From contig QBMK01000001.1 in the NCBI GenBank assembly GCA_003249035.1, positions 62,001-126,000 on the forward strand: a stretch of 64,000 nucleotides of DNA, written 5' to 3'. Origin of the DNA: Pseudanabaena sp. Lineage in GTDB: Bacteria; Cyanobacteriota; Cyanobacteriia; Pseudanabaenales; Pseudanabaenaceae. The notes beneath the pieces were generated by a model. It saw only the letters and a program-made list of their open reading frames with translations. It did no database searches and was not told where the DNA came from. Shown here in pieces: positions 1 to 64,000 of the stretch (its first letter is position 1; every line of letters begins with the position of its first letter). The position numbers and the translations under genes are program-made.

Positions 1-50
1 GAGGATGGACTGACCTTACCCTAGTGACTGAGCGCAAAGTGGGGTAGTCT

Positions 51-81
51 GAGTATTAATTTGCATAGCAAATAAATACTC
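51..81. repeat. small inverted repeat upstream of the first gene
   Basis: The arms 51-64 and 68-81 are complementary at 13 of 14 positions around a 3-base loop. It lies 17 bases before the first start codon, so it could be a 5' leader hairpin or the terminator of an upstream gene outside the window. There is no clear U-tract. Confidence 0.35.
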
Positions 82-98
82 ACTTAGGCGAATTTTAT

Positions 99-983
99 AT
101 GGCAGATACTACTCGCAAACTACTAATTAAGCGCATTGTTATAATGCTGCTTTTATTAGCGCTTTTTGTAGGCGCGTTTTCGGGAGCCCTCTATTTTTAT
201 CAGAATGATCGCACGCAGCGATCGGCTAATCTGACCTTTGGTGATGACAAAGAACCAAATCGGATCGATGTTGAAGTTAGTTTATTAGGAGTAGATCCGA
301 TCAAATCTGAGATGAATCTTCGATTTGTCCCGATCCCTCAAGGCACATTTGCTAAAGATGCACGCCTCACCAGAGAGCTAAGATTCTTTACAGGTATTGA
401 AAGTGGTAAAGCTGAAGTTACACTTGAGAAAAATCGTATTCCTGATGCTGTTACAGGCTCTTTAACACTAGCAACTGGCAGGGTCAGTGACTATCCTTTT
501 GATGTTCATAGTACTGACTTCTTTCTCTTTTTTACTAATCCTAAGGATGAGAAAGAAGAGATTCCCATGTCAGTAGGCTTTTATGGAGCAATTTCGGGCT
601 ATAACATTGATGTAGACTATATCCCCAAAACAGTATTCGAGTCTTCTGATAGTTATATTGGCTTGCGCGTAAATGTTTCGCGATCAATAATCACCAAGTC
701 TTTCTCTATCTTCTTGATGATTGCAATGTGGTTGATTGGTTTGGTGATATTTACGATGACGATGTTAGTGGTTTGGCAACCACGTCCGATTGAATTCGGG
801 ATGTTCACTCTTATTGCGGGTATGTTATTTGCGCTACCTGCGGTGCGAAATCTTCAGCCTAGTGTTCCTCCTCTTGGCGGTTTGTCAGATTTTCTCTCGT
901 TTTTCTGGGCAGAGTCACTTGTGGCAATTTCGATGCCAATTCTTTTCTTCACATGGCTAACACGCTATAAAAAACCTAGCTAA
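99..983 (+). CDS. DUF4436-like membrane protein
   Basis: A 294-residue protein with an N-terminal membrane segment (about residues 12-32), a predicted extracytoplasmic beta-rich domain of about 170 residues, and three hydrophobic segments in the C-terminal third (about 203-225, 232-250 and 268-288). This layout and the phrases DYPFDVHSTDF and WQPRPIEFGMFTL recall the DUF4436 family, which has no established function. The ATG is preceded by AGGCGA at a usable distance. The next gene follows after 63 bases on the same strand, so the two may be co-transcribed. Family assignment is from memory of the domain pattern. Confidence 0.6.
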   Translation: MADTTRKLLIKRIVIMLLLLALFVGAFSGALYFYQNDRTQRSANLTFGDDKEPNRIDVEVSLLGVDPIKSEMNLRFVPIPQGTFAKDARLTRELRFFTGIESGKAEVTLEKNRIPDAVTGSLTLATGRVSDYPFDVHSTDFFLFFTNPKDEKEEIPMSVGFYGAISGYNIDVDYIPKTVFESSDSYIGLRVNVSRSIITKSFSIFLMIAMWLIGLVIFTMTMLVVWQPRPIEFGMFTLIAGMLFALPAVRNLQPSVPPLGGLSDFLSFFWAESLVAISMPILFFTWLTRYKKPS

Positions 984-1046
984 ATAAATATTCGAGGCTT
1001 GCAATGCAGGCCTCGAAATCACTCAAAAACTAACATTAATCTAACT

Positions 1047-2549
1047 ATGTCCTTACCGCCGATCATTGAGCAAATGCTCACTCCAGAGTTTTACGATCAT
1101 CCTGTTACTGAGCCTATCCAACTTCTACAAACCCATATTTCCTTTGTGCTGCTAACTGGAGCCTATGCCTACAAAGTCAAGAAACCAATGAACTTTGGCT
1201 TCTTAGATTTTTCTAGATTGGAAAAACGCAAATATTTTTGTGATGAAGAACTTCGACTTAACCGCCGTTTAGCGCCTGACCTATATCTTTCAGTCTTGCC
1301 TATTATCGATACAGATGGGAAATATCACTTTGATAAGACTGGTACAGGCACACCTGTGGAATATGCGATCGCAATGCCAGAATTCGCACAAGAGGATTTA
1401 CTCATTGAGATGTTTGCTTCGGGCAGACTGACGGTTGACCATGTAAAACAGATTGGCGAACAGTTGGCGGTATTCCATCAAAATGCACTAACCAATGACC
1501 ATATCAATAGCTTTGGGACAATGGAAGCGGTTCGGGCGGTGGCAAATGATAACTATGCTTCTACAGAGAAATATGTTGGTATTGCTCAAACTGACGAGCA
1601 GCTTACTCAAACCCGCGCCTATACAGATAAATTCTTTGCAGAGAATGCTGAGTTATTTAGCGATCGCATTGCTAAGGGGAAAGTGCGCGAATGTCATGGC
1701 GATGTCCATTTAAAAAATATTTGTCTCTATCAAGATCAAATCCAGATTTTTGACTGTATCGAATTTAATGAGCCTTTTCGCAATAGTGATGTGCTGTACG
1801 ATGCCGCATTTCTATTAATGGATTTACAATTTCGCGGTAGAAGAGATCTCGCAAATATTTTCCTAAATACTTATCTAGAGCGCACTGGTGATTATGAAGG
1901 AGTAGTATTGCTGCCACTCCATTGCAGTATGCGTGCTTATATTCGCGCTAAGGTTACTTCATTCTTGCTAGACGATCCCAATATTCCTGCGGATGTGAAA
2001 GCGAATGCTCAAACGGAAGCATCGGCATATTACAAACTGTCGTGGGAATATACGCAACCCAAGCAAGGTAAGTTGATTATCATGTCGGGTGTATCTGGCT
2101 CTGGCAAAAGCACAACCGCAGGAGCGATCGCTTCTGCGCAAGATGCCATCTATCTGCGATCGGATGCGATTCGTAAGCAGATTGCAGGAATTGACCTGAT
2201 GGATCGCGGTAGTGATCACATCTATACGCCTGAGATGACTGCGAAAACATATACAAGATTGGCTGAATTAGGTTCTCTATTGGCTAGCAGAGGCTTCACA
2301 GTAATTCTCGATGCGAAGTACGATCGCATTAGCCTGCGAAGTCAAGCGATCGCTGCTGCACAGTCTCAAAATATTCCTGTAGAAATTATTTACTGCACTG
2401 CGCCGGTGGAAATTTTGGAGCAACGTTTACGCGATCGCTCTGCTGCTAATAATGATATTGCTGATGCGACGGTTGAGCTATTAGCCAGTCAGCAAGATTC
2501 CTTCGAACGCTTCACGGTTGAGGAATTGTCTTTAGTCAAAAAAGCGTAG
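1047..2549 (+). CDS. bifunctional aminoglycoside phosphotransferase-like / P-loop kinase protein
   Basis: The frame is open from 999, but the ATG at 1047 begins the conserved region (MSLPPIIEQML), so I prefer that start (500 residues). The N-terminal two thirds resembles the APH/choline-kinase fold: a KVKKPMNFGFLDFS segment and the catalytic-loop motif CHGDVHLKNIC followed by IFDCIEFN. The C-terminal third is a P-loop kinase with Walker A GVSGSGKST near residue 350. Such two-domain proteins (COG2187 plus COG0645) are widespread; their substrate is not established and antibiotic resistance should not be assumed. It converges on the next gene. Confidence 0.75.
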   Translation: MSLPPIIEQMLTPEFYDHPVTEPIQLLQTHISFVLLTGAYAYKVKKPMNFGFLDFSRLEKRKYFCDEELRLNRRLAPDLYLSVLPIIDTDGKYHFDKTGTGTPVEYAIAMPEFAQEDLLIEMFASGRLTVDHVKQIGEQLAVFHQNALTNDHINSFGTMEAVRAVANDNYASTEKYVGIAQTDEQLTQTRAYTDKFFAENAELFSDRIAKGKVRECHGDVHLKNICLYQDQIQIFDCIEFNEPFRNSDVLYDAAFLLMDLQFRGRRDLANIFLNTYLERTGDYEGVVLLPLHCSMRAYIRAKVTSFLLDDPNIPADVKANAQTEASAYYKLSWEYTQPKQGKLIIMSGVSGSGKSTTAGAIASAQDAIYLRSDAIRKQIAGIDLMDRGSDHIYTPEMTAKTYTRLAELGSLLASRGFTVILDAKYDRISLRSQAIAAAQSQNIPVEIIYCTAPVEILEQRLRDRSAANNDIADATVELLASQQDSFERFTVEELSLVKKA

Positions 2550-2559
2550 TTGTTGAGCA

Positions 2560-2602
2560 ATTAACGATTTATGCTGTGTTTTTTGGAGTGTAAATCGTTA
2601 AT
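2560..2602. terminator. inverted repeat between convergent genes
   Basis: Two perfect 12-base arms (2560-2571 and 2591-2602) enclose a 19-base loop between the ends of two convergent genes. It could terminate transcription from both sides. The stem is AT-rich and lacks a long U-tract, so the role is inferred from position. Confidence 0.45.
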
Positions 2603-2608
2603 CATGAG

Positions 2609-4264
2609 TTAATTTAGAAGCAAGAAAAGTTCACCATTCTGCATACTTTCATCACTACTGGCAATGGAAAAACCACTTGCTTCTATATGTTTAAGAACTT
2701 GAGCAAGGGAAGAATTGCTGATACTAGGAGAAATCTCGCTTGCTGCCTTGAGATTTAATAGACTTGTCCGTAACCAAGATAGATCGAGATTCTTGTTAAT
2801 ATATGCGTAAGTTAGGAGATCGCTTGGCAACTTTGTCGATACAGTTTTAAAGCTTTTTAATGCAGCGATCGATTCACTCTTCTTGAGAGCTAATGTTGAT
2901 TCTAAGACTGGGAGAGAATTCGATAGATATATATAATCTTTGGTTTGAGTATGTGCCGCTACCACATTTCCCGACACTTTAGAATTATCGTTAGCAGACA
3001 GATTTGTCCATATAGTCACAGGTTGTGTCTTCAGCGAGATTTCTCCAACTGTGAGTTTATTTCTAACGAGACGATCCAGATCGGCGATCGCTTCTTTCAC
3101 AACATTTGCATCTTCCACTTTCGCAACTAACAACCAATTAGGAGAACCATTCAGTTTGGGAAGTAAGGCGATCGCGTATTCATGCTGCGCCCATGTTAAA
3201 GCATTGCTCTCTAAAGGAATTGGCGCGATCGCATTTATCACTGCTTGTTTCCATTCGGGAAGTAGCTGAACTTGCAAACCTTCCAACATCTCACCAAGAT
3301 TATCGCCAATGATTACGGAACTAGCCGCAGGGATCTTGTTAGCTATACTCCCAGAGGATTTTTTTGAGACTATGAGCTTGGTTGTTTGAGTTTCAATGGC
3401 TGCTTCTGGCTTTTCGCTCGCAGTTGCAAAGCTCAGCGCAGTTTTTGCTTTGATCCCCAACTTGTCAAAACTTAAACTCATTAACAAGCTTTCTTTTGGT
3501 AACTCTTCACCTAACTCGGCAAAATTCACATAAGCAACACCAAATTTGCCTACATTTTTATCCTTATTAAATTGCGCTAAGCGATCGCTATAGTTACCCA
3601 AACTTGCCAGCGCAAAATCTGGCTTTTGCAGCGCATCAATAGCTTTGTGTAATACCCGCTTATCATTGGCAAACAAGACGAAATCATCTAAAGTTGTCCC
3701 CACAATCTCAGGCTGATCGTCTACAAAACTAGTATTTAAAATCGATATGCCCTGATATTGCTCAAAGCCTAAATCAGACCCATTTACTGCTAATTGTTGC
3801 CAAAAAGTATCAATGCTAGTCTTTGCAAGTTCAGCATCTTTAACCGCAAAAGCCAATAAATATCCCGTTTGCAAACCATTAGCAGGTTGATCATCTAGAT
3901 CGATATTGGTCACAGCTAAAGTAATTTCTTGATCGAGCCAAGGCTGAATATCGCTCTCATAGTCTAATAACCAGTTTTGTCGCAATTGCTGTTTAAGGTT
4001 AGCTAATTCATGACGCACATCACCGCGATCGCTCGGTTTCGCCGCCAGCTGAGTGAATAGCCCCAATTTCTCTGGATTTACCAAAAACGATAAAAATAAA
4101 GGCGATCTCTGCGGTAAAAACTTTACGGCTAGTGGCTGAGTCTTGACTCCCGCCAAAACATCACGGGGATTTGCTCCAAAAATTTTGCCCACGGTGGTTA
4201 AGCTCATTACCAGAAGCAGAACTCCAACTACGGCAATCCCAACAAAAACAGGTTTTATTTTCAT
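2609..4264 (-). CDS. DUF3352 domain-containing protein
   Basis: The frame can be extended to 4360, but the ATG at 4264 starts a normal signal-anchor (MKIKPVFVGIAVVGVLLLVMSL), whereas the longer form would overlap the upstream permease gene. The remaining roughly 520 residues are soluble with repeated modules typical of cyanobacterial DUF3352 proteins: LAVKFLPQRSPLFLSFLVNPEKL near the N-terminus, LAFAVKDAELAKTSI and LVAKVEDANVVKEAI later. Probably an extracytoplasmic membrane-anchored protein of unknown function. It lies 68 bases downstream of the permease gene on the same strand and may be co-transcribed. Confidence 0.65.
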   Translation of the reverse strand: MKIKPVFVGIAVVGVLLLVMSLTTVGKIFGANPRDVLAGVKTQPLAVKFLPQRSPLFLSFLVNPEKLGLFTQLAAKPSDRGDVRHELANLKQQLRQNWLLDYESDIQPWLDQEITLAVTNIDLDDQPANGLQTGYLLAFAVKDAELAKTSIDTFWQQLAVNGSDLGFEQYQGISILNTSFVDDQPEIVGTTLDDFVLFANDKRVLHKAIDALQKPDFALASLGNYSDRLAQFNKDKNVGKFGVAYVNFAELGEELPKESLLMSLSFDKLGIKAKTALSFATASEKPEAAIETQTTKLIVSKKSSGSIANKIPAASSVIIGDNLGEMLEGLQVQLLPEWKQAVINAIAPIPLESNALTWAQHEYAIALLPKLNGSPNWLLVAKVEDANVVKEAIADLDRLVRNKLTVGEISLKTQPVTIWTNLSANDNSKVSGNVVAAHTQTKDYIYLSNSLPVLESTLALKKSESIAALKSFKTVSTKLPSDLLTYAYINKNLDLSWLRTSLLNLKAASEISPSISNSSLAQVLKHIEASGFSIASSDESMQNGELFLLLN

Positions 4265-4332
4265 CCAACTTGTACCAAAAAATAAGATTTTGAAGAATAG
4301 TAAACGACCCTTCGAGCTGCTTATTTTGCTTT

Positions 4333-5361
4333 TTAATAACGAATTCTCGGATCGATCCAAGCATTAATAATGTCTACGAGAATACTCACGATCGTGACGA
4401 TGATCGCAAAAAACACGACAATTCCTTGTACCACAGGATAGTCTCGCCCTGAGATCGCCTCAAACAATCGATTAGCTAGCCCTGGCCAAGAGAAAGTAAC
4501 TTCAGTCAATACAGCGCCGCCCATAAGCGAAGCAATTGTCAATCCCAAAATTGTAATTACAGGGATCATCGCATTTTTGAGCGCATGGTTAAACAAAATC
4601 ACTCTGGGATTAATCCCTCTTGCCTTAGCAGCTTCAACATAGTCTGACTGTAAAGTTTGACGTAAATTCACCCGCACAATCCGCTCGAAAATTCCGCTAA
4701 TAACAATCCCTAAACTAGCCGCAGGCAAGATTAAATATTGAATACTTGTCCAGAGACCTTGCCAATTTCCTTTTATCAACGCATCAATAGTATATAAACC
4801 GAATACTTGAACGGGTGGCTCAGCACCAGCTGGGAAGCGAGTCCCAACCGGCAACCATCCCAACTGCACAGAAAATACTAATTGCAAAAGCATACCAACC
4901 CAAAACAATGGCAATGAGTAGGTAATAATTCCAAATAATCTGCCGCCTACATCCCATTTAGTATTGGGACGCAAAGCAGCAACGATGCCAACAGTTAGAC
5001 CAACTACCAAAGCCACAATCAGGGCATACATCGCGAGTTCAGCGGTAGCTGGGAAAAAGTTTTTAATAATTTGCCAAACGGTTTGATCGCGGGTACTAAT
5101 CGATTTACCCAAATTAAATCGGGATAGATCCTGTATGTATCCCCAATATTGCGAAAATAGAGTACCTGTCAGCCCCACGTCTGCGCGCAAGGCAGCCTTA
5201 ACTTCTTCGGGGGCGCGTGGCCCTAAAATTGCATCGATCGGATCTCCAGGAGTAGCGCGCATTAACAAAAATACGACGGTAGCGATCGCCCACAACATAA
5301 TTGGTGCAAGTAACAACCGCGCCGTAATGTAATAAAACAGGGCTTTGAGGCGACTAGACAT
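4333..5361 (-). CDS. DppB/OppB-type ABC transporter permease
   Basis: A 342-residue inner-membrane permease of the peptide/nickel ABC importer type. The N-terminus holds one membrane helix followed by the family motif ATPGDPIDAILGP; the cytoplasmic coupling (EAA) loop reads EAAKARGINPRVILFNHALKNAMIPV in total and is kept short of residues 250-275; the C-terminus has the usual SWPGL and RDYPVVQG motifs. About six membrane segments are visible. No partner permease, ATPase or binding protein is adjacent, which is common for scattered peptide transporters in cyanobacteria. Substrate cannot be told from this subunit. Confidence 0.85.
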   Translation of the reverse strand: MSSRLKALFYYITARLLLAPIMLWAIATVVFLLMRATPGDPIDAILGPRAPEEVKAALRADVGLTGTLFSQYWGYIQDLSRFNLGKSISTRDQTVWQIIKNFFPATAELAMYALIVALVVGLTVGIVAALRPNTKWDVGGRLFGIITYSLPLFWVGMLLQLVFSVQLGWLPVGTRFPAGAEPPVQVFGLYTIDALIKGNWQGLWTSIQYLILPAASLGIVISGIFERIVRVNLRQTLQSDYVEAAKARGINPRVILFNHALKNAMIPVITILGLTIASLMGGAVLTEVTFSWPGLANRLFEAISGRDYPVVQGIVVFFAIIVTIVSILVDIINAWIDPRIRY

Positions 5362-5427
5362 AGACTGAAGCTTTACTGGACAAGAATCTAACTATAGCGC
5401 TTTGCGCTCTAAGCAAAATCAAAAGAT

Positions 5428-5476
5428 GTAAATGATTAGTGTTGCAGGGCGGAGCCTTGCAACACTAATCATTTAC
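5428..5476. repeat. long palindrome with GC-rich loop
   Basis: Perfect 19-base arms (5428-5446 and 5458-5476) flank an 11-base loop, GGGCGGAGCCT. It belongs to the set of long intergenic palindromes in this window and stands upstream of the permease gene. Confidence 0.8.
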
Positions 5477-5494
5477 TGGGGAGAGAGTAGTAGT

Positions 5495-5641
5495 TAACCC
5501 AAGTTGCTACCTATCAAAAACCGTCTCAAAACAAGTTAAAAACAACCCCTCTAAGTGCTAAACAACGCTTTTTTTTATATAAAAATCTAGCATTTTTTAT
5601 TTTGATTTTAGTTTTGGATGAATAGGTAGCAACTTGGGTTA
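5495..5641. mobile_element. MITE-like element with 20-bp terminal inverted repeats
   Basis: A 147-bp segment ends in perfect 20-base inverted repeats (5495-5514 and 5622-5641). The AT-rich interior has no reading frame of note, which fits a non-autonomous miniature transposable element. Its right end abuts the stop codon of pfkA. I could not see a convincing target duplication. Confidence 0.6.
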
Positions 5642-5642
5642 G

Positions 5643-6728
5643 TTAATTGATTTCTCCCACGTAAGTTCCTAAGCCGATCGCAGTGTGAATCAATGTTCCA
5701 TGAATATCAACGGCACTATATTTAGTGATCGCATCAGCAATTGGTACATCGATCACTTCCCGATTTGACCAAGCCACCATGCGATCGTATTTGTCCTGTG
5801 CGACTAAATCCACCGCAGCTACACCAAACGCTGCACCAAGGATGCGATCGAGAGGTGATGGCGTGCTCCCTCTCTGAACATGACCCAAAACGCTGACTCG
5901 GCTCTCCATACCAGTGCGCGTACTGATCTGATCGCCAAGATATTGACCGATGCCACCATATAACTTTTGACCGAGGCTATTTGTATATGTCACAGACTCA
6001 CCTGTGGGGGTTTTTACGGCTTCCGCGACTACCATCGTACTGAAATTAAAACCACGTAAAGCCCGATTCATCAAGCGATCGCATACTTCATCAAGATCGT
6101 AGGCAATCTCAGGGATCAAAATGATATGCGCCCCACCGGCAATTCCTGCGCTCACAGCAATATGTCCCGCATCGCGTCCCATTACTTCTAAAATCATCAC
6201 GCGACTATGGCTGATAGCTGTATAGGTTAAGCGATCGAGCGCCTCTACAGCCACGCTTACCGCTGTATTAAATCCAATCGAGTTTTCTGTCACGCCTAAA
6301 TCGTTGTCAATAGTCTTCGGCACTGCCACGAGATTCATATGTCCCTGCTGGGCGAGGCGGCGCAAGATTGCCAAGCTACCATCACCACCAATACCGATCA
6401 GTCCATCTAGTCCGAGCTTGTGGTAGCCCTCAATCACTTCCTCAGAGCGATCGAGAATTGAGCCATCGGGCATGGGGTAAGCAAAGGGATTTCCTTTATT
6501 CACGGTTCCCAAAATTGTGCCACCATAACGCAGAATTCCCGATACCTTTTGCATATCCAGTAATTCTGCTTCTACTGGGCGATTCATCAATCCTTGGGTT
6601 GCACCTTTAATGCCATAAATTTCTATGTCGTAGTCTCGGGCACGGCGCACGACTGCTCGAATCACCGCATTTAGCCCACCACAGTCACCGCCACTTGTCA
6701 AAATACCAATACGCTTAAGCTTTGTCAT
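5643..6728 (-). CDS. pfkA: ATP-dependent 6-phosphofructokinase
   Basis: A 361-residue enzyme that phosphorylates fructose 6-phosphate in glycolysis. The N-terminus carries GILTSGGDCGGLNAVIR (nucleotide binding), then GGTILGTVNKGNP, GIGGDGS, the catalytic PKTIDNDLG motif near residue 138-145, and MGRDAGHIA. The GGDCGGLNA form is the type seen in cyanobacteria and in the PPi/ATP-PFK subgroup, so the phosphoryl donor is not certain from sequence. It is a single gene, bounded upstream by repeats and downstream by a MITE-like element. Confidence 0.92.
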   Translation of the reverse strand: MTKLKRIGILTSGGDCGGLNAVIRAVVRRARDYDIEIYGIKGATQGLMNRPVEAELLDMQKVSGILRYGGTILGTVNKGNPFAYPMPDGSILDRSEEVIEGYHKLGLDGLIGIGGDGSLAILRRLAQQGHMNLVAVPKTIDNDLGVTENSIGFNTAVSVAVEALDRLTYTAISHSRVMILEVMGRDAGHIAVSAGIAGGAHIILIPEIAYDLDEVCDRLMNRALRGFNFSTMVVAEAVKTPTGESVTYTNSLGQKLYGGIGQYLGDQISTRTGMESRVSVLGHVQRGSTPSPLDRILGAAFGVAAVDLVAQDKYDRMVAWSNREVIDVPIADAITKYSAVDIHGTLIHTAIGLGTYVGEIN

Positions 6729-6824
6729 AAATCTTGTAATAGTTTCTCAAAGTTGATCGAGCCTTGAGGACAGCGATACTTTGCATCAACTAGCCTCTCT
6801 CTCAATCCTACTATTCTGCTTTAA

Positions 6825-6923
6825 TACCAAAACACAAAATGGCTACGCATTTTGTGTTTTTAAAACCCTTACTGGGTTTGGTTTTTAATCCACAAAAGTG
6901 TGACGACACTTTTGTGGATTGAT
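6825..6923. repeat. double-hairpin intergenic repeat, copy 1
   Basis: Two perfect hairpins, 6829-6841/6848-6860 and 6889-6901/6906-6918, are joined by a roughly 26-base linker that contains AAAACCCTTACTGGGTTTGG. The same linker, in reverse orientation, joins two hairpins with different stems at 54194-54298. The first loop contains GGCTACGC in both copies. Confidence 0.85.
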
Positions 6924-6997
6924 ATAACCTATTTATCAAGACAAGAGCTGTTTTGAGATGTTAAATATTTGTGAACTGCGTTTAGGAATGATAATTT

Positions 6998-7055
6998 AAT
7001 AAAACCCAAAATTGTTTCGGCGGGCTTCGCCCGCCGAACCAATTTTGGGTTTTAT
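6998..7055. repeat. long palindrome with GGGCTTCGCCC-type tip
   Basis: Arms 6998-7024 and 7030-7055 pair with one mismatch around CTTCG. Outside them, AGGAATGATAATTTAA (from 6984) and TTAATTTTCATTCCT (to 7083) add a second, looser pairing, so the whole 100 bases can fold. The arms begin with AAAACCC and end with GGGTTTT, as in other palindromes here. The wider gap 6729-7254 contains only this and the preceding repeat. Confidence 0.8.
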
Positions 7056-7254
7056 ATGCACATGTTATTTAATTTTCATTCCTTAGAATTACTCTTGCAT
7101 TCAAATTTTGGCGATCGCCAAATACTGTAAGTTTGACTGTAAGCATCGCTGCGACTAGAATTTAACGTTAACAAACACTAATAGGCTCAATAAATCGATG
7201 GGAACCAGAGAAATATCAAGCGCATTGCGAAAAGCCTTGCTGAAAGGCGAAAGC

Positions 7255-7590
7255 ATGTCTCTGGCACTTTATCAAGACAAGCTAGTAGAACATATTGATG
7301 AATGGTATGAAGGACTAAAAGCCGATCGGGAAGACTTTGCCTTTGTGCTCACGGAAAGGCCTGGAGAGGTGGCTATGCTAATGATTGATAAAGATAAAAA
7401 TATCTATGTGAATGAAGAGGCTAAAGATCAACTATCGAAAATATGGACTAAAAACTACACAAAGAACATGAAGTTCCTGATTCCTGGGATAGCCGATCAC
7501 ATCTATGAGGCTGTTTTTTCTATAACTGGATTTTCAGTTATGAAAGCACCTAAGCGATCAAAGGCAGTCGGAATGGGAAAAAGGGGTTAA
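7255..7590 (+). CDS. conserved hypothetical protein
   Basis: The frame is open from an ATG at 7198 (130 residues), but the conserved-looking part begins at MSLALYQDKLVEHIDEWYEGL, encoded from 7255 (111 residues), so I favour the internal start; neither has a strong ribosome site. The pattern (an amphipathic N-terminus, then FVLTERPGEVAMLMIDKDKNIYVNEEAKDQL) resembles a small soluble protein family I associate with cyanobacteria. I can name no function. It stands alone between repeats. Confidence 0.6.
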   Translation: MSLALYQDKLVEHIDEWYEGLKADREDFAFVLTERPGEVAMLMIDKDKNIYVNEEAKDQLSKIWTKNYTKNMKFLIPGIADHIYEAVFSITGFSVMKAPKRSKAVGMGKRG

Positions 7591-7764
7591 TATAGCGCTT
7601 TTTAATCAAGCAAGGTGATGAACGTCGTTTCCCCGCCCTCGGAGTGGAAACACGCCCGTACTTTATTAGATTGCGAAACGTTATATCTAGAGATTGATAT
7701 TTGTAGTGTTTTCGGTAGTAAACTTAGGCTTAGAAAGCTTATCGGTAAGTTTATAAACTGAAAT

Positions 7765-7977
7765 ATGCAGCCTACAGATCCTAATTCTAATTCTGACTCT
7801 AACAATTACAAATATTCCCTTTTAGTTGAGATTGGTCGCGGCTGGGAATGGGTGGTTTTTTCCGTTAAAGTATTGAGCCGTGTGGGTGGTCCAATCGAGA
7901 TTACTAAAACAATCTTAAATTCTATTAAAATTCTAATTACTCGCACACTCAAGCAATGGGGATTTGGAGGTAAGTAA
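7765..7977 (+). CDS. small hypothetical protein
   Basis: A 70-residue frame with a polar, Asn/Asp/Ser-rich N-terminus and an amphipathic hydrophobic C-terminal half (WEWVVFSVKVL and IEITKTILNSIKILITRTL). Its stop is 4 bases before the likely GTG start of the next gene, and its last codons hold that gene's ribosome site, so the two would be translationally coupled. I do not recognise the family. The preceding gap (7591-7764) holds nothing I can name. Confidence 0.45.
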   Translation: MQPTDPNSNSDSNNYKYSLLVEIGRGWEWVVFSVKVLSRVGGPIEITKTILNSIKILITRTLKQWGFGGK

Positions 7978-7981
7978 ATCC

Positions 7982-8566
7982 GTGTTTAAAGATTCTACAG
8001 ATTATGAATTCACCCAAATCTTAGAGGCTAATTGGCAAGTCATCAGAAAAGAACTTGAGCAGATTAGTGGTAAGGAGTTTCTAGATTGGCCGGAAAAGCA
8101 CCTCTATGGCAAAGGATGGCAAACCTTTGGTCTATACGCTTTTGGGATGAAACTTGGTAAAAACTGCCAAATTTGCCCAGAAACAACGAAACTGGTTGAC
8201 AAAATCCCTAATATGGTAACGGCTGGATTTTCTTCGCTTTTGCCAGGTACACATATTGCGGCACACACTGGCTATCCTGATGGAGTTTTACGCTGTCACT
8301 TAGGCCTAGTTGGTTGCGATGGATGCAGCTTAAGAGTTGGCGATCAAGTCCAAAATTGGCAAGAAGGGAAATGTTTGGTGTTTGATGATACGACCGAGCA
8401 TGAAGCTTGGAATCGTGGCGATCGCACCAGAGTAGTTTTGCTAATTGACTTTAAGATGGATGACTTATCAACTAACGGTCAAAAGCTAGAAGATGCAGTA
8501 ACAGATTCTGGGAAGGGCTTTTGGGGGAATCTCAAAGGAATATTTTCTGGTTCAAAACCTGAATAG
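7982..8566 (+). CDS. aspartyl/asparaginyl beta-hydroxylase-like protein
   Basis: The frame extends to a TTG at 7964, but GGAGG at 7966-7970 is an ideal ribosome site for the GTG at 7982, giving 194 residues. The protein shows the Asp_Arg_Hydrox (2-oxoglutarate/Fe(II) dioxygenase) pattern: LLPGTHIAAHTGYPDGVLRCHLGL, where the His and following acidic residue would bind iron, GCSLRVGD, and the second iron His in DDTTEHEAWNRGDRTRVVLLID, whose Arg would bind 2-oxoglutarate. The substrate in bacteria is generally unknown. The C-terminus carries a low-complexity extension of about 40 residues. Confidence 0.8.
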   Translation: MFKDSTDYEFTQILEANWQVIRKELEQISGKEFLDWPEKHLYGKGWQTFGLYAFGMKLGKNCQICPETTKLVDKIPNMVTAGFSSLLPGTHIAAHTGYPDGVLRCHLGLVGCDGCSLRVGDQVQNWQEGKCLVFDDTTEHEAWNRGDRTRVVLLIDFKMDDLSTNGQKLEDAVTDSGKGFWGNLKGIFSGSKPE

Positions 8567-8621
8567 TAAAACGCTCATTTAAACTTCTCATTCAATTTTT
8601 TAAATTTTCATCAACATTATT

Positions 8622-9221
8622 ATGAACGCTTTAGAATTTTTTCAAAAAAGTGCTGGTAAATGGAAATCTCAACGAACTACCCATCACTTAGCCTTTCGTA
8701 GAGCCGAAAAAGGGGGCTCAGAAATTTATGTTAATCCACTCAATGCTGACGATCCGAAGGTAATCGAAATCTGCCAAATGCATGAAGTCGAACCAACCAC
8801 TGCGATCGGCGGTGCTTATGTCAAGTGGGATGGAACCATGGCATGGGATAAAGAAGATGAGGCAAATCATTCGGGCGAAACTGTATTTGCACTGGTTCCA
8901 GATGATGAGTCCGGTCGAAAAGGTAAGCTGTTGCGCGAGCGTGGCTATGCGGAAATTATGCCCGTGATTGGTCGCTATGAAATCGATGACGAAGAAGCGC
9001 TCGTATTAATCACTGATTATCCGTCCATGAGTTCCTATGAGCGATTTTGGTTTCCTGCTCCCAATGTGCGGATGCGGGCAAGCTCAGTCAAGCAATTTGG
9101 TGGATTTACTCAGGCGACTTTCTGCACTGAAGAACTAATTGAAGAAGCTCATAGTACTGAGATACCAGAAGAGACTAGTCCAGTGGCTCAACCTGCGATC
9201 GCATCTATTTTTGGCTGGTAA
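8622..9221 (+). CDS. cpcS: CpcS/CpeS-type phycobiliprotein lyase
   Basis: A 199-residue lipocalin-fold lyase that attaches phycocyanobilin to a cysteine of phycobiliproteins. The start MNALEFFQKSAGKWKSQRTTHH is the hallmark of the CpcS/CpeS family; further conserved blocks are GGAYVKWDGTMAWD, LLRERGYAEIMPVIGRY and YERFWFPAPNVRMRASSV. The last 25 residues are a poorly conserved tail. It follows the hydroxylase-like gene by 55 bases. It is direct evidence of a phycobilisome-bearing cyanobacterium. CpcS, CpcU and CpeS cannot be told apart here. Confidence 0.9.
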   Translation: MNALEFFQKSAGKWKSQRTTHHLAFRRAEKGGSEIYVNPLNADDPKVIEICQMHEVEPTTAIGGAYVKWDGTMAWDKEDEANHSGETVFALVPDDESGRKGKLLRERGYAEIMPVIGRYEIDDEEALVLITDYPSMSSYERFWFPAPNVRMRASSVKQFGGFTQATFCTEELIEEAHSTEIPEETSPVAQPAIASIFGW

Positions 9222-9226
9222 AAACA

Positions 9227-9257
9227 AAAAAAAGGAGCGCGTCGCGCTCCTTTTTTT
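9227..9257. terminator. bidirectional rho-independent terminator
   Basis: A-tract, GGAGCGC stem, GTC loop, GCGCTCC stem and T-tract lie between two convergent genes, so the hairpin can end transcription in both directions. Confidence 0.9.
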
Positions 9258-10389
9258 ATCGGAATGGAGGTGAGTACATTAATCCGCCATTTTTCCAGAG
9301 TTCATTTTGTCCGCGTGGCAATTTAAATGGACTATCTTTGCCAAGGTTGCGATCGTAAATCTCGGCATAATTCCCAACATGCTTCACCACTCGCTCGGCG
9401 AAGTCGTTAGCAACGCCCATATCTTTACCCAAGCTGCCATCAACTCCTAAAAATCGACGGATTTCCGCATTTTTACTTTGTAATTGAGTCGTAAGATTCG
9501 TCGAAGAAACATCTAAATCTTCTGCCTCGATCGCCGAAAATATAATCCACTTGACAATATCTGACCATTTAGAGTCGCCATCGCCGACCGCAGGTGCAAG
9601 CGGCTCCTTAGAAATCACAAAATCTAAAACCACATGGTTTTCAGGATCGGCGAGTCGGGTACGGCGTACCACTAGCGCAGAGCGATCGGCTGTGATCGCC
9701 ACACAACGACCCGACTGATAAGCCGCAAAAGTAGCATTTACATCTTCATAAACTACTGGCTTGTAAGCGAGGTTACGCTTACGCATCTGATCGGCGAGAT
9801 TCTGCTCCGTAGTTGTCCCAGTTTGGGCGCAAATATCGGCATTCTTGAGATCGGCGATCGCCTTAATATTGCTGTCTTTGCGTACCATTACGCCTTGACC
9901 GTCATAAAAAACTACGGGCATAAAGGCAAGACGCGAGGCTGTATCTCGGCTTAATGTCCATGTGGTATTGCGACTTAGTACATCGATTTCGCCAGACTGC
10001 AAAGCCGTAAAGCGCTCCTTGGCATTAAGATTGCGAAACTGCACAGCTTCAGGATCGTTAAATATCGCCGCCGCGATCGCCCGACAAACATCGACATCCA
10101 GTCCCGAATATTTGCCATCTTTATTCACAAAGCTAAACCCTGGTAACTCGCCACTCACTCCGCAAACTAATTTGCCGCGACTAAGTACCGTTTTGAGTCG
10201 ATTGGTACTACCAACAGTCGATTGATTTGGCTCTGGGATTGGCTCACAGGCTGCTAAGGCAAAAACACATAAACCTGCCAATAACAATGCGATCGCCCTT
10301 TGCCAGAGTGAGCTATGGATTAACTTATGTAAAAGTCTTTGCCAAAAATGCCAGAAACCTTGGCGACGGGGACGATTTTGATAATGCAT
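9256..10389 (-). CDS. amino-acid ABC transporter substrate-binding lipoprotein
   Basis: A 377-residue periplasmic binding protein. Residues 1-48 form a basic region, a membrane segment and a lipobox (LAAC), so it is probably lipid-anchored. The mature domain carries the family-3 solute-binding pattern: GKLVCGVSGELPGFSFVNKDGKYSGLDVDVCRAIAAAIF, then LQSGEIDVLSRNTTWTLSRD. It matches the general amino-acid AapJ/NatF type. No permease or ATPase genes are next to it. The start is an ATG in a region overlapping the integron boundary repeat, only 10 bases downstream of that repeat. Confidence 0.85.
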   Translation of the reverse strand: MHYQNRPRRQGFWHFWQRLLHKLIHSSLWQRAIALLLAGLCVFALAACEPIPEPNQSTVGSTNRLKTVLSRGKLVCGVSGELPGFSFVNKDGKYSGLDVDVCRAIAAAIFNDPEAVQFRNLNAKERFTALQSGEIDVLSRNTTWTLSRDTASRLAFMPVVFYDGQGVMVRKDSNIKAIADLKNADICAQTGTTTEQNLADQMRKRNLAYKPVVYEDVNATFAAYQSGRCVAITADRSALVVRRTRLADPENHVVLDFVISKEPLAPAVGDGDSKWSDIVKWIIFSAIEAEDLDVSSTNLTTQLQSKNAEIRRFLGVDGSLGKDMGVANDFAERVVKHVGNYAEIYDRNLGKDSPFKLPRGQNELWKNGGLMYSPPFR

Positions 10390-10398
10390 GAATGTTTT

Positions 10399-10433
10399 TT
10401 AGGATGCTTTTTTGAATGCATTATAGCGGCTTG
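10399..10433 (+). repeat. integron boundary direct repeat, copy A
   Basis: A 35-base sequence starting TTAGGATGC and ending with TATAGCGGCTTG. It recurs with 2 changes at 18867-18901 and with 4 changes at 20308-20342, both times immediately after an attC crossover. This copy lies beyond the 3' end of intI and marks the far edge of the integron. Confidence 0.85.
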
Positions 10434-10490
10434 TCCAAAAATCCAAATAAAAAGACTGAGAATATTGCGATCGCGTGATTGTTGAAATTG

Positions 10491-11462
10491 TTAGCGATCG
10501 AGTGGACTAATTACGCCTTTACCGCCACGATTGAGAACATGAGTATAAATCATGGTTGTCTTGACATCTTTATGTCCCAATAACTCTTGAACAGTAGGGA
10601 TATCATAGCCATTTTGTAATAGATGTGTGGCGAAACTATGACGAAAGGTATGACAGCCAACTCTTTTTTCGATCTTGGCTGACCCTACAGCTTGTTTTAA
10701 TGCCTTTTGGATACCAGTTTCATGAATATGATAGCGACACATCAATTCACTAAGGGGATCTTTAGCGATCTTGCTAGAGGGAAATACATATTGCCAAATC
10801 CATTCTTTTGCTGCATTGAGATATTTTTTGCCCAATGCAAAGGGTAAATGAGCTTCACCATAACCTCTAGTCAAATCTTGTTGATGAAGACGTTTAACAA
10901 TCTGTAAATGTTCTTGAAGTTGCTCCACCACATTGCGAGGCAACATCGTGACGCGGCTTTCCATGCCCTTGCTATCACGAACAATTATTTGCTGTTGAGC
11001 AAAGTCCAGATCTTTCACTCGCAGTTGTAAAGCTTCATTTAATCGTAATCCCGAACCATACAGTAACTTGGCAATAATCTGATAAATACCTGTAAGATTA
11101 TTTAAGATTTCTAAAGTTTCTGTAACAGTCAAAACAGTAGGTAAGTTACGAGGACGCTTTGCCCTCACTGCATCAAGGTTAAGTCCTAGCTCTAGCTCCA
11201 ATACTTCTCGATACAAGAACAAAATCGCACTCAAAGCCTGATTTTGTGTTGATGCCGCCACATTTTCATTGACTGTCAAATGGGTCAAAAAGTCATTGAC
11301 TTCATCGCTGCCCATCTCGCTAGGATGGCGATTGTTATGAAACAAAATAAACCGTCTGATCCACTGCACATAGGTTTCTTCGGTGCGGTAAGAGTAGTGC
11401 TTAACCCTTATGCAATCTCTCACTCTATCTAACAATTTCCGAGATGGTGGCTCAGTTTGCAT
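10491..11462 (-). CDS. intI: integron integrase (IntI)
   Basis: A tyrosine recombinase that recombines folded attC sites with attI. The frame continues upstream to a TTG at 11480, but the ATG at 11462 ([19 protein letters not shown]) is the usual IntI start. Catalytic motifs are visible: [10 protein letters not shown] (Arg I), [13 protein letters not shown] (His-x-x-Arg), [17 protein letters not shown] (His and the nucleophilic Tyr). Between them is the extra block [21 protein letters not shown], which is diagnostic of integron integrases against XerC/D and phage integrases. It points away from three plus-strand cassettes, the standard integron layout. The length and reading frame are intact, so it may be active. 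Confidence 0.95.
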
Positions 11463-11524
11463 AATGAAATTATGAAGCAACTAGCCTAAATAATACCTGA
11501 TATCGTCGGGCTAACACACCATTT

Positions 11525-11651
11525 AGGTGATTAGCCAGAAATTTTCTGCATAACATCCCAATATAGGGTGATTAGCCAGAAATTTGACTTTCAGCCTATA
11601 TCCCCTATAGTCAAATTAGACAGAAATTTTCCATCTAATACATAGTTAGGC
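11525..11651 (+). other. attI: candidate attI site with three direct repeats
   Basis: Between intI and the first cassette gene, the motif ATTAGCCAGAAATTT occurs at 11530 and 11571 and, with one change, at 11615, at spacings of 41 and 44 bases. Strong direct repeats of this sort are where IntI binds in known attI sites. They are followed by the crossover-type core GTTAGGC at 11645-11651, which defines the start of cassette 1. Confidence 0.75.
11584..11611 (+). promoter_or_regulatory. candidate cassette promoter Pc
   Basis: TTGACT at 11584-11589 and TATAGT at 11606-11611 are separated by 16 bases and point into the cassette array. It sits within the attI region, where integron Pc promoters are often found. 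It is the best sigma-70-like pair between intI and the first cassette gene. Confidence 0.6.
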
Positions 11652-11867
11652 TGGATCTTTAGTATTGTGAAAGAGCTTAGGAAATACCTGACTTTTTTAG
11701 ATTTTTTTCAGCTATCAAATTTAGTGGTACGGAGCTAAATTGAAGTTAAGTAATGTCAAAAGTTTTCTGTGGAAACTCATTCTGGAGTTAGTGGTGGTGT
11801 GGTGATGTGTAATCACCAATGATAGAAATGTCTCGTTTGATTAATTAAAAAAAGTGGAGATAATCCA

Positions 11868-13361
11868 ATGACTGCAGCTACTCCGAAATTGCGCTTTTGG
11901 ATCGATATGGCTCTGGAATGTGTGCGCCGTGACCATACAGCGACGCTCAGCCCTGGTGACCAAACTGGACCGTTCCGAACTGCACGCGCTTTAGGTATGG
12001 CGTTAGCGGCTCTCAACGACGCCAATGCCTACGCCTCAGGTCGTTCGACCTTACTGGGTTTGCCAGCCACTACAGGTCTTGTACCAACCCCTACAAATCC
12101 TGTGGATTCAGATATTGCGGGTGCCGCCGCGTGCGCACAAGTTCTCAGATTGCGATATCCAAACCAAGCAAACCTGTTGGAACCAGCCTGGATCCATTGG
12201 CTTGAATACTTTGGATTAGGGGCAGTCGGGAGTGCTAGTGAAATGGCAGGGCGTGCTTTTGGAACTGCAGTTCACCTTTTTGGAAGTGCTGATGTGGCCA
12301 ATGCAGCCGCTGACCAATATACTCCTACTGGTGCTGCATACAACCACATTGCGCCACCGATTCAGCCAACACAAGGTTATGCGGGGGCGAGATGGGGGAG
12401 TTCAACTCCCTTGCTGGCGACGAGGGTCACAGGCTTTCCACCACCTCCAGGGCGAGTTTCGGCGGCAGTCGTAAATCCCACACAACATTACGCTGATGAT
12501 TTTGCCAAGGTCGCGATAAAAGGTGATATCAACCGCCCGATTGGTCAGCCTGGTGTTCGGACCCTTCCAGAAGAAGTTATCGGTATTGCGTGGGGATATG
12601 ATGGTCCACAAGAACTCGGAACCCCACCTAGGTTATATTTGCAGGTAGTGCTGACAGTCCTTGACGCGATTGAGGCTCGAATGACGGGTCAGTTGACCCC
12701 TGTTGATGAGTTGGAAATTATTGCTGGTGTCGGCATCGCTATGGCAGATGCGGGAATAGATGCATGGTTCTACAAATATGCTCCAACACATATGATGTGG
12801 CGTCCGGCTGTAGGCATTCGCAAGGCATTAGTGGGGAATGGCGTCGCAGATCCTAACTGGCTACCGCTTGGTCGGCCTGACACAAACGGATCGCAGACTG
12901 GTCAGACCCCGGATTTTCCAGCTTACCCGTCAGGACATGCAACCTTCGGTGCAGCGGCATTTCAGTTGTTGCGGCTCTTCTTGACAGAGAAAGGTGTCGC
13001 AACCTTTGATACCAATGGGGTTGATGATGTGAGTTTTGATTTTGTATCCGATGAATTTGACGGTCGCAATAAAGATCCGAGGACAATGCAGCCACGCGAT
13101 CACATAACGCTTGCTCATACTAGCCTATGGCAGGCGATTATCGACAATTCGGTCAGTCGAGTGTATCTAGGCGTTCACTGGCAATTTGATGGTGTTACGG
13201 TGCTTAATGCAGCGGGCACAGACGATACGTTCGGCGTCCCTAGCTCACCTAGCGTCTTGGGAAAAACTGGCGGTGTTTGGCTGGGTGCACAGATTGCCAA
13301 TCAAATTGCGCTGAAGCTTGGTGTCACGTCAGCAACCATCAACGCTTCGAAGATCTTGTAA
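11868..13361 (+). CDS. vanadium-dependent haloperoxidase / PAP2-superfamily protein (cassette 1)
   Basis: A 497-residue protein, with GGAG at 11856-11859 giving a good ribosome site. It carries the vanadate-binding pattern of the family: a Lys/Arg block in WFYKYAPTHMMWRPAVGIRKA (about residues 302-322), the PSGH motif in FPAYPSGHATFGAAAFQ (about 350), and SRVYLGVHWQFDG (about 432), where Arg and His would contact vanadate. The length (about 500) fits bacterial haloperoxidases better than plain PAP2 phosphatases. No signal peptide is evident. Members oxidise halides with hydrogen peroxide; whether this one is a chloro-, bromo- or iodoperoxidase, or a phosphatase, cannot be read from sequence. 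As a cassette gene it could be expressed from Pc. Confidence 0.88.
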   Translation: MTAATPKLRFWIDMALECVRRDHTATLSPGDQTGPFRTARALGMALAALNDANAYASGRSTLLGLPATTGLVPTPTNPVDSDIAGAAACAQVLRLRYPNQANLLEPAWIHWLEYFGLGAVGSASEMAGRAFGTAVHLFGSADVANAAADQYTPTGAAYNHIAPPIQPTQGYAGARWGSSTPLLATRVTGFPPPPGRVSAAVVNPTQHYADDFAKVAIKGDINRPIGQPGVRTLPEEVIGIAWGYDGPQELGTPPRLYLQVVLTVLDAIEARMTGQLTPVDELEIIAGVGIAMADAGIDAWFYKYAPTHMMWRPAVGIRKALVGNGVADPNWLPLGRPDTNGSQTGQTPDFPAYPSGHATFGAAAFQLLRLFLTEKGVATFDTNGVDDVSFDFVSDEFDGRNKDPRTMQPRDHITLAHTSLWQAIIDNSVSRVYLGVHWQFDGVTVLNAAGTDDTFGVPSSPSVLGKTGGVWLGAQIANQIALKLGVTSATINASKIL

Positions 13362-13433
13362 TTCAAGTTTTGGTGGTTCGGCAATGAACCACTAAGGCTT
13401 TTGGAGAGATTAACAAAGAATAACAGTATTGAA

Positions 13434-13527
13434 CCCTAACGACTTGCGCTTGCACACGGAACGGCGGCATCGCTATTAGTTGTGTAGCAAACTCTATCGC
13501 CGTCCGGTGAAGCGCAAGCCGTTAGGC
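13434..13527 (+). other. attC: attC recombination site 1
   Basis: The site begins CCTAAC and ends GTTAGGC. Folded, CTTGCGCTT pairs with AAGCGCAAG and the stem continues to ACGGCG/CGCCGT. The left arm has one extra G directly after CTTGCGCTT with no partner on the right, matching the extrahelical base that sets strand choice in attC sites. It ends the haloperoxidase cassette. Confidence 0.9.
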
Positions 13528-13606
13528 AGCCTAGATTTTTACATAAACCGAATGCAATTCTACTCTTCTCTAGTTTGGGAAGTTGAAAATTGAAGGAAAA
13601 GAAAAC

Positions 13607-16600
13607 ATGGAAACTCTTTTTAGATTTGTATTAACTCGTCCAGCTATCGCACAAGATCAAGAGACTCCAAGCATACGGCTAGCCCAAGGCTCTCAGTTTC
13701 AAGCTGCCTTGGGTCAAGCACAAAATAGTGATAATCTCAGAGAATCCCTAAAGTCTGTGGCTCGTCAATTTACTGAAGATTCTAATTTTGTGGGAGATCC
13801 CAAGGTACTCCCAATTTACGAAGCACTCAAAAATCTATCTGCTACGCTCGATGAATTAGAACAGCAAGAATGTGTGACGCATGATGATGTATCTAACGCA
13901 ATCGCGAATACGTTTGATGCAAATCCAAATGACTTAGTAGAAGAAGGAACTCTGAATGCTCCCATTGCATTCCTAAAAGATAGCCTCATTGCGATCAAGC
14001 TTCTTCCAGAAGAGCATCAACGACCCATTGAGGATCTGACTCGTCAACTACGCGATCTAGAATTGATTCTGAAGGTGGCGGCTACAAAAGATTTTCCATA
14101 CGATGGAGCTGTTTTGCGTCGCTATCGTCGTCGATCTTTGATGTTGCCAAGTGAGACCGATTTGCGTTCGAGTTTATCAACCTCGAAACGCCAAGAAGAA
14201 CTAGAACAACAACGGAAAGAAGCCGAAGCAAGGAAACGAGCCAAAGCAGAGCGGAAGCTTGCTCGATTTAAGCAACTTAATACTGCGTTCGAAGAATTAA
14301 TCAACCTGGGTGCTGAACATCTGCAAAGTACACAGCAAGAGGAAGATGATGGATTCTTAGTTCCTGAAGCACAACGTTCTACAGAAGTCTTTGTCCAGGA
14401 ACTGATACGGTATCAGCAGGGTGCTCAGAATGCTCAGGAGCAGGGTGAGGGGATTAATATTCGCTCTCTATCAAATTCCGAAGCGGGCGAGCCATCTATC
14501 GCCTCTGTATTCCCTCAATCGCTGCTTCTGCAAACGGGAAGCTCAAGCTTCAAACCATCTGAGTTTGGTGAGGTCAGCTTCCGGCTGAAGTCTACGGCTA
14601 CTCGATCTCTATCGAGCGATACAGTAGAGCTTCTCGATGCACGCCAGGTCAACATTGCTGAGCGTCCATTAGATCAAATTGTTCAACAGTTGCAATCTGA
14701 AACGATGGCTTTGAGTAAGGAGCTGGATTCACTATTGGGCAGACCCGTTCAGCGAACCTTCAAACGGATGGGTAATACCATGGTGGTGATCTCCACACCC
14801 ATGCCTACCGTGTGGAACAGCATGGTAATTGGCAACGATCTAACATTCCCTCCCTATGCATTTTCTGTAGATGATCGTGTGCCCCGTTCCCGTGGAAGCG
14901 TTGCACCCGCAGGCGTTGCCGACCTTTTGGTGATTAAGCAACAACTCGTGCGCTACGAGGGAACGGATGTGGCTCACATCGAGAGTGTCCTCAAAGGTGA
15001 ACACAAAGAACGTGAGCACATACGGCGGAGAGAGACTGAGGAATTGACGTTCCGTGAAACTGAGATTACAACCTCTGAGGAACGAGAACTGGAATCTACG
15101 AATCGCTTCGAGATGAGTCGTGAAACTGGCGAAACTATCAAGGAAGATGCATCGCTGAAGGCGGGTTTAACCATATCGGGGAAATATGGTCCAACAGTTG
15201 AGTTCTCAGCCAGTGCTGAAGGTTCTCTGTCGCGTAGCAAAGAGGAAGCAATGAAATCGGCTGCTAATTTTTCTCAAGACGTGACTCAACGAAGCGCCAA
15301 CAAGATCACAGAACGCGTGCTCGAACGGTCTTCTTTGCGGGTGACCAATGAGGTGACTGAGAAAAATAATCATACGCTCGATAATGTGGGTGGTGCAGGG
15401 AACATCTCAGGCGTCTATCAGTGGGTGAACAAAGTATACCAGGCGCAGATGTTTAACTATGGGCTGCGGGTAATGTATGACTTTATGCTGCCTGAGCCAG
15501 GAGCCTTCCTGATTGCTGCATTGCAAAGTACCCATACGAGTGCCATCGCCATTGAAAAGCCCACACCCTTTACGTTACGCCCAGACCAAATCACGGAGAT
15601 GAACTATCACAATTGGGTGCAGCAATACGGGGCTACAGATGTGCAACCTCCGCCTGACCTTTACAAAACCAAGTCAATGAACTTCAAGCTTGGACCTGCT
15701 GATTCAAATACTAGTCTCAGTCATTCAGCAGAAACTCAAGTCGATGAAGGTTACAAAGCTGTGCATATTTTTGTGCGTGTTGAAGTGACTATTTGGGATC
15801 CGAATCATGTCGTAGACGTAGCTCTGGGTGGTTTTGGTCACCGTTTCTTCGCAAGTAGACCGGGTACATGGAGTCAACCCATCGCAGCTCAGGACTATAC
15901 TTCTATTCCGTTTGCACTGGTTGCATGGAAAGTGTCAAGTTTAGCGGGGACAGTTGTAATCAAATGCCAACGTACCGATCGCGCAATGATGAAATGGCGA
16001 TTGGATACTCATGCCAAGCTTACCCAAGCATATAAAGCTCGACTCTCTGAATATGAAGAGAAACTTGCTAGTCTAGAGCTTCAAGCAGGGGTCGCCATTC
16101 GTGGAAGGAATCCCGCGTTGAACATAGAAGTTATGAAGGACGAACTAAAAAAGAACTGCATTAGCATCCTCACCGAGCAGCATTTCGATCTATTTGATGC
16201 TATCTCCTCAGGTTCTAACGGGTTGCCCCAGATCAATCTCTTTGAGAATGCTGCGGAAGGACCATACGTACGCTTCTTCGAGCAGGCATTTGAATGGGAG
16301 CAAATGACCTGGGTGACCTACCCCTATTTTTGGGGACGGAAGAATCAGTGGGAGGAACGAATTGCTTATGAGGATGTCGATCCCGTCTTTAATCAATTCC
16401 TGAAAGCAGGATATTGTCGGGTTGTCGTACCTGCCCGATTGGGTTTTGAGGGCGCGATCGACCATTTTATGAGCTACGGCGAGATATGGGAAGGTGGACC
16501 GCTACCACCTATTTCTAGTCCTATATATCTTCCAATTGCCGATGAAATTGCTGAACGATTGGAGAGACCAGGTGATGAGATTCCGCAGGACGATCCTTGG

Positions 16601-16696
16601 CCGGTACGGATACCGACAACTTTGGTTTATTTGCGTGCCGATGACAAACTACCAAAATGGGAGCAAGATGCAAATGGTGACTGGATTGAAGCCTAA
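13607..16696 (+). CDS. large uncharacterised cassette protein (cassette 2, first gene)
   Basis: I do not recognise this family. The frame opens at a TTG at 13583, but the ATG at 13607 has AAGGAAAAG in ribosome-site position, giving 1,029 residues. There is no obvious signal peptide or membrane helix. Visible parts are: a helical N-terminus to about 190; a highly charged coiled coil at about 190-230 (EELEQQRKEAEARKRAKAE); a mixed region to about 480; a long Glu/Arg/Thr/Ser-rich segment at about 485-600 with alternating polar residues; then the conserved-looking block YQWVNKVYQAQMFNYGLRVMY; and a globular Trp-rich C-terminus (MTWVTYPYFWGRKNQWEER). It ends 17 bases before a nuclease-like toxin gene and is probably co-translated with it. 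A role as carrier, delivery or pore component for that toxin is inference. Confidence 0.7.
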   Translation: METLFRFVLTRPAIAQDQETPSIRLAQGSQFQAALGQAQNSDNLRESLKSVARQFTEDSNFVGDPKVLPIYEALKNLSATLDELEQQECVTHDDVSNAIANTFDANPNDLVEEGTLNAPIAFLKDSLIAIKLLPEEHQRPIEDLTRQLRDLELILKVAATKDFPYDGAVLRRYRRRSLMLPSETDLRSSLSTSKRQEELEQQRKEAEARKRAKAERKLARFKQLNTAFEELINLGAEHLQSTQQEEDDGFLVPEAQRSTEVFVQELIRYQQGAQNAQEQGEGINIRSLSNSEAGEPSIASVFPQSLLLQTGSSSFKPSEFGEVSFRLKSTATRSLSSDTVELLDARQVNIAERPLDQIVQQLQSETMALSKELDSLLGRPVQRTFKRMGNTMVVISTPMPTVWNSMVIGNDLTFPPYAFSVDDRVPRSRGSVAPAGVADLLVIKQQLVRYEGTDVAHIESVLKGEHKEREHIRRRETEELTFRETEITTSEERELESTNRFEMSRETGETIKEDASLKAGLTISGKYGPTVEFSASAEGSLSRSKEEAMKSAANFSQDVTQRSANKITERVLERSSLRVTNEVTEKNNHTLDNVGGAGNISGVYQWVNKVYQAQMFNYGLRVMYDFMLPEPGAFLIAALQSTHTSAIAIEKPTPFTLRPDQITEMNYHNWVQQYGATDVQPPPDLYKTKSMNFKLGPADSNTSLSHSAETQVDEGYKAVHIFVRVEVTIWDPNHVVDVALGGFGHRFFASRPGTWSQPIAAQDYTSIPFALVAWKVSSLAGTVVIKCQRTDRAMMKWRLDTHAKLTQAYKARLSEYEEKLASLELQAGVAIRGRNPALNIEVMKDELKKNCISILTEQHFDLFDAISSGSNGLPQINLFENAAEGPYVRFFEQAFEWEQMTWVTYPYFWGRKNQWEERIAYEDVDPVFNQFLKAGYCRVVVPARLGFEGAIDHFMSYGEIWEGGPLPPISSPIYLPIADEIAERLERPGDEIPQDDPWPVRIPTTLVYLRADDKLPKWEQDANGDWIEA

Positions 16697-16713
16697 AGGG
16701 AGGAATACTAAGC

Positions 16714-18588
16714 ATGAGCAGAAATCTCCGCCCTTATCAAGATGCGGTGCGCGATGCGGAAGCCGAACTACGAATGAGGCTTGCCTCTGGTCGTATGTCG
16801 GCAAGCGTTGTTGCGATTTCCCGTCGAACCTGGGAAATCATGGCAGCCCAACTGAAATCGAGTCCCGATTCCGTCTTAGCGTACGATCGCTTTCCATCTA
16901 CTACAACAAGTTTTAGTGGACCTCAACGGTGGCGACTCGATATTCTCAAGCAAGCTACAAATGAACTCTTCCCTCATCTGGCGAGTCAGGCAGCTTCAGA
17001 TACTTACGTTCAAAAACAAACAGAGTACATTGAGCTAGGACTCCAGATAATCCGCTCGCCCGATATGCGCTATCGGTCAGTAGTCGATCGGAAAAATGGA
17101 CAAAGCTACCTATACAGAGAAAATCCTTTGGTTCTTCGCATCATGCAGGTGATTGCTACTGAGTTGGTAGACTGGTTTAATAAGTATCCAGTTGATCGTG
17201 AGTTTTACCGTCGCGGCTGGTATCTCACTTGGAGTGCGAGGGCAGGGTTTGCACTCTTTTTAGAAGAACGTCCTGATATAGTTGTACTGCTGAGGCTGGC
17301 TCAGACTCTGCCATTGGATACAGAAATCAGTGACGTGCCGATCGATCGGCCTACGGTTATCGAAGCTATCGAACTGGCGATCGGGTTGATCCCAATTGTC
17401 GGTAATGTAGTTGCTGCATATGAAGCCTATGCAGGGGTTGACCTGTTTGGCTACCGTCTCACTGACTTAGAGCGTGGCATTCTGGGTGCGAGCGTGCTAC
17501 TTCCTTTGGCAGGTCGAGTTGTGAAAACAGGTCGGGTCATTTACAGCGAGGCTCGATTAGTTTCTATGTATGGACGTGATGCTGCAAAATGGTCGCAAAC
17601 GATGATCCGCGCTGGAGGTCAAGCAACTGCCAGCCGTGCTGCGCTACGGTCGATCGAAGAAGCAGAACTTTTGGTTCGCTCTCAGCGGTCTATTGAGCGA
17701 ACCTTAGCTCAGAGGGTTGCTAGCGATCTTCCTACCGTTGTGAAGGGATCGGCACCCATTTCCTCAACAGTCGATCGAGCAGTTACCGATCTGTTCCGAC
17801 AGCTATCCTCGCAACACAAAATCCTGAGTAGCCTTGACGAGTTTGCCATGCAACGCATTCTTGAAAAGGGCCCAAATGTCAATCATCTCAAAGGACAGTT
17901 GCTTGAAGAATTGTTAGAATCAAGCGTTGTACCCTGGTTACGTGATCGAGCAGGGGCATTCGCATTAGGCGTTCAGACCGGGGGAAAGCAACTGGAGTTC
18001 ATCCCTGGTCATCTCATCCGAGATGCTAGTGGCAGACAGATAACTGACGGCATTCTTGCGTTTCGGAACAATGGCGTACTTGAAATTGCCGCTGTATTTG
18101 AGGCAAAAGCAGGTCGGCAAGCGGCTCGCGAACTGAGCTTGGCAAAAGGGAGTATTTCATCTCTTACGGAGGCAGAACGCGCTGAATTACGGGCATATGC
18201 ACGAGATGTTTTGAGGGAACAACAAGCAGCAGCTCGCGAAGTAGGTAAACCATTAAATAAGACACTAGATGAGGTAGAACGCGAAATTGCACTATCAGAA
18301 AAAGGAGGGCAAATTCAGCGCGATATAGAACGTCTCTCGGAAAATGCCGATGGTACTTTGGCGAGAATCAGAATTGGAGCTACTACACTACCTGTGCGGT
18401 TTTCCCCAACACGAGCCAAGTTTTTTGGTGTTCTGCCCAGGGATGTAAATCGCTCCATTATTGAGAATGAATTGCGGGAAGCGAAATTTAACTTTGAGAT
18501 TATAGGTGTAGACATCAGCCAGCGAAATCTTAAAGACATTGCCGATGGAATGTTGCCACTTGCTACAACGATAGCAAATGCACCATAA
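16714..18588 (+). CDS. polymorphic-toxin-like protein with PD-(D/E)xK nuclease-type C-terminus (cassette 2, second gene)
   Basis: A 624-residue protein with GGGAGG at 16698-16703 as ribosome site. Residues about 1-200 are helical and polar. At about 220-272 lies a small hydrophobic segment, LIPIVGNVVAAYEAYAGVDLF followed by LTDLERGI, which resembles the pre-toxin (PT-TG) linker seen just before toxin domains in polymorphic toxins; only this resemblance supports it. The C-terminal region from about 386 reads LKGQLLEELLE, then QITDGILAFRNNG and VFEAKAG, matching the E / D / ExK arrangement of PD-(D/E)xK nucleases. A charged helical tail follows. No candidate immunity gene is seen between its stop and the attC. 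No signal peptide is present, so any export would need another route. Confidence 0.7.
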   Translation: MSRNLRPYQDAVRDAEAELRMRLASGRMSASVVAISRRTWEIMAAQLKSSPDSVLAYDRFPSTTTSFSGPQRWRLDILKQATNELFPHLASQAASDTYVQKQTEYIELGLQIIRSPDMRYRSVVDRKNGQSYLYRENPLVLRIMQVIATELVDWFNKYPVDREFYRRGWYLTWSARAGFALFLEERPDIVVLLRLAQTLPLDTEISDVPIDRPTVIEAIELAIGLIPIVGNVVAAYEAYAGVDLFGYRLTDLERGILGASVLLPLAGRVVKTGRVIYSEARLVSMYGRDAAKWSQTMIRAGGQATASRAALRSIEEAELLVRSQRSIERTLAQRVASDLPTVVKGSAPISSTVDRAVTDLFRQLSSQHKILSSLDEFAMQRILEKGPNVNHLKGQLLEELLESSVVPWLRDRAGAFALGVQTGGKQLEFIPGHLIRDASGRQITDGILAFRNNGVLEIAAVFEAKAGRQAARELSLAKGSISSLTEAERAELRAYARDVLREQQAAAREVGKPLNKTLDEVEREIALSEKGGQIQRDIERLSENADGTLARIRIGATTLPVRFSPTRAKFFGVLPRDVNRSIIENELREAKFNFEIIGVDISQRNLKDIADGMLPLATTIANAP

Positions 18589-18590
18589 TC

Positions 18591-18710
18591 AACAATTCTC
18601 ATTATGAAAAATAAGGTCTTTGAAACCCTTATACAAAGAGACCTTAACAATTATTTGCAAATCTGTAAATCTCTGAAAGCAAGTAGACTCGTTCCATAAT
18701 GAGAATTGTT
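18591..18710. repeat. 120-bp element bounded by 16-bp inverted repeats
   Basis: AACAATTCTCATTATG at 18591-18606 is exactly complementary to 18695-18710. Inside, AAGGTCTTTG pairs with CAAAGAGACCTT apart from a 2-base bulge. It could be a MITE or a terminator structure for the toxin operon; it begins 2 bases after the toxin stop codon. Confidence 0.55.
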
Positions 18711-18785
18711 ACACTGTAATAGACCCATTTGCTTAAATTGAAAAAGCAAAACAGAAAGCCAGATATGCATAGATTTTAGGGTTTG

Positions 18786-18872
18786 CCTAACAACGCCCAT
18801 GCACGCCGACCGCCAAGCAGTAATCTGTGAGTAGCAAGGGCTATCTGCGGCGGGTGATGGGCAAAGTTAGGT
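18786..18872 (+). other. attC: attC recombination site 2
   Basis: The site begins CCTAAC and ends GTTAGGT. In the folded strand GCCCAT pairs with ATGGGC and CAC with GTG, with a single unpaired G between them on the left arm, exactly where attC1 has its extra G. It closes the 5.3-kb toxin cassette. Confidence 0.92.
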
Positions 18873-18901
18873 TGCTTTTTTGAATGCACTATAGCGGCTT
18901 G
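18867..18901 (+). repeat. integron boundary direct repeat, copy B
   Basis: It starts at the attC2 crossover and differs from copy A at 2 of 35 positions. It is followed by a degenerate copy of the cysE terminator and a cysE fragment, as copy C is followed by the intact ones. Confidence 0.85.
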
Positions 18902-18937
18902 TTAATCAAAAAAAGATCACGCTGTGAGCCTTTTTTA

Positions 18938-19146
18938 TTAAATACCACCGCCTTCTGAAAAACCTTCATATTCCTCAGACTCAAAACTATTCGCGCGATC
19001 GCAGGGAGTAAGATGTCGAGGGCGGACATTCTTGAGCAGCTCTGAGTCAATAATGTAGTTATTAATGGGATGTAAGGTATGTGCTTCAGCATTTCTTTCC
19101 AACTGCTCAACACGACCAATCAGCGATCGGATGACATCGCCTTCAG
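18938..19146 (-). pseudogene. cysE: truncated duplicate of the cysE 3' end
   Basis: This segment matches the last roughly 70 codons of the intact cysE at 20382-21155, including the downstream stop and a decayed copy of its terminator, with scattered substitutions throughout. The frame is still open at the C-terminus ([12 protein letters not shown] and stop) but homology ends abruptly at 19146, so the catalytic hexapeptide domain is missing. It lies inside cassette 3, between attC2 and the BrnT/BrnA genes. Confidence 0.88.
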
Positions 19147-19166
19147 TGCGATCGCTGATCTTGTAG

Positions 19167-19269
19167 TGGACTGTTTTATCTAAAATAGTGCAATAGAAAA
19201 CTTGGCGAAGCTATTCTTGACAGATTTTTGATAGATCGACTATTGCATCACTTTAGATGAAACAGTCCA
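19167..19269. mobile_element. MITE-like hairpin element flanked by GTAG
   Basis: Arms of 30 bases (19167-19196 and 19240-19269) are complementary at 26 positions. The same four bases, GTAG, occur immediately outside both ends (19163-19166 and 19270-19273), which looks like a target duplication. No reading frame is present. Confidence 0.55.
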
Positions 19270-19378
19270 GTAGGGTATGTTAATGAAATGTAACGCACCT
19301 TGTTTTTATTTTGATATTGAGTTTAAGTGGTTCAGTTTTTGGGCTATTAGACGACTATGAAAGGTTCCTTTCATCTGA

Positions 19379-19612
19379 TTGACCTCATCTCCCAAGCTGG
19401 TTCAGTCGTTGCTTAGTGGCAAGTCAACCGAAGAAAAGATTGAATGGCTTTCCGCGCACGGTACTATTACACTGAAGCCAAAGACGCAACAAAACGAGCG
19501 GCAGAGCTTTTGGTTTGAGTCGCCGACTAAGGCGAATTGTTGTTTTTTTCTGGACGATGACGAATTCGTGTTCATGGGCGAACATGCGACATTCCAAGTT
19601 AGTGATCGGTGA
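19379..19612 (+). CDS. small hypothetical protein in cassette 3
   Basis: A 77-residue frame from a TTG start, without a strong ribosome site. A 19-codon frame from the ATG at 19357 overlaps it in another phase, so the true N-terminus may lie there with a frameshift. The composition is ordinary for a soluble protein (SGKSTEEKIEWLSAHGTITLKPK, CCFFLDDDEFVFMGE). I do not recognise it; a relic of a longer gene is possible. Confidence 0.4.
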   Translation: MTSSPKLVQSLLSGKSTEEKIEWLSAHGTITLKPKTQQNERQSFWFESPTKANCCFFLDDDEFVFMGEHATFQVSDR

Positions 19613-19691
19613 TTCTAGATGCAGAGGCTGTTAGACCTAACCAAATTCAATCATCTAGCATAAAGCCTGTTCTTGTGCATATAATATATGC

Positions 19692-19964
19692 ATGGAAGTT
19701 GAATGGGATCCAAACAAAGCAGCTATCAATCTGCAAAAGCACGGTGTGCGCTTTTCTGATGCAGAGTCAGTTTTGTTTGATCCGAATGCGCTTTCCTTTG
19801 AAGATACAACGGCTCAAGGAGAACAACGGTTTATTGTGATTGGAATGGATCATCTCTGGCGCTTGCTAGTTGTGGTCTATACGGATCGAGGAAATCGTGT
19901 TCGCCTGATTTCAGCCCGTTCAGCGACCCGTTCTGAGAGGCAGAAGTATGAAAGCGGAATATGA
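19692..19964 (+). CDS. brnT: BrnT-family ribonuclease toxin
   Basis: A 90-residue type II toxin of the BrnT family, an RNase that blocks translation when free. Characteristic blocks are present: VEWDPNKAAINLQKHGVRFSDA at the N-terminus, FEDTTAQGEQRFIVIG in the middle, and the C-terminal LISARSATRSERQKYE. The stop overlaps the antitoxin start by 17 bases, the normal coupled order for BrnT/BrnA. A toxin-antitoxin pair in an integron cassette would tend to stabilise the array. Confidence 0.92.
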   Translation: MEVEWDPNKAAINLQKHGVRFSDAESVLFDPNALSFEDTTAQGEQRFIVIGMDHLWRLLVVVYTDRGNRVRLISARSATRSERQKYESGI

Positions 19965-20199
19965 TTTTAGTCAAGCTAAGAGGGGTGCTGTTATTCCCCA
20001 AACAGGCAAAACTCGCATCACAATTTATATTGATGATGATGTGTTAGAAAATTTTCGAGAACGAAGCGATTCTGCTGGCAAAGGCTATCAAACTATGATG
20101 AATGAGGCTTTGCGGCAGTATCTAGAAAAAGTTAAGCAGCCCCTAGATGAAGACACACTACGCAGAGTTATTCAAGAGGAACTTCGCGCAGTGAGGTAA
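19948..20199 (+). CDS. brnA: BrnA-family antitoxin
   Basis: An 83-residue antitoxin that would bind BrnT and repress its own operon. After a flexible N-terminus, TRITIYIDDDVLENFRERSDSAGKGYQTMMNEALRQYLE is the ribbon-helix-helix DNA-binding fold of BrnA. It overlaps the toxin gene by 17 bases and ends 28 bases before attC3. Confidence 0.9.
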   Translation: MKAEYDFSQAKRGAVIPQTGKTRITIYIDDDVLENFRERSDSAGKGYQTMMNEALRQYLEKVKQPLDEDTLRRVIQEELRAVR

Positions 20200-20227
20200 T
20201 TGAGTGTTCATTAGTCTTCCTGCATTG

Positions 20228-20313
20228 TCTAGCCGGGGCTTGCAGCGGATTGCCTCAACACTCTGGCGATAACTCGAAAACCCTGACCACCGCTGAAGCC
20301 CATGCCGTTAGGT
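20228..20313 (+). other. attC: attC recombination site 3
   Basis: The right end is GTTAGGT. On the left, TCTAGC pairs with it only if two wobble pairs are accepted. The inner stem is clear: GGGCTT and CAGCGG pair with CCGCTG and AAGCCC, with one unpaired G between the two left halves as in attC1 and attC2. It is the last attC of the array. Confidence 0.85.
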
Positions 20314-20342
20314 TGCCTTTTTGATTGCATTATAGCGGCTAG
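20308..20342 (+). repeat. integron boundary direct repeat, copy C
   Basis: It starts at the attC3 crossover and differs from copy A at 4 of 35 positions. It leads into the terminator and 3' end of intact cysE, and marks the right edge of the integron. Confidence 0.85.
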
Positions 20343-20350
20343 ATCATCAC

Positions 20351-20380
20351 AAAAAAAGGCTCGCATCGCGAGCCTTTTTT
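20351..20380. terminator. cysE terminator
   Basis: A-tract, GGCTCGC stem, ATC loop, GCGAGCC stem and T-tract immediately after the cysE stop codon. Its symmetric A/T tracts also allow it to stop read-through from the cassette array. Confidence 0.85.
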
Positions 20381-20381
20381 A

Positions 20382-21155
20382 TTAAATACCACCACCTTCA
20401 GAAAATCCTTCATATTCTTCAGGTTCAAGACGATCGACGCGATCGCAGGGAGTGAGATGACGGGGACGTACATTCTTGAGCAGTTCTGAATCAATAATGT
20501 AGTTGTTAATGGGATGCAAAGAATGTGCTTCAGCATTCCTTTCCAATTGCTCAACACGACCAATCAGCGATCGGATGACATCGCCTTCAGGATCGGGAAC
20601 TTGAAAATGATCGAGGGCAGAAACCTTTACGCCATGTCGATGAACGATCCGTCCAGGAATACCAACAACGGTGCAATCGGGAGGAACACATTTCAAAACT
20701 ACCGAGCCAGCACCAATCCGCGAATTGCTTCCAACTTCAATATTGCCTAAGACCTTTGCGCCAGCACCAATGACCACGTTATCTCCGAGGGTCGGATGAC
20801 GCTTACCTGATTGTTTACCAGTACCACCAAGGGTAACTCCTTGATAAATCAAGACATATTCACCAACGATCGCGGTTTCGCCAATTACCACGCCCATACC
20901 ATGATCGATGAATGCTCCCTTACCAATTCTTGCGCCTGGGTGTATCTCGATACCTGTAAGAAATCTCGCCATTTGCGAGATCAGCCGAGGGATAACGGGC
21001 AGCTTGAGTGAATTTAACCAATGGGCAAAGCGATATAGCCAAATGGCGTGGAGTCCCGGATAGCATAACAGCACTTCTAGCCAGTTACGCGCAGCAGGGT
21101 CGCGCTCAAAAATGATTGCGAAGTCAGCTCGCAGTGTTTTTATAATATTTTTCAA
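20382..21155 (-). CDS. cysE: serine O-acetyltransferase
   Basis: A 257-residue enzyme making O-acetylserine from serine and acetyl-CoA, the first step to cysteine. The N-terminal helical part ends near LIYRFAHWL-type sequence ([14 protein letters not shown]); the left-handed beta-helix follows with catalytic [13 protein letters not shown] and hexapeptide repeats, then [13 protein letters not shown] and [24 protein letters not shown]. The C-terminal tail after about residue 185 is the part duplicated in cassette 3. It transcribes toward the integron. Confidence 0.95.
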
Positions 21156-21285
21156 CGGTTTTAAAACCCTTTTTAAATGCTACTGCTGATTTTAAGATCC
21201 TAACGGATGTTTTGTATCAAACGTAACTACCCTTTGGAGTGAGTATTTGCAGAAGCAATGTGACGCGACATAGTTGTTTTTTAGT

Positions 21286-21921
21286 TCAAAAACCGCAAAA
21301 GTGCTTTGTATCTTGCCAAATGCTGTCTAAATCTTTCCCAAGGGCGTGATCGTCGTCTAATAATTTTAAAGTAACTTGCGATCGCCTTTTCGCAAACTCT
21401 TCACTCAGAGATACAGGGACAACATCATCATGGATACCATGAAAGATAAGAGTAGGAAGCGATCGCGTCAGTTTTGCTTCTGAATAATTCTGTGCATCAA
21501 CAAAAAATTGGAATTGTAAATTTACATTACGCTTCAGCCCATAATGATAAAATTCGCGGCTGCCATCTTGTTGCCATTTAGTGATATTCTCTTCCCCTAA
21601 AGCTTTGGCAATGCGCTGACTAAAACCAAAAGCTGGGGCAAATAAGATTAATTTCTGTACTAATGGATTTTGCGCCGAAAGCTGCACGGCTAAAAATCCT
21701 CCGAGGCTAGAGCCAAATACTGTGATCGGCTCATTGTCATGGAGATAAGTGCGATCGAGGTAGGCAAGTTGATCTGAGAGCGTCACCGTCGAGAAGTCAG
21801 TAAGATTGAGATCGGGCAAATGCAAAACTAGCCCCATATCCGCAAATCTTTGCTGCATAAATCTTGCTTTGGTAGACTGAGGACTGGAAGCAAAGCCGTG
21901 TAAATAAAGATAGTTCATCAA
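21286..21921 (-). CDS. YqiA/YcfP-family alpha/beta hydrolase
   Basis: A 211-residue protein with the short alpha/beta-hydrolase fold of YqiA-type esterases. YLHGFASSPQSTKARFM holds the oxyanion region, TVFGSSLGGFLAVQLS the nucleophile Ser, LIFHGIHDDVVPVSLS the acidic residue and LLDDDHAL the catalytic His. It is probably cytoplasmic, substrate unknown. The start is a double Met; either may be used. Confidence 0.8.
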   Translation of the reverse strand: MMNYLYLHGFASSPQSTKARFMQQRFADMGLVLHLPDLNLTDFSTVTLSDQLAYLDRTYLHDNEPITVFGSSLGGFLAVQLSAQNPLVQKLILFAPAFGFSQRIAKALGEENITKWQQDGSREFYHYGLKRNVNLQFQFFVDAQNYSEAKLTRSLPTLIFHGIHDDVVPVSLSEEFAKRRSQVTLKLLDDDHALGKDLDSIWQDTKHFCGF

Positions 21922-22035
21922 AATTATGAGATAGAAGCGAAAATTGGCAGTCCAGTCACAGTAATGGATTCTGCCCGCTCCAGCAGGAGCAGTTATAAAA
22001 GTCGAATGAGGTGAGTTTCACTCTCGAGTAGATGA

Positions 22036-22197
22036 TTTACCGATGGAGAAAGACGCTATGCTCAACAACTATGGCAAATGACAAGTGTGCACCTCAAATC
22101 CACTGAAGTAAGCAGTGTGTATGCACATCAGAAAGGATGGAAACAAGGATTGGAAGTTGCCATCAAAAATAAACTTAATGTTATTGGCTCTCCAGAT
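22036..22197 (+). pseudogene. possible gene relic before tRNA-Val
   Basis: An open frame without a start codon reads DGERRYAQQLWQMTSVHLK and continues to GLEVAIKNKLNVIGSPDE before running into the tRNA gene on the other strand. The composition looks protein-like, suggesting the C-terminal end of a lost gene. I do not recognise the family, and the case rests only on codon appearance. Confidence 0.25.
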
Positions 22198-22270
22198 GAA
22201 CGCAAATGGACTCGAACCATCGACCCCCACGATGTCAACGTGGTGCTCTAACCAACTGAGCTATGCGTTC
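22198..22270 (-). tRNA. trnV-GAC: tRNA-Val (GAC)
   Basis: The reverse strand folds as a full cloverleaf: acceptor stem GAACGCA/TGCGTTC, D-arm GCTCAGTTGGTTAGAGC, anticodon stem CCACG/CGTGG with loop TTGACAT (anticodon GAC) and T-arm with GGTTCGAGTCC. CCA is not encoded. Confidence 0.93.
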
Positions 22271-22318
22271 TGACGCAATAGGAATATAACATGGTGAAAG
22301 TAAATTTAACAAAAATCT

Positions 22319-22576
22319 ATGAAACTAATTTTGTATAGCAAGCAAGATTGCTGTTTGTGTGAAGGTTTGCTAACAAAATTGCGGCAAGTTAAAAATTTGG
22401 CTTTTGAGCTAGAGGTTAGGGAAATCACGACTAATCCTGACTGGTTCGATCGCTATCAATATGAAATACCTGTGCTTTGTCTGCTTAACGATCATCAACA
22501 GGAGCAAGAACTACCTAGATTCCCTCCGAGATCACCAGTTACAAAACTTGAAGATTTATTGAAACGATATATGTAA
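22319..22576 (+). CDS. glutaredoxin-like (DUF836) protein
   Basis: An 85-residue thioredoxin-fold protein. The redox motif is CCLC in LYSKQDCCLCEGLLTKL, followed by the cis-proline region YEIPVLCLL. This is the glutaredoxin 2/DUF836 pattern, common as a small cytoplasmic protein of unknown partner in cyanobacteria. It is followed by a long palindrome. Confidence 0.8.
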   Translation: MKLILYSKQDCCLCEGLLTKLRQVKNLAFELEVREITTNPDWFDRYQYEIPVLCLLNDHQQEQELPRFPPRSPVTKLEDLLKRYM

Positions 22577-22609
22577 AAAGCAGGAGCGCTTTGCGCTCAA
22601 ACTCAAACC

Positions 22610-22658
22610 AATAAATGTTTTGGAAGTCATGCAAAGCATGACTTCCAAAACATTTATT
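22610..22658. repeat. perfect 23-bp palindrome with AAA loop
   Basis: Arms 22610-22632 and 22636-22658 are perfectly complementary around a 3-base loop. It stands between a plus-strand and a minus-strand gene, 34 bases after the glutaredoxin-like stop, and may act as a terminator. Confidence 0.85.
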
Positions 22659-22787
22659 GATTCTTAATTTCTAAAATGAGGTTGTTATTATGAGGATTGA
22701 AATACAACCTAAAAGAGAACAGTTGAAGAAAGTTCAACTTAATGGATTCAGGCTGGATAATTTGAAACCTGCAAAATATATCTAAAG

Positions 22788-24104
22788 TTATGGCAATTGA
22801 AAAGAACTTGTCAGTACTTGCTTAGTGGTGGTGAGAGCATAGATATCAATTACTCCTGGGTATCTGGATGCACCTCGAGTTTTTAAGCTAGACATACCCA
22901 GTGCAATTTTGGCATTGCCACTATCGCCTATTTTTGTGCAGCGACTAAATCGACTATGGGCATTAACGAAGATCGTACTGCTATTGACTCTACTAACAAA
23001 ACGATCGCGCTCGGACAAAGAATCTGTTAGCAATACATCGGCGTGACCACTACTGTATTGATTAATCCAAGCGATCGCCTCTTCAGTATTATTAACAATT
23101 TTGATTGCGATCGTCTCGTCTAAATACGGCTGCCCCCAGATATCTTCAGCCTCGATGGATTGGTCAATCAAGACTTGACTTGGCTTGTCCGTCTCCTCGC
23201 TATGGGATTCTTCCAAAAATTGCCGAAAATAGGTAGTTGTTTCCGCGCATCCACGCACCACCAAACCTAGCTTTTTGAGACTGCTAATCCACTCACCTAA
23301 TCCATGATCGACTAAAGCACGATCAAGCCAAGACCGATGTAAGATTACCTTTTCGATCGCATTAACTGCATCAGGGTCACCTTTACGGCTATTGAGAATA
23401 ACTTCTTTAGCAAAGTCTAATTTACCTGAAGCTGATAAATATAGGTAGCAATTGCCCATTGATATTGGCAAAGCGGAAATGGTTGCCTGCTTACTCACTT
23501 GCTGTACAAAGCTAGGGCGACCATAGGGAATAACCAATCGCAAGTACTTTTCTTGGACGATGAGTTCTTTTAGTGTCACACCTTGAGGGAGACAAGTCAT
23601 GCATGCTTCGGGGAACCCCCTAGAAATTAGGATGTCTTTGGCAATTGCCGCGATCGCTTCTTGAGTATTTGTACCTTCATTTCCCCCTTTGAGAATAATC
23701 GTATTCCCAACCTTAAGACACATCCCCGCCGCTATTAAGCCCAGTTGAGGAAAACCCTCATAGACAAAAGCTACCACTCCCAAAGGTACGCGCTGATAGC
23801 CATTGATGCCAACATGTAATGTTAAGGGATCCGGTAGATTCGCAAGTTGGGTCAGACAGTCGATCGCATTGTTAAGACGCTCAGGAGTAAGTTTTAGCCA
23901 CTCTAGTACCAAATCAGGTACAGCCATGTCTCGACTTGCTTCCAAATCCAGCGTATTTGCTTCTAAAATCGCATTTTTATGGGTTTTAATACCATTAGCA
24001 ATTTCTAGCAGTAAACTATCACGTTCTCTGGTAGAAACTTGCATGATTTGCAGCGCCGCCGCATGGGATTTATGAATGAAGCCAGTAAGGTCTTCTGGTG
24101 ACAT
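22788..24104 (-). CDS. proA: ProA-like gamma-glutamyl phosphate reductase, catalytic Cys replaced
   Basis: A 438-residue protein matching glutamate-5-semialdehyde dehydrogenase along its length: GVVAFVYEGFPQLGLIAAGMCLKVGNTIILKGGNEG (cofactor region), VIPYGRPSFVQQV, and the C-terminal SSTIFVNAHSRFSRC and LGMSSLKTRGASRYPGV. ProA normally has a catalytic Cys in the sequence VCNAxE; here the aligned stretch is AVNAIE, placing Val at about residue 247. Loss of this residue would be expected to abolish the usual reductase reaction. It may therefore be a diverged paralogue with another role. The surrounding reading frame is clean. Confidence 0.8.
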   Translation of the reverse strand: MSPEDLTGFIHKSHAAALQIMQVSTRERDSLLLEIANGIKTHKNAILEANTLDLEASRDMAVPDLVLEWLKLTPERLNNAIDCLTQLANLPDPLTLHVGINGYQRVPLGVVAFVYEGFPQLGLIAAGMCLKVGNTIILKGGNEGTNTQEAIAAIAKDILISRGFPEACMTCLPQGVTLKELIVQEKYLRLVIPYGRPSFVQQVSKQATISALPISMGNCYLYLSASGKLDFAKEVILNSRKGDPDAVNAIEKVILHRSWLDRALVDHGLGEWISSLKKLGLVVRGCAETTTYFRQFLEESHSEETDKPSQVLIDQSIEAEDIWGQPYLDETIAIKIVNNTEEAIAWINQYSSGHADVLLTDSLSERDRFVSRVNSSTIFVNAHSRFSRCTKIGDSGNAKIALGMSSLKTRGASRYPGVIDIYALTTTKQVLTSSFQLP

Positions 24105-24123
24105 ACTCTGTAATAAATAATTG

Positions 24124-24540
24124 TTAAATATCGCGCCGACGAATCACGAGCAATCGCCATATTAGCAAACCTAAAAGGGTAAACAACAAAATGGCTAAAG
24201 GAATGCCCAAAGTTGATTTTAGATTTATCGCCCAGATGATGATTAACGCAAAAAACAACAGGGAAGCAAAGTATATTAAGGCAGTTTCTACCCAAGTCTT
24301 TTGGCTATTTCTACGAAGAGGTTGCCATTTGCCAGTCCATTGCCATATATGTTTTTGAGATTCAATACCTCCTAATTGAAAGAGACTGTAGCCGTCTGGC
24401 TCTAGCTGGAATAACAAAGAGCAGCGATCGCAACCAAAAGCTTCAGTCAATGCGATCGGCTTTAGCTTTCCGCGTTTGCGAGGGCAAGGACAGGGGTAAA
24501 TTTGCTCTAGATCGATTTTTTGAGGCTTTTGGATATGCAC
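24124..24540 (-). CDS. small membrane protein with Cys-rich N-terminus
   Basis: A 138-residue protein located 19 bases upstream of the proA-like gene and so probably in its operon. The N-terminus has four cysteines in CPCP and CDRC, compatible with a zinc-binding knuckle. Two adjacent membrane helices follow (about residues 85-107 and 110-130), and the C-terminus is basic (RRRDI). I do not recognise a named family. Confidence 0.6.
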   Translation of the reverse strand: MHIQKPQKIDLEQIYPCPCPRKRGKLKPIALTEAFGCDRCSLLFQLEPDGYSLFQLGGIESQKHIWQWTGKWQPLRRNSQKTWVETALIYFASLLFFALIIIWAINLKSTLGIPLAILLFTLLGLLIWRLLVIRRRDI

Positions 24541-24618
24541 TAGACAGACATGCTCAGCAAGGACGCTAAATTAAAGAGAGTCTTTGAGTGGGAATATAGA
24601 TTGCAGCAATGTATAAAC

Positions 24619-24774
24619 CTATTTATTAACGTAATATTTTTTTTGAAAGGCTGCAAAGAGAGCCTTATCAACTAAAACATTGGCTTTTACATCAGCACAA
24701 AGCAATACAAGTGTATCGTTCGGTCGGCTAATCCAAATGATTGTATAGTAATAAAAGAGTGATGGTAAAGGCAA
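24619..24774 (-). CDS. possible small ORF or gene relic
   Basis: A 51-codon frame beginning at TTG reads LPLPSLFYYYTIIWI, then ADVKANVLVDKALFAAF before the stop. The amino-acid pattern looks coding, but there is no convincing start or ribosome site, so it may be the remains of a longer gene. The rest of the gap 24541-24872 shows nothing else I can identify. Confidence 0.3.
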   Translation of the reverse strand: MPLPSLFYYYTIIWISRPNDTLVLLCADVKANVLVDKALFAAFQKKYYVNK

Positions 24775-24872
24775 AATTTCAGATCTTTATTATCCCTCAA
24801 TTAAAAAGTTTGTGCCGCAATTTACCAGGATTGCTGTATTATTCTATTCGGTGCAAAAAACATCTTGTCTAA

Positions 24873-24953
24873 GCGGATGTGGCGGAATTGGTAGACGCGC
24901 TAGATTTAGGTTCTAGTATCTTTGATGTGAGAGTTCGAGTCTCTCCATCCGCA
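24873..24953 (+). tRNA. trnL-UAG: tRNA-Leu (TAG)
   Basis: Acceptor stem GCGGATG/CATCCGC, anticodon stem CTAGA/TCTAG with loop TTTAGGT (anticodon TAG), a type II variable arm and T-arm GAGTTCGAGTCTC. CCA is not encoded. Confidence 0.95.
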
Positions 24954-24960
24954 TTTAAAC

Positions 24961-24998
24961 AAAAAGGGAGAGTAAGCATTAGCTCACTCTCCCTTTTT
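24961..24998 (+). terminator. terminator after tRNA-Leu
   Basis: AAAAAGGGAGAGT pairs with ACTCTCCCTTTTT, starting 8 bases after the tRNA; the T-tract forms the 3' arm. Confidence 0.85.
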
Positions 24999-25037
24999 CA
25001 TTCTTTAGCTTTAGCCGAAGACGTTAGGGCAAAAAAC

Positions 25038-25090
25038 AAAACCTAAAATAGAGTGGCGGCGCTTCGCGCCGCCACTCTATTTTGGGTTTT
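25038..25090. repeat. long palindrome with GGCGCTTCGCGCC tip
   Basis: Arms 25038-25062 and 25066-25090 pair with one mismatch around TTC. The outer ends are AAAACC/GGGTTTT, shared with other palindromes of the window, while the middle of the stem is unique. Confidence 0.85.
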
Positions 25091-25183
25091 ACGTCCTAGC
25101 TATCTATATAAGCTGAGACCAGCTTTTTTCGACACAGTAACGTGATATGAAGGATAATTGGATTTTATAACGTTTACAAATTC

Positions 25184-26620
25184 ATGTCTGTTCGAGTTCG
25201 CATTGCACCAAGCCCCACGGGAAACTTACATATCGGCACAGCCCGTACCGCCGTATTCAATTGGCTTTATGCCCGTCATAACAAAGGAACATTTATCCTT
25301 AGAGTCGAAGACACCGATCGCGAACGCTCTAAAGACGAATATACCCAAAATATCTTAGAAGGCTTGGCTTGGTTGGGGATCGATTTTGATGAAGGACCAT
25401 TTTTTCAGACACAACGTAGCGATCGCTATATTGCCACTGTACAGAAGCTACTAGCCGAGAAAAAAGCATACTTTTGCTACTGTACTGAATCTGAGCTAGA
25501 GACAATGCGGGAGCTGCAAAAAGCCAACAAACAAGCTCCACGCTACGACAATCGCCATCGCAACCTTACCGACGAGCAACGTCAAGCCTTTGAAGCCGAA
25601 GGTCGGCGCCCTGTAGTTCGTTTCATTATCGAGGAGCCACTCACGGTTTCTTGGAATGACCTTGTACGCGGCACTGTCTCATGGAGCAGTAGCGATCTAG
25701 GCGGTGACATGGTAATCGCCCGTGTCGATGAACAAGGCAATATTGGCTTACCTCTGTATAACTTTGCCGTAGTTGTCGATGACATCGATATGCAGATCAC
25801 CCAAGTAATTCGTGGAGAAGATCATATTGCGAATACTGCTAAACAAATTTTGATTTATGAAGCTCTTGGCGCAACACCTCCTCAGTTCGGACATACGCCA
25901 CTGATTCTCAATCAACTAGGCGCAAAAATTTCTAAACGCGATGGCGCAACTTCCGTTTGGGAATTTCGGAATATGGGTTATATTCCCGAAGCTTTCAATA
26001 ACTATATGGCGTTGCTAGGTTGGTCGCCTAGCGATGGCAAAGAATTGTTTACTTTGCAGGAAGCCACCGAGATCTTTAGCTTCGATCGCGTAAACAAGGC
26101 AGGTGCTAAGTTTGATTGGGACAAACTAAATTGGATTAATAGCCAATATTTACACTCATTGCCGACAGACGATGTTTGCGATCGCCTAACTCCATTTCTG
26201 AAAGAAGCTGGATACGATTTAGAAACCGTGGATCGCCAATGGTTGCTTGACTTAACCAAACTAATCGCGCCAAGTTTAACTCTATTGACTGATGCTGCGA
26301 CGATTAGCAAGTTCTTATTCACTGAGTTTGAAGACTATACCGATGAGGCGAAGGCAACTCTCCAAGGCGATGCGATCGCAGGTATTATCACTGCACTAAT
26401 TGAGGCGCTAAAAGAAACTTCAGACCTAGATGCTGATATTGCTGGAGAAATCATTAAAACAGTCACTAAGTCTCAGGGTGTAAAAAAAGGAATAGTGATG
26501 AAGTCCCTAAGAGCTGCTCTGACAGGCGATTTACATGGGCCCGAAATCTTGCCGACCTTTGTTCTACTCCATCGTAAAGGTTTGGCGTTACCACGTTTGC
26601 AACGTGCCTTAACTGCATAA
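25184..26620 (+). CDS. gltX: glutamyl-tRNA synthetase
   Basis: A 478-residue class I synthetase that charges tRNA-Glu, needed for protein synthesis and, in cyanobacteria, tetrapyrrole synthesis. It starts VRVRIAPSPTGNLHIGTARTA (HIGH motif), has the tRNA/Glu-binding VVDDIDMQITQVIRGEDHIANT, and the KMSKS equivalent in LGAKISKRDGA near residue 247-253. The C-terminal anticodon-binding domain is complete. Length is normal. Confidence 0.97.
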   Translation: MSVRVRIAPSPTGNLHIGTARTAVFNWLYARHNKGTFILRVEDTDRERSKDEYTQNILEGLAWLGIDFDEGPFFQTQRSDRYIATVQKLLAEKKAYFCYCTESELETMRELQKANKQAPRYDNRHRNLTDEQRQAFEAEGRRPVVRFIIEEPLTVSWNDLVRGTVSWSSSDLGGDMVIARVDEQGNIGLPLYNFAVVVDDIDMQITQVIRGEDHIANTAKQILIYEALGATPPQFGHTPLILNQLGAKISKRDGATSVWEFRNMGYIPEAFNNYMALLGWSPSDGKELFTLQEATEIFSFDRVNKAGAKFDWDKLNWINSQYLHSLPTDDVCDRLTPFLKEAGYDLETVDRQWLLDLTKLIAPSLTLLTDAATISKFLFTEFEDYTDEAKATLQGDAIAGIITALIEALKETSDLDADIAGEIIKTVTKSQGVKKGIVMKSLRAALTGDLHGPEILPTFVLLHRKGLALPRLQRALTA

Positions 26621-26624
26621 GAAA

Positions 26625-26657
26625 CCGATAGAAGCCTCATCTAGAGGCTTCTATCGG
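26625..26657 (+). terminator. gltX terminator hairpin
   Basis: CCGATAGAAGCCTC and GAGGCTTCTATCGG form a perfect 14-base stem 4 bases after the gltX stop. A second hairpin follows directly. Confidence 0.8.
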
Positions 26658-26658
26658 A

Positions 26659-26702
26659 AAATTCTAAAGAAAAAAAGGGGGGATGATTTTTCTTTAGAAT
26701 TT
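26659..26702. repeat. second hairpin after gltX
   Basis: AAATTCTAAAGAAAAA pairs with TTTTTCTTTAGAATTT around a G-rich 12-base loop. It may reinforce termination. Confidence 0.7.
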
Positions 26703-26833
26703 CTGTTTTTATTTTTAATTATTTGTAACTTTTAATACAGAAAAAAATACACATGCTTGTTTTGTATCAATGTATACTATGTAGTATAGACATATTAAAA
26801 AATAAAGCAGTATTAAGCTGTGCTGTTAAGACT

Positions 26834-27250
26834 ATGAATAATGTTATGCACCAAGTTACAAACTCTTCCTTGTTCTTCGTCGATTCAACGGTTTCTGAAA
26901 GTTACAAGAAACATCTCACTAGTATGCGGACTTCGTTGGAGCACCGGTTCGAGGTTGCGCGTGCCAACCACAATGACGAACTTTTAGCGATTCTGGAGCT
27001 AGAAAGAAGTGCGATCGCCCCCGATCTTGAATCGGCAGCAAAATCAATGGCTTCTCCTTTTGCGCGCGATAAGTCGATGTGGAAAGGGCTATGGAATTTC
27101 CTATTCCCGAAAGCCGAAATTAAGGTTAAGCGGATTTGCGATCGGGCGGGTAATCAGTGGTGGTATGCCTACAATCCCATCACAGGGAAATCTGTCTATG
27201 CTGATACTGATACTGAAATGCGGGTGTGGATCGATCAACAATACCTGTAA
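26834..27250 (+). CDS. conserved hypothetical protein
   Basis: The frame is open from 26753, but the ATG at 26834 (MNNVMHQVTNSSLFFVD) gives a more natural N-terminus of 138 residues. A charged helical segment (SYKKHLTSMRTSLEHRFEVARANHNDELLAILELERSA, shown in part) is followed by a compact Trp-rich C-terminal module: ICDRAGNQWWYAYNPITGKS, then a small acidic loop. The latter looks like a beta-hairpin fold of cyanobacterial hypothetical proteins. No function can be given. Confidence 0.55.
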   Translation: MNNVMHQVTNSSLFFVDSTVSESYKKHLTSMRTSLEHRFEVARANHNDELLAILELERSAIAPDLESAAKSMASPFARDKSMWKGLWNFLFPKAEIKVKRICDRAGNQWWYAYNPITGKSVYADTDTEMRVWIDQQYL

Positions 27251-27254
27251 TACT

Positions 27255-27287
27255 AAAATACCAAGTTGCGAAGCCACTTGGTATTTT
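27255..27287 (+). terminator. terminator hairpin
   Basis: AAAATACCAAGT and ACTTGGTATTTT form a 12-base stem 4 bases after the preceding stop codon, ending in a short T-tract. Confidence 0.75.
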
Positions 27288-27479
27288 GATATTGCTATTT
27301 ACCACTGGCTATCGGTTATGTCGGAATGGATATGTTTGATTTGTTGTTTGCATTTGGCTGTCTTTGTTTGAGTATATTGACCAGATATACCTTTGCGGAT
27401 TTTCTGCTTTCTCTTTCGCACTAAAAAACTCCTCGAACATGCTCTAAGATAGGATTGAAAAAACAAATTAGATTTTCAC

Positions 27480-28673
27480 ATGACACGAATCTGTATCCTT
27501 GGTGGTGGTTTTGGCGGTTTGTATACTACGCTTAATCTCGCGCGCCTACCTTGGGCGGTCATGCCTGAAATTATCCTGATCGATAAAAGCGATCGCTTTT
27601 TGTTCACGCCATTTCTCTATGAGATGGTCACAGGCGAAATGCAGGAATGGGAGATTGCGCCAACGTTTGTCGAATTACTTGCTGATACTGGGATTCAGTT
27701 TGTCCAAGGTTTAATCACCAGTATTGATTTTGAGGCAAAGCAAGTTGAAGTTAATATCAGCCAGCGCACTACTTTAGAATACGATCGCCTTGTGTTAGCT
27801 ATGGGCGGAGAAACTCCAATGGATCTCGTTGCTGGAGCTTTGGAATATGCAATTCCATTTCGCAATCTGCATGACTTCTATCGCCTTAATAGCAAATTGG
27901 AATTATTAGAAGCATCCAATCGTGACAAGATTAGAGTCTGTATCGCCGGTGGGGGAAGCAGCGGGGTGGAGCTTGCTTGTAAAATTGCCGATCGTCTCAA
28001 GGAACGTGGTCGCGTGCGCTTAGTCGATCGCAATAATAAAATTTTAAGCAACTCCACAGATGCAACTCGTCAGATAGCTGAACTTGCCCTCTCAAAACGT
28101 GGGGTCTGGACGGATTTAAATACCAGAGTCTCGCAAGTAAGTGATGGTGAAGTTACTCTCGACTACACCGATGGAAGTGATACCTTACCTGTTGACATCA
28201 TCCTATGGACTGTGGGTAGCACCTTCTCCAAAATGCTCCAAAATCTCCCAGTTGAACATGGTCGTCAAGGGGCGATCGCTACGGAGACAACCTTACAAGT
28301 TAAGGGATATGCCGATGCATTTGCGATCGGTGATTTAGCAAGTTGTTTTGACTCGAATTCTAGTCTTGTCCCCGCCACTGCACAGGTCGCCTTCCAGCAG
28401 TCCCAGTATTGCGCTTGGAATGTTTGGGCTAGCCTTAATCAAAAAGCATTGGTTCCATTTAGCTATATTCCACTCGGCGAATTTATTAGTTTAGGGATTG
28501 ACGGAGCAACTGCCTCGATTTTTGGCAAGTTCAGTATTGATGGATTACCTGCTCATTTGATGAGAAGGTTAGCCTATTTACTAAGGATGCCAACTTCTCA
28601 GCATCAATGGAAGATTGGTTCACACTGGCTGACTAAACCCTTGATTGAGATGTTTAGAAAATCTGTAAATTAA
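27480..28673 (+). CDS. type-2 NADH dehydrogenase-like FAD oxidoreductase (NdbB type)
   Basis: A 397-residue flavoprotein. The FAD Rossmann motif is at the very N-terminus (ICILGGGFGGLYTTLNLA), the NAD(P)H Rossmann motif at about residue 158 (RVCIAGGGSSGVELACK), and the second FAD motif near 280 (YADAFAIGDLASC). The C-terminal hydrophobic region likely binds the membrane surface. It belongs to the NDH-2 family; length and form suit the cyanobacterial NdbB/demethylphylloquinone reductase branch, which acts in vitamin K1 synthesis, but NdbA/NdbC cannot be excluded by reading alone. Confidence 0.8.
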   Translation: MTRICILGGGFGGLYTTLNLARLPWAVMPEIILIDKSDRFLFTPFLYEMVTGEMQEWEIAPTFVELLADTGIQFVQGLITSIDFEAKQVEVNISQRTTLEYDRLVLAMGGETPMDLVAGALEYAIPFRNLHDFYRLNSKLELLEASNRDKIRVCIAGGGSSGVELACKIADRLKERGRVRLVDRNNKILSNSTDATRQIAELALSKRGVWTDLNTRVSQVSDGEVTLDYTDGSDTLPVDIILWTVGSTFSKMLQNLPVEHGRQGAIATETTLQVKGYADAFAIGDLASCFDSNSSLVPATAQVAFQQSQYCAWNVWASLNQKALVPFSYIPLGEFISLGIDGATASIFGKFSIDGLPAHLMRRLAYLLRMPTSQHQWKIGSHWLTKPLIEMFRKSVN

Positions 28674-28674
28674 C

Positions 28675-28718
28675 ATAAAACCTGTTCCTCCCGCCTGGGC
28701 GGGAGGAACAGGTTTTAT
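28675..28718. repeat. perfect 20-bp palindrome
   Basis: Arms 28675-28694 and 28699-28718 pair perfectly around CTGG, 2 bases past the preceding stop codon. Outer ends again are AAAACC/GGTTTT. It may also terminate transcription. Confidence 0.85.
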
Positions 28719-28749
28719 AGTGTCTACTAGCGATCGCCTAGAATAACTT

Positions 28750-30354
28750 ATGAATAATTCTCCGTCGAATTCTCCACAATCAACATCTTGGCTCGATCGT
28801 ATAGGTAATTGGAATCCGCAACTATTGCGGGAGATTCGTGGCAAGCTGAAATTGCGTAATCTCATCGTCGCGATCGGGTTATCTTTGCTATTCCAGATCT
28901 TGCTACTGTTGTTCTACAGCCAACGCATACCCAGTGAAGATTGCTATGCCCAAATACGAGGGTTTGGCTGCGCAGCATCTTGGCAAGTTTGGTGGTTAGA
29001 GCAATTTCGGTTTATTACTTGGACTGAGCCATTTATTTTATTCTTGGCGGGTGTATATAGCCTTGTTGCAGATCTTTCCCTAGAAGACTACAAGGGCACT
29101 CTCAACTTTATTCGCATTAGTCCGCGATCGAGCATCAATATTCTGATGGGGAAGATTATGGGTGTGCCATTGCTGGCTTACATCTGTATTGGACTATCGA
29201 TCCCTTATCACCTGACGGCAGCGATCGGCGCAGGTGTGCCGATCGCCTTTTTGTTCAGTTTTTATATATTGATGATTGGGACTGCTTTTCTGTTTTTTAG
29301 CGCCTCATTATTACTAGCTTTACTAAGTGGCTGGCAAGCCAAATTTGGCGGACAGGTATCAGCTGGTGCTTTGTTATTTTCATTAGTTACTTTTATCTGG
29401 TTTGCTCCTGCTTTTATGTGGTGGAATATTTTCACCACATGGAGTTCGTATAGTAGGGTCTTGGTGGGTGGACGGCTCAATCCCATTCAAGCGGAATGGT
29501 GGTATTTATCGATTACATCTAACATCTGGACTTCACACATTTTTACAATTGCCAACTTAGTGATTTTGAGTTTGGCAATATGGCGCATTTTAGAAAGGCG
29601 CTTTCACAATCCCAATGCCACTTTGGTTAGTAAGGGTCAAAGCTATGTCGTAACTACATATTTGCAGATCTTGATGTTGGGTTTTTGTATGCAGTCGAGC
29701 TTTACCACGGCAAAATCTACAAACTCTTTAGAAATACAATTAATTTTGTTGCTGATGATTTACATTGCTAATTTGTTCTTGTTTTTAGCAACGATTACGG
29801 CTTTAACTCCGCAAAGGCAAGCACTATTTGACTGGGTGAGATTTGGCGCATTATCGACCACAGAAGAACATGCATCTGGATTTGGCTATATACTTCGCGA
29901 TCTAATTTGGTCAGACAAAAGCCCTGCACCGATCGCGATTGTCCTCAATCTTGTATTTACCCAAGTGCCAATTTTAATTTGGGTAAACACATGGGTTGAT
30001 TCAAGTATGCGCAGCAAGTCAATGATTGTATTAGCTTCCTTTGTAATCTCCATAATCTTGGTTGCCCTAATTGCCCAACTAGTTTTATTTCTGAAGACAA
30101 GAAACCCATCAGCATGGGTAACAGGCATAGTTTCTGCATTAATTTTTCTGCCAGTTTTGATTATGCTGAGCTTATCGATTAGCCCCGATCGCTACCCTGG
30201 TTTATGGCTATTTTTTGGATATCCTTGGTTAGTTGTGTCAAATATTCAAATTTCAGATATTATCTTGGCATTTGCTGGGCAAATTTCTGTAATAATTGCG
30301 CTGACATTGCAACTCATTTATCAGCTTCAACGCGCTAAAATGCGAGAGTCTTAA
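28750..30354 (+). CDS. ABC-2-type permease-like membrane protein
   Basis: A 534-residue protein with about 12 hydrophobic segments spread over its length. The N-terminal LLREIRGKLKLRNLIVAIGLSLLFQILLLLF and FIRISPRSSINILMGKIMGVPLLAY resemble the membrane subunit of ABC-2 exporters, where a large periplasmic-facing loop with the phrase SLEDYKGTLNFIR recurs. No ATPase that obviously belongs to it is adjacent (the next gene is a PotA-type import ATPase). The start codon is 31 bases after the palindrome. Substrate unknown. Confidence 0.6.
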   Translation: MNNSPSNSPQSTSWLDRIGNWNPQLLREIRGKLKLRNLIVAIGLSLLFQILLLLFYSQRIPSEDCYAQIRGFGCAASWQVWWLEQFRFITWTEPFILFLAGVYSLVADLSLEDYKGTLNFIRISPRSSINILMGKIMGVPLLAYICIGLSIPYHLTAAIGAGVPIAFLFSFYILMIGTAFLFFSASLLLALLSGWQAKFGGQVSAGALLFSLVTFIWFAPAFMWWNIFTTWSSYSRVLVGGRLNPIQAEWWYLSITSNIWTSHIFTIANLVILSLAIWRILERRFHNPNATLVSKGQSYVVTTYLQILMLGFCMQSSFTTAKSTNSLEIQLILLLMIYIANLFLFLATITALTPQRQALFDWVRFGALSTTEEHASGFGYILRDLIWSDKSPAPIAIVLNLVFTQVPILIWVNTWVDSSMRSKSMIVLASFVISIILVALIAQLVLFLKTRNPSAWVTGIVSALIFLPVLIMLSLSISPDRYPGLWLFFGYPWLVVSNIQISDIILAFAGQISVIIALTLQLIYQLQRAKMRES

Positions 30355-30358
30355 TGAC

Positions 30359-30407
30359 TCTAATTTTAGTTTTGCTTAGGTGCAGGTACAGAAAACTAAA
30401 ATTTCTG
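30359..30407. repeat. imperfect hairpin with GTGCAGGTAC loop
   Basis: CTAATTTTAGTTTT pairs imperfectly with AAAACTAAAATTTCTGG. The loop contains GTGCAGGTAC, close to the loop GCTGCAGGTACT of the palindrome at 38247-38299, although the stems differ. Confidence 0.5.
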
Positions 30408-30443
30408 GTTTTAAAAGATTAGTAGACGTTTGAGCATCACAAC

Positions 30444-31595
30444 ATGGCACAGTCAACCACTGCTAAACAGAGCTCTACAACGGGCACAGTTCCCGATGTA
30501 GAGCTACAGCGAGTATTTAAAATGTTCGGGGCTAATTCTGTAGTACAAGGTGTCGATCTGCAAGTGCAGAGAGGCGAGCTTTTTAGCATCTTAGGGCCAT
30601 CAGGTTGTGGCAAAACAACTTTACTAAGGCTTATTGCCGGCTTCGAGGAGCCTTCAGCTGGAGAAGTGCTGATTCAAGGCAACCCAATGACCTATATCCC
30701 AGCTTATAAGCGCCCAGTAAATACTGTTTTCCAAAGCTATGCTCTATTTGGGCATATGACCATCTTTGATAATGTTGCCTTTGGATTGTCTGTTAAAGGA
30801 GTTGCTAAATCAGAAATTCAGCAAAGGGCGAAGGACGCGCTCAAGCTAGTAAGGCTCGATCACATGAGCGATCGCTATCCTAGTCAAATATCTGGTGGTC
30901 AGCAGCAACGTGTTGCCCTTGCTCGTGCCCTAGTCAACCGTCCCAAAGTGATTTTGCTAGATGAGCCATTGGCGGCGCTTGATTTTAAACTCCGCAAAGA
31001 GCTGCAAGTAGAGCTGTCCAACTTACAGTACGAGCTTGGTATTTCTTTCATTATGGTCACCCACGATCAAAGTGAGGCTCTTGCCATTTCTTCAAGAATT
31101 GCGGTAATGAATCAAGGACGCATCGAGCAGATTGGTTCACCATCAGAAGTTTACGATCGCCCATCTTCAGCCTTTGTCGCAGACTTTGTGGGCGAAACGA
31201 ATTTGTTTGAATGTCGGGTGATTGAGCAAGATGGGGCTTTTGTGGAGTTGCGGTCGTCCACTGGCTTAGCGATCGTGGCAGCAAAGCCTAGACATTGGCT
31301 CCCGATTCCTGAAGCTGTTGTCAGTGTACGTCCAGAAAAAATCAAGCTGTCTACCGAATATCCGAATCAGCCATACAATACCTATCGCGGTATTCTGAAT
31401 AATGTCTTGTATCTAGGCGATCACTCGCAATTTGTCGTGGATTTACATGCTAGCGAAAATGTTCCTCCGGTAAGGGTGATGCTAGTGCGTTCTAATCACC
31501 AAGGCGAGAAAACTCCTCCCTTTGATAGTCAGGTCTATGTTTCATGGATGCCTGAAGATTGTGTGGCTCTTCCTAAAACTACAGTTGCGACTTAG
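30444..31595 (+). CDS. potA: polyamine-type ABC transporter ATPase
   Basis: A 383-residue ATPase with Walker A GPSGCGKTT (near residue 50), the Q-loop, signature SGGQQQRVALARAL, Walker B VILLDEPLAALD and a C-terminal TOBE regulatory domain (VSVRPEKIKLS). This is the PotA/CysA-type import ATPase. It is followed after 8 bases by a PotD-like binding protein gene, which supports spermidine/putrescine uptake. PotB and PotC permease genes are absent here. Confidence 0.85.
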   Translation: MAQSTTAKQSSTTGTVPDVELQRVFKMFGANSVVQGVDLQVQRGELFSILGPSGCGKTTLLRLIAGFEEPSAGEVLIQGNPMTYIPAYKRPVNTVFQSYALFGHMTIFDNVAFGLSVKGVAKSEIQQRAKDALKLVRLDHMSDRYPSQISGGQQQRVALARALVNRPKVILLDEPLAALDFKLRKELQVELSNLQYELGISFIMVTHDQSEALAISSRIAVMNQGRIEQIGSPSEVYDRPSSAFVADFVGETNLFECRVIEQDGAFVELRSSTGLAIVAAKPRHWLPIPEAVVSVRPEKIKLSTEYPNQPYNTYRGILNNVLYLGDHSQFVVDLHASENVPPVRVMLVRSNHQGEKTPPFDSQVYVSWMPEDCVALPKTTVAT

Positions 31596-31603
31596 ATTTT
31601 ATT

Positions 31604-32752
31604 ATGCATATCTCTCGGCGAAAATTTCTTAGACAAACTGCCTATGTCACATCGGCGATGTCGATTGCTTCAACTATCGCAGCCTGTGGCATTTTTGAGA
31701 AGAGTCCTCAAGAAAATGTGGCTGGTGGAGAGCAAGTAGAGCGCCCAGTTACTCAAGATAAAAGTACTTTATATATTTTTGGCTGGGCTACCTATGTCAA
31801 TAACCAAGAAGTTTTAGATAATTTCACAAAAGAGACTGGAATTAAAGTTGTTGGGGATACTTATGATTCTAATGAAGTCATGTTGGCGAAGCTAGAAGCT
31901 TCGGGGGGGAGATCCGGCTATAGCATCATTTATCCTAGTGACTACATGGTGACTCAGATGCGAGATTTGAAACTGCTTGCGCCGCTCAACAAAAAATTAT
32001 TGCCAAATATCAAAAATATTGCCGCTAATTATCTAGAGCTGCCTCACGATCCGGGCGCTGCATTCAGTATCCCTGTGAGCTTAGGAACTACAGGAGTTGC
32101 ATATAATGTCGAGGCTGTTAAGTCAATTATTGGTGAAGAGCCAACCAATTGGACTTATCTATGGGATCACAAAGAGAAACTGCGAATTACCCTTGTCAAC
32201 GATCCGCGCGAAGTGATAGGAATGGCTGCACATATTCTTGGGTATTCCTACAACTCGAAAGATCCTAAAGAGATTGAGAAAGCCTTTCAAAAATTGCAGG
32301 AATTGATGCCTGCGATCGCTAACTTTACTACCGATGCATGGCGCGATCCGCTTACTTCAGGCGATCTGATGATGTGTATGGCATTTTCGGGCGATGCGAT
32401 TAGCTTGCAAAGACAAAATCCGAACATCAAATACTTGCTGCCAAATGATGGCACATCAATTTGGACAGACACTGTTGCCATACCCAGAGGTGCGCCAAAT
32501 ATCGAAGGCGCTCATGCATGGATAAATTACGTAATGAAGCCTGAAGTTGCTGCCAAAATTAGCGATTCAAATAGTTTTGGTACGACAAATAAAATGGCGA
32601 AATCGATGCTTCCTGATGATCTTAGAGCAATTAAGGCTCTAGAACCATCTGAAGAGATTATTGCTAAAAGTGAACGTATTACTAAACTAGACCCCGAAGT
32701 TCTCCAAATCTATGACGGTTTTTGGACTCGCTTAACTACAGGTTTAGGATAA
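31604..32752 (+). CDS. potD: polyamine-binding lipoprotein, PotD-like
   Basis: A 382-residue binding protein beginning with a twin-arginine-like signal (SRRKFLRQTAYV) and a lipobox IAAC near residue 28, so it is exported and probably lipid-anchored. The mature domain shows LYIFGWATYVNNQEVLDNFTKETGIKVVGDTYDSNEVML, YSIIYPSDYMVTQM and NDPREVIGMA, which fit PotD/PotF. It overlaps none and follows potA by 8 bases. Confidence 0.85.
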   Translation: MHISRRKFLRQTAYVTSAMSIASTIAACGIFEKSPQENVAGGEQVERPVTQDKSTLYIFGWATYVNNQEVLDNFTKETGIKVVGDTYDSNEVMLAKLEASGGRSGYSIIYPSDYMVTQMRDLKLLAPLNKKLLPNIKNIAANYLELPHDPGAAFSIPVSLGTTGVAYNVEAVKSIIGEEPTNWTYLWDHKEKLRITLVNDPREVIGMAAHILGYSYNSKDPKEIEKAFQKLQELMPAIANFTTDAWRDPLTSGDLMMCMAFSGDAISLQRQNPNIKYLLPNDGTSIWTDTVAIPRGAPNIEGAHAWINYVMKPEVAAKISDSNSFGTTNKMAKSMLPDDLRAIKALEPSEEIIAKSERITKLDPEVLQIYDGFWTRLTTGLG

Positions 32753-32813
32753 AAATACTAGTTGTGAGATATCGCGACCACAAAAAAGCTATCAATCTCT
32801 CCTTAACACTCAT

Positions 32814-34841
32814 ATGACATCACCACATCCCACTAACGCAACCGGCAATATCTCTCTAGCCAATAGTCCTTTTATCTGGGGAAATATCGCTTTACTTGCA
32901 GGTGTGCCGTGGTTATTGGCGCTCAGTATGGCTGGCTTAGCGGTGGGTGACACTGTCTTTCCTGAGTGGTTTGAGATTTTTTTGTTGGGGTTTCCCGCGA
33001 TCGCATTTGTGGCTTGGGTGCATTGGCAGCAGCCGATCTCACCGTTTAGTTTATGGTTTGTGGCAAAGCCAAGTGAGAGTCTAAGCGATCGAGATCGCCA
33101 GATCCTGACTCTAGTTAAGCAACATAGTAGTGGTTGGTATGTAACAGGATGGATTGCAACCGCAGTAGCAATTGTAATGAGTGCAGTATTTTGCAAGATG
33201 TATATATCTGCACCATTAGCTCAATCGATCGCACCGTTTCCTGCTGGTTTGCGCTTGTTCGGTATTATCTGGGCTGAAATTTTCTTTCTATTAAGCAATG
33301 TTTTGTTACAAGCGGGAGTTTCAGCTGTGCGGATTAAGCTGACTGCGGAATCAGAGTTAATCGGGTTGAAACCCTTTGCTGTTGAAAAAATCAAAAATAA
33401 GTTTACAATCATCGGCTGGAAATCGCCCCAGATATTAAAGTTTTTTGCAGAAGATGCGATCGCAGAAACCACGGAAGAGGCTGTGGCTGAACCTGTTAAG
33501 AGTGTTGAAGCCATACAAGCTCTGAAACCTACTGACACTATTACTGAAGCTGAGCAGATTATTTCAGAACCTCAGATTGCAGCAATTCTAGATAAAGATG
33601 TTGTTCAAGAATCCGAAGAATTAACAGCTGAGGAATTTGTCTCAGAATCTGAAGTTGATTCGTTCTTAGACATTACTGATACTGACTCAGCGAAAGCGGT
33701 AGAAACTGAGAATATTATTGCAATTGCTGATGTTAGTTTAGATAACGATCTTGTTAAAGAAGTTGAAACAGTTGAAGAATTAGAGATAAGTACAATCGTT
33801 GCTGAAGAACCAGCATTTGATACAATTTCGGGGCTTGAAATTGAGCAAGTTATAGATCAAGAAATTGTTCAAGAACCTGAAGAGTTAAACTTTTTTGAGC
33901 TTGTTGAAGATGTAGAGTCATATACAGAAGTAGTTTCAGTTTCTACTGAAACTACTATGGAGCCTGTAATTGAAGAAGCTAAAATCGAGCTAATTCTGGA
34001 TGAAGTGATTGTTGAAAATACTGATGAATTAGAAGCCTTTGAGACTAATGAAGATCCAGAATTAACAATTTCAGAAATTCCAGATATTAGCTTGGAGCCA
34101 AAACTTGAAGAGCTTGAACAAGTTGAATCTCTTTTAGAAACTTCCGATGCTTTTCCAGAGGAGAAATCTACAGAAGATAGAGGAGAATTAGAATCTCTTG
34201 AAACTATAGAATCTCCTGAAGTTGATATTGCTTCAAATACTCCTGTAGGTACTACAGAACTTGAGTTTATAAAAGCACCCGATCAAACTGCGATCGCCGA
34301 TTTTCTTATCGAAATTGAGTCGGATTTGAAAATTACAGATTCTATCTCAGAATTAGAAATTATTGCTGAGGTGGATGAAGAAACTGCTCTTGATGAGAGC
34401 GCTACATCAACTGAGCAAAATTTAGTAGCAACGGAAATCAAAACTCAAGATTTTGACGATGAATTAGATGAGCTTATTGCCTTTAATGCTTATGTTGAAA
34501 ATATTCTGAATGAATACTTAAAAGACCCTGACGAAGAGTCTAAAAATGTTGGAACTAAGGCTGAGGTTATTAGCATACAAGAATCAATGGCGATCGTAGA
34601 GGAGGTTTCAACTGATGAGGAATCTTTAGATGAGGAAATCCAAAATCTAATCGATCCTTCAATAGTTTACGATCCAGCAATAATTGAAGACTTGAATATC
34701 AATGACAAATCTAATCAACCAGTGATTGAGCAAATTATAGAAAATATCTCAAAGCCTGATCCTGATCCCGAAATTGACGAGTTTGCAGACCTTGAGGCGC
34801 TTCTAAATGCAAGGCCCGAAAATCCTGATACTGAAGATTAA
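32814..34841 (+). CDS. low-complexity tail membrane protein
   Basis: A 675-residue protein in two parts. Residues 1-210 hold four hydrophobic segments (about 28-45, 54-70, 107-125 and 144-163) separated by short loops. The remaining about 460 residues are strongly acidic and rich in Glu, Ile, Val, Ser and Thr with no globular pattern (repeats of the kind VETEN, EELEI, EEPEE). The N-terminal part resembles the cyanobacterial family annotated as low-complexity tail membrane protein. The stop overlaps pgeF of the opposite strand by 4 bases. Function unknown. Confidence 0.7.
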   Translation: MTSPHPTNATGNISLANSPFIWGNIALLAGVPWLLALSMAGLAVGDTVFPEWFEIFLLGFPAIAFVAWVHWQQPISPFSLWFVAKPSESLSDRDRQILTLVKQHSSGWYVTGWIATAVAIVMSAVFCKMYISAPLAQSIAPFPAGLRLFGIIWAEIFFLLSNVLLQAGVSAVRIKLTAESELIGLKPFAVEKIKNKFTIIGWKSPQILKFFAEDAIAETTEEAVAEPVKSVEAIQALKPTDTITEAEQIISEPQIAAILDKDVVQESEELTAEEFVSESEVDSFLDITDTDSAKAVETENIIAIADVSLDNDLVKEVETVEELEISTIVAEEPAFDTISGLEIEQVIDQEIVQEPEELNFFELVEDVESYTEVVSVSTETTMEPVIEEAKIELILDEVIVENTDELEAFETNEDPELTISEIPDISLEPKLEELEQVESLLETSDAFPEEKSTEDRGELESLETIESPEVDIASNTPVGTTELEFIKAPDQTAIADFLIEIESDLKITDSISELEIIAEVDEETALDESATSTEQNLVATEIKTQDFDDELDELIAFNAYVENILNEYLKDPDEESKNVGTKAEVISIQESMAIVEEVSTDEESLDEEIQNLIDPSIVYDPAIIEDLNINDKSNQPVIEQIIENISKPDPDPEIDEFADLEALLNARPENPDTED

Positions 34842-35584
34842 GCGATCGCAATCCCTGACCACTGTACCTGTGGCGCTCTGGGATGGGGATTAGGGTTATC
34901 CAGAAAATAACGTCGATAGGAAAAGAAGATTTCCTCATTTTGCAAAGTACAGTACGGTGCGATCGCCACATTCTCAACTGACATTCCTAATTCTTGGAGC
35001 TGCTGCAATTGCACTTGACGCAAATCGAGTTTGACTCTTTCTGGATGCTCATCAGGCTGTATCCCAACTGATTTATTAATCGTCTCCGTCACCTGTTGCG
35101 CTACATCTCGCGATACTTGATAAACATTACCCGAAATCGCCGGTCCAAGCGCTACTCGTAAATCTTTTAACTCACTGCCACGATCGCATAATGTCGTAAC
35201 CGCCTTAGTCACAATCCCTGCAGCCGTACCGCGCCAACCTGCATGGACAGCAGCAACTGAGCCTGACCTGCGATCGCCAATCAATACAGGTACACAGTCG
35301 GCAGTACAAACCCATACTGACCGATTATTACCATCGTGCGTTGCCCAAACTCCATCGGCTTCAGGCAAGTTCGTATTTGATGAACTATCGATCTCATCAG
35401 CATGAATCAATTTATTGCCATGCACTTGTTTGGCGCGATAGGCTTTGCCCGATACTACCAAATGACTATGTAGATCAGTAGGTAATTTTGGAGCGTGCGA
35501 TCTCGTAAAGAAGCCATGCGGCCAGTCAGCCAATAAATCGCAGGTTAGTACACCATCTTGCCATTGCCATTGATTCACGTTCAT
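34838..35584 (-). CDS. pgeF: peptidoglycan editing factor / laccase-domain protein
   Basis: A 248-residue protein of the PgeF (YfiH, DUF152) family. The N-terminal half has KQVHGNKLIHADEID (Zn-binding His), then VWVCTADCVPVLIGD and VAAVHAGWRGTAAGIVTKAV, holding the Cys and His ligands of the active site. The C-terminal LDLRQVQLQQLQELGM and CTLQNEEIFFSYRR blocks complete the family pattern. In E. coli the homologue removes L-Ser-containing peptidoglycan precursors; other members act on purine nucleosides. Confidence 0.9.
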   Translation of the reverse strand: MNVNQWQWQDGVLTCDLLADWPHGFFTRSHAPKLPTDLHSHLVVSGKAYRAKQVHGNKLIHADEIDSSSNTNLPEADGVWATHDGNNRSVWVCTADCVPVLIGDRRSGSVAAVHAGWRGTAAGIVTKAVTTLCDRGSELKDLRVALGPAISGNVYQVSRDVAQQVTETINKSVGIQPDEHPERVKLDLRQVQLQQLQELGMSVENVAIAPYCTLQNEEIFFSYRRYFLDNPNPHPRAPQVQWSGIAIA

Positions 35585-35667
35585 TGATTTCGAGGTTAAA
35601 AATAATCAAGCTTCAATGTTATTGATCCTAACCTATAGTCATCATTAGCTTTGATTTCCCAGCAAAT

Positions 35668-36510
35668 CTATTCTAAATAGGAACACCAATCACTCCAACT
35701 ACCTGCATAGAGCTTTCCAGTATCAATTCCAGCTAATTTTAGCGACAGTAAATTCACGCAAGCCGTTACTCCTGAGCCGCAATAGACAATCATTTCTTGA
35801 GCATTTTTTACTTCCTGCCAGCGATCGCCTTGATTAGCAATCACAAAACCTTGCTCATTGGTGACTTCCATCCAAGGATAATTAACCGCACCTTCAATAT
35901 GTCCAGCGATCGGGTCGATTGGTTCGCGCTCACCCCGATAGCGATCGCCTTCTCTCGAATCCACTAAAACTACTTCTGGTAAATCTTTGCGTACTTTCAC
36001 AGTTTCAATATCAACCACTAATTCAGTTTGAATATTAGGGATAAACTTCCCAACTCTAACTGACGGAGTAGTGGAACTAGTCTTATAATTCTGAGCTTGC
36101 CATCCAGCAAATCCTCCATCCAGAACTGCCACATGTTCATGTCCCATGTAGCGCAATAACCACCAGAGCCTTGCCGCAAAGGCAAAGCGCGAATCATCAT
36201 AGACAACTATCATTGTTTCGTTTGAAGTTATGCCTATTTGTAATAGCTTAGCGGCAAGGTGATCGATATTGGGCAAAGGGTGACGACCGCCATGTTTTTG
36301 GAGCGGTCTAGACAGATCGCTATTGAGATCTAAAAAGTAGGCTCCCTCAATATGACTCTCTTGATATTGGTTAAATCCCAATTCAGGATTCATTAGCGAA
36401 AATCGGCAGTCCACAATTACGAGTTGTGGATCGTAGAGATGGGTATGGAGCCATGCAGCTGAAACTACATGGCGATTATGACTATTTCTAAATATTGTTG
36501 ATTTAATCAT
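35668..36510 (-). CDS. two-domain rhodanese-type sulfurtransferase
   Basis: A 280-residue protein with two rhodanese domains. The N-terminal one (to about 140) is inactive-type, with VIVDCRFSLMNPELG and YEEYQESHIEGAYFLDL-like phrases; the second has VDSREGDRYRGEREPIDPIAGHIEGAVNYPW and the active-site loop IVYCGSGVTACVN, whose first Cys would carry the persulfide. It resembles thiosulfate or 3-mercaptopyruvate sulfurtransferases; the CGSGVTA loop favours the latter group. It ends 2 bases upstream of gpsA's downstream limit, so the two are tightly linked on the same strand. Confidence 0.88.
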   Translation of the reverse strand: MIKSTIFRNSHNRHVVSAAWLHTHLYDPQLVIVDCRFSLMNPELGFNQYQESHIEGAYFLDLNSDLSRPLQKHGGRHPLPNIDHLAAKLLQIGITSNETMIVVYDDSRFAFAARLWWLLRYMGHEHVAVLDGGFAGWQAQNYKTSSTTPSVRVGKFIPNIQTELVVDIETVKVRKDLPEVVLVDSREGDRYRGEREPIDPIAGHIEGAVNYPWMEVTNEQGFVIANQGDRWQEVKNAQEMIVYCGSGVTACVNLLSLKLAGIDTGKLYAGSWSDWCSYLE

Positions 36511-36512
36511 AT

Positions 36513-37463
36513 TTATATTGGTAATTCGAGATTCTCTAAATTTTCTGGTTTCAGATCTCGTTCCATTAAGCCTTCAACTGCCTCCTGCAAGGTAATTTCT
36601 CCTTTCAGCAATCGATAAACATAACGCGATACGGGCACATTAATTTTTTCGCGATCGCAAATTTCGATCAATACATTTGCCGTATTTACCCCTTCAGCTG
36701 TGCCTTGCACATTAGAGATCGCATCTTCTAGACTATGTCCCTGCGCGATCGCATAGCCGACTTGATAATTACGACTGAGATTACTGTTGCAAGTTGCCAA
36801 GAGATCTCCTAAGCCAGATAATCCCCAGAAAGTTTCAGGTTGCGCCCCAAAATAGACTCCAACGCGAATAATCTCAATTAGCGATCGCGTAATCAATGCT
36901 GATTTGGCATTTGTGCCTAAGTTTAATCCATCACAAGCACCAACAGAGATCGCAATCACATTTTTGAGAGTGCCGCCCAATTCAACGCCAATAGGATCGG
37001 AATTTGTGTAGACCCTGAAATTCTTAGATGCAAAGATATTTTGAATGAACTGGGCAGCGTTTTCATCGGTACTCGCAACCACTGTCGCTGCTGGTTGACC
37101 AGCCATAATTTCTTTAGAGAGATTTGGTCCAGATAAAACCACAAGGGGATGCTCAGGGAGTAGGGATCGCCAAATTTGTGATGGTGTTTGTCCGGTAATT
37201 GGCTCCAATCCCTTAGTGGCACTGACTAAAACTGCATGGGGCAAGAGCTTAGCTGTTTGCAATTTTTCTGCGATCGTCCGAACACCTTTAATTGATACAG
37301 CAGAGACGATCGCATCACTGTTACTTACCATTTCTGCAAGGGAAAATTGACTTTGTCGTGACCAGATTTGCACATGATGTTGATTGGTTTGGACTAGATT
37401 TGCTAGTGCCGATCCCCATGCACCAGAGCCAATGATCGTCACATTTTTTAGGTCTGATTTCAT
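36513..37463 (-). CDS. gpsA: glycerol-3-phosphate dehydrogenase [NAD(P)+]
   Basis: A 316-residue enzyme making glycerol 3-phosphate from dihydroxyacetone phosphate for lipid synthesis. NAD(P) binding is by IIGSGAWGSALANLV at residues 10-24; further motifs are SATKGLEP, LSGPNLSKEI, GGTLKNVIAISVGACDGL and WGLSGLGDLLATC. It is complete. The sulfurtransferase gene follows after 2 bases, so they form an operon. Confidence 0.95.
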   Translation of the reverse strand: MKSDLKNVTIIGSGAWGSALANLVQTNQHHVQIWSRQSQFSLAEMVSNSDAIVSAVSIKGVRTIAEKLQTAKLLPHAVLVSATKGLEPITGQTPSQIWRSLLPEHPLVVLSGPNLSKEIMAGQPAATVVASTDENAAQFIQNIFASKNFRVYTNSDPIGVELGGTLKNVIAISVGACDGLNLGTNAKSALITRSLIEIIRVGVYFGAQPETFWGLSGLGDLLATCNSNLSRNYQVGYAIAQGHSLEDAISNVQGTAEGVNTANVLIEICDREKINVPVSRYVYRLLKGEITLQEAVEGLMERDLKPENLENLELPI

Positions 37464-37466
37464 GTT

Positions 37467-37601
37467 TTAGATAGTTGTTTGGATAGCAATTGTGATCATG
37501 CTTAAACCTAAAGATAAGAGTAGTGAAAAAGTAATTATGCTCATCTTTGGCAGAAGCCAAGCACTAGCAAAAACAAGACTAGAAGCCAGACTCCAGATCA
37601 C
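37467..37601 (-). CDS. possible small hydrophobic protein
   Basis: A 44-codon frame from GTG, ending 3 bases upstream of gpsA's start, reads VIWSLASSLVFASAWLLPK and continues hydrophobically to a stop. The frame is open further upstream (YYITVV) without a usable ATG. It would be a single- or double-span membrane peptide. Evidence is composition and position only. Confidence 0.35.
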   Translation of the reverse strand: MIWSLASSLVFASAWLLPKMSIITFSLLLSLGLSMITIAIQTTI

Positions 37602-37748
37602 GACGGTGATATAATAGCGTGCAAAAGCATCTCAATTACTAAAACCCTTGATAGTTAGGTATTGATCGTCTTTAATTATCAATATCACATCAAGAGATTT
37701 GATTGATAAGGGGTACTTTCGCTCATTTCTTGAGGAAGGCTAGCAACA

Positions 37749-38246
37749 ATGATCGAAATGAAGGTGGCTGGGATTGCTATTGATGCTGTAAGCCGTAATC
37801 CTATCGTCCTACTACGCGACACTTTAGAACGCAGAGCTTTGCCGATCTGGATCGGCGAAACTGAAGCTAAAGCAATCATTGGTGCTTTAGATGGTAGACC
37901 TCCAGAGCGACCAATGACCCACGATCTCATGCTGAATTTTTTAGATTCATGGGGAATAACTGTTGAGCGTATCGTTGTTCATGCTCTCAAAAACAGTACT
38001 TTTTACGCAGTGGTTACTGTTTCGCAGGGTGATATAAAAAAAGAGATAGATGCACGCCCTAGCGATGCGATCGCGATCGCTGTTCGGGCAAAATGTCCGA
38101 TATGGGTGATGGAAGAGGTAATTCTTGAAGCTTCAATTCCTGTCGATCAGGATGCAGATGAAGCTGAGAGAAGAGCATTTAAAGAATTTTTAGCAAAACT
38201 AACTCCAGAGGAATTAGTTAAGAAGAGTGGGCTTGAGAGCAATTAA
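37749..38246 (+). CDS. bifunctional nuclease family (DUF151) protein
   Basis: A 165-residue protein of the BFN/DUF151 family, named after a plant nuclease with RNase and DNase activity. The family pattern is clear: MIEMKVAGIAIDAVSRNPIVLLRD, LPIWIGETEAKAIIGALDG, RPMTHDLM, and ARPSDAIAIAVRAKCPIWVMEEVI, followed by the C-terminal UvrB/C-like extension (EAERRAFKEFLAKLTPEEL). GGAAGG is in ribosome-site position. It is soluble and complete. Confidence 0.9.
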   Translation: MIEMKVAGIAIDAVSRNPIVLLRDTLERRALPIWIGETEAKAIIGALDGRPPERPMTHDLMLNFLDSWGITVERIVVHALKNSTFYAVVTVSQGDIKKEIDARPSDAIAIAVRAKCPIWVMEEVILEASIPVDQDADEAERRAFKEFLAKLTPEELVKKSGLESN

Positions 38247-38299
38247 AACTAGATTGACATTTTTAGTGCTGCAGGTACTAAAAATGTCAATCTGGTTTC
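38247..38299. repeat. long palindrome after DUF151 gene
   Basis: Arms 38247-38268 and 38278-38299 pair with one mismatch around a loop containing GCTGCAGG. It starts immediately after the stop codon of the nuclease gene and may terminate transcription. Confidence 0.8.
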
Positions 38300-38340
38300 A
38301 TATAGTGAATTGTGGTGCTTTTACAAGGAAAAAGAAGGCT

Positions 38341-38397
38341 TAAACCCCAAAAACGTAAAGCCCCTGCACATCGGGCGCTTTACGTTTTTGGGGTTTA
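38341..38397. repeat. long palindrome downstream of RodZ-like gene
   Basis: Perfect 21-base arms (38341-38361 and 38377-38397) surround a 15-base loop. Together with the preceding palindrome it separates two convergent genes. Confidence 0.8.
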
Positions 38398-38411
38398 TTA
38401 AGCGGAGAGAA

Positions 38412-39440
38412 TTAGTTAGTAGAATTGCGAGAATTACTGTTAGACATCACTTGGTTTGTACTAAATAGTCTTTCAGCGACTTCACCTTCTTTACCCAGTA
38501 CTTTAATTGGTTGATTGTTGTAGCTAAGAGCTACCGACGACGCATTACCTGCTCGAATAGAAATTTGGCGATCGCCTGACCAAGCTAGCCTTTTACCTTC
38601 GTTGAGTACTCCTTCAAACTCGATTTGCCCATCAACAGTAATTCTTAGCCAAGATTCACCTTGCATGACGATACCGACATTAATGGGCTTATTCCCAACA
38701 AATTCAAAATTACCATTGGCAAGTGTTGCACTATTTAGAGATGTATTTGTCGAAGGAAGACTGCTGCTTGCCCAAGCCACAAGTAAGGTGGAATTTGATC
38801 CTCCCAGAGGATTTTGTTTGTTGAGAGAATCTGTCGAAAGAGCTTGACTTTTGGCTTGTATCGGTGCGTTAGCTGAAGGATTTGCCATTGCGGCTGGTGC
38901 TGAAACTGCCTGACGCAAGACTTCTAAACCGCCAATTTTTGGAAGTAAAATTTCTGTAGGTTGAATAGCCTTATTGGGTTTTGCAGAACTAATCTGAGCA
39001 GCATCACCAAAATTAGTTTGACTATCATTAATTTTATTTGCTTCTGGTGAATTCAGGAATGTTGCTAACAGACTAACTGCCCCCGCAATCACGACAACAT
39101 AAAGAGCGTATAAGTGTAAAGGTCGTAGTTCTGCTGCTGCACTACCTGCCCATTTCTGTTCAGGTAAAACAGGATTTAAAGGAAAATCTTCCGAAAGATC
39201 GCCAACCCCCAAGGCATCGCCATACTTTCGGATAAACCCTCGCACATATACTGGCTCTGGCAATGAATCCATTTGACCATCTTCGATCGCACGCAAATAG
39301 CGCTCAGAAATTAATGTAGTTGCAGTTAGATGCGGAATCGACAATTCTTTGTCTTCTCGAATTCGCTTAAATTGCGCTCCGATTTCTGCTAATTTCTCTG
39401 CTTGCTTCGAGGTTGTAATATTCACAATACTCACAGACAT
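38412..39440 (-). CDS. RodZ-like helix-turn-helix membrane protein
   Basis: A 342-residue protein with the RodZ layout: an N-terminal HTH_25 domain (AEIGAQFKRIREDKELSIPHLTATTLISERYLRAIEDG in full, residues 17-54), one membrane helix at about 110-130, a Ser/Asn/Ala-rich linker and a C-terminal DUF4115 domain (NVGIVMQGESWLRITVDGQIEFEGVL, then RLAWSGDRQISIRAGNASSV). RodZ links the cytoplasmic MreB to the periplasm in cell shape. No mre genes are nearby. Confidence 0.82.
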   Translation of the reverse strand: MSVSIVNITTSKQAEKLAEIGAQFKRIREDKELSIPHLTATTLISERYLRAIEDGQMDSLPEPVYVRGFIRKYGDALGVGDLSEDFPLNPVLPEQKWAGSAAAELRPLHLYALYVVVIAGAVSLLATFLNSPEANKINDSQTNFGDAAQISSAKPNKAIQPTEILLPKIGGLEVLRQAVSAPAAMANPSANAPIQAKSQALSTDSLNKQNPLGGSNSTLLVAWASSSLPSTNTSLNSATLANGNFEFVGNKPINVGIVMQGESWLRITVDGQIEFEGVLNEGKRLAWSGDRQISIRAGNASSVALSYNNQPIKVLGKEGEVAERLFSTNQVMSNSNSRNSTN

Positions 39441-39675
39441 AGATAAAAAGATGGGACTGATTGAGTCAAATTGGCTTTCAGTCGAACTTTGACAATCAAA
39501 AGCTCTATGTAGAGCGTGGTTGGCAATTTAAGTAATTCTGCAGTAATTATATTACCTCAGCTAAATTAGTATAACATTCTGCAAAGTTTTCACTGCAAGT
39601 TAAGGGCCTTCTCATAATGTATCAATGGCTATATTGCTTACCGTACCTTGCGCTGAAGTAAAACTCAAATTCTTT

Positions 39676-40407
39676 TCACGTCGAGCATAATGTTTTGATT
39701 TCCAGATCGCATAGTAGTCTATACTCTCCAAATTTGAGGGACGCGAGTGGAATAGTAGCGATCGCCACGCGATGTAATCCTAAAACAGGATGACCTAACT
39801 GCTCGGCAACCCTGCGAATTTGGCGATTACGACCTTCTGACAAAATTATTTGCATTTGGGTGCGTGGGGTTTTGTATTTTTTGGGTTCAATTTGTAGAAT
39901 ATTTACAGTTGCAGGAAGCGTAAGTTTGCCGTCAAGGACAATCCCTTCTTGCCATTGTTTGATGATGTGGCTACTAGGTATATCTTTAACCCAGACTTCG
40001 TAGGTCTTAGCGATATGATGACGGGGATGCATTAGATGATTTGCAAAATCTCCATCATTAGTCAATATCAATGCCCCACTACTGTTATAGTCCAGTCGTC
40101 CTACAGGATAAACATGTTGATATTGTGATGGCAGAATGTCTAAAACTGTCTTTCTGCCTTGAGGATCATCACAGGTACTCATTACGCCTTTGGGCTTATT
40201 AAGTAATAGATAGACAAATTTTGGTGCATTGGTTTGAAGTAACTTGCCATCAACTTCAATGCGATCGCATTCAGGATCGGCTTTTGCTCCTAGCTCCGTA
40301 ATTTGTTTCCCGTTTACGAAAACTTTCCCTGCCAAAATTATCTGCTCGGAACCTCTTCTTGAAGCAATCCCATGTCTAGATAGAATTTTTTGGAGGCGAT
40401 CAATCAT
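39676..40407 (-). CDS. rRNA pseudouridine synthase of the RsuA/RluB family
   Basis: The frame extends to 40440, but the ATG at 40407 (MIDRLQKILSRHGIASRRGSEQ) begins the S4 RNA-binding domain and is preferred, giving 243 residues. Catalytic motif: GRLDYNSSGALILTNDGDF with the essential Asp; later GRNRQIRRVAEQLGHPVLGLHR. RsuA, RluB, RluE and RluF differ in target and cannot be separated by eye; RluB-type (23S rRNA) is the most likely. Confidence 0.88.
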   Translation of the reverse strand: MIDRLQKILSRHGIASRRGSEQIILAGKVFVNGKQITELGAKADPECDRIEVDGKLLQTNAPKFVYLLLNKPKGVMSTCDDPQGRKTVLDILPSQYQHVYPVGRLDYNSSGALILTNDGDFANHLMHPRHHIAKTYEVWVKDIPSSHIIKQWQEGIVLDGKLTLPATVNILQIEPKKYKTPRTQMQIILSEGRNRQIRRVAEQLGHPVLGLHRVAIATIPLASLKFGEYRLLCDLEIKTLCST

Positions 40408-40544
40408 GTCGAAATAATAATCGGGTAAGTAGCATAGCAATTAATCTCGTAATAGTGGATCACTTCGCTTCTAAAATTAACCGCAAGCAACTATGCAGTA
40501 ATCGCATTGAATTGTTGCAATTGTTAAATAATGTTTAAAAATAT

Positions 40545-40586
40545 GTAGTTTGTTATACGAATTGGGATCGAAACGTTAAGTAGTGT
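40545..40586 (+). promoter_or_regulatory. NtcA-activated promoter of the nirA operon
   Basis: GTA at 40545, eight bases, TAC ending at 40558 is the NtcA consensus. Exactly 22 bases downstream is TAGTGT (40581-40586), fitting the TAN3T -10 element of class II NtcA promoters. It precedes the nirA start by 114 bases. Confidence 0.85.
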
Positions 40587-40699
40587 AAACGAATTACAAA
40601 AGTTTCAATAGCGCTTGAGAACTGGAAATTTTGAGATTTTGCTTAAATAGCGATCGCCAAAATCATGCAATCTCAAGTCTGAGCCAAGGATTAAGTAAC

Positions 40700-42271
40700 A
40701 TGGCAAATAAAATAGAAGACCTGAAATCCGCAAAAGATGGTCTTGCTGTAAAAGCCGAAATCGCCCATTTCGCCGAAATTGGCTGGGAAGCGATCGATAA
40801 CGACGACTTGCAACATCGCTTGAAGTGGTTGGGCTTATTCTTTCGCAAAAGTACACCTGGCCGCTTTATGGTGAGGATGCGAATCCCCAATGGCTTGTTG
40901 AGTAGTCAACAGATGCGAGTACTTGCTTCTGTAGTTGAGAAATGCGGTGAGCATGGTGTTGCGGATATCACCACCCGACAAAATATTCAAATGCGCGGAA
41001 TTCTCATTGAGGATGTCCCTGAAATGTTCGAGAAGTTTAGATCGGTTGGACTGACTAGTGTACAGTCTGCGATGGACAACATCCGTAATATTACTGGCTC
41101 ACCCGTCGCAGGTATTGATGCAAATGAGCTTTACGATACTCGCGAACTTGCTATCCAAGTCCAAAACTTGCTTACTAATAATGGTGAAGGTAATCCCGCT
41201 TTCACGAATTTACCGCGCAAATTCAACATCGCGATCGCAGGATGCCGTGATAACTCAACCCATGCCGAAATCAATGATTTAGCCTTTGTGCCAGCTTTTA
41301 ACGAAGAGAATAAAGAAGTATTTGGATTTAATGTATTAGTCGGTGGATTTTTCTCGGCTAAGCGTATTGCGGCTGCAATTTCATTAAATGTATGGGTTCC
41401 ACCTGAAGATGTGGTTGCGCTCTGTGAAGCATTACTAATCGTATTCCGAGACCATGGACTCCGAGAAAAGCGTGACAAATCTCGTTTGATGTTTTTGATT
41501 GATGAGTGGGGAATTGAAAAATTCCGTGCTGAAGTGGAAAAACAAATCGGTAAACCACTTGCTCCAGCCGCACTCAAAGACGAAATCGAATGGGGAAAGC
41601 GCGATCACATTGGGGTTCACAAACAGAAGCAAGCAGGGCTGAACTATGTCGGGCTGCAAATTCCTGTCGGGCGGATGTATGCCGACGACATGTATGAATT
41701 TGCACGGGTTGCTGACACTTACGGCAGCAGCGATATGCGCCTCACGGTTGAGCAAAATCTGCTCATTACGAATGTGAGCGATGAGCAAGTACCAGCACTT
41801 CTGCAAGATCCCCTGCTTCAGAAGTTCCCCGTCGAGCCTGACAACCTCATGCGTGGGCTGGTTTCTTGCACAGGTAATCAGTTCTGTCCTGTTGCGATCG
41901 TGGAAACCAAAAATCGCTCCCTTGCACTTACCAAACAACTTGCTGAAGATTACATCCTTCCTCAAGTTGTGCGGATTCATTGGAGTGGTTGCCCTAATTC
42001 ATGCGCTCAGCCTCAAGTTGCAGATATTGGCTTTACGGGTTGCAAAGCTCGTAAAGATGGCAAAGTTGTCGATGGTGTGGACATTTACATGGGTGGCACG
42101 GTGGGTAAAGATGCTCATCTTGGAACCTGTGTAATGGAAAAAGTCCCTTGTGAGGACTTGCGCGAAGTGGTTGGCAAGCTCCTAGTCGATCGCTTTGGGG
42201 CTACTCCAAAAGAGAACTCTGCTAACGCTGCGATCGCAACACCATCGGCAGAACTTATTTCTGTCAGCTAA
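40700..42271 (+). CDS. nirA: ferredoxin-nitrite reductase
   Basis: The frame opens at 40631, but the ATG at 40700 has AAGGA upstream and matches the usual start, giving 523 residues. Enzyme: reduces nitrite to ammonium with six electrons from ferredoxin, using siroheme and a 4Fe-4S cluster. The cluster ligands are in CTGNQFCPVA and GCPNSCAQ. DITTRQNIQMRGI and MDNIRNITGSPVAGID mark the sulfite/nitrite reductase half-domains. It is the first gene of the nitrate operon. Confidence 0.95.
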   Translation: MANKIEDLKSAKDGLAVKAEIAHFAEIGWEAIDNDDLQHRLKWLGLFFRKSTPGRFMVRMRIPNGLLSSQQMRVLASVVEKCGEHGVADITTRQNIQMRGILIEDVPEMFEKFRSVGLTSVQSAMDNIRNITGSPVAGIDANELYDTRELAIQVQNLLTNNGEGNPAFTNLPRKFNIAIAGCRDNSTHAEINDLAFVPAFNEENKEVFGFNVLVGGFFSAKRIAAAISLNVWVPPEDVVALCEALLIVFRDHGLREKRDKSRLMFLIDEWGIEKFRAEVEKQIGKPLAPAALKDEIEWGKRDHIGVHKQKQAGLNYVGLQIPVGRMYADDMYEFARVADTYGSSDMRLTVEQNLLITNVSDEQVPALLQDPLLQKFPVEPDNLMRGLVSCTGNQFCPVAIVETKNRSLALTKQLAEDYILPQVVRIHWSGCPNSCAQPQVADIGFTGCKARKDGKVVDGVDIYMGGTVGKDAHLGTCVMEKVPCEDLREVVGKLLVDRFGATPKENSANAAIATPSAELISVS

Positions 42272-42325
42272 CCAATTACAAGTTAAATCTAATTCACTCA
42301 AATTCAGTTTATATTAAGGAAATCA

Positions 42326-43669
42326 ATGAGTACATTCTCTCGTCGCAAGTTTTTGACCACCGCAGGACTTTCTACTGTTAGTGCGATCGCTTTAAATGCT
42401 TGTTCAGGAGGCGGTGAAGCCCCTAAGACAACGGAAGCTACCACAAAGGCAAGTACCTCTCCTACAGCAGCTTCTACACCTAAAGTCAGTGCTGCCGACA
42501 CCCCAGAAACTACCAAAGCAAAACTTGGTTTTATTGCGCTGACCGACTCAGCACCTCTTATCATTGCTAAAGAAAAGGGGCTATTCGAGAAATATGGCAT
42601 GAAAGATGTCGAAGTCGTCAAACAAGCTTCTTGGGGAACTACCCGCGACAATATTGTCCTTGGCTCTGAGGCAGGCGGTATTGACGGTGCTCACATCTTG
42701 ACACCGATGCCTTACTTGATTTCTGAAGGTAAAGTCACCAACGGCAACAAAGTGCCGATGTATATCTTGGCTAGGTTGAACACCAACGGTCAAGGCATCT
42801 CGATCGCTAATGATTTTAAAGATCTCAAAATTTCCCTCAAGAGTGACACTCTCAAGGACAGCTTTGCCAAAATCAAGTCCGGTGGTAAAGAAGTTAAATG
42901 TGCGGTGACATTCCCTGGTGGAACCCATGACCTATGGATGCGCTATTGGCTAGCCGCAAATGGAATCGATCCTAACAACGATGTCAACACGATCGTTGTG
43001 CCACCACCACAAATGGTTGCGAATATGAAAGCTGGTAACATGCAAGCCTTCTGTGTTGGTGAACCTTGGAATGCCCGTCTAGTCGCTCAAAACACTGGCT
43101 ACACCGCTCTAATCACTGGTGAACTTTGGAAAGATCACCCAGAGAAAGCTTTTTCACTGCGTGCTGATTGGGTTGACAAGAATCCTAAAGCTGCCAAAGC
43201 GTTACTTGCAGCTGTTCTCGAAGCTCAAGTCTGGTGTGACAAGGCTGAGAACAAAGAAGAGATGTGTAAGATCATCGGTGCTGACAAGTGGCTAAAAGTG
43301 CCTGCTGCTGAGATTTTGGGTAGACTCCAAGGTAAGGTTGACTTCGGCGATGGTAGAACTATGGACAATCCAGATCTGGCAATGAAGTTCTGGAGAGATA
43401 GTGCTTCTTATCCATACAAGAGCCACGATATTTGGTTTGTAACTGAGAATATGCGTTGGGGCTACTTTGATGCTGATACTGATGCCAAGAAGTTGGTTGA
43501 CAAGGTTAACCGCGAAGATATTTGGAAAGAAGCAGCGAAGATGATTGGTCAAGAGGCTGCAATTCCGAAGAGCACATCTCGCGGTATCGAGACTTTCTTT
43601 GATGGAGTCAAGTTCGATCCTGAGAATCCTAGCGAGTACTTGAAGGGACTCAAAATCAAGAAAGCATAA
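42326..43669 (+). CDS. nrtA: nitrate/nitrite-binding lipoprotein NrtA
   Basis: A 447-residue periplasmic nitrate-binding protein. Signal: SRRKFLTTAGLSTV followed by the lipobox LNAC. Mature motifs: KLGFIALTDSAPLIIAKEKGLFEKYGM, the FPGGTHDLWMRYWLAANGIDPNN segment and VVPPPQMVANMKAGNMQAFCVGEPWN (split across both lobes). The Thr/Ser/Ala-rich stretch after the lipobox is a membrane-proximal linker. AGGAAATCA lies before the start. Expressed from the NtcA promoter. Confidence 0.95.
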   Translation: MSTFSRRKFLTTAGLSTVSAIALNACSGGGEAPKTTEATTKASTSPTAASTPKVSAADTPETTKAKLGFIALTDSAPLIIAKEKGLFEKYGMKDVEVVKQASWGTTRDNIVLGSEAGGIDGAHILTPMPYLISEGKVTNGNKVPMYILARLNTNGQGISIANDFKDLKISLKSDTLKDSFAKIKSGGKEVKCAVTFPGGTHDLWMRYWLAANGIDPNNDVNTIVVPPPQMVANMKAGNMQAFCVGEPWNARLVAQNTGYTALITGELWKDHPEKAFSLRADWVDKNPKAAKALLAAVLEAQVWCDKAENKEEMCKIIGADKWLKVPAAEILGRLQGKVDFGDGRTMDNPDLAMKFWRDSASYPYKSHDIWFVTENMRWGYFDADTDAKKLVDKVNREDIWKEAAKMIGQEAAIPKSTSRGIETFFDGVKFDPENPSEYLKGLKIKKA

Positions 43670-43674
43670 TCTCG

Positions 43675-43705
43675 ACAAAAGACGGCGCTTCGCGCCGTCT
43701 TTTGT
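43675..43705 (+). other. intercistronic hairpin nrtA-nrtB
   Basis: ACAAAAGACGGCGC pairs with GCGCCGTCTTTTGT around TTC, 5 bases past the nrtA stop. It looks like a terminator but lies inside an operon, so it may act as partial terminator or 3'-end stabiliser that makes nrtA more abundant than the downstream genes. Confidence 0.75.
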
Positions 43706-43780
43706 AAATATTTTAATAGGCGATGCAAATCACCACCTATTGAGAAAAATCTAATTACTTCCAATTTAGGAGACAAAAAA

Positions 43781-44710
43781 ATGGCAGCAGGCAGCATAGC
43801 TTCTAAATTCACGCTTAACAACATAGGTGAATGGTTAAAACAGCAAGCAAAAAATTTTATTCCACCATTGTTAGCGCTGGTCTTACTTTTATCGACTTGG
43901 CAAGTGCTATCTTCTGGCAAAAAACCGCCATTACCACCACCTAGCAGAGTTTGGGAAGAAACTCAACCCTATATTTGGCATCCATTCTTTGATCGCGAAT
44001 ATTACGATGTCAATGCTAAAGAAAAAATTGATAGCCCAGCCCGCAAAGAACTCAAAGAGAGAGTAACTATCGAACAAGGCTTAGGTGTCAAAACGATGAT
44101 CAGCGTTCGCCGTGTGGCGATCGGTTACTCAGCTTCAGCGATTATTGGGATTGCCCTAGGTATTGCGATCGGTACAAACGCTTTTCTGTATCGAGCTTTT
44201 GATCCTATCTTCCAAGTTTTGCGAACTATTCCTCCTCTAGCATGGTTGCCGATCGCATTAGCCGCTTTTAGTGGCATGAATGAATCACTCCAAACTATCG
44301 GTCTGAACGTAAACGAAGCGGCGGGGCTATTCGTGATTTTTGTAACTTCAATTTGGCCGATCTTAATGAATACAGCGGTAGGTGTTCAGCAGGTTCCCCA
44401 AGACTATCGTAATGTGGCAAGGGTTTTGCGCCTCGGTAAGATTGATTACTTCGTCACGATCCTGATGCCATCGGCAGCCCCCTATATATTCACAGGTTTG
44501 CGCATTGCTGTTGGTCTATCTTGGTTAGCGATCGTTGCGGCAGAAATGTTAACCGCAGGTGGCGGCATTGGCTTCTTTATTTGGGATAGCTACAATAGTG
44601 GCAAACAAAGCGAACTAATTCTTGCCCTGCTATATATCGGCTTAGTCGGATTGTTGCTTGACAAACTGGTTTATTACATTAGTAAATTCGCTGTTCAGTC
44701 CGATTCGTAA
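43781..44710 (+). CDS. nrtB: nitrate ABC transporter permease NrtB
   Basis: A 309-residue inner-membrane permease. One N-terminal helix (PPLLALVLLLSTWQVL) precedes a periplasmic segment, then five helices. Family features are RAFDPIFQVLRTIPPLAWLPIALAAF and the coupling loop around VPQDYRNVARVLRLGKIDYF. AGGAG precedes the ATG. It would form a dimer that works with NrtC and NrtD. Confidence 0.95.
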   Translation: MAAGSIASKFTLNNIGEWLKQQAKNFIPPLLALVLLLSTWQVLSSGKKPPLPPPSRVWEETQPYIWHPFFDREYYDVNAKEKIDSPARKELKERVTIEQGLGVKTMISVRRVAIGYSASAIIGIALGIAIGTNAFLYRAFDPIFQVLRTIPPLAWLPIALAAFSGMNESLQTIGLNVNEAAGLFVIFVTSIWPILMNTAVGVQQVPQDYRNVARVLRLGKIDYFVTILMPSAAPYIFTGLRIAVGLSWLAIVAAEMLTAGGGIGFFIWDSYNSGKQSELILALLYIGLVGLLLDKLVYYISKFAVQSDS

Positions 44711-44725
44711 AAATCATCCTATCCA

Positions 44726-44747
44726 ACAAGGGGCTTCAGCCCCTTGT
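44726..44747 (+). other. intercistronic hairpin nrtB-nrtD
   Basis: ACAAGGGGCT and AGCCCCTTGT form a perfect 10-base stem with a TC loop, 15 bases after the nrtB stop. It is followed by a non-T-rich sequence, so it may only slow or stabilise, not terminate. Confidence 0.65.
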
Positions 44748-44785
44748 CTGTAATAAAATAATCAATTAAAACCCGCTACAGCAAT

Positions 44786-45622
44786 ATGCAGACCCTCGAT
44801 CTTACCGATAACAACCAGAAAAAAAATCAAGACCCTTTTTTAGTAATTGATGGAGTTTCCAAGGTTTACCAAACTGCTAGAGGTCCTTATACTGTTCTCG
44901 AAAACGTTAATTTAACGGTATATGAAGGCGAATTTATTTGTGTGATCGGACACTCTGGTTGCGGTAAATCGACATTGCTAAATATGGTGGCAGGTTTTAA
45001 TAGACCAACTGCTGGAGAGATTTGCTTAAAGTCAAAACCAATCTTGCGTCCAGGACCAGATCGTATGGTAGTTTTCCAAAACTATTCTCTCTTGCCTTGG
45101 ATGAGTGCTTTTGAGAATGTTTATCTTGCCGTAAAGCAAGTTTATACTGACAAATCTAAAGAAGAAAAGACTAAGATTGTCAAAGATAGTCTCGCCTTAG
45201 TAGGCTTGACTGAAGCAATGAATAAAAAGCCGAAACAGCTATCTGGTGGAATGCGCCAGCGTGTATCGATCGCCCGTGCATTGTCAATTCGCCCAGAAGT
45301 GCTGATCCTTGATGAACCCTTCGGTGCATTGGATGTGATGACCCGCGAAGAGTTGCAAGAAGAACTACTCTCAATTTGGCGAGCCAATCGAGTTACAGCG
45401 ATGATGATCACCCATGACATCGATGAAGCCTTATTTCTTGCCGATCGCATTGTCCTCATGAGCAACGGACCCGCCGCCCATATCGCTGAGGTCGTTGACA
45501 TACCTTTCTCTCGCCCTCGCAATCGCAAAGCAATTTCTGACGATCCCCGCTATTACACTCTTCGCAACTACATTCTTGAATTTCTTTATAGTCGTTTTGC
45601 CCTTGCTGATGAAGCAGAATAG
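44786..45622 (+). CDS. nrtD: nitrate ABC transporter ATPase NrtD
   Basis: A 278-residue ATPase: Walker A GHSGCGKST, signature SGGMRQRVSIARAL, Walker B VLILDEPFGALD and the switch His in MMITHDID. It ends after the ATPase domain, which makes it the NrtD subunit, unlike the longer NrtC that follows. In the best known cyanobacterial operons nrtC comes before nrtD. Confidence 0.92.
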   Translation: MQTLDLTDNNQKKNQDPFLVIDGVSKVYQTARGPYTVLENVNLTVYEGEFICVIGHSGCGKSTLLNMVAGFNRPTAGEICLKSKPILRPGPDRMVVFQNYSLLPWMSAFENVYLAVKQVYTDKSKEEKTKIVKDSLALVGLTEAMNKKPKQLSGGMRQRVSIARALSIRPEVLILDEPFGALDVMTREELQEELLSIWRANRVTAMMITHDIDEALFLADRIVLMSNGPAAHIAEVVDIPFSRPRNRKAISDDPRYYTLRNYILEFLYSRFALADEAE

Positions 45623-45647
45623 ATTAAGGAAAAGGGAAAAAGAACTC

Positions 45648-45702
45648 CAATTACCCATTGCCAGTCACCCATTGCCGATCACTAATCACCAATTACCCAA
45701 CC
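45648..45702 (+). repeat. short tandem heptamer-like repeat
   Basis: Variants of CAATTACC, CCCATTGCC, CAGTCA and CAATCACC follow one another in the 35-base gap and beyond. This is the short tandemly repeated repetitive (STRR) type common in cyanobacterial intergenic regions. No spacer organisation is present. Confidence 0.7.
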
Positions 45703-45705
45703 ATT

Positions 45706-47727
45706 ATGTCTGCATTCCTAGAAATCGATCACGTAAGTCGTGTTTTTAAAACCCAAAATGGGCAACCCTATGTTGCTGTCAAAGATGTCTATTTTGAGAT
45801 GAAAGAAGGCGAATTCGTCTCGATTATTGGACATTCAGGCTGCGGTAAGTCAACGGTTCTGAATATTCTGTCAGGCTTAGACAAAGCTAGTGCTGGCGGT
45901 ATTGTTTTAGAAGGGAGAGAAATCAGCGAGCCTGGGCCTGATCGCATGTTGGTGTTCCAAAATCACTCACTATTGCCTTGGTTAACGGTGCGTCAGAATA
46001 TTGGTTTAGCGGTAAATCGGGTCTTAAAAGATCTACCCAAAGAAGAACGTGATCGGATTATTCAAGAAAATATTGATTTAGTTGGTCTCAGTCATGCAGG
46101 AGACAAGTATCCCAGAGAAATTTCGGGTGGGATGAAGCAGAGGGTAGGGATTGCTCGTGCTTTGTCTATTAAGCCAAAGATTTTATTACTAGATGAACCT
46201 TTTGGTGCGTTGGATGCCTTAACTAGAGGTCGTTTGCAAGAAAAATTAATGCATATTTGCGACGAGAGCAAAATTTCGGCAGTAATGATCACCCATGATG
46301 TCGATGAAGCTCTGTTACTGAGCGATCGCATCATCATGATGACCAACGGGCCAGAAGCGAAAATTGGAGAGGTTCTAACCGTTGATTTGCCCCATCCACG
46401 CAAAAGGCTGGAGTCAGTAAATCATCCGAACTATTATCGACTCCGAGGCGAAGTTGTTAACTTCCTTGATCGCCAGAAACAAATCAAAATTGAACGTGCT
46501 AAGAATAAGAGTACGGCAGCGATCAGTATGGGCAATATCGAGAAAACCAATCTCACAATTGGATACATTCCTCTTACTGATTGCGCTCCCTTTGCGATCG
46601 CCTTAGAGAAAGGGTTATTTGCCAAATATGGTCTAGATGTTACGCTCTCCAAAGAAAATAGCTGGAATGACCTAGCTGAAGGAATTCGCGAAGGTCGGTT
46701 GGATGCGGCGCAAATGGTTACAGGTATGCCCCTTGCCATCAGCCTTGGTATGGGGAATAAGATTCCTGTACCCGTAGTTACATCCTTAACCCTTAGTCGT
46801 AATGGTAATGCGATTACCCTCAGTAATAAGCTCAGTGAGGAAGGTGTGCATGATCTTGCTTCCCTCAAAGCATATATCGATAAATTTGCTAACGATGCGT
46901 ATAATCCTTCGATCGGCATGGTACATCATGCTTCAATGCATAACTTACTACTGCGGCATTGGCTAGCAAGTGGTGGGATTCAGCCCGATCAAGACGTAGA
47001 TGTGATTGTGATTCCACCACCACAGATGGTTGCCAACCTAATGGCAAACCATATAATTGGTTACTGTGTGGGCGAGCCTTGGAATGTCAGGGCTGTCAAT
47101 AGTAACGTTGGTTTTGTGGTGGCGACCGACTTAGATATTTGGCGTGGCCATCCAGAGAAGGTATTGGGCGTTCGTAAAGATTGGGCCGAGCAATATCCCA
47201 ATACGCATTTAGAACTTGTCAAAGCTCTATTAGAAGCAGCGCAGTTCTGCGAACCATTAGAAAATCGTGATGAAGTAGTGCTGACTTTAGCAAGCCCCAA
47301 TTACCTTAATCTCGATCCTGTTTATATTCGCCCAGGCTTTGCTGGACCCTATCGAGTCAGCAATATGAAGGCAAAATATGAAAAAGATTTTTGCCAATTT
47401 GGTGTGGGCAATATGCCATCACGCAAGGAGCATCTATGGGTATTGACCCAAATGGCGCGTTGGGGATTGGTTAATTTCCCAGAAAATCACGCAGAGGTGA
47501 TTTACAACTTGCTTGCTACTAATGTCTATCAGCAAGCAGCAAAGGAACTAGATATTCCGATTATCGACGAAGATAAATCGCCAATTGTTTTGGCTGATGG
47601 TTCTGTGTTTGATCCTAGTGATCCGATCTCAGCTTTACAATCTATGCCCTACTCAAGATTCTCTGAAACTAGCTATTTTGACTCAGTAAAAGGTTTCGCT
47701 AGCAAAAAAGTAGCTGTTCGCCAATAG
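45706..47727 (+). CDS. nrtC: nitrate ABC transporter ATPase with C-terminal binding domain, NrtC
   Basis: The frame runs from 45658 through the tandem repeat, but the ATG at 45706 (MSAFLEIDHVSRVF) is the natural start, giving 673 residues. Residues 1-260 are the ATPase (GHSGCGKST, SGGMKQRVGIARAL, LLLDEPFGALD). Residues about 280-673 resemble NrtA (LTIGYIPLTDCAPFAIALEKGLFAKYGLDVT, VIPPPQMVANLMANH), the regulatory domain through which ammonium inhibits nitrate uptake. The fusion is diagnostic of NrtC. Confidence 0.95.
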   Translation: MSAFLEIDHVSRVFKTQNGQPYVAVKDVYFEMKEGEFVSIIGHSGCGKSTVLNILSGLDKASAGGIVLEGREISEPGPDRMLVFQNHSLLPWLTVRQNIGLAVNRVLKDLPKEERDRIIQENIDLVGLSHAGDKYPREISGGMKQRVGIARALSIKPKILLLDEPFGALDALTRGRLQEKLMHICDESKISAVMITHDVDEALLLSDRIIMMTNGPEAKIGEVLTVDLPHPRKRLESVNHPNYYRLRGEVVNFLDRQKQIKIERAKNKSTAAISMGNIEKTNLTIGYIPLTDCAPFAIALEKGLFAKYGLDVTLSKENSWNDLAEGIREGRLDAAQMVTGMPLAISLGMGNKIPVPVVTSLTLSRNGNAITLSNKLSEEGVHDLASLKAYIDKFANDAYNPSIGMVHHASMHNLLLRHWLASGGIQPDQDVDVIVIPPPQMVANLMANHIIGYCVGEPWNVRAVNSNVGFVVATDLDIWRGHPEKVLGVRKDWAEQYPNTHLELVKALLEAAQFCEPLENRDEVVLTLASPNYLNLDPVYIRPGFAGPYRVSNMKAKYEKDFCQFGVGNMPSRKEHLWVLTQMARWGLVNFPENHAEVIYNLLATNVYQQAAKELDIPIIDEDKSPIVLADGSVFDPSDPISALQSMPYSRFSETSYFDSVKGFASKKVAVRQ

Positions 47728-47741
47728 CTAAATAACCGTCT

Positions 47742-49904
47742 ATGTCTGTATCTAGTCCTTCTACGCAATCTATACCTCAAATCGTCAAAACCCTCTGTCC
47801 TTACTGTGGTGTTGGTTGCGGCTTAGAGGTCGTGGAAACAACCAATCAATCAACAGTCAAATTTCCCGATCGCTTTAAAGTGCGAGGCGATCGCACACAT
47901 CCTTCTAGCCAAGGTATGGTCTGTGTCAAGGGAGCTACTATTGCTGAATCGATTCAAAAAGATCGATTACTGCATCCAATGATGCGCGATCGCCTTGATG
48001 ATGAATTTCGCCAAGTTAGTTGGGATGAAGCTCTGGATGCGATCGTCAATCGGATGCAGCAGGTGATCGCCACCAAAGGCGCAGATGCAATATGTATGTA
48101 TGGTTCGGGACAATTCCAAACCGAGGATTATTACACTGCTCAAAAGTTATTTAAAGGTTGTTTAGGCACTAATAACTTCGATGCGAACTCACGACTTTGC
48201 ATGTCATCGGCAGTTTCAGGCTATGCCAAAAGTTTCGGCTCCGACGGTCCACCCTGTTGCTATGAAGATCTTGATATTACTGATTGCTTATTTGCCATCG
48301 GTACAAACACTGCCGAATGCCATCCGATTATTTTCAATCGCTTTCGGAAACACCACAAAAAAAATCCCCACGTCAAACTGATTGTCGTTGATCCGCGCCG
48401 CACCCAAACCGCAGCAGTCGCTGATTTACATTTAGCGATTCAACCAGGGACAGATATCGATTTATTAAATGGCATCGCTCATTTGTTATTGAAATGGGAA
48501 AGATGCGATCGCGAATTTATTGAACAGCACACCACAGGTTTTGCCGAATTTGCTGAAATCACCCAACTCTATACGCCCGAATTTGTATCGCGACGTTGTG
48601 GTATTGATATTAACGATCTAGAACTAGCTGCAAAATATTGGGCAGAATCTTCACGAGTTCTATCCATTTGGTCAATGGGTGTCAATCAATCCACTCAAGG
48701 CACGGCAAAAGTCCAATGCATCATTAATCTACATTTGCTCACTGCTCAAATTGGTAAAGCTGGATCTGGCCCCTTCTCATTGACTGGTCAGCCCAATGCT
48801 ATGGGGGGAAGAGAAGCTGGTGGCTTAGCCCATTTATTACCTGGATATAGATTTGTTGCTAATCCTCAACATCGTGCTGAACTAGAAACATTTTGGGGAT
48901 TGCCTGCTGGTCAAATATCCAATCAAATCGGACGTACTGCATGGGATATAATTCGCGGCTTAGAAGCCGATGAAGTGGATTTTCTTTGGATTGCGGCTAC
49001 AAATCCTGCCGTTAGTTTTCCTGATCTTGTGAGAACTAAAGCTGCTTTAAAGCGATCGCCTTTTACCGTCTATCAAGACGCATATTACCCAATTGAAACC
49101 TCTGCTTTTGCGCATATTCTACTTCCAGCGACACAATGGAGTGAGAAGACTGGCACAATGACCAATTCTGAACGTTGTGTCACTCTCTGCCAAGCCTTTC
49201 AGCCCCCTCTTGGAGAAGCTCGTGATGATTGGTCTATATTTGCTGAAGTTGGTCGCCGCCTCGGTTTTGCCGACAAGTTCAACTTCCAATCTTCGGCAGA
49301 TGTGCATTCTGAATTCGTGCAGATAACTCGCGATCGCCCTTGTGATATGACAGGTATTAGCCATGCAAAACTGGCGAAACTAGGCGTAATGCAATGGCAA
49401 GCTTCCGATCAAAATCCTGATCAAGACCAAGTTCACAATAAACGACTCTACACCGATCTCCAATTTCATACGCCCGATCGCAAAGCTAGATTTGGAGCTT
49501 ACCATTCCAAAGGTGTATTTGAGACCCCTGATGAGCAGTATCCATTTATTCTCACCACAGGAAGACTTTACGGACATTGGCACACGCAAACCCGCACAGG
49601 TCGCATCGACAAGATCCGCCAGATGCACCCGAATCCCTTTATCGAGATCCATCCCAAGGATGCGAACAAATTCGGTATTAATAATGGTGATGTCGTAGAA
49701 GTGCGATCGCGTCGTGGTTCTTCTAAATTTCCTGCTCTGGTGACAGAGGCGATCGCTAGAGGCGTTTTATTTGTGCCCATGCATTGGGGAACGCTCTGGG
49801 CAGATAATGCGGAGGCGAATGCTCTCACCCATCCTGAAGCCGATCCCGACTCGAAGCAACCAGAGTTAAAAGCTTGTGCTGTAGCGATTAAAGGGTTTTC
49901 CTAA
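47742..49904 (+). CDS. narB: ferredoxin-dependent assimilatory nitrate reductase
   Basis: A 720-residue molybdenum enzyme reducing nitrate to nitrite. N-terminal 4Fe-4S ligands: [14 protein letters not shown] and GMVCVKG. The bis-MGD cofactor region spans [38 protein letters not shown], and [19 protein letters not shown]. The C-terminal [19 protein letters not shown] and MHWGTLWAD complete the family pattern. It follows nrtC by 14 bases and ends the operon. The gap to metH (49905-50143) shows nothing identifiable. Confidence 0.95.
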
Positions 49905-50143
49905 TTCATATGCAAATTTTTTTATTGCGTTGATATTTTAGCTTTATCTAGATATGAATTTAATGTTGCACGTTTGTTGGAGAAAAAATAAACAGCATAG
50001 GTTATAAAAAATGCTGTTAAGGGTTTGCTATTTTTTCAAATAACTTGATCGAATAGCTGCGAAACATAATCAATGTGCTGTTCGATATAGTTTGATATAA
50101 TGGGCTGCTAGATTAGCTTTTGTTCGACTAGAGAATATATCAA

Positions 50144-53100
50144 ATGACCAGTCTGTTTCTGGAACGTCTTCACAGCAGCGATCGCCCCGTCATTGTATTT
50201 GATGGTGCGATGGGTACAAACTTGCAGGTACAAAACCTCACCGCCGAAGACTTTGGCGGCGCGGAGTATGAGGGTTGCAATGAGTATCTGGTGATGACGA
50301 AACCTGAAGCGGTTGCCACAGTCCATCGTGATTTTTTGGCGGCGGGAGCCGATGTGATCGAGACTGATACATTCGGGGGAACGTCGATCGTTTTGAATGA
50401 ATACGATCTTGGACATATGGCGTATGAACTCAGCAAAAAAGCGACTGAGCTAGCCAAATCCTTAGCTGCCGAATTTTCGACACCAGAAAAACCGCGTTTT
50501 GTCGCGGGTTCGATTGGTCCAACTACCAAGTTGCCGACGCTGCTGCATATTGATTTCGATACGATGAAACAGTCATTTATCGAGCAGATCGAGGGGCTGT
50601 ACGATGGCGGTGCTGATTTATTGCTGGTGGAGACTTGTCAGGACATCCTGCAAATTAAAGTTACATTAAGTGCGATCGAAGAATTTTTTGCAAAGCGCGG
50701 AGTGAGCCTGCCTGTAATGGTTTCGGTGACAATGGAAACCACAGGAACAATGCTGGTTGGTTCGGATATCTCGGCAGTAGTCACGATTCTGGAACCTTAC
50801 AACATCGATGTATTGGGGCTGAACTGCGCCACGGGGCCAGATCAGATGACCGAGCATATGCGTTATTTGAGCGCCCATTCTCCCTTTATCGTGTCTTGTG
50901 TCCCCAATGCAGGACTACCAGAAAACGTTGGTGGCCAAGCATTTTATCGCCTCACGCCTGACGATCTGCGCGATCATCTCAAATATTTTGTCGAAGATTT
51001 AGGCATTCAAATCATTGGTGGCTGTTGTGGAACTACTCCTGCTCATATTAAAGCATTGGCTGATGCAGCGAAGACCCTCAAGCCCAAACACCGTGAGCCT
51101 CTAGTCGTACCTTCAGCGGCTTCCATTTATAGCTCTCAGCCCTATATTCAAGATAATTCCTTCTTGATTGTCGGTGAGAGACTCAATGCTAGCGGTTCTA
51201 AGAAAACTCGCGATTTATTAAATTCGGAGGATTGGGATGGATTAGTAGCGATCGCAAGGTCACAGGTCAAGGAAGGCGCACATATTCTCGATGTGAACGT
51301 GGACTATGTGGGACGAGATGGAGTGCGTGATATGCATGAACTGGTTTCGCGCCTAGTAACTAACGTGACTTTACCCCTGATGCTGGACTCAACCGAATGG
51401 GAAAAGATGGAAGCGGGATTAAAAGTGGCGGGTGGTAAATGTATTCTCAATTCCACTAACTATGAAGATGGTGAAGAGCGCTTCTGCAAGGTGGTCAGTC
51501 TCGCCAGACAATATGGTGCGGGTATCGTCATCGGTACAATTGATGAAGATGGCATGGCGCGGACTGCCGACAAGAAGTTTGAGATTGCTGCCCGTGCATA
51601 CAAACAAGCCACAGAAGAACTGGGTATGCCAGCCAGTGAGATCTTCTTTGATACGCTTGCTCTCCCCATTTCCACAGGTATTGCCGAAGACCGCAAAAAT
51701 GCTGCCGAGACCATAGAATCAATTCGCCGCATTAAGGAATCAATGCCAGAAACCCATGTATTGCTTGGTGTTTCCAATGTTTCCTTCGGTTTAAATCCTG
51801 CTTCGCGAGTAGTTCTCAACTCGGTGTTTTTACATGAAGCGATGAAAGTAGGCATGGATTCTTCCATTGTCAATGCCAGTAAAATCATCCCGCTGAATCG
51901 CATCGGCGATCGCGAAAAAGAGGTGGCAACGCAACTGATCTATGATGAGCGCGAGTTTGATGGTGACATCTGCTCTTACGATCCACTCGGTGAGTTCACC
52001 ACATTGTTTGAAGGTGTGTCCAGCAAGCGTATCAAAGTCGATAAAGCCGACACATCCATCGAAGAGCAACTTAAAAATCATATTATCGATGGCGATCGCA
52101 TTGGTTTAGATGATGCACTCACCGAAGCCATGCAAAAATATGATCCACTGGTGATCATCAATCAATTCTTACTTGATGGCATGAAAGTCGTCGGCGAATT
52201 ATTTGGCTCTGGTCAAATGCAACTTCCCTTTGTACTGCAATCTGCGGAAACGATGAAGTCGGCGGTTGCCTTCTTAGAACAATTCATGGAGAAAGTCGAA
52301 GGCTCCAATAAAGGAGTGTTCTTGATTGCCACAGTCAAAGGCGATGTCCATGACATTGGCAAAAATCTAGTTGATATCATTCTCTCCAACAATGGCTACA
52401 AGGTCGTAAATATTGGAATCAAACAACCCGTTGACAATATCATCAAAGCCTATGAAGAACATAATGCTGACTGCATCGCTATGAGTGGATTGCTGGTCAA
52501 GTCCACCGCCTTCATGAAAGATAACCTTCAAGAATTTAACCGTCGAGGGATTACAGTGCCTGTGATTCTCGGTGGCGCGGCGCTGACACCGAAGTTTGTT
52601 TATCAAGACTGTCAAAACAACTATAACGGGCGAGTTGTTTACGGTAAAGATGCCTTCTCTGATCTCAACTTTATGGACAAGTATATGCCCGCAAAGCTGG
52701 ATGGTAAATGGGAAGATGCCAAAGGATTCTTGGATGAAGATCTAGCCGTTGGAGATTTATCAGCAGATGCCATTGACGGCGTTTCCAGTGAAGAGGAAAA
52801 AGCCAAGAAAGAGGCTCTACTTGCCGAACGTTATCTAGATATAGTTCGTTCTGAATCTGTAGACACTAATATTCCACGCCCCACGCCTCCATTCTGGGGA
52901 ACCAAGATTTTCCAAGGTGATGATATTCCCTTTGAGGATCTATTTTGGAATCTGGATATGCAAGCTTTAATTGCAGGTCAATGGCAATTCCGCAAGCCTC
53001 AAGATCAATCTCGCGAAGAGTATGATGCATTTTTGCAAGAGACAGTATATCCAATTCTTGAAACATGGAAAGAACGCATCATCAGTGAGAAGTTGCTAGC

Positions 53101-53695
53101 CCCAACTTCTATATATGGCTATTTCCCTGTACTAGCTGAAGGCAACACAGTCTATTTCTACGACCCCAAAGACATTGATAATATCCACGCCGCCCAGCCA
53201 ATAAACTCGTTTGTCTTCCCTCGCCAAAAGTCGCTCCGCCGTCTCTGCATCGCTGATTTCTTCTCACCCAAGGAGTCAGGCATCATTGATGTGATGCCAT
53301 TACAAGCGGTCACGGTTGGGCATATTGCCACAGAGTTTGCACATGGGCTATTTAAAGCGAATCAATACACCGATTATCTCTATTTTCACGGTTTAGCAGT
53401 GCAGATGGCAGAAGCAGTTGCAGAATGGACACATACTCGTATCCGTAGCGAGTTAGGTTTTAGTGCAGAAGATCCCGATAATATCCGCGATATTCTGGCG
53501 CAGCGCTATCACGGCTCTCGCTATAGCTTTGGCTATCCCGCCTGTCCGAATATGCAGGATCAGTTCAAGCTCTTAGATTTGCTCGATGCGAAGCGCGTTG
53601 ATCTAGTCATGGATGAGAGCGAACAACTCTATCCCGAACAGTCAACCACTGCGTTAATCGTGCATCATGCGATCGCAAAATACTTTAGCGCTTAA
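50144..53695 (+). CDS. metH: cobalamin-dependent methionine synthase
   Basis: A 1,183-residue enzyme transferring the methyl group of 5-methyltetrahydrofolate to homocysteine. Domain order: homocysteine domain (residues 1-330; [20 protein letters not shown] and GGCCGTTP supply zinc Cys), folate domain (about 345-620; [12 protein letters not shown]), cobalamin domain (about 650-880; [10 protein letters not shown] holds the cobalt-ligand His near residue 736), and the SAM-dependent reactivation domain to the end ([15 protein letters not shown]). It is full length. No B12 or SAM riboswitch is evident upstream. Confidence 0.96.
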
Positions 53696-53737
53696 TCACT
53701 AAAAAAGACGGCATTAATGCCGTCTTTTTTAGTGATT
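53694..53737. terminator. metH terminator
   Basis: AATCACTAAAAAAGACGGCATT pairs perfectly with the following AATGCCGTCTTTTTTAGTGATT, so the stem includes A- and T-tracts and can stop transcription from both sides. Confidence 0.9.
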
Positions 53738-53751
53738 AAACATTACTTGGA

Positions 53752-54027
53752 TTAGGACTTGCCGCCAATATCGCCATCGCCATCAATGTCACGACCAGTG
53801 AGATTTTCTAAAGCATCAACCGCTTTACCAGCAGAATCTTTAGCGATCGCACCAACGTCAGTATTTAAGACATCGGAAACTTTTTTGACGTTTTCTTCAC
53901 CAATGGCACCTTCTACTTTGCCTTTGATTTCTTCAGCTTTGTCTTTGATTCCTTCAGCTACTTCTCCAGCCTTTTGCTGTAAGCCACTTACAAATCCACC
54001 AAGTCCTGATTTTTGTTCTTCGCTCAT
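53752..54027 (-). CDS. small charged helical protein
   Basis: A 91-residue protein, mostly Ala, Glu, Gly, Lys and Asp. The middle (VSGLQQKAGEVAEGIKDKAEEIKGKVEGAIGEENVKKV in full) is likely an amphipathic helix with the heptad-like AGE/AEE pattern of CsbD-like or LEA-like stress proteins; the C-terminus ends DIDGDGDIGGKS, which resembles an acidic calcium-loop fragment. No firm family. It is probably a stand-alone gene between metH and a double-hairpin repeat. Confidence 0.55.
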   Translation of the reverse strand: MSEEQKSGLGGFVSGLQQKAGEVAEGIKDKAEEIKGKVEGAIGEENVKKVSDVLNTDVGAIAKDSAGKAVDALENLTGRDIDGDGDIGGKS

Positions 54028-54193
54028 TTTAGTTGCGCTCTATATTTCAGTGCTGATTTACCTTTAAATTATAGTCTTATGTTTTTGAATAACCATGTTT
54101 TTTGCAACACTCTGTAACTGAAATTAGAAATTAAACTTTGCTAAATAAAGAAGTGTGAAGCATCTGGCTACGATAATTCCAATCTTTCTAGTA

Positions 54194-54298
54194 ATACCAA
54201 TTCACGAAAGTATGACAACACTTTCGTGAATTAAAAACCAAACCCAGTAAGGGTTTTCAAAACTAAAAATGGCTACGCCATTTTTAGTTTTGGTATAA
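54194..54298. repeat. double-hairpin intergenic repeat, copy 2
   Basis: In reverse orientation to copy 1 at 6825-6923: hairpin 54199-54211/54220-54232, then a linker that is the complement of the copy-1 linker, then hairpin 54258-54273/54277-54292 with the GGCTACGCC tip. Stem bases differ from copy 1, yet pairing is perfect. Confidence 0.85.
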
Positions 54299-55759
54299 CT
54301 AATACGCACCCTTACTAAATAAAAGTAATCGTATAGTTTCAATGAGTATCTCTAAATCGAAGTTTAGTGACCAACGATCTATATAGAATAAATCCAACTT
54401 TGCCACGTCATCAATAGTGTCTAAATCCGATCGCCCCGAAATTTGCCATAATCCTGTAATCCCAGGCATGACTAGATGGCGCGTATGATGCCAGTTTGCG
54501 AATCTTGCCACATCCCTTATAGGCAGAGGTCGTGGACCAACGAGACTCATTTGTCCGATCAATACATTAAAGAGTTGTGGAAGCTCATCTAAACTAGTAG
54601 AGCGCAAAAAATGTCCAATTGGAATAATGCGAGGATCGAGTTCGATTTTGAACATGACACCATCGGAACTTTTGTTAAGATGTTCCAGTTCGGCTTGGCG
54701 TCGATCAGCATCCATAAACATGCTGCGAAACTTCCACATGCGAAAAGTTTGTCCCTGTAAGCCAATCCGATCTTGAGTATAAAATACGCTCCCTTTAGAA
54801 CTAGTCTTAATCGCGATCGCAATTCCGATAAATACAGGCGATAAAACTATTAAACCGATAAAGGCAGCCACCAGATCCAAACAGCGTTTAAAGATATATT
54901 CCCAATTCGCCAGTAGTGATGACTCAATCCGAATCATCGGCATTGACGCGAAAATTTCTGGAGTGCCGCGCCGATGCAGCAGCATCAAGCTAGATGGAAC
55001 TAACCTAAGCCCAATTCCTGCATTACGAAGTTGCCAATATAATTGTGACGCGAGTTGAGTTTCTGGCAATCCTTCCGCTATCACTTCTTTTGCCCCAGAA
55101 TCAATGATTGTTCGCATGAAGTGGGAAGTATTAGCGAGTGAAGAAATAAGTACACCAACTACTTTATATCCCGTTCTTTTTTCGATTATGTTGGCTAAGT
55201 GGGGCAGCCGATCGCTGGGTGCGATGATAAAAACAGGTGTATGAATTCTGGCGATCGGAAATTGATCGAAAAGCAAAGTTAATAGCAACCGCAATCCAAT
55301 AATCATCACTACACTGCCAATCCATGCTGGGAAAAACAGCGATCGCGGCGCATCAACATTGGGGTTGTAAAAATAACTGACCAATAAAGATGTCATGTAA
55401 ACACCGCTAATGACTTGGGCTTGCTTTACATAGTTACGCCATTGCGACTCTCCTCGATAAAAGTTTTGATAGGCAAAGCCTGTGACGATCGCTGCCGCAA
55501 AAGCCCAAAACAAACCTGTGAATCCTGCAAACTCTCCCCAATTAAGTTCTGGGGGAAGCGGAGAAAAGCCTTGATTAAGTCTCCAAGAGAATTGCCAAGC
55601 TATCCCCAAGCCTAAGATGTCGCTGGCTATTAGTAATAGAGATCGCAACCAGTTGAACTCGACCAAAGACCATTGTTTGATTCGGTTACCTGCTCGAATG
55701 TCATATCTTTTGGCGCGTTTCTCTGCGGGCTTGTTGGTTGGTTTGCGACCGCTATTCAC
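54299..55759 (-). CDS. exopolysaccharide sugar transferase (polyprenyl glycosylphosphotransferase)
   Basis: A 486-residue membrane enzyme that starts polysaccharide synthesis by moving a sugar phosphate to undecaprenyl phosphate. The N-terminal half has four membrane helices and a nucleotide-binding-like cytoplasmic region; a fifth helix (LVAAFIGLIVLSPVFIGIAIAIK) begins the catalytic domain, with KSSSKGSVFYTQDRIGLQGQTFRMWKFRSM, then STSLDELPQLFNVLIGQMSLVGPRPLP and PGITGLWQISGRSD. The C-terminal PF02397 domain is complete. The closest relatives are the WcaJ/CpsE type. No other polysaccharide gene is next to it. Confidence 0.88.
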   Translation of the reverse strand: MNSGRKPTNKPAEKRAKRYDIRAGNRIKQWSLVEFNWLRSLLLIASDILGLGIAWQFSWRLNQGFSPLPPELNWGEFAGFTGLFWAFAAAIVTGFAYQNFYRGESQWRNYVKQAQVISGVYMTSLLVSYFYNPNVDAPRSLFFPAWIGSVVMIIGLRLLLTLLFDQFPIARIHTPVFIIAPSDRLPHLANIIEKRTGYKVVGVLISSLANTSHFMRTIIDSGAKEVIAEGLPETQLASQLYWQLRNAGIGLRLVPSSLMLLHRRGTPEIFASMPMIRIESSLLANWEYIFKRCLDLVAAFIGLIVLSPVFIGIAIAIKTSSKGSVFYTQDRIGLQGQTFRMWKFRSMFMDADRRQAELEHLNKSSDGVMFKIELDPRIIPIGHFLRSTSLDELPQLFNVLIGQMSLVGPRPLPIRDVARFANWHHTRHLVMPGITGLWQISGRSDLDTIDDVAKLDLFYIDRWSLNFDLEILIETIRLLLFSKGAY

Positions 55760-55905
55760 TCTTATATTCCTCTTTTGCTCTTAACATGATCGTTTATCAC
55801 AAAATTTCTTTCATTTCTTCCCAATAGGAGAATTGTTACAGCTAAATTTTTTGCTTTATCCTTTTGTCTATAACCTTTCAAACACAGCGATTTATTCATG
55901 GCATT

Positions 55906-56272
55906 AACAATTATTCATTGTTATAGGCGAGATTGTCTGTAATATTTAATTTAGTTGCTGTGATCCTCTCCAAACTAAAAATGAAATGTTTTGTTAATTA
56001 CAATACCTCCGCCAATTTTTTAGAACGCCTGCACAATGCCGGTTTCGGGAGATAGGTTTAAAGCCAAATTCAAAAGGCTTAAACCATTACAATCAAAGGA
56101 ATTGAGCTTTTTTGTTTAGCCATAATCCTCTAATTTTGGCGAAGGTATTGATTAAAGAAAATTATTAATAATTTATTCCATAAACAATTATTCACCTTGA
56201 TCGGCGATACTGTTTGTAATCATCATTTACTAAAATCTTCGCCAAACTAAAAATGAAGTGTTTTGATAATTA
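55906..56272. repeat. two diverged direct repeats in the pst upstream region
   Basis: Copy 1 (55906-56000) and copy 2 (56183-56272) share AACAATTATTCA, an AGGCGA/TCGGCGA motif, and CCAAACTAAAAATGAA followed by GTTTTG. Between them the sequence is not alike. No gene is visible in 55790-56290; the segment looks like a duplicated upstream region. Confidence 0.5.
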
Positions 56273-56293
56273 ATCTTGACGTTGATAATTTTT

Positions 56294-56334
56294 GACAAAC
56301 TAAATTTAACTAAATCTTTAACAACCCTTAACCT
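56294..56334 (+). promoter_or_regulatory. Pho box before the relic pstA / pstB
   Basis: Four 8-base units at an 11-base period (56294, 56305, 56316, 56327), the last two being CTTTAACA and CTTAACCT. Direct repeats of CTTAACCT type spaced by 3 bases are the binding sites of the cyanobacterial phosphate regulator SphR/PhoB. Confidence 0.75.
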
Positions 56335-56433
56335 TGTGTATACATAAGCAGTTTAGTATCAAATTTGAAAAGTCTAAGTTTTAGTACGAATGAACAAGTA
56401 AACCGTAACAAATCTAATCCCAGCAAGGCTTAT

Positions 56434-56830
56434 TATGATGATGTCTAAAGAAAATACCAATCCTAGAGTTGTCAAATTTCTAACTTTCGTTACAATTGAC
56501 ATAGCCTTAGAAGTCTGTATTTTTTGCAGGATTTATAGTGGTCGTGCTGTTTAGTTGGCAACAGGTTTTTCAACAATTACATTGCTGATTTTGCTTTCAA
56601 TAATTGTAATTCCCAGAGAAGCAATCCACGCTGTGCCGCAATCAGACCTTTAAGATTCCTTTTGATTCGGTGCGAACAAGTGGCAAGTTATTCTCCATCT
56701 CGTTTTACCTGCTTCTTTACCTAGGATTTTGCTGATTTGATTATATCTACATTTAGAGGTATTGGCGGGACAGCACTAATTGTAGTTATTAGGACATTTC
56801 TAGCAAAATTATTCAATGCCTTCGCAAGCT
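56434..56830 (+). pseudogene. pstA: relic of a pstA phosphate permease gene
   Basis: Translated in pieces, this segment keeps the pattern of PstA: ILLSIIVIPREAIHAVPQSDL corresponds to the PIIVRTSEESLKLVPQEIRQ segment of the intact protein, VLPASLPRI to VVLPAALPAI, and RGIGGTALIVV to RAAGETAPLIF, in that order but in more than one frame with stops between. It stands between a Pho box and pstB, as a functional pstA would. It is therefore a decayed gene, not a random match. Confidence 0.75.
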
Positions 56831-56856
56831 AAATTTTACAAATTTGGAGTTTTTCA

Positions 56857-57672
56857 ATGAGCTTAAACAAAAATTCTTCTGAGAATCAAGCAATTTTAAC
56901 GGTCGAGAACGTTAATGTTTTCTACAGTTCCAATACACCTGCTGTAGCAAGTGTTAACCTAGAAATCTTTAAAAATCAAATTACCGCATTTATTGGTCCT
57001 TCTGGCTGCGGTAAAAGTACGATTTTACGATGTTTCAATCGTCTTAACGATTTAATAGAGGGCGCAAGAGTTACTGGCGATATCACCTTCAATGGAAAGA
57101 ACCTCTACGATCCTAAAATCGATCCGGTAGCGGTTCGTCGTCGTATCGGCATGGTGTTTCAACGCCCAAATCCATTTCCAAAATCGATTTACGAAAATAT
57201 TGCTTTCGGTCCTCGAATCAATGGATTTAAGGGATCTAAAAATGATATGGATGACTTAGTTGAGAAGTCATTGCGATCGGCAGCGATTTGGGAAGAAGTC
57301 AAAGATAAGCTCAAAGAAAGTGGTTTAGCCCTTTCTGGTGGTCAACAACAACGTCTATGTATCGCTAGAGCGATCGCAGTGGAGCCACAGGTAATCTTAA
57401 TGGATGAGCCTTGCTCGGCACTCGATCCCATCTCAACGTTGCGGATCGAAGAGTTAATGCAAGAATTAAAGCAACAATTTACGTTGATTATTGTCACCCA
57501 CAACATGCAACAAGCCTCGCGATCGGCTGATATGACCGCATTTTTTAATACCGAACTTGCGGACAATGGCAAGCGTATGGGCAAATTAGTAGAGGTTGAT
57601 CGCACATCAGTTATTTTCGGTAGCCCTAGTCAAGTAGCCACTGAGGAATACATTAGCGGTAGATTTGGTTAA
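56857..57672 (+). CDS. pstB: phosphate ABC transporter ATPase
   Basis: A 271-residue ATPase. GGAG is in position before ATG. Walker [10 protein letters not shown], the PstB-specific [20 protein letters not shown], signature [14 protein letters not shown], Walker [17 protein letters not shown] and the switch HNMQQASR. It energises phosphate import through PstC/PstA. It is the only pstB seen here and is separated from pstSCA by a hydrolase and an IS. Confidence 0.95.
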
Positions 57673-57689
57673 AGCTAAATATTATGATT

Positions 57690-57733
57690 AAAATAAGTAA
57701 AGGTAACGTTTTCGTTCCCTTTACTTATTTTTG
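57690..57733 (+). terminator. pstB terminator
   Basis: AAAATAAGTAAAGG pairs with CCTTTACTTATTTTT, with a T-tract at the 3' side, 17 bases after the pstB stop. Confidence 0.8.
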
Positions 57734-57748
57734 TAGCTACTTATCTTC

Positions 57749-58645
57749 ATGGTCTTAACAAGTACTGAATCGATTTCTGGGCAATATTGGCTGTGGCGCG
57801 AACAAAAAATCTATTATGTCACAGCGGGAAAGAATGCTCAGCTTCCCCCTTTGCTATTAATTCATGGGTTTGGTGCATCAACCGATCATTGGCGCAAAAA
57901 TATTTCTGAGCTCAGTCAATATTTTGAAGTATATGCGATCGACTTGTTAGGCTTTGGGCGATCGCAAAAACCTGCATGGCAATATAGTGGAAATCTCTGG
58001 CGCGATCAGCTCCATGACTTTATTACTGAGAAAATTCAACGACCAACAGTAATCGCTGGTAACTCGCTTGGGGGCTATTCTTCCTTATGTGTATCCGCCG
58101 ATTATCCGCAATCAGTAGCAGGTATTATCCTACTCAATAGTGCGGGCCCATTTACAGATACCAACCCCCTTGGCGCTAAAAAAGTAAATCCCATTCAAAA
58201 AGTTATTACTCAAACTTTGCAGGGAGTTTTGCGCCAACCTTGGGCAAATCAATTACTATTTACCTTTGTCCGCCAAAAATCTCGCATTCGTAGCACTTTA
58301 CAAAAGGTGTATTTAGATAAATCCGCCGTTACCGATCGATTAGTTGAAGATATCTATCGCCCATCCTGCGATGAGGGTGCAGCTCAGGTTTTTGCATCAG
58401 TATTTAGTACTCCTCAGGGTAAAAAGGTCGATGAGTTGTTGGGATCGATGAGTTGCCCATTGATGATGATTTGGGGTGAAGGCGATCCTTGGATGAATTC
58501 CCGAGCTAGGGGTGCAAAATTTCGAGAGTTTTATCCATCACTAACTGAGCACTACATCAATGCGGGGCATTGTCCCCATGATGAAAGTCCAGAGGTAGTA
58601 AATAGATTAATTCGAGATTGGTATGAATACGCAATGTGCAACTAA
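57749..58645 (+). CDS. alpha/beta-fold hydrolase, C-terminus altered by an IS
   Basis: A 298-residue soluble hydrolase. LLLIHGFGASTDHWRKN (oxyanion region), VIAGNSLGGYSSLC (nucleophile Ser), MMIWGEGDPW (acid) and NAGHCPHDESP (catalytic His) are complete. The last seven codons (EYAMCN) plus the stop are partly read from the left inverted repeat of the neighbouring IS, so the natural C-terminus has been replaced. The catalytic triad is upstream of the insertion, so the enzyme could still fold. Substrate unknown. Confidence 0.85.
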   Translation: MVLTSTESISGQYWLWREQKIYYVTAGKNAQLPPLLLIHGFGASTDHWRKNISELSQYFEVYAIDLLGFGRSQKPAWQYSGNLWRDQLHDFITEKIQRPTVIAGNSLGGYSSLCVSADYPQSVAGIILLNSAGPFTDTNPLGAKKVNPIQKVITQTLQGVLRQPWANQLLFTFVRQKSRIRSTLQKVYLDKSAVTDRLVEDIYRPSCDEGAAQVFASVFSTPQGKKVDELLGSMSCPLMMIWGEGDPWMNSRARGAKFREFYPSLTEHYINAGHCPHDESPEVVNRLIRDWYEYAMCN

Positions 58646-59605
58646 GAAATTGCAAAAAAACTCACAGCTGAGAGTGTTAGAAAATAGAACTAACGTCATG
58701 AGCAGTGAGCATTATGTTTTCTATAAAATATTTTATCATTGCCGTATCTTGCAAAATCGATGAACTGCTTAAAGAAATAACCAAAAAGCATCGGATCAGA
58801 AGTATAGGATTTGAGCCAGCCCTGATTGACAGTGAAGTGATGACGATGGAAATCGTCGCTGAGTATCGGGTATTAGAGACCGATTTCGCAATCATTGGCA
58901 AGAATGGTTTCCAGCCTTAAAAAGTCGCACCACTTTTGTCAGACAAGCTGCCAATCTGTGGCAGTACAAAGCCATGCTGCAAGAAAAACTTGCCTTTCAG
59001 TTAGGTGCTTTAGACGATGACTTGCATCTGATTGATGGTTTACCAATACCTCTGTGTTACCTTGCTCGTGCATCCCGTTGTCTTAGCTTTGCAGATATTG
59101 CTGACTATGGTTACTGTGCAGCCAAGGATATGCATTACTATGGCTTTCATGGTCATGTTCTCATCAGTGGTAGAGGTGTAATTACACAGTTTGCTCTTAC
59201 TCCTGCTAATGGCGATGAACGGGAAACTCTCTGGGATTTAGTCTCCAAAATTCATGGTTTACTGATTGGGGACAAAGGCTATCTTAGTCAACCCCTCAAG
59301 CAAGAATTACAGACCTTTGACATTGATTTACAAACGGCTCTGCGCTCGAATATGGACGATTCCCGTCCTCATTGGCGGGTGCGATTGATTATCAAGGTGC
59401 GCCGCTTGATTGAGACTGTTATTGGTCAGTTAGTTGGGGGCTTTCATCTTGATAAGATTTGGGCTAGAGACATATGGCATCTTTCTAGTCGCCTTAATCG
59501 CAAAATTCATGCTCATACTCTTTTTTTTTGGCTCAACCGACATTCTCTTTATCCGTTACAGTTTGAAGACTTGGTTGTTTCCTAATTCTTAGTTGCACAT
59601 CGCGT
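58629..59605. mobile_element. IS982-family insertion sequence, inactivated
   Basis: The ends are 20-base inverted repeats beginning ACGC(A/G)ATGTGCAACTAAG, differing at one position. The 977-bp interior holds a broken DDE transposase. No clear target duplication is seen. The same end motif bounds a 122-bp element at 63741-63862. Confidence 0.85.
58714..59585 (+). pseudogene. IS982-type transposase, frameshifted and internally deleted
   Basis: The first part (from MFSIKYF to about 58887) reads IGFEPALIDSEVMTMEIVAEYRVLETD, then the frame shifts and continues as NHWQEWFPALKSRTTFVRQAANLW to the end. Compared with intact members, a few codons after ETD are missing. The DDE residues survive: IDGLPIPLC, IGDKGYLSQ and RRLIETVIGQL. 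The protein cannot be made whole. Confidence 0.85.
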
Positions 59606-59956
59606 TTTTGTTAATCTTTTCTTAATCAAAACTATTTCACTGTTGAAAAGCAGATTTCTACTGGTGCAAAGAAATTCCAAGATAAATCCTTTGATATAAA
59701 GGTTTCGCAATTTGCATTAGGGCTGATAACTAAATATAAAACTTGATGTTTATGCTCATTTAAAAATTATTACAACAATTTGTATGGATTTATATCGCTA
59801 CAGCCTGCACTTTTTTAAGGCATTAAAGCATTTCTGTATCCATTAAAAATCTTCACAAACAAAGCTTACAAAGCAAAAATGAAGATATTATGATGACCAA
59901 TAATCTAGTTAAATATATAGATCTTAATTACTGTTATCAAAGACCTTGCCTTTCTC

Positions 59957-59975
59957 CTTAACCTACCCTTTACCT
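59957..59975 (+). promoter_or_regulatory. Pho box upstream of pstS
   Basis: CTTAACCT at 59957 and CTTTACCT at 59968 are spaced by 3 bases, with a poorer CTTGCCTT unit just before. This matches the SphR/PhoB site and would induce pstSCA under phosphate limitation. The rest of 59606-60196 holds no gene. Confidence 0.8.
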
Positions 59976-60196
59976 ATGGGATGTATTGTTATATTGAACT
60001 TTGAAGAATTAAAATCTTGCATTAGTCTCTAGCTTTTGATTTTTAAAAGATTCAAAAAAATAATGCTAAACAACTATGCAATTTATGGTTTTATTAAATC
60101 AATGTATCGGCAAGGAATCAAAATTGCATTGTCTAAGGTATTTTTTGATTTAGCTTTTCCATTATTACTTTCACAACGTTTCGTAAAATCATCATT

Positions 60197-61339
60197 ATGC
60201 GTCCTAGCTTGAAACTATCCCGCCGTAAGGCAATCTACTTATCTCTCGGTGGTGTTGGGTTTGCGTTGGCATCTTGTACTTCTCCATCACCCACTCCGGC
60301 ACCTACAACTCCCGCTGCATCAGCAAAACCTGATGCGATGGCTAAACCTGATGCTATGGCGAAACCTGACGCGATGGCAAAAATAGCAAACGGCAAGTCT
60401 GTAAACCTTAGTGGCGCTGGAGCATCATTTCCAGCTCCATTATACCAACGCTGGTTTGCTGATTTCAACAAAAAATATTCAAACGTTCAAATTAGCTATC
60501 AATCCGTTGGAAGTGGAGCTGGTGTTAAGCAGTTTATTGCTGGCACGGTTGACTTTGGGGCAAGTGACACCGCAATGAAGGATGAAGAGATTGCTAAAGT
60601 GACTAAGGGCGCAGTGCTTATCCCTGCAACAGCAGGCAGCATTGTAATCGCCTTCAATATTCCTAATGTTAAGGATCTTAAGCTCAGCCGGGAAGTTTAC
60701 ACGAATATTTTCTTGGGTAAAATCACTAATTGGAACGATCCTGCTATCGCTAAACTCAATGAAGGTACTAAGCTTCCCGATCTACCTATCACTGTCGTTT
60801 CTCGTTCTGATGGAAGCGGTACTACAGGAGTTTTTACAAAGCACTTGAGCAAAATCAGCGCTGACTGGAAGGCTGGGCCTGGCGACGGTAAGTCGATCCA
60901 GTGGCCAGTCGGTACTGGGGCGAAGGGCAACGAAGGCGTAACCGCACAAGTTCAGCAAACTCCAGGTGCAATTTCTTACATTGAGTTTGGCTATGCTGTT
61001 CAGAATAAGGTAGCTTTTGCAACTATCGAGAATAAAGCTGGTAAATTTATTAAAGCCGATGCTGAAAGTGGCGCTAAGTCTCTTGCCTCAATTGAGCTGC
61101 CTGCAAACTTGATTGCTTTTGAACCAGATCCAAAAGGTGATGGCGCTTACCCAATTGTTTCTTACTCTTGGTTGCTCCTCTATAATAAGTATGACGATCC
61201 TGCCAAGGCTGAAGCTATCAAAGCCATGTTGGAGTGGGCGATCACCGACGGACAAAAAATTAGCCCAGAGCTGGGCTATATTCCTCTTCCTGAGGAAGTA
61301 GTTACTAAGATAAAACCCGCGATCGCTCAGATTTCCTAG
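60197..61339 (+). CDS. pstS: phosphate-binding lipoprotein
   Basis: A 380-residue phosphate-binding protein. The twin-arginine-like SRRKAIYLSLGGVGFALASC ends in a lipobox; the next 35 residues are a Pro/Thr/Ala linker with three copies of KPDAMA encoded by 18-bp repeats (about 60328-60380). The mature domain shows LSGAGASFPAPLYQRWF, YQSVGSGAGVKQFIAGTVDFGASD and VVSRSDGSGTTGVFTKHL, which form the phosphate site. Start of a pstS-pstC-pstA unit. Confidence 0.95.
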   Translation: MRPSLKLSRRKAIYLSLGGVGFALASCTSPSPTPAPTTPAASAKPDAMAKPDAMAKPDAMAKIANGKSVNLSGAGASFPAPLYQRWFADFNKKYSNVQISYQSVGSGAGVKQFIAGTVDFGASDTAMKDEEIAKVTKGAVLIPATAGSIVIAFNIPNVKDLKLSREVYTNIFLGKITNWNDPAIAKLNEGTKLPDLPITVVSRSDGSGTTGVFTKHLSKISADWKAGPGDGKSIQWPVGTGAKGNEGVTAQVQQTPGAISYIEFGYAVQNKVAFATIENKAGKFIKADAESGAKSLASIELPANLIAFEPDPKGDGAYPIVSYSWLLLYNKYDDPAKAEAIKAMLEWAITDGQKISPELGYIPLPEEVVTKIKPAIAQIS

Positions 61340-61385
61340 TAGCAAGCTAATTCTCACCTTCAGCAATTTTCAATCATACTAACTA

Positions 61386-61437
61386 CAAGAAATTCATAGA
61401 AAGAGTTGTTTTGAAACACTTTCTGTGAATTTCTTGG
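61386..61437 (+). other. intercistronic hairpin pstS-pstC
   Basis: CAAGAAATTCATAGAAAG pairs with CTTTCTGTGAATTTCTTG with one mismatch. It lies in the 257-base pstS-pstC gap and may reduce expression of the permeases relative to the binding protein. Confidence 0.65.
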
Positions 61438-61596
61438 TTCGTGTTAGAGCTTAAAGAGCTGAAAATTGTCTATTTGAATGTTTTAGAGAGAATAGGGCAA
61501 GATTTAGAGACTTAAATCTCAAATTTCCCCTTTTTGCTTAATTTTTTCCTTTTATTTTGGTAGTTTTTTAAACCGTTCATCTTCAAGTTTGAATCA

Positions 61597-62565
61597 ATGA
61601 ATACTGAACCTTTAGTCCCTGAAATAGTCCCTGAAATAACTCTGCCACAGCGCTCAGTTTTAGCTCAGAAGCTGGATCAAGGATTTGTCTTGTTGACTGG
61701 AATATTTGGGATCGGTGTTGCTTTCATCCTGATCTCAATAGTTATTACAGTAGCAGTCGAAGCTTACCCAGCGATTAGTAAATTTGGTCTTGATTTTCTA
61801 TTTTCTAGTAAGTGGGATGTTACAAGAGATAATTATGGTGTTTTACCTCAAGTTTATGGCACGATTGTAAGCTCTTTTATTGCTTTATTAATTTCAGTGC
61901 CAATCGGGGTTTTTATTGCCATTTTTTTGAGCGAAGATTTTAATTTTCTTCCATCAAAGGTTCAAAAAATCCTTGTATTTTTGGTGGAACTTTTAGCAGC
62001 AATTCCTAGTGTGGTTTATGGTCTATGGGGTATTTTTGTTTTAATCCCCATTCTAAAGCCTTTTGGAGATTTCCTTTACAGCAACTTTAAGTGGTTTCCA
62101 CTATTTAGTACACCTCTAAGTGGAACTGGTATGCTTCCTGCCGCAACAGTTTTAGCGATTATGATTTTGCCGACGATCGCTGCAATTTCTCGCGAAGCAC
62201 TGATCTCCGTACCCAAAGATATGCGTCAAGCTTCAATGGGCTTGGGAGCTACAAGATGGGAGACGATTATTCAAGTTCTAATTCCAGCTTCTTTTTCAGG
62301 AATTGTTGGTGCGGTCATGCTAGCACTTGGCAGAGCTATGGGCGAAACGATGGCTGTAACAATGTTAATCGGCAACGCTTCAGACATTAATTTTTCGATA
62401 TTAGCTCCTTCAAATTCAATTGCCGCAAAGCTCGCTAACGAGTTCGCTGAAGCCGGTGGATTACAAGTTTCCGCCTTAATGTATGCGGCTTTAGTGCTAT
62501 TTGGTTTAACGCTATTTGTTAACATTTTGGCGGAATTACTAATAATGCGAGTACAGAAAATCTAA
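61597..62565 (+). CDS. pstC: phosphate ABC transporter permease PstC
   Basis: A 322-residue permease with about six helices. Family features: FDFLFSSKWDV-type segment (LDFLFSSKWDVTRDNYGVLPQVYGTI), LLAAIPSVVYGLWGIFVLIP and the coupling loop MILPTIAAISREALISVPKDMRQASMGLGATRWETI (given as residues 195-230). ALGRAMGETMAVTMLIGNA is the PstC signature. It works with PstA as a heterodimer. Confidence 0.95.
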   Translation: MNTEPLVPEIVPEITLPQRSVLAQKLDQGFVLLTGIFGIGVAFILISIVITVAVEAYPAISKFGLDFLFSSKWDVTRDNYGVLPQVYGTIVSSFIALLISVPIGVFIAIFLSEDFNFLPSKVQKILVFLVELLAAIPSVVYGLWGIFVLIPILKPFGDFLYSNFKWFPLFSTPLSGTGMLPAATVLAIMILPTIAAISREALISVPKDMRQASMGLGATRWETIIQVLIPASFSGIVGAVMLALGRAMGETMAVTMLIGNASDINFSILAPSNSIAAKLANEFAEAGGLQVSALMYAALVLFGLTLFVNILAELLIMRVQKI

Positions 62566-62630
62566 TAGCCTTGATTAATCTTTCACCAAATTAATGCTCC
62601 GATTTTCTATCCAATGATTTTACCTCCCTT

Positions 62631-63554
62631 ATGAAAACTGAACCTGAAAATTTAGGCTCAAGTGCTATCCCCATGGGCAGCTTAGAGCGAAACGATTCGT
62701 CTTCGCGCACTCTTTTTGGCAATCTGATGACAGTTTTTACCGTCAGTGCGACAAGTCTAGCAATGTTACCTTTAGTAGCGGTAATTACCTATGTAATTAT
62801 CAAAGGTGGAAGTCGCATCAACTTCGATGTATTCACAAAATTACCACCTGCTCCCGGAATTGCTGGCGGTGGCTTTGGCAATGCGATTCTCGGAACTTTG
62901 ATCATGGTCGGAATCGCAGCTTTGTTCAGCCTCCCATTTGGGATTATGGCAGCAATTTTTGTTTCTGAATTTGGTGGCAAGAAACCAATTGTTTTTTGGA
63001 TTCGTTTTGCAACAAATGTTTTGAGTGGTGTCCCTTCAATTGTCGTAGGTGTATTTACTTATGGCGTTATCGTGGTTAAAGAAGGTTTTTCATTAGGGTT
63101 AGGCTTTTCGGCATTTGCTGGTGGAGTCGCTTTGTCTGTTTTGATGCTACCGATTATTGTCCGTACCAGCGAAGAAAGTCTCAAGTTAGTCCCTCAAGAG
63201 ATTCGACAAGCTGCCATAGGTGTTGGAGCTACAAACTTTCAAACAGTTTTCTTTGTAGTTTTACCAGCAGCTCTACCTGCGATCATTACTGGTGCTATGC
63301 TTGCTGTCGCTAGAGCTGCGGGAGAAACAGCACCTCTAATCTTTACCGCTTTATTTAATCAATATTGGACACAGGGAATTTTTGATAAGTCAGCTTCGCT
63401 AGCGGTACTTGTCTTTAACTTTGCAATTGTACCCGGCGGCGATCAGTTTAGAAATCAACAGGAGCTTGCTTGGTCAGGTGCGCTTGTGCTGGTTGTGATG
63501 ATTTTAGTAACTAGTATTCTTTCTCGCCTTTCTACAGGTAAAAGGACTTATTAG
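62631..63554 (+). CDS. pstA: phosphate ABC transporter permease PstA
   Basis: A 307-residue permease with six helices. GVPSIVVGVFTYG, LPIIVRTSEESLKLVPQEIRQAAIGVGA and ARAAGETAPLIFTALF are the family motifs. It is intact, unlike the relic at 56434-56830. It is followed by a terminator, not by pstB, so the ATPase must come from elsewhere. Confidence 0.95.
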   Translation: MKTEPENLGSSAIPMGSLERNDSSSRTLFGNLMTVFTVSATSLAMLPLVAVITYVIIKGGSRINFDVFTKLPPAPGIAGGGFGNAILGTLIMVGIAALFSLPFGIMAAIFVSEFGGKKPIVFWIRFATNVLSGVPSIVVGVFTYGVIVVKEGFSLGLGFSAFAGGVALSVLMLPIIVRTSEESLKLVPQEIRQAAIGVGATNFQTVFFVVLPAALPAIITGAMLAVARAAGETAPLIFTALFNQYWTQGIFDKSASLAVLVFNFAIVPGGDQFRNQQELAWSGALVLVVMILVTSILSRLSTGKRTY

Positions 63555-63567
63555 GTATTTAACTGAA

Positions 63568-63614
63568 CAAAAGAAAGAAAATTAGTTGAAATGCAACTAA
63601 TTTTCTTTCTTTTG
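63568..63614 (+). terminator. pstA terminator
   Basis: CAAAAGAAAGAAAATTAGTTG and its complement form a 21-base perfect stem around AAATG, 13 bases after the pstA stop. Confidence 0.85.
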
Positions 63615-63740
63615 TTGTGTATGTACTTGTTGAAAATTAATTTCAGATAGATGGTTCAGAAGACTTGGCATTGCTTTCCATCGCTTTAGTAAGTGCGTAA
63701 ATAATTTCGCCTATGTACTTAGATATAATATTTAACCTTT

Positions 63741-63862
63741 ACGCGATGTGCAATTATTTTTGAGCCATTGCTATGAGGTTGTTTGAGACACAGAAAATTC
63801 AAACTCCTCATTAGTGCCTTACGATAAATCAAGGCTTTCAGACTTTTAGTTGCACATCGCGT
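63741..63862. mobile_element. MITE derived from the IS982-type element
   Basis: Both ends carry ACGCGATGTGCAA / TTGCACATCGCGT, the same terminal sequence as the IS at 58629-59605. The 122-bp interior has no frame, so it would need transposase from a related element. Confidence 0.75.
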
Positions 63863-63877
63863 TATGAATTGACTTTA

Positions 63878-63921
63878 TAGTGAAAGAAAAGGTGGTAGCT
63901 TTACCACCTTTTCTTTCACTA
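63878..63921. terminator. long perfect hairpin before the last gene
   Basis: Perfect 20-base arms (63878-63897 and 63902-63921) surround GCTT. It may be a terminator for a transcript from either side. Confidence 0.75.
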
Positions 63922-63935
63922 CACAAAATAAAAAA

Positions 63936-64000
63936 ATGGCAACTTGGCAATGTATTAGCGGCTGTGGTGCTTGCTGTCATCTCGACCCTACTGAGCGCCC
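63936..64000 (+). CDS. YkgJ-family cysteine-cluster protein, partial
   Basis: Only 21 codons are in the window: MATWQCISGCGACCHLDPTER. The C-x3-C-x2-CC pattern at the N-terminus is that of the YkgJ (zinc- or iron-binding cysteine cluster) family. The 3' part lies beyond the window. Confidence 0.65.
   Translation, partial: MATWQCISGCGACCHLDPTER

Follow-up and report, generated by a model that had tools for sequence, protein, structure and literature searches.

The attachment site of the chromosomal integron in the window, a 64-kb stretch of a 4.55-Mb cyanobacterial genome, is best read from its sequence as a new attI variant, in which a palindromic array of putative integrase sites has a predicted cassette promoter built into it. 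An 11-bp half-site with the sequence of the L box is repeated upstream of the crossover in alternating orientation, forming 23-bp palindromes with a period of about 41 bp, or four helical turns. We consider it likely that this attI of a chromosomal cyanobacterial integron constitutes a tandem platform of integrase half-sites, set helically in register with the crossover and with the cassette promoter (Pc) inside it.

Anatomy of the window attI

The site, which the initial annotation had proposed to be an attI region, indeed lies between a gene for an integron integrase of family TIGR02249 on one side and a cassette ended by an attC on the other (Table 1), the latter detected in a stem scan with a threshold of 18 that gave 0 matches in shuffled sequence. 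The nearest relatives of this integrase are from Pseudanabaena, its nearest solved structure is Vibrio IntI4 (2A3V, E 9e-90), and the motifs GLRLNE, HTFRHS, GHKD and MIYTH, which carry the tyrosine-recombinase catalytic residues, are intact; read from a TTG start, the open reading frame extends to 11480. A promoter for intI is tentatively assigned from hexamers that are largely kept in the alignment of the window clade.

Three GATTAGnCAGAAATTT repeats had been reported at 11530, 11571 and 11615 ahead of a GTTAGGC core at 11645; all three are found at these positions, and the core corresponds to the R box (11645-11651). The first two copies are 100% identical over GGTGATTAGCCAGAAATTT (11526-11544 and 11567-11585), the third reads TCAAATTAGACAGAAATTT (11611-11629), and the three 15-mers are the sole 0-mismatch matches to ATTAGnCAGAAATTT in the 64 kb, with one additional match in the remainder of the genome. 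Their description as regularly spaced repeats holds for the start-to-start steps of 41 and 44 bp, but not for their nature, as they are one half of a palindromic array: each is the left arm of an imperfect inverted repeat that the initial annotation had missed (units A, B and C in Table 1), with the 23-bp pattern TTAGnCAGAAA-n-TTTCnGnCTAA. The presence of inverted arms at matching phases rules out a reading as simple direct repeats. The right arm of unit C (11628-11638) is itself the L box of the crossover site, where the core CTAA-TACATA-GTTAGGC places an inverted L box upstream of an R box that fits GTTRRRY at the cassette junction.

Unit B departs from this pattern in having a centre of 6 bp (TTTGAC) in place of 1 bp, which, offset by a 2-bp-shorter linker, makes the second step 44 rather than 41 bp and also creates the -35 box TTGACT; the resulting arm-to-arm start offset of 17 instead of 12 is found in 10/10 window-clade loci. 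The putative promoter TTGACT-16-TATAGT, noticed earlier amid the repeats, is present as described (TTGACT at 11584-11589, TATAGT at 11606-11611, 16-bp spacer), with hexamers that are sigma-70-like and directed into the cassettes and a score matched by 0/20 shuffles. Upstream of unit A, the lone arm CGTCGGGCTAA of a decayed unit has an equivalent at -180 in loci L009 and L095. A second palindrome within the linkers (CCC...GGG) was also considered, and was rejected as a separate site because its composition is conserved but its halves do not co-vary.

Table 1. Features of the integron locus, in window positions, and further attI-like arrays of the source genome (G000), in contig positions.
Feature	Position	Strand	Basis or remark
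intI, integron integrase, 323 aa from ATG	10491-11462	-	TIGR02249, 454 bits (cut-off 265)
Candidate intI promoter: -35 GTGTTA (11517-11512), 16 bp, -10 TATTAT (11495-11490)	11490-11517	-	sequence reading
Degenerate lone right arm CGTCGGGCTAA of decayed upstream unit	11504-11514	-	sequence
Palindrome unit A: TTAGCCAGAAA-T-TTTCTGCATAA	11531-11553		sequence
18-bp linker CATCCCAATATAGGGTGA, CCC-W-rich-GGG pattern	11554-11571		16-18 bp linkers dominant across loci
Palindrome unit B, widened centre: TTAGCCAGAAA-TTTGAC-TTTCAGCCTAT	11572-11599		sequence
Predicted Pc: TTGACT, 16 bp, TATAGT; predicted start near 11618, inside unit C	11584-11611	+	hexamers, conservation
Palindrome unit C: TTAGACAGAAA-T-TTTCCATCTAA	11616-11638		sequence
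Crossover region: 6-bp spacer TACATA and R box GTTAGGC	11639-11651	+	cassette joined after G
Cassette 1 ORF, 497 aa, PAP2 / vanadium-haloperoxidase-like	11868-13361	+	PF01569 E 7.5e-9, PF17897 E 5e-4
attC of cassette 1 (CCCTAAC...GTTAGGC)	13434-13527	+	stem scan score 19
attC of cassette 2 (GCCTAAC...GTTAGGT)	18785-18872	+	stem scan
L150, attI-like array	C42:8889-9049		
L151, attI-like array	C38:22419-22534		TTGACA-16-TATAGT kept, 105-aa ORF behind
L152, attI-like array	C22:423327-423463		

Array and promoter in related integrons

Related integrons, in which the initial annotation had allowed that the repeats might be lacking, carry them in register. In a set of 66 attI regions adjoining related integrases of Cyanobacteria and Chloroflexota, the own L-box sequence of the locus occurs upstream in 270 copies against 49 expected from shuffles, counts that are taken over loci related by descent and hence not independent, and for which the crossover position was curated by eye in that part of the loci where the automatic choice was ambiguous. 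These copies alternate in orientation and occupy fixed phases, with forward (left) arms at -29, -69/-73, -109/-113 and -149/-153 and reverse (right) arms at -57, -98/-101 and -139/-141 from GTT. A motif-free test returned 147 inverted repeats, where dinucleotide shuffles gave 44 and a matched downstream control 37.5. The most frequent unit-to-unit distances are 40 and 41 bp, and the number of units per locus ranges from 1 to about 10. In an even draw of 386 cyanobacterial genomes, 23 of which have intI, eight loci new to the set contain their own L box 40 times against 6.0 expected, at unchanged phases.

The spacing rules extend to the crossover itself. The L-R spacer is 6 bp in 52/66 loci, identical to that of attI1 (L140), and relatives carry different cassettes after the same core. 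The linkers between facing arms measure 17 bp in 39 cases, 18 in 15 and 16 in 9, and thus exceed by one helical turn the distance at the core, which is 6 bp to GTT and 7 bp to TTA. Facing arms 16-18 bp apart would therefore share the rotational setting of the crossover pair, at a spacing that should be incompatible with strand exchange.

The distribution of the array has limits. In six loci taken to be picocyanobacterial from their small genomes and GC-rich flanks, with integrases about 53-55% identical, no array is present in the stretch that was read upstream of intI, and the arrays of several Chloroflexota loci are weak; judged from these loci, not every IntI requires the array. No arrays were seen in the upstream sequences read for viral integrases (L119-L128). 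The proteobacterial part of the comparison is limited to attI1, attI3, a Diaphorobacter locus and a decayed Alteromonas locus. On an Alteromonas macleodii plasmid with a decayed intI (L138), the region upstream of intI has recurrent 20-bp palindromes, for example TTACTGAGAAGTCTCAGTAA and TTAATAAGAGTTCTTAGTAA, a hint that related arrays exist in Gammaproteobacteria.

The proposal of an outward promoter is supported by conservation, with Pc hexamers in 10/10 close Pseudanabaena loci and in 34/43 attI arrays of the genus, a set whose members were nearly all selected by unit C and the core, irrespective of the promoter. Pc takes the form TTGACW-16-TATAGT/TATATT at -61 in 9/10 window-clade loci; at L010 it has a 17-bp spacer and stands at -75, a 14-bp L-box duplication having shifted it. 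The count of 34/43 over the genus, which includes arrays without intI, refers to the TTGAC element: it is present in 18/18 arrays that have intI or a fragment of it beside or near them, as against 16/25 that have neither. Elsewhere in Cyanobacteria the location of Pc is not fixed (TTGACA-16-TATAAT at -34 in L023), and in several Chloroflexota loci TTGACA-17-TATAAT lies between the start of intI and the array.

Candidate readers of the arms

Between clades, the sequence of the arms follows that of the cognate L box, and these data point to the integrase as their reader. The own L box outperforms unrelated L boxes, meaning those that differ at five or more of 11 bases, in 58/66 loci, and for two L-box classes, A and B (TTTCnGTCTAA-like and TTGCA-like), the result is reciprocal, with 3.88 hits for A in A, 0.62 for B in A, 0.67 for A in B and 3.08 for B in B. 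IntI1 is known to bind L, R, DR1 and DR2 of attI1 (PMC12901181), and the direct repeats of that site favour attI1 x attC recombination (PMC8191803); by analogy, we infer that the window integrase binds the arms.

It seems improbable that the arms are instead operators of a host transcription factor controlling both Pc and the intI promoter, with their likeness to the L box incidental or secondary. Such a factor would account for palindromes that flank both promoters, for a period of four helical turns, which is typical of cooperative repressors, and for the persistence of arrays with Pc at attI copies without intI; however, it would leave unexplained why the arms change between clades in step with the L box, an integrase element, and why the design is common to Cyanobacteria and Chloroflexota, beside IntI. 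As for LexA, the window contains no box within 1 mismatch of RGTACNNNDGTWCB, and the arms do not resemble the LexA consensus of cyanobacteria.

Arm pairing bears on a second alternative, to which we give little credence, namely that the inverted repeats serve as hairpins in single-stranded DNA or leader RNA, through attC-like structure recognition or mRNA stabilisation. Every unit can fold, folded single strands are already used by integrons in the form of attC, and G-T mismatches between arms are not depleted. Arm complementarity lies far above that of between-locus shuffles (z 12.6), but within a locus the two arms of a unit match each other no better than they match arms of other units (z 1.0 overall and 0.2 for regular units, in a test whose power is modest because arms inside one locus vary little). 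Hairpins would need unit-specific pairing, so that pairing at the shuffled level favours protein half-sites; moreover, the Pc of the window clade lies downstream of unit A, leaving that unit untranscribed from Pc. A third alternative, that slippage or faulty integrase activity at attI generated the array without any function, leaving L, R and Pc as the elements that matter, is barely credible. The variable unit number, identical tandem copies in some loci (L043) and the truncation or decay of upstream units at several orphan copies speak for it, but phase, period and alternating orientation are maintained across divergent loci, and the units of one locus differ in sequence yet keep their arm positions.

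The preferred reading of the array as an integrase platform would operate as follows. Cognate IntI would bind not only L and R but also the arms. By occupying the array cooperatively, integrase would be loaded and held on double-stranded attI, and the filled array would steer an arriving folded attC to the one pair whose 6-bp spacer is productive. Pc, with its -35 box in the centre of unit B and its predicted start in unit C, would transcribe the captured cassettes; as that start falls within unit C, integrase bound to the array should block it, and occlusion by a filled array would make cassette expression and capture mutually exclusive states. We regard as speculative, and on balance unlikely, a broader scheme where a multi-protomer integrase complex on the phased array switches between capture, with Pc silent, and expression, where orphan attI-Pc copies are served in trans by one integrase, and where an invertible 6-bp centre (TTTGAC to GTCAAA, 3/43 copies) acts as an on/off promoter.

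Phage tyrosine integrases provide a further point of reference, as their attP sites have accessory integrase-binding sites that flank the core and are read by a separate N-terminal arm-binding domain. The window attI differs from attP in that its repeats carry the core L-box sequence, and a Pfam search found no extra domain of the N-terminal arm-binding type in the window IntI.

Known attI systems, orphan copies and locus surroundings

Like the window attI, attI1 lies between intI and the cassettes, has an L box (CCCTAA) and an R box (GTTA...) separated by a 6-bp spacer, and possesses extra IntI1-binding repeats upstream, of which DR1 (GTTAC) starts at -32, near the -29 position of the last left arm in the window. 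The arrangement nonetheless departs from class 1 attI, as the initial annotation had held: the two direct repeats of attI1 stand about 20 bp from each other, whereas the window has three palindromic units at 41 and 44 bp and its relatives up to about ten, and Pc lies within intI in class 1 integrons rather than inside the array. No inverted repeat or palindromic array was found in the attI1 copy (L140), and attI1 may keep a reduced form of the array, a lead that comes from one sequence. In attI3 of class 3 integrons, which occupies the same position and has the R box GTTAGAC, a palindrome array was not found in the copy compared (L139). The attIA of Vibrio cholerae likewise belongs to a chromosomal integron with a cassette promoter near attI and, unlike the window attI, is reported to carry no direct repeats (PMC8191803).

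Most attI sites are described as lacking direct repeats, and the gain of such repeats has been proposed to be an adaptation that came with the mobilisation of integrons (PMC8191803). Knowledge of accessory integrase sites in attI has hitherto come essentially from attI1; the occurrence of a phase-locked palindromic array across dozens of chromosomal integrons, in both Cyanobacteria and Chloroflexota, speaks for such sites being old and elaborate. We found no paper on palindromic attI arrays or attI repeats in cyanobacteria, in a search that was thin on subscription journals. Prediction of attI is hard at present because attI sites are poorly conserved; a half-site consensus combined with a spacing rule could make both attI sites and integrase specificity predictable from sequence.

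Within Pseudanabaena, attI arrays occur across 22/26 genomes (loci including L172-L211), and of the 43 arrays 8 adjoin a complete intI and 9 a fragment of intI, 1 has a fragment 1.5 kb away and 25 have none; several array-bearing genomes (e.g. G012, G008, G022-G025) have no intI match above the family cut-off. Most of these arrays are followed by an open reading frame, an attC being seldom detected by the stem scan. The source genome itself holds three more attI-like palindrome arrays with no intI adjoining (Table 1). Three orphan sites in different genomes (L175 in G025, L177 in G008 and L191 in G015) share a common upstream gene and differ in their first open reading frames and unit numbers, as if cassettes had been exchanged at a conserved locus that now lacks its intI. 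In three arrays (L150, L192 and L209) the centre of the Pc palindrome reads GTCAAA or CTCAAG, inverted relative to TTTGAC or CTTGAC, and the -35 box is gone, a pattern for which an inversion between the arms is possible.

LexA-consensus boxes within 1 mismatch occur in the first ~130 nt upstream of intI at 9/66 loci (L036, L041, L043, L044, L058, L069, L080, L082 and L137) against 2.5 expected, which suggests that some intI genes of cyanobacteria are under SOS control.

Further observations concern the cassettes and flanks of the window integron. Cassette 2 is unusually large, encoding a 1037-aa protein without a known family (13583-16696) and a protein of 624 aa in which a pre-toxin (PT-TG) domain is present (16714-18588). 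A 33-36 bp sequence, TTAGGATGCTTTTTTGAATGCATTATAGCGGCTTGT, is present at 10399-10434, 18867-18902 and 20308-20340 with 91-94% identity, that is, at the left flank of the integron and after attC junctions at its right, and resembles a direct repeat enclosing the integron. A 284-bp duplication, 86% identical between 18866-19146 and 20307-20590, spans the 3' end of a serine acetyltransferase gene (20382-21155) together with the terminator of that gene; its first copy lies inside the last cassette, which also holds BrnT/BrnA, a toxin-antitoxin pair (19692-20199), and an attC with a mutated R'' box (about 20228-20315).
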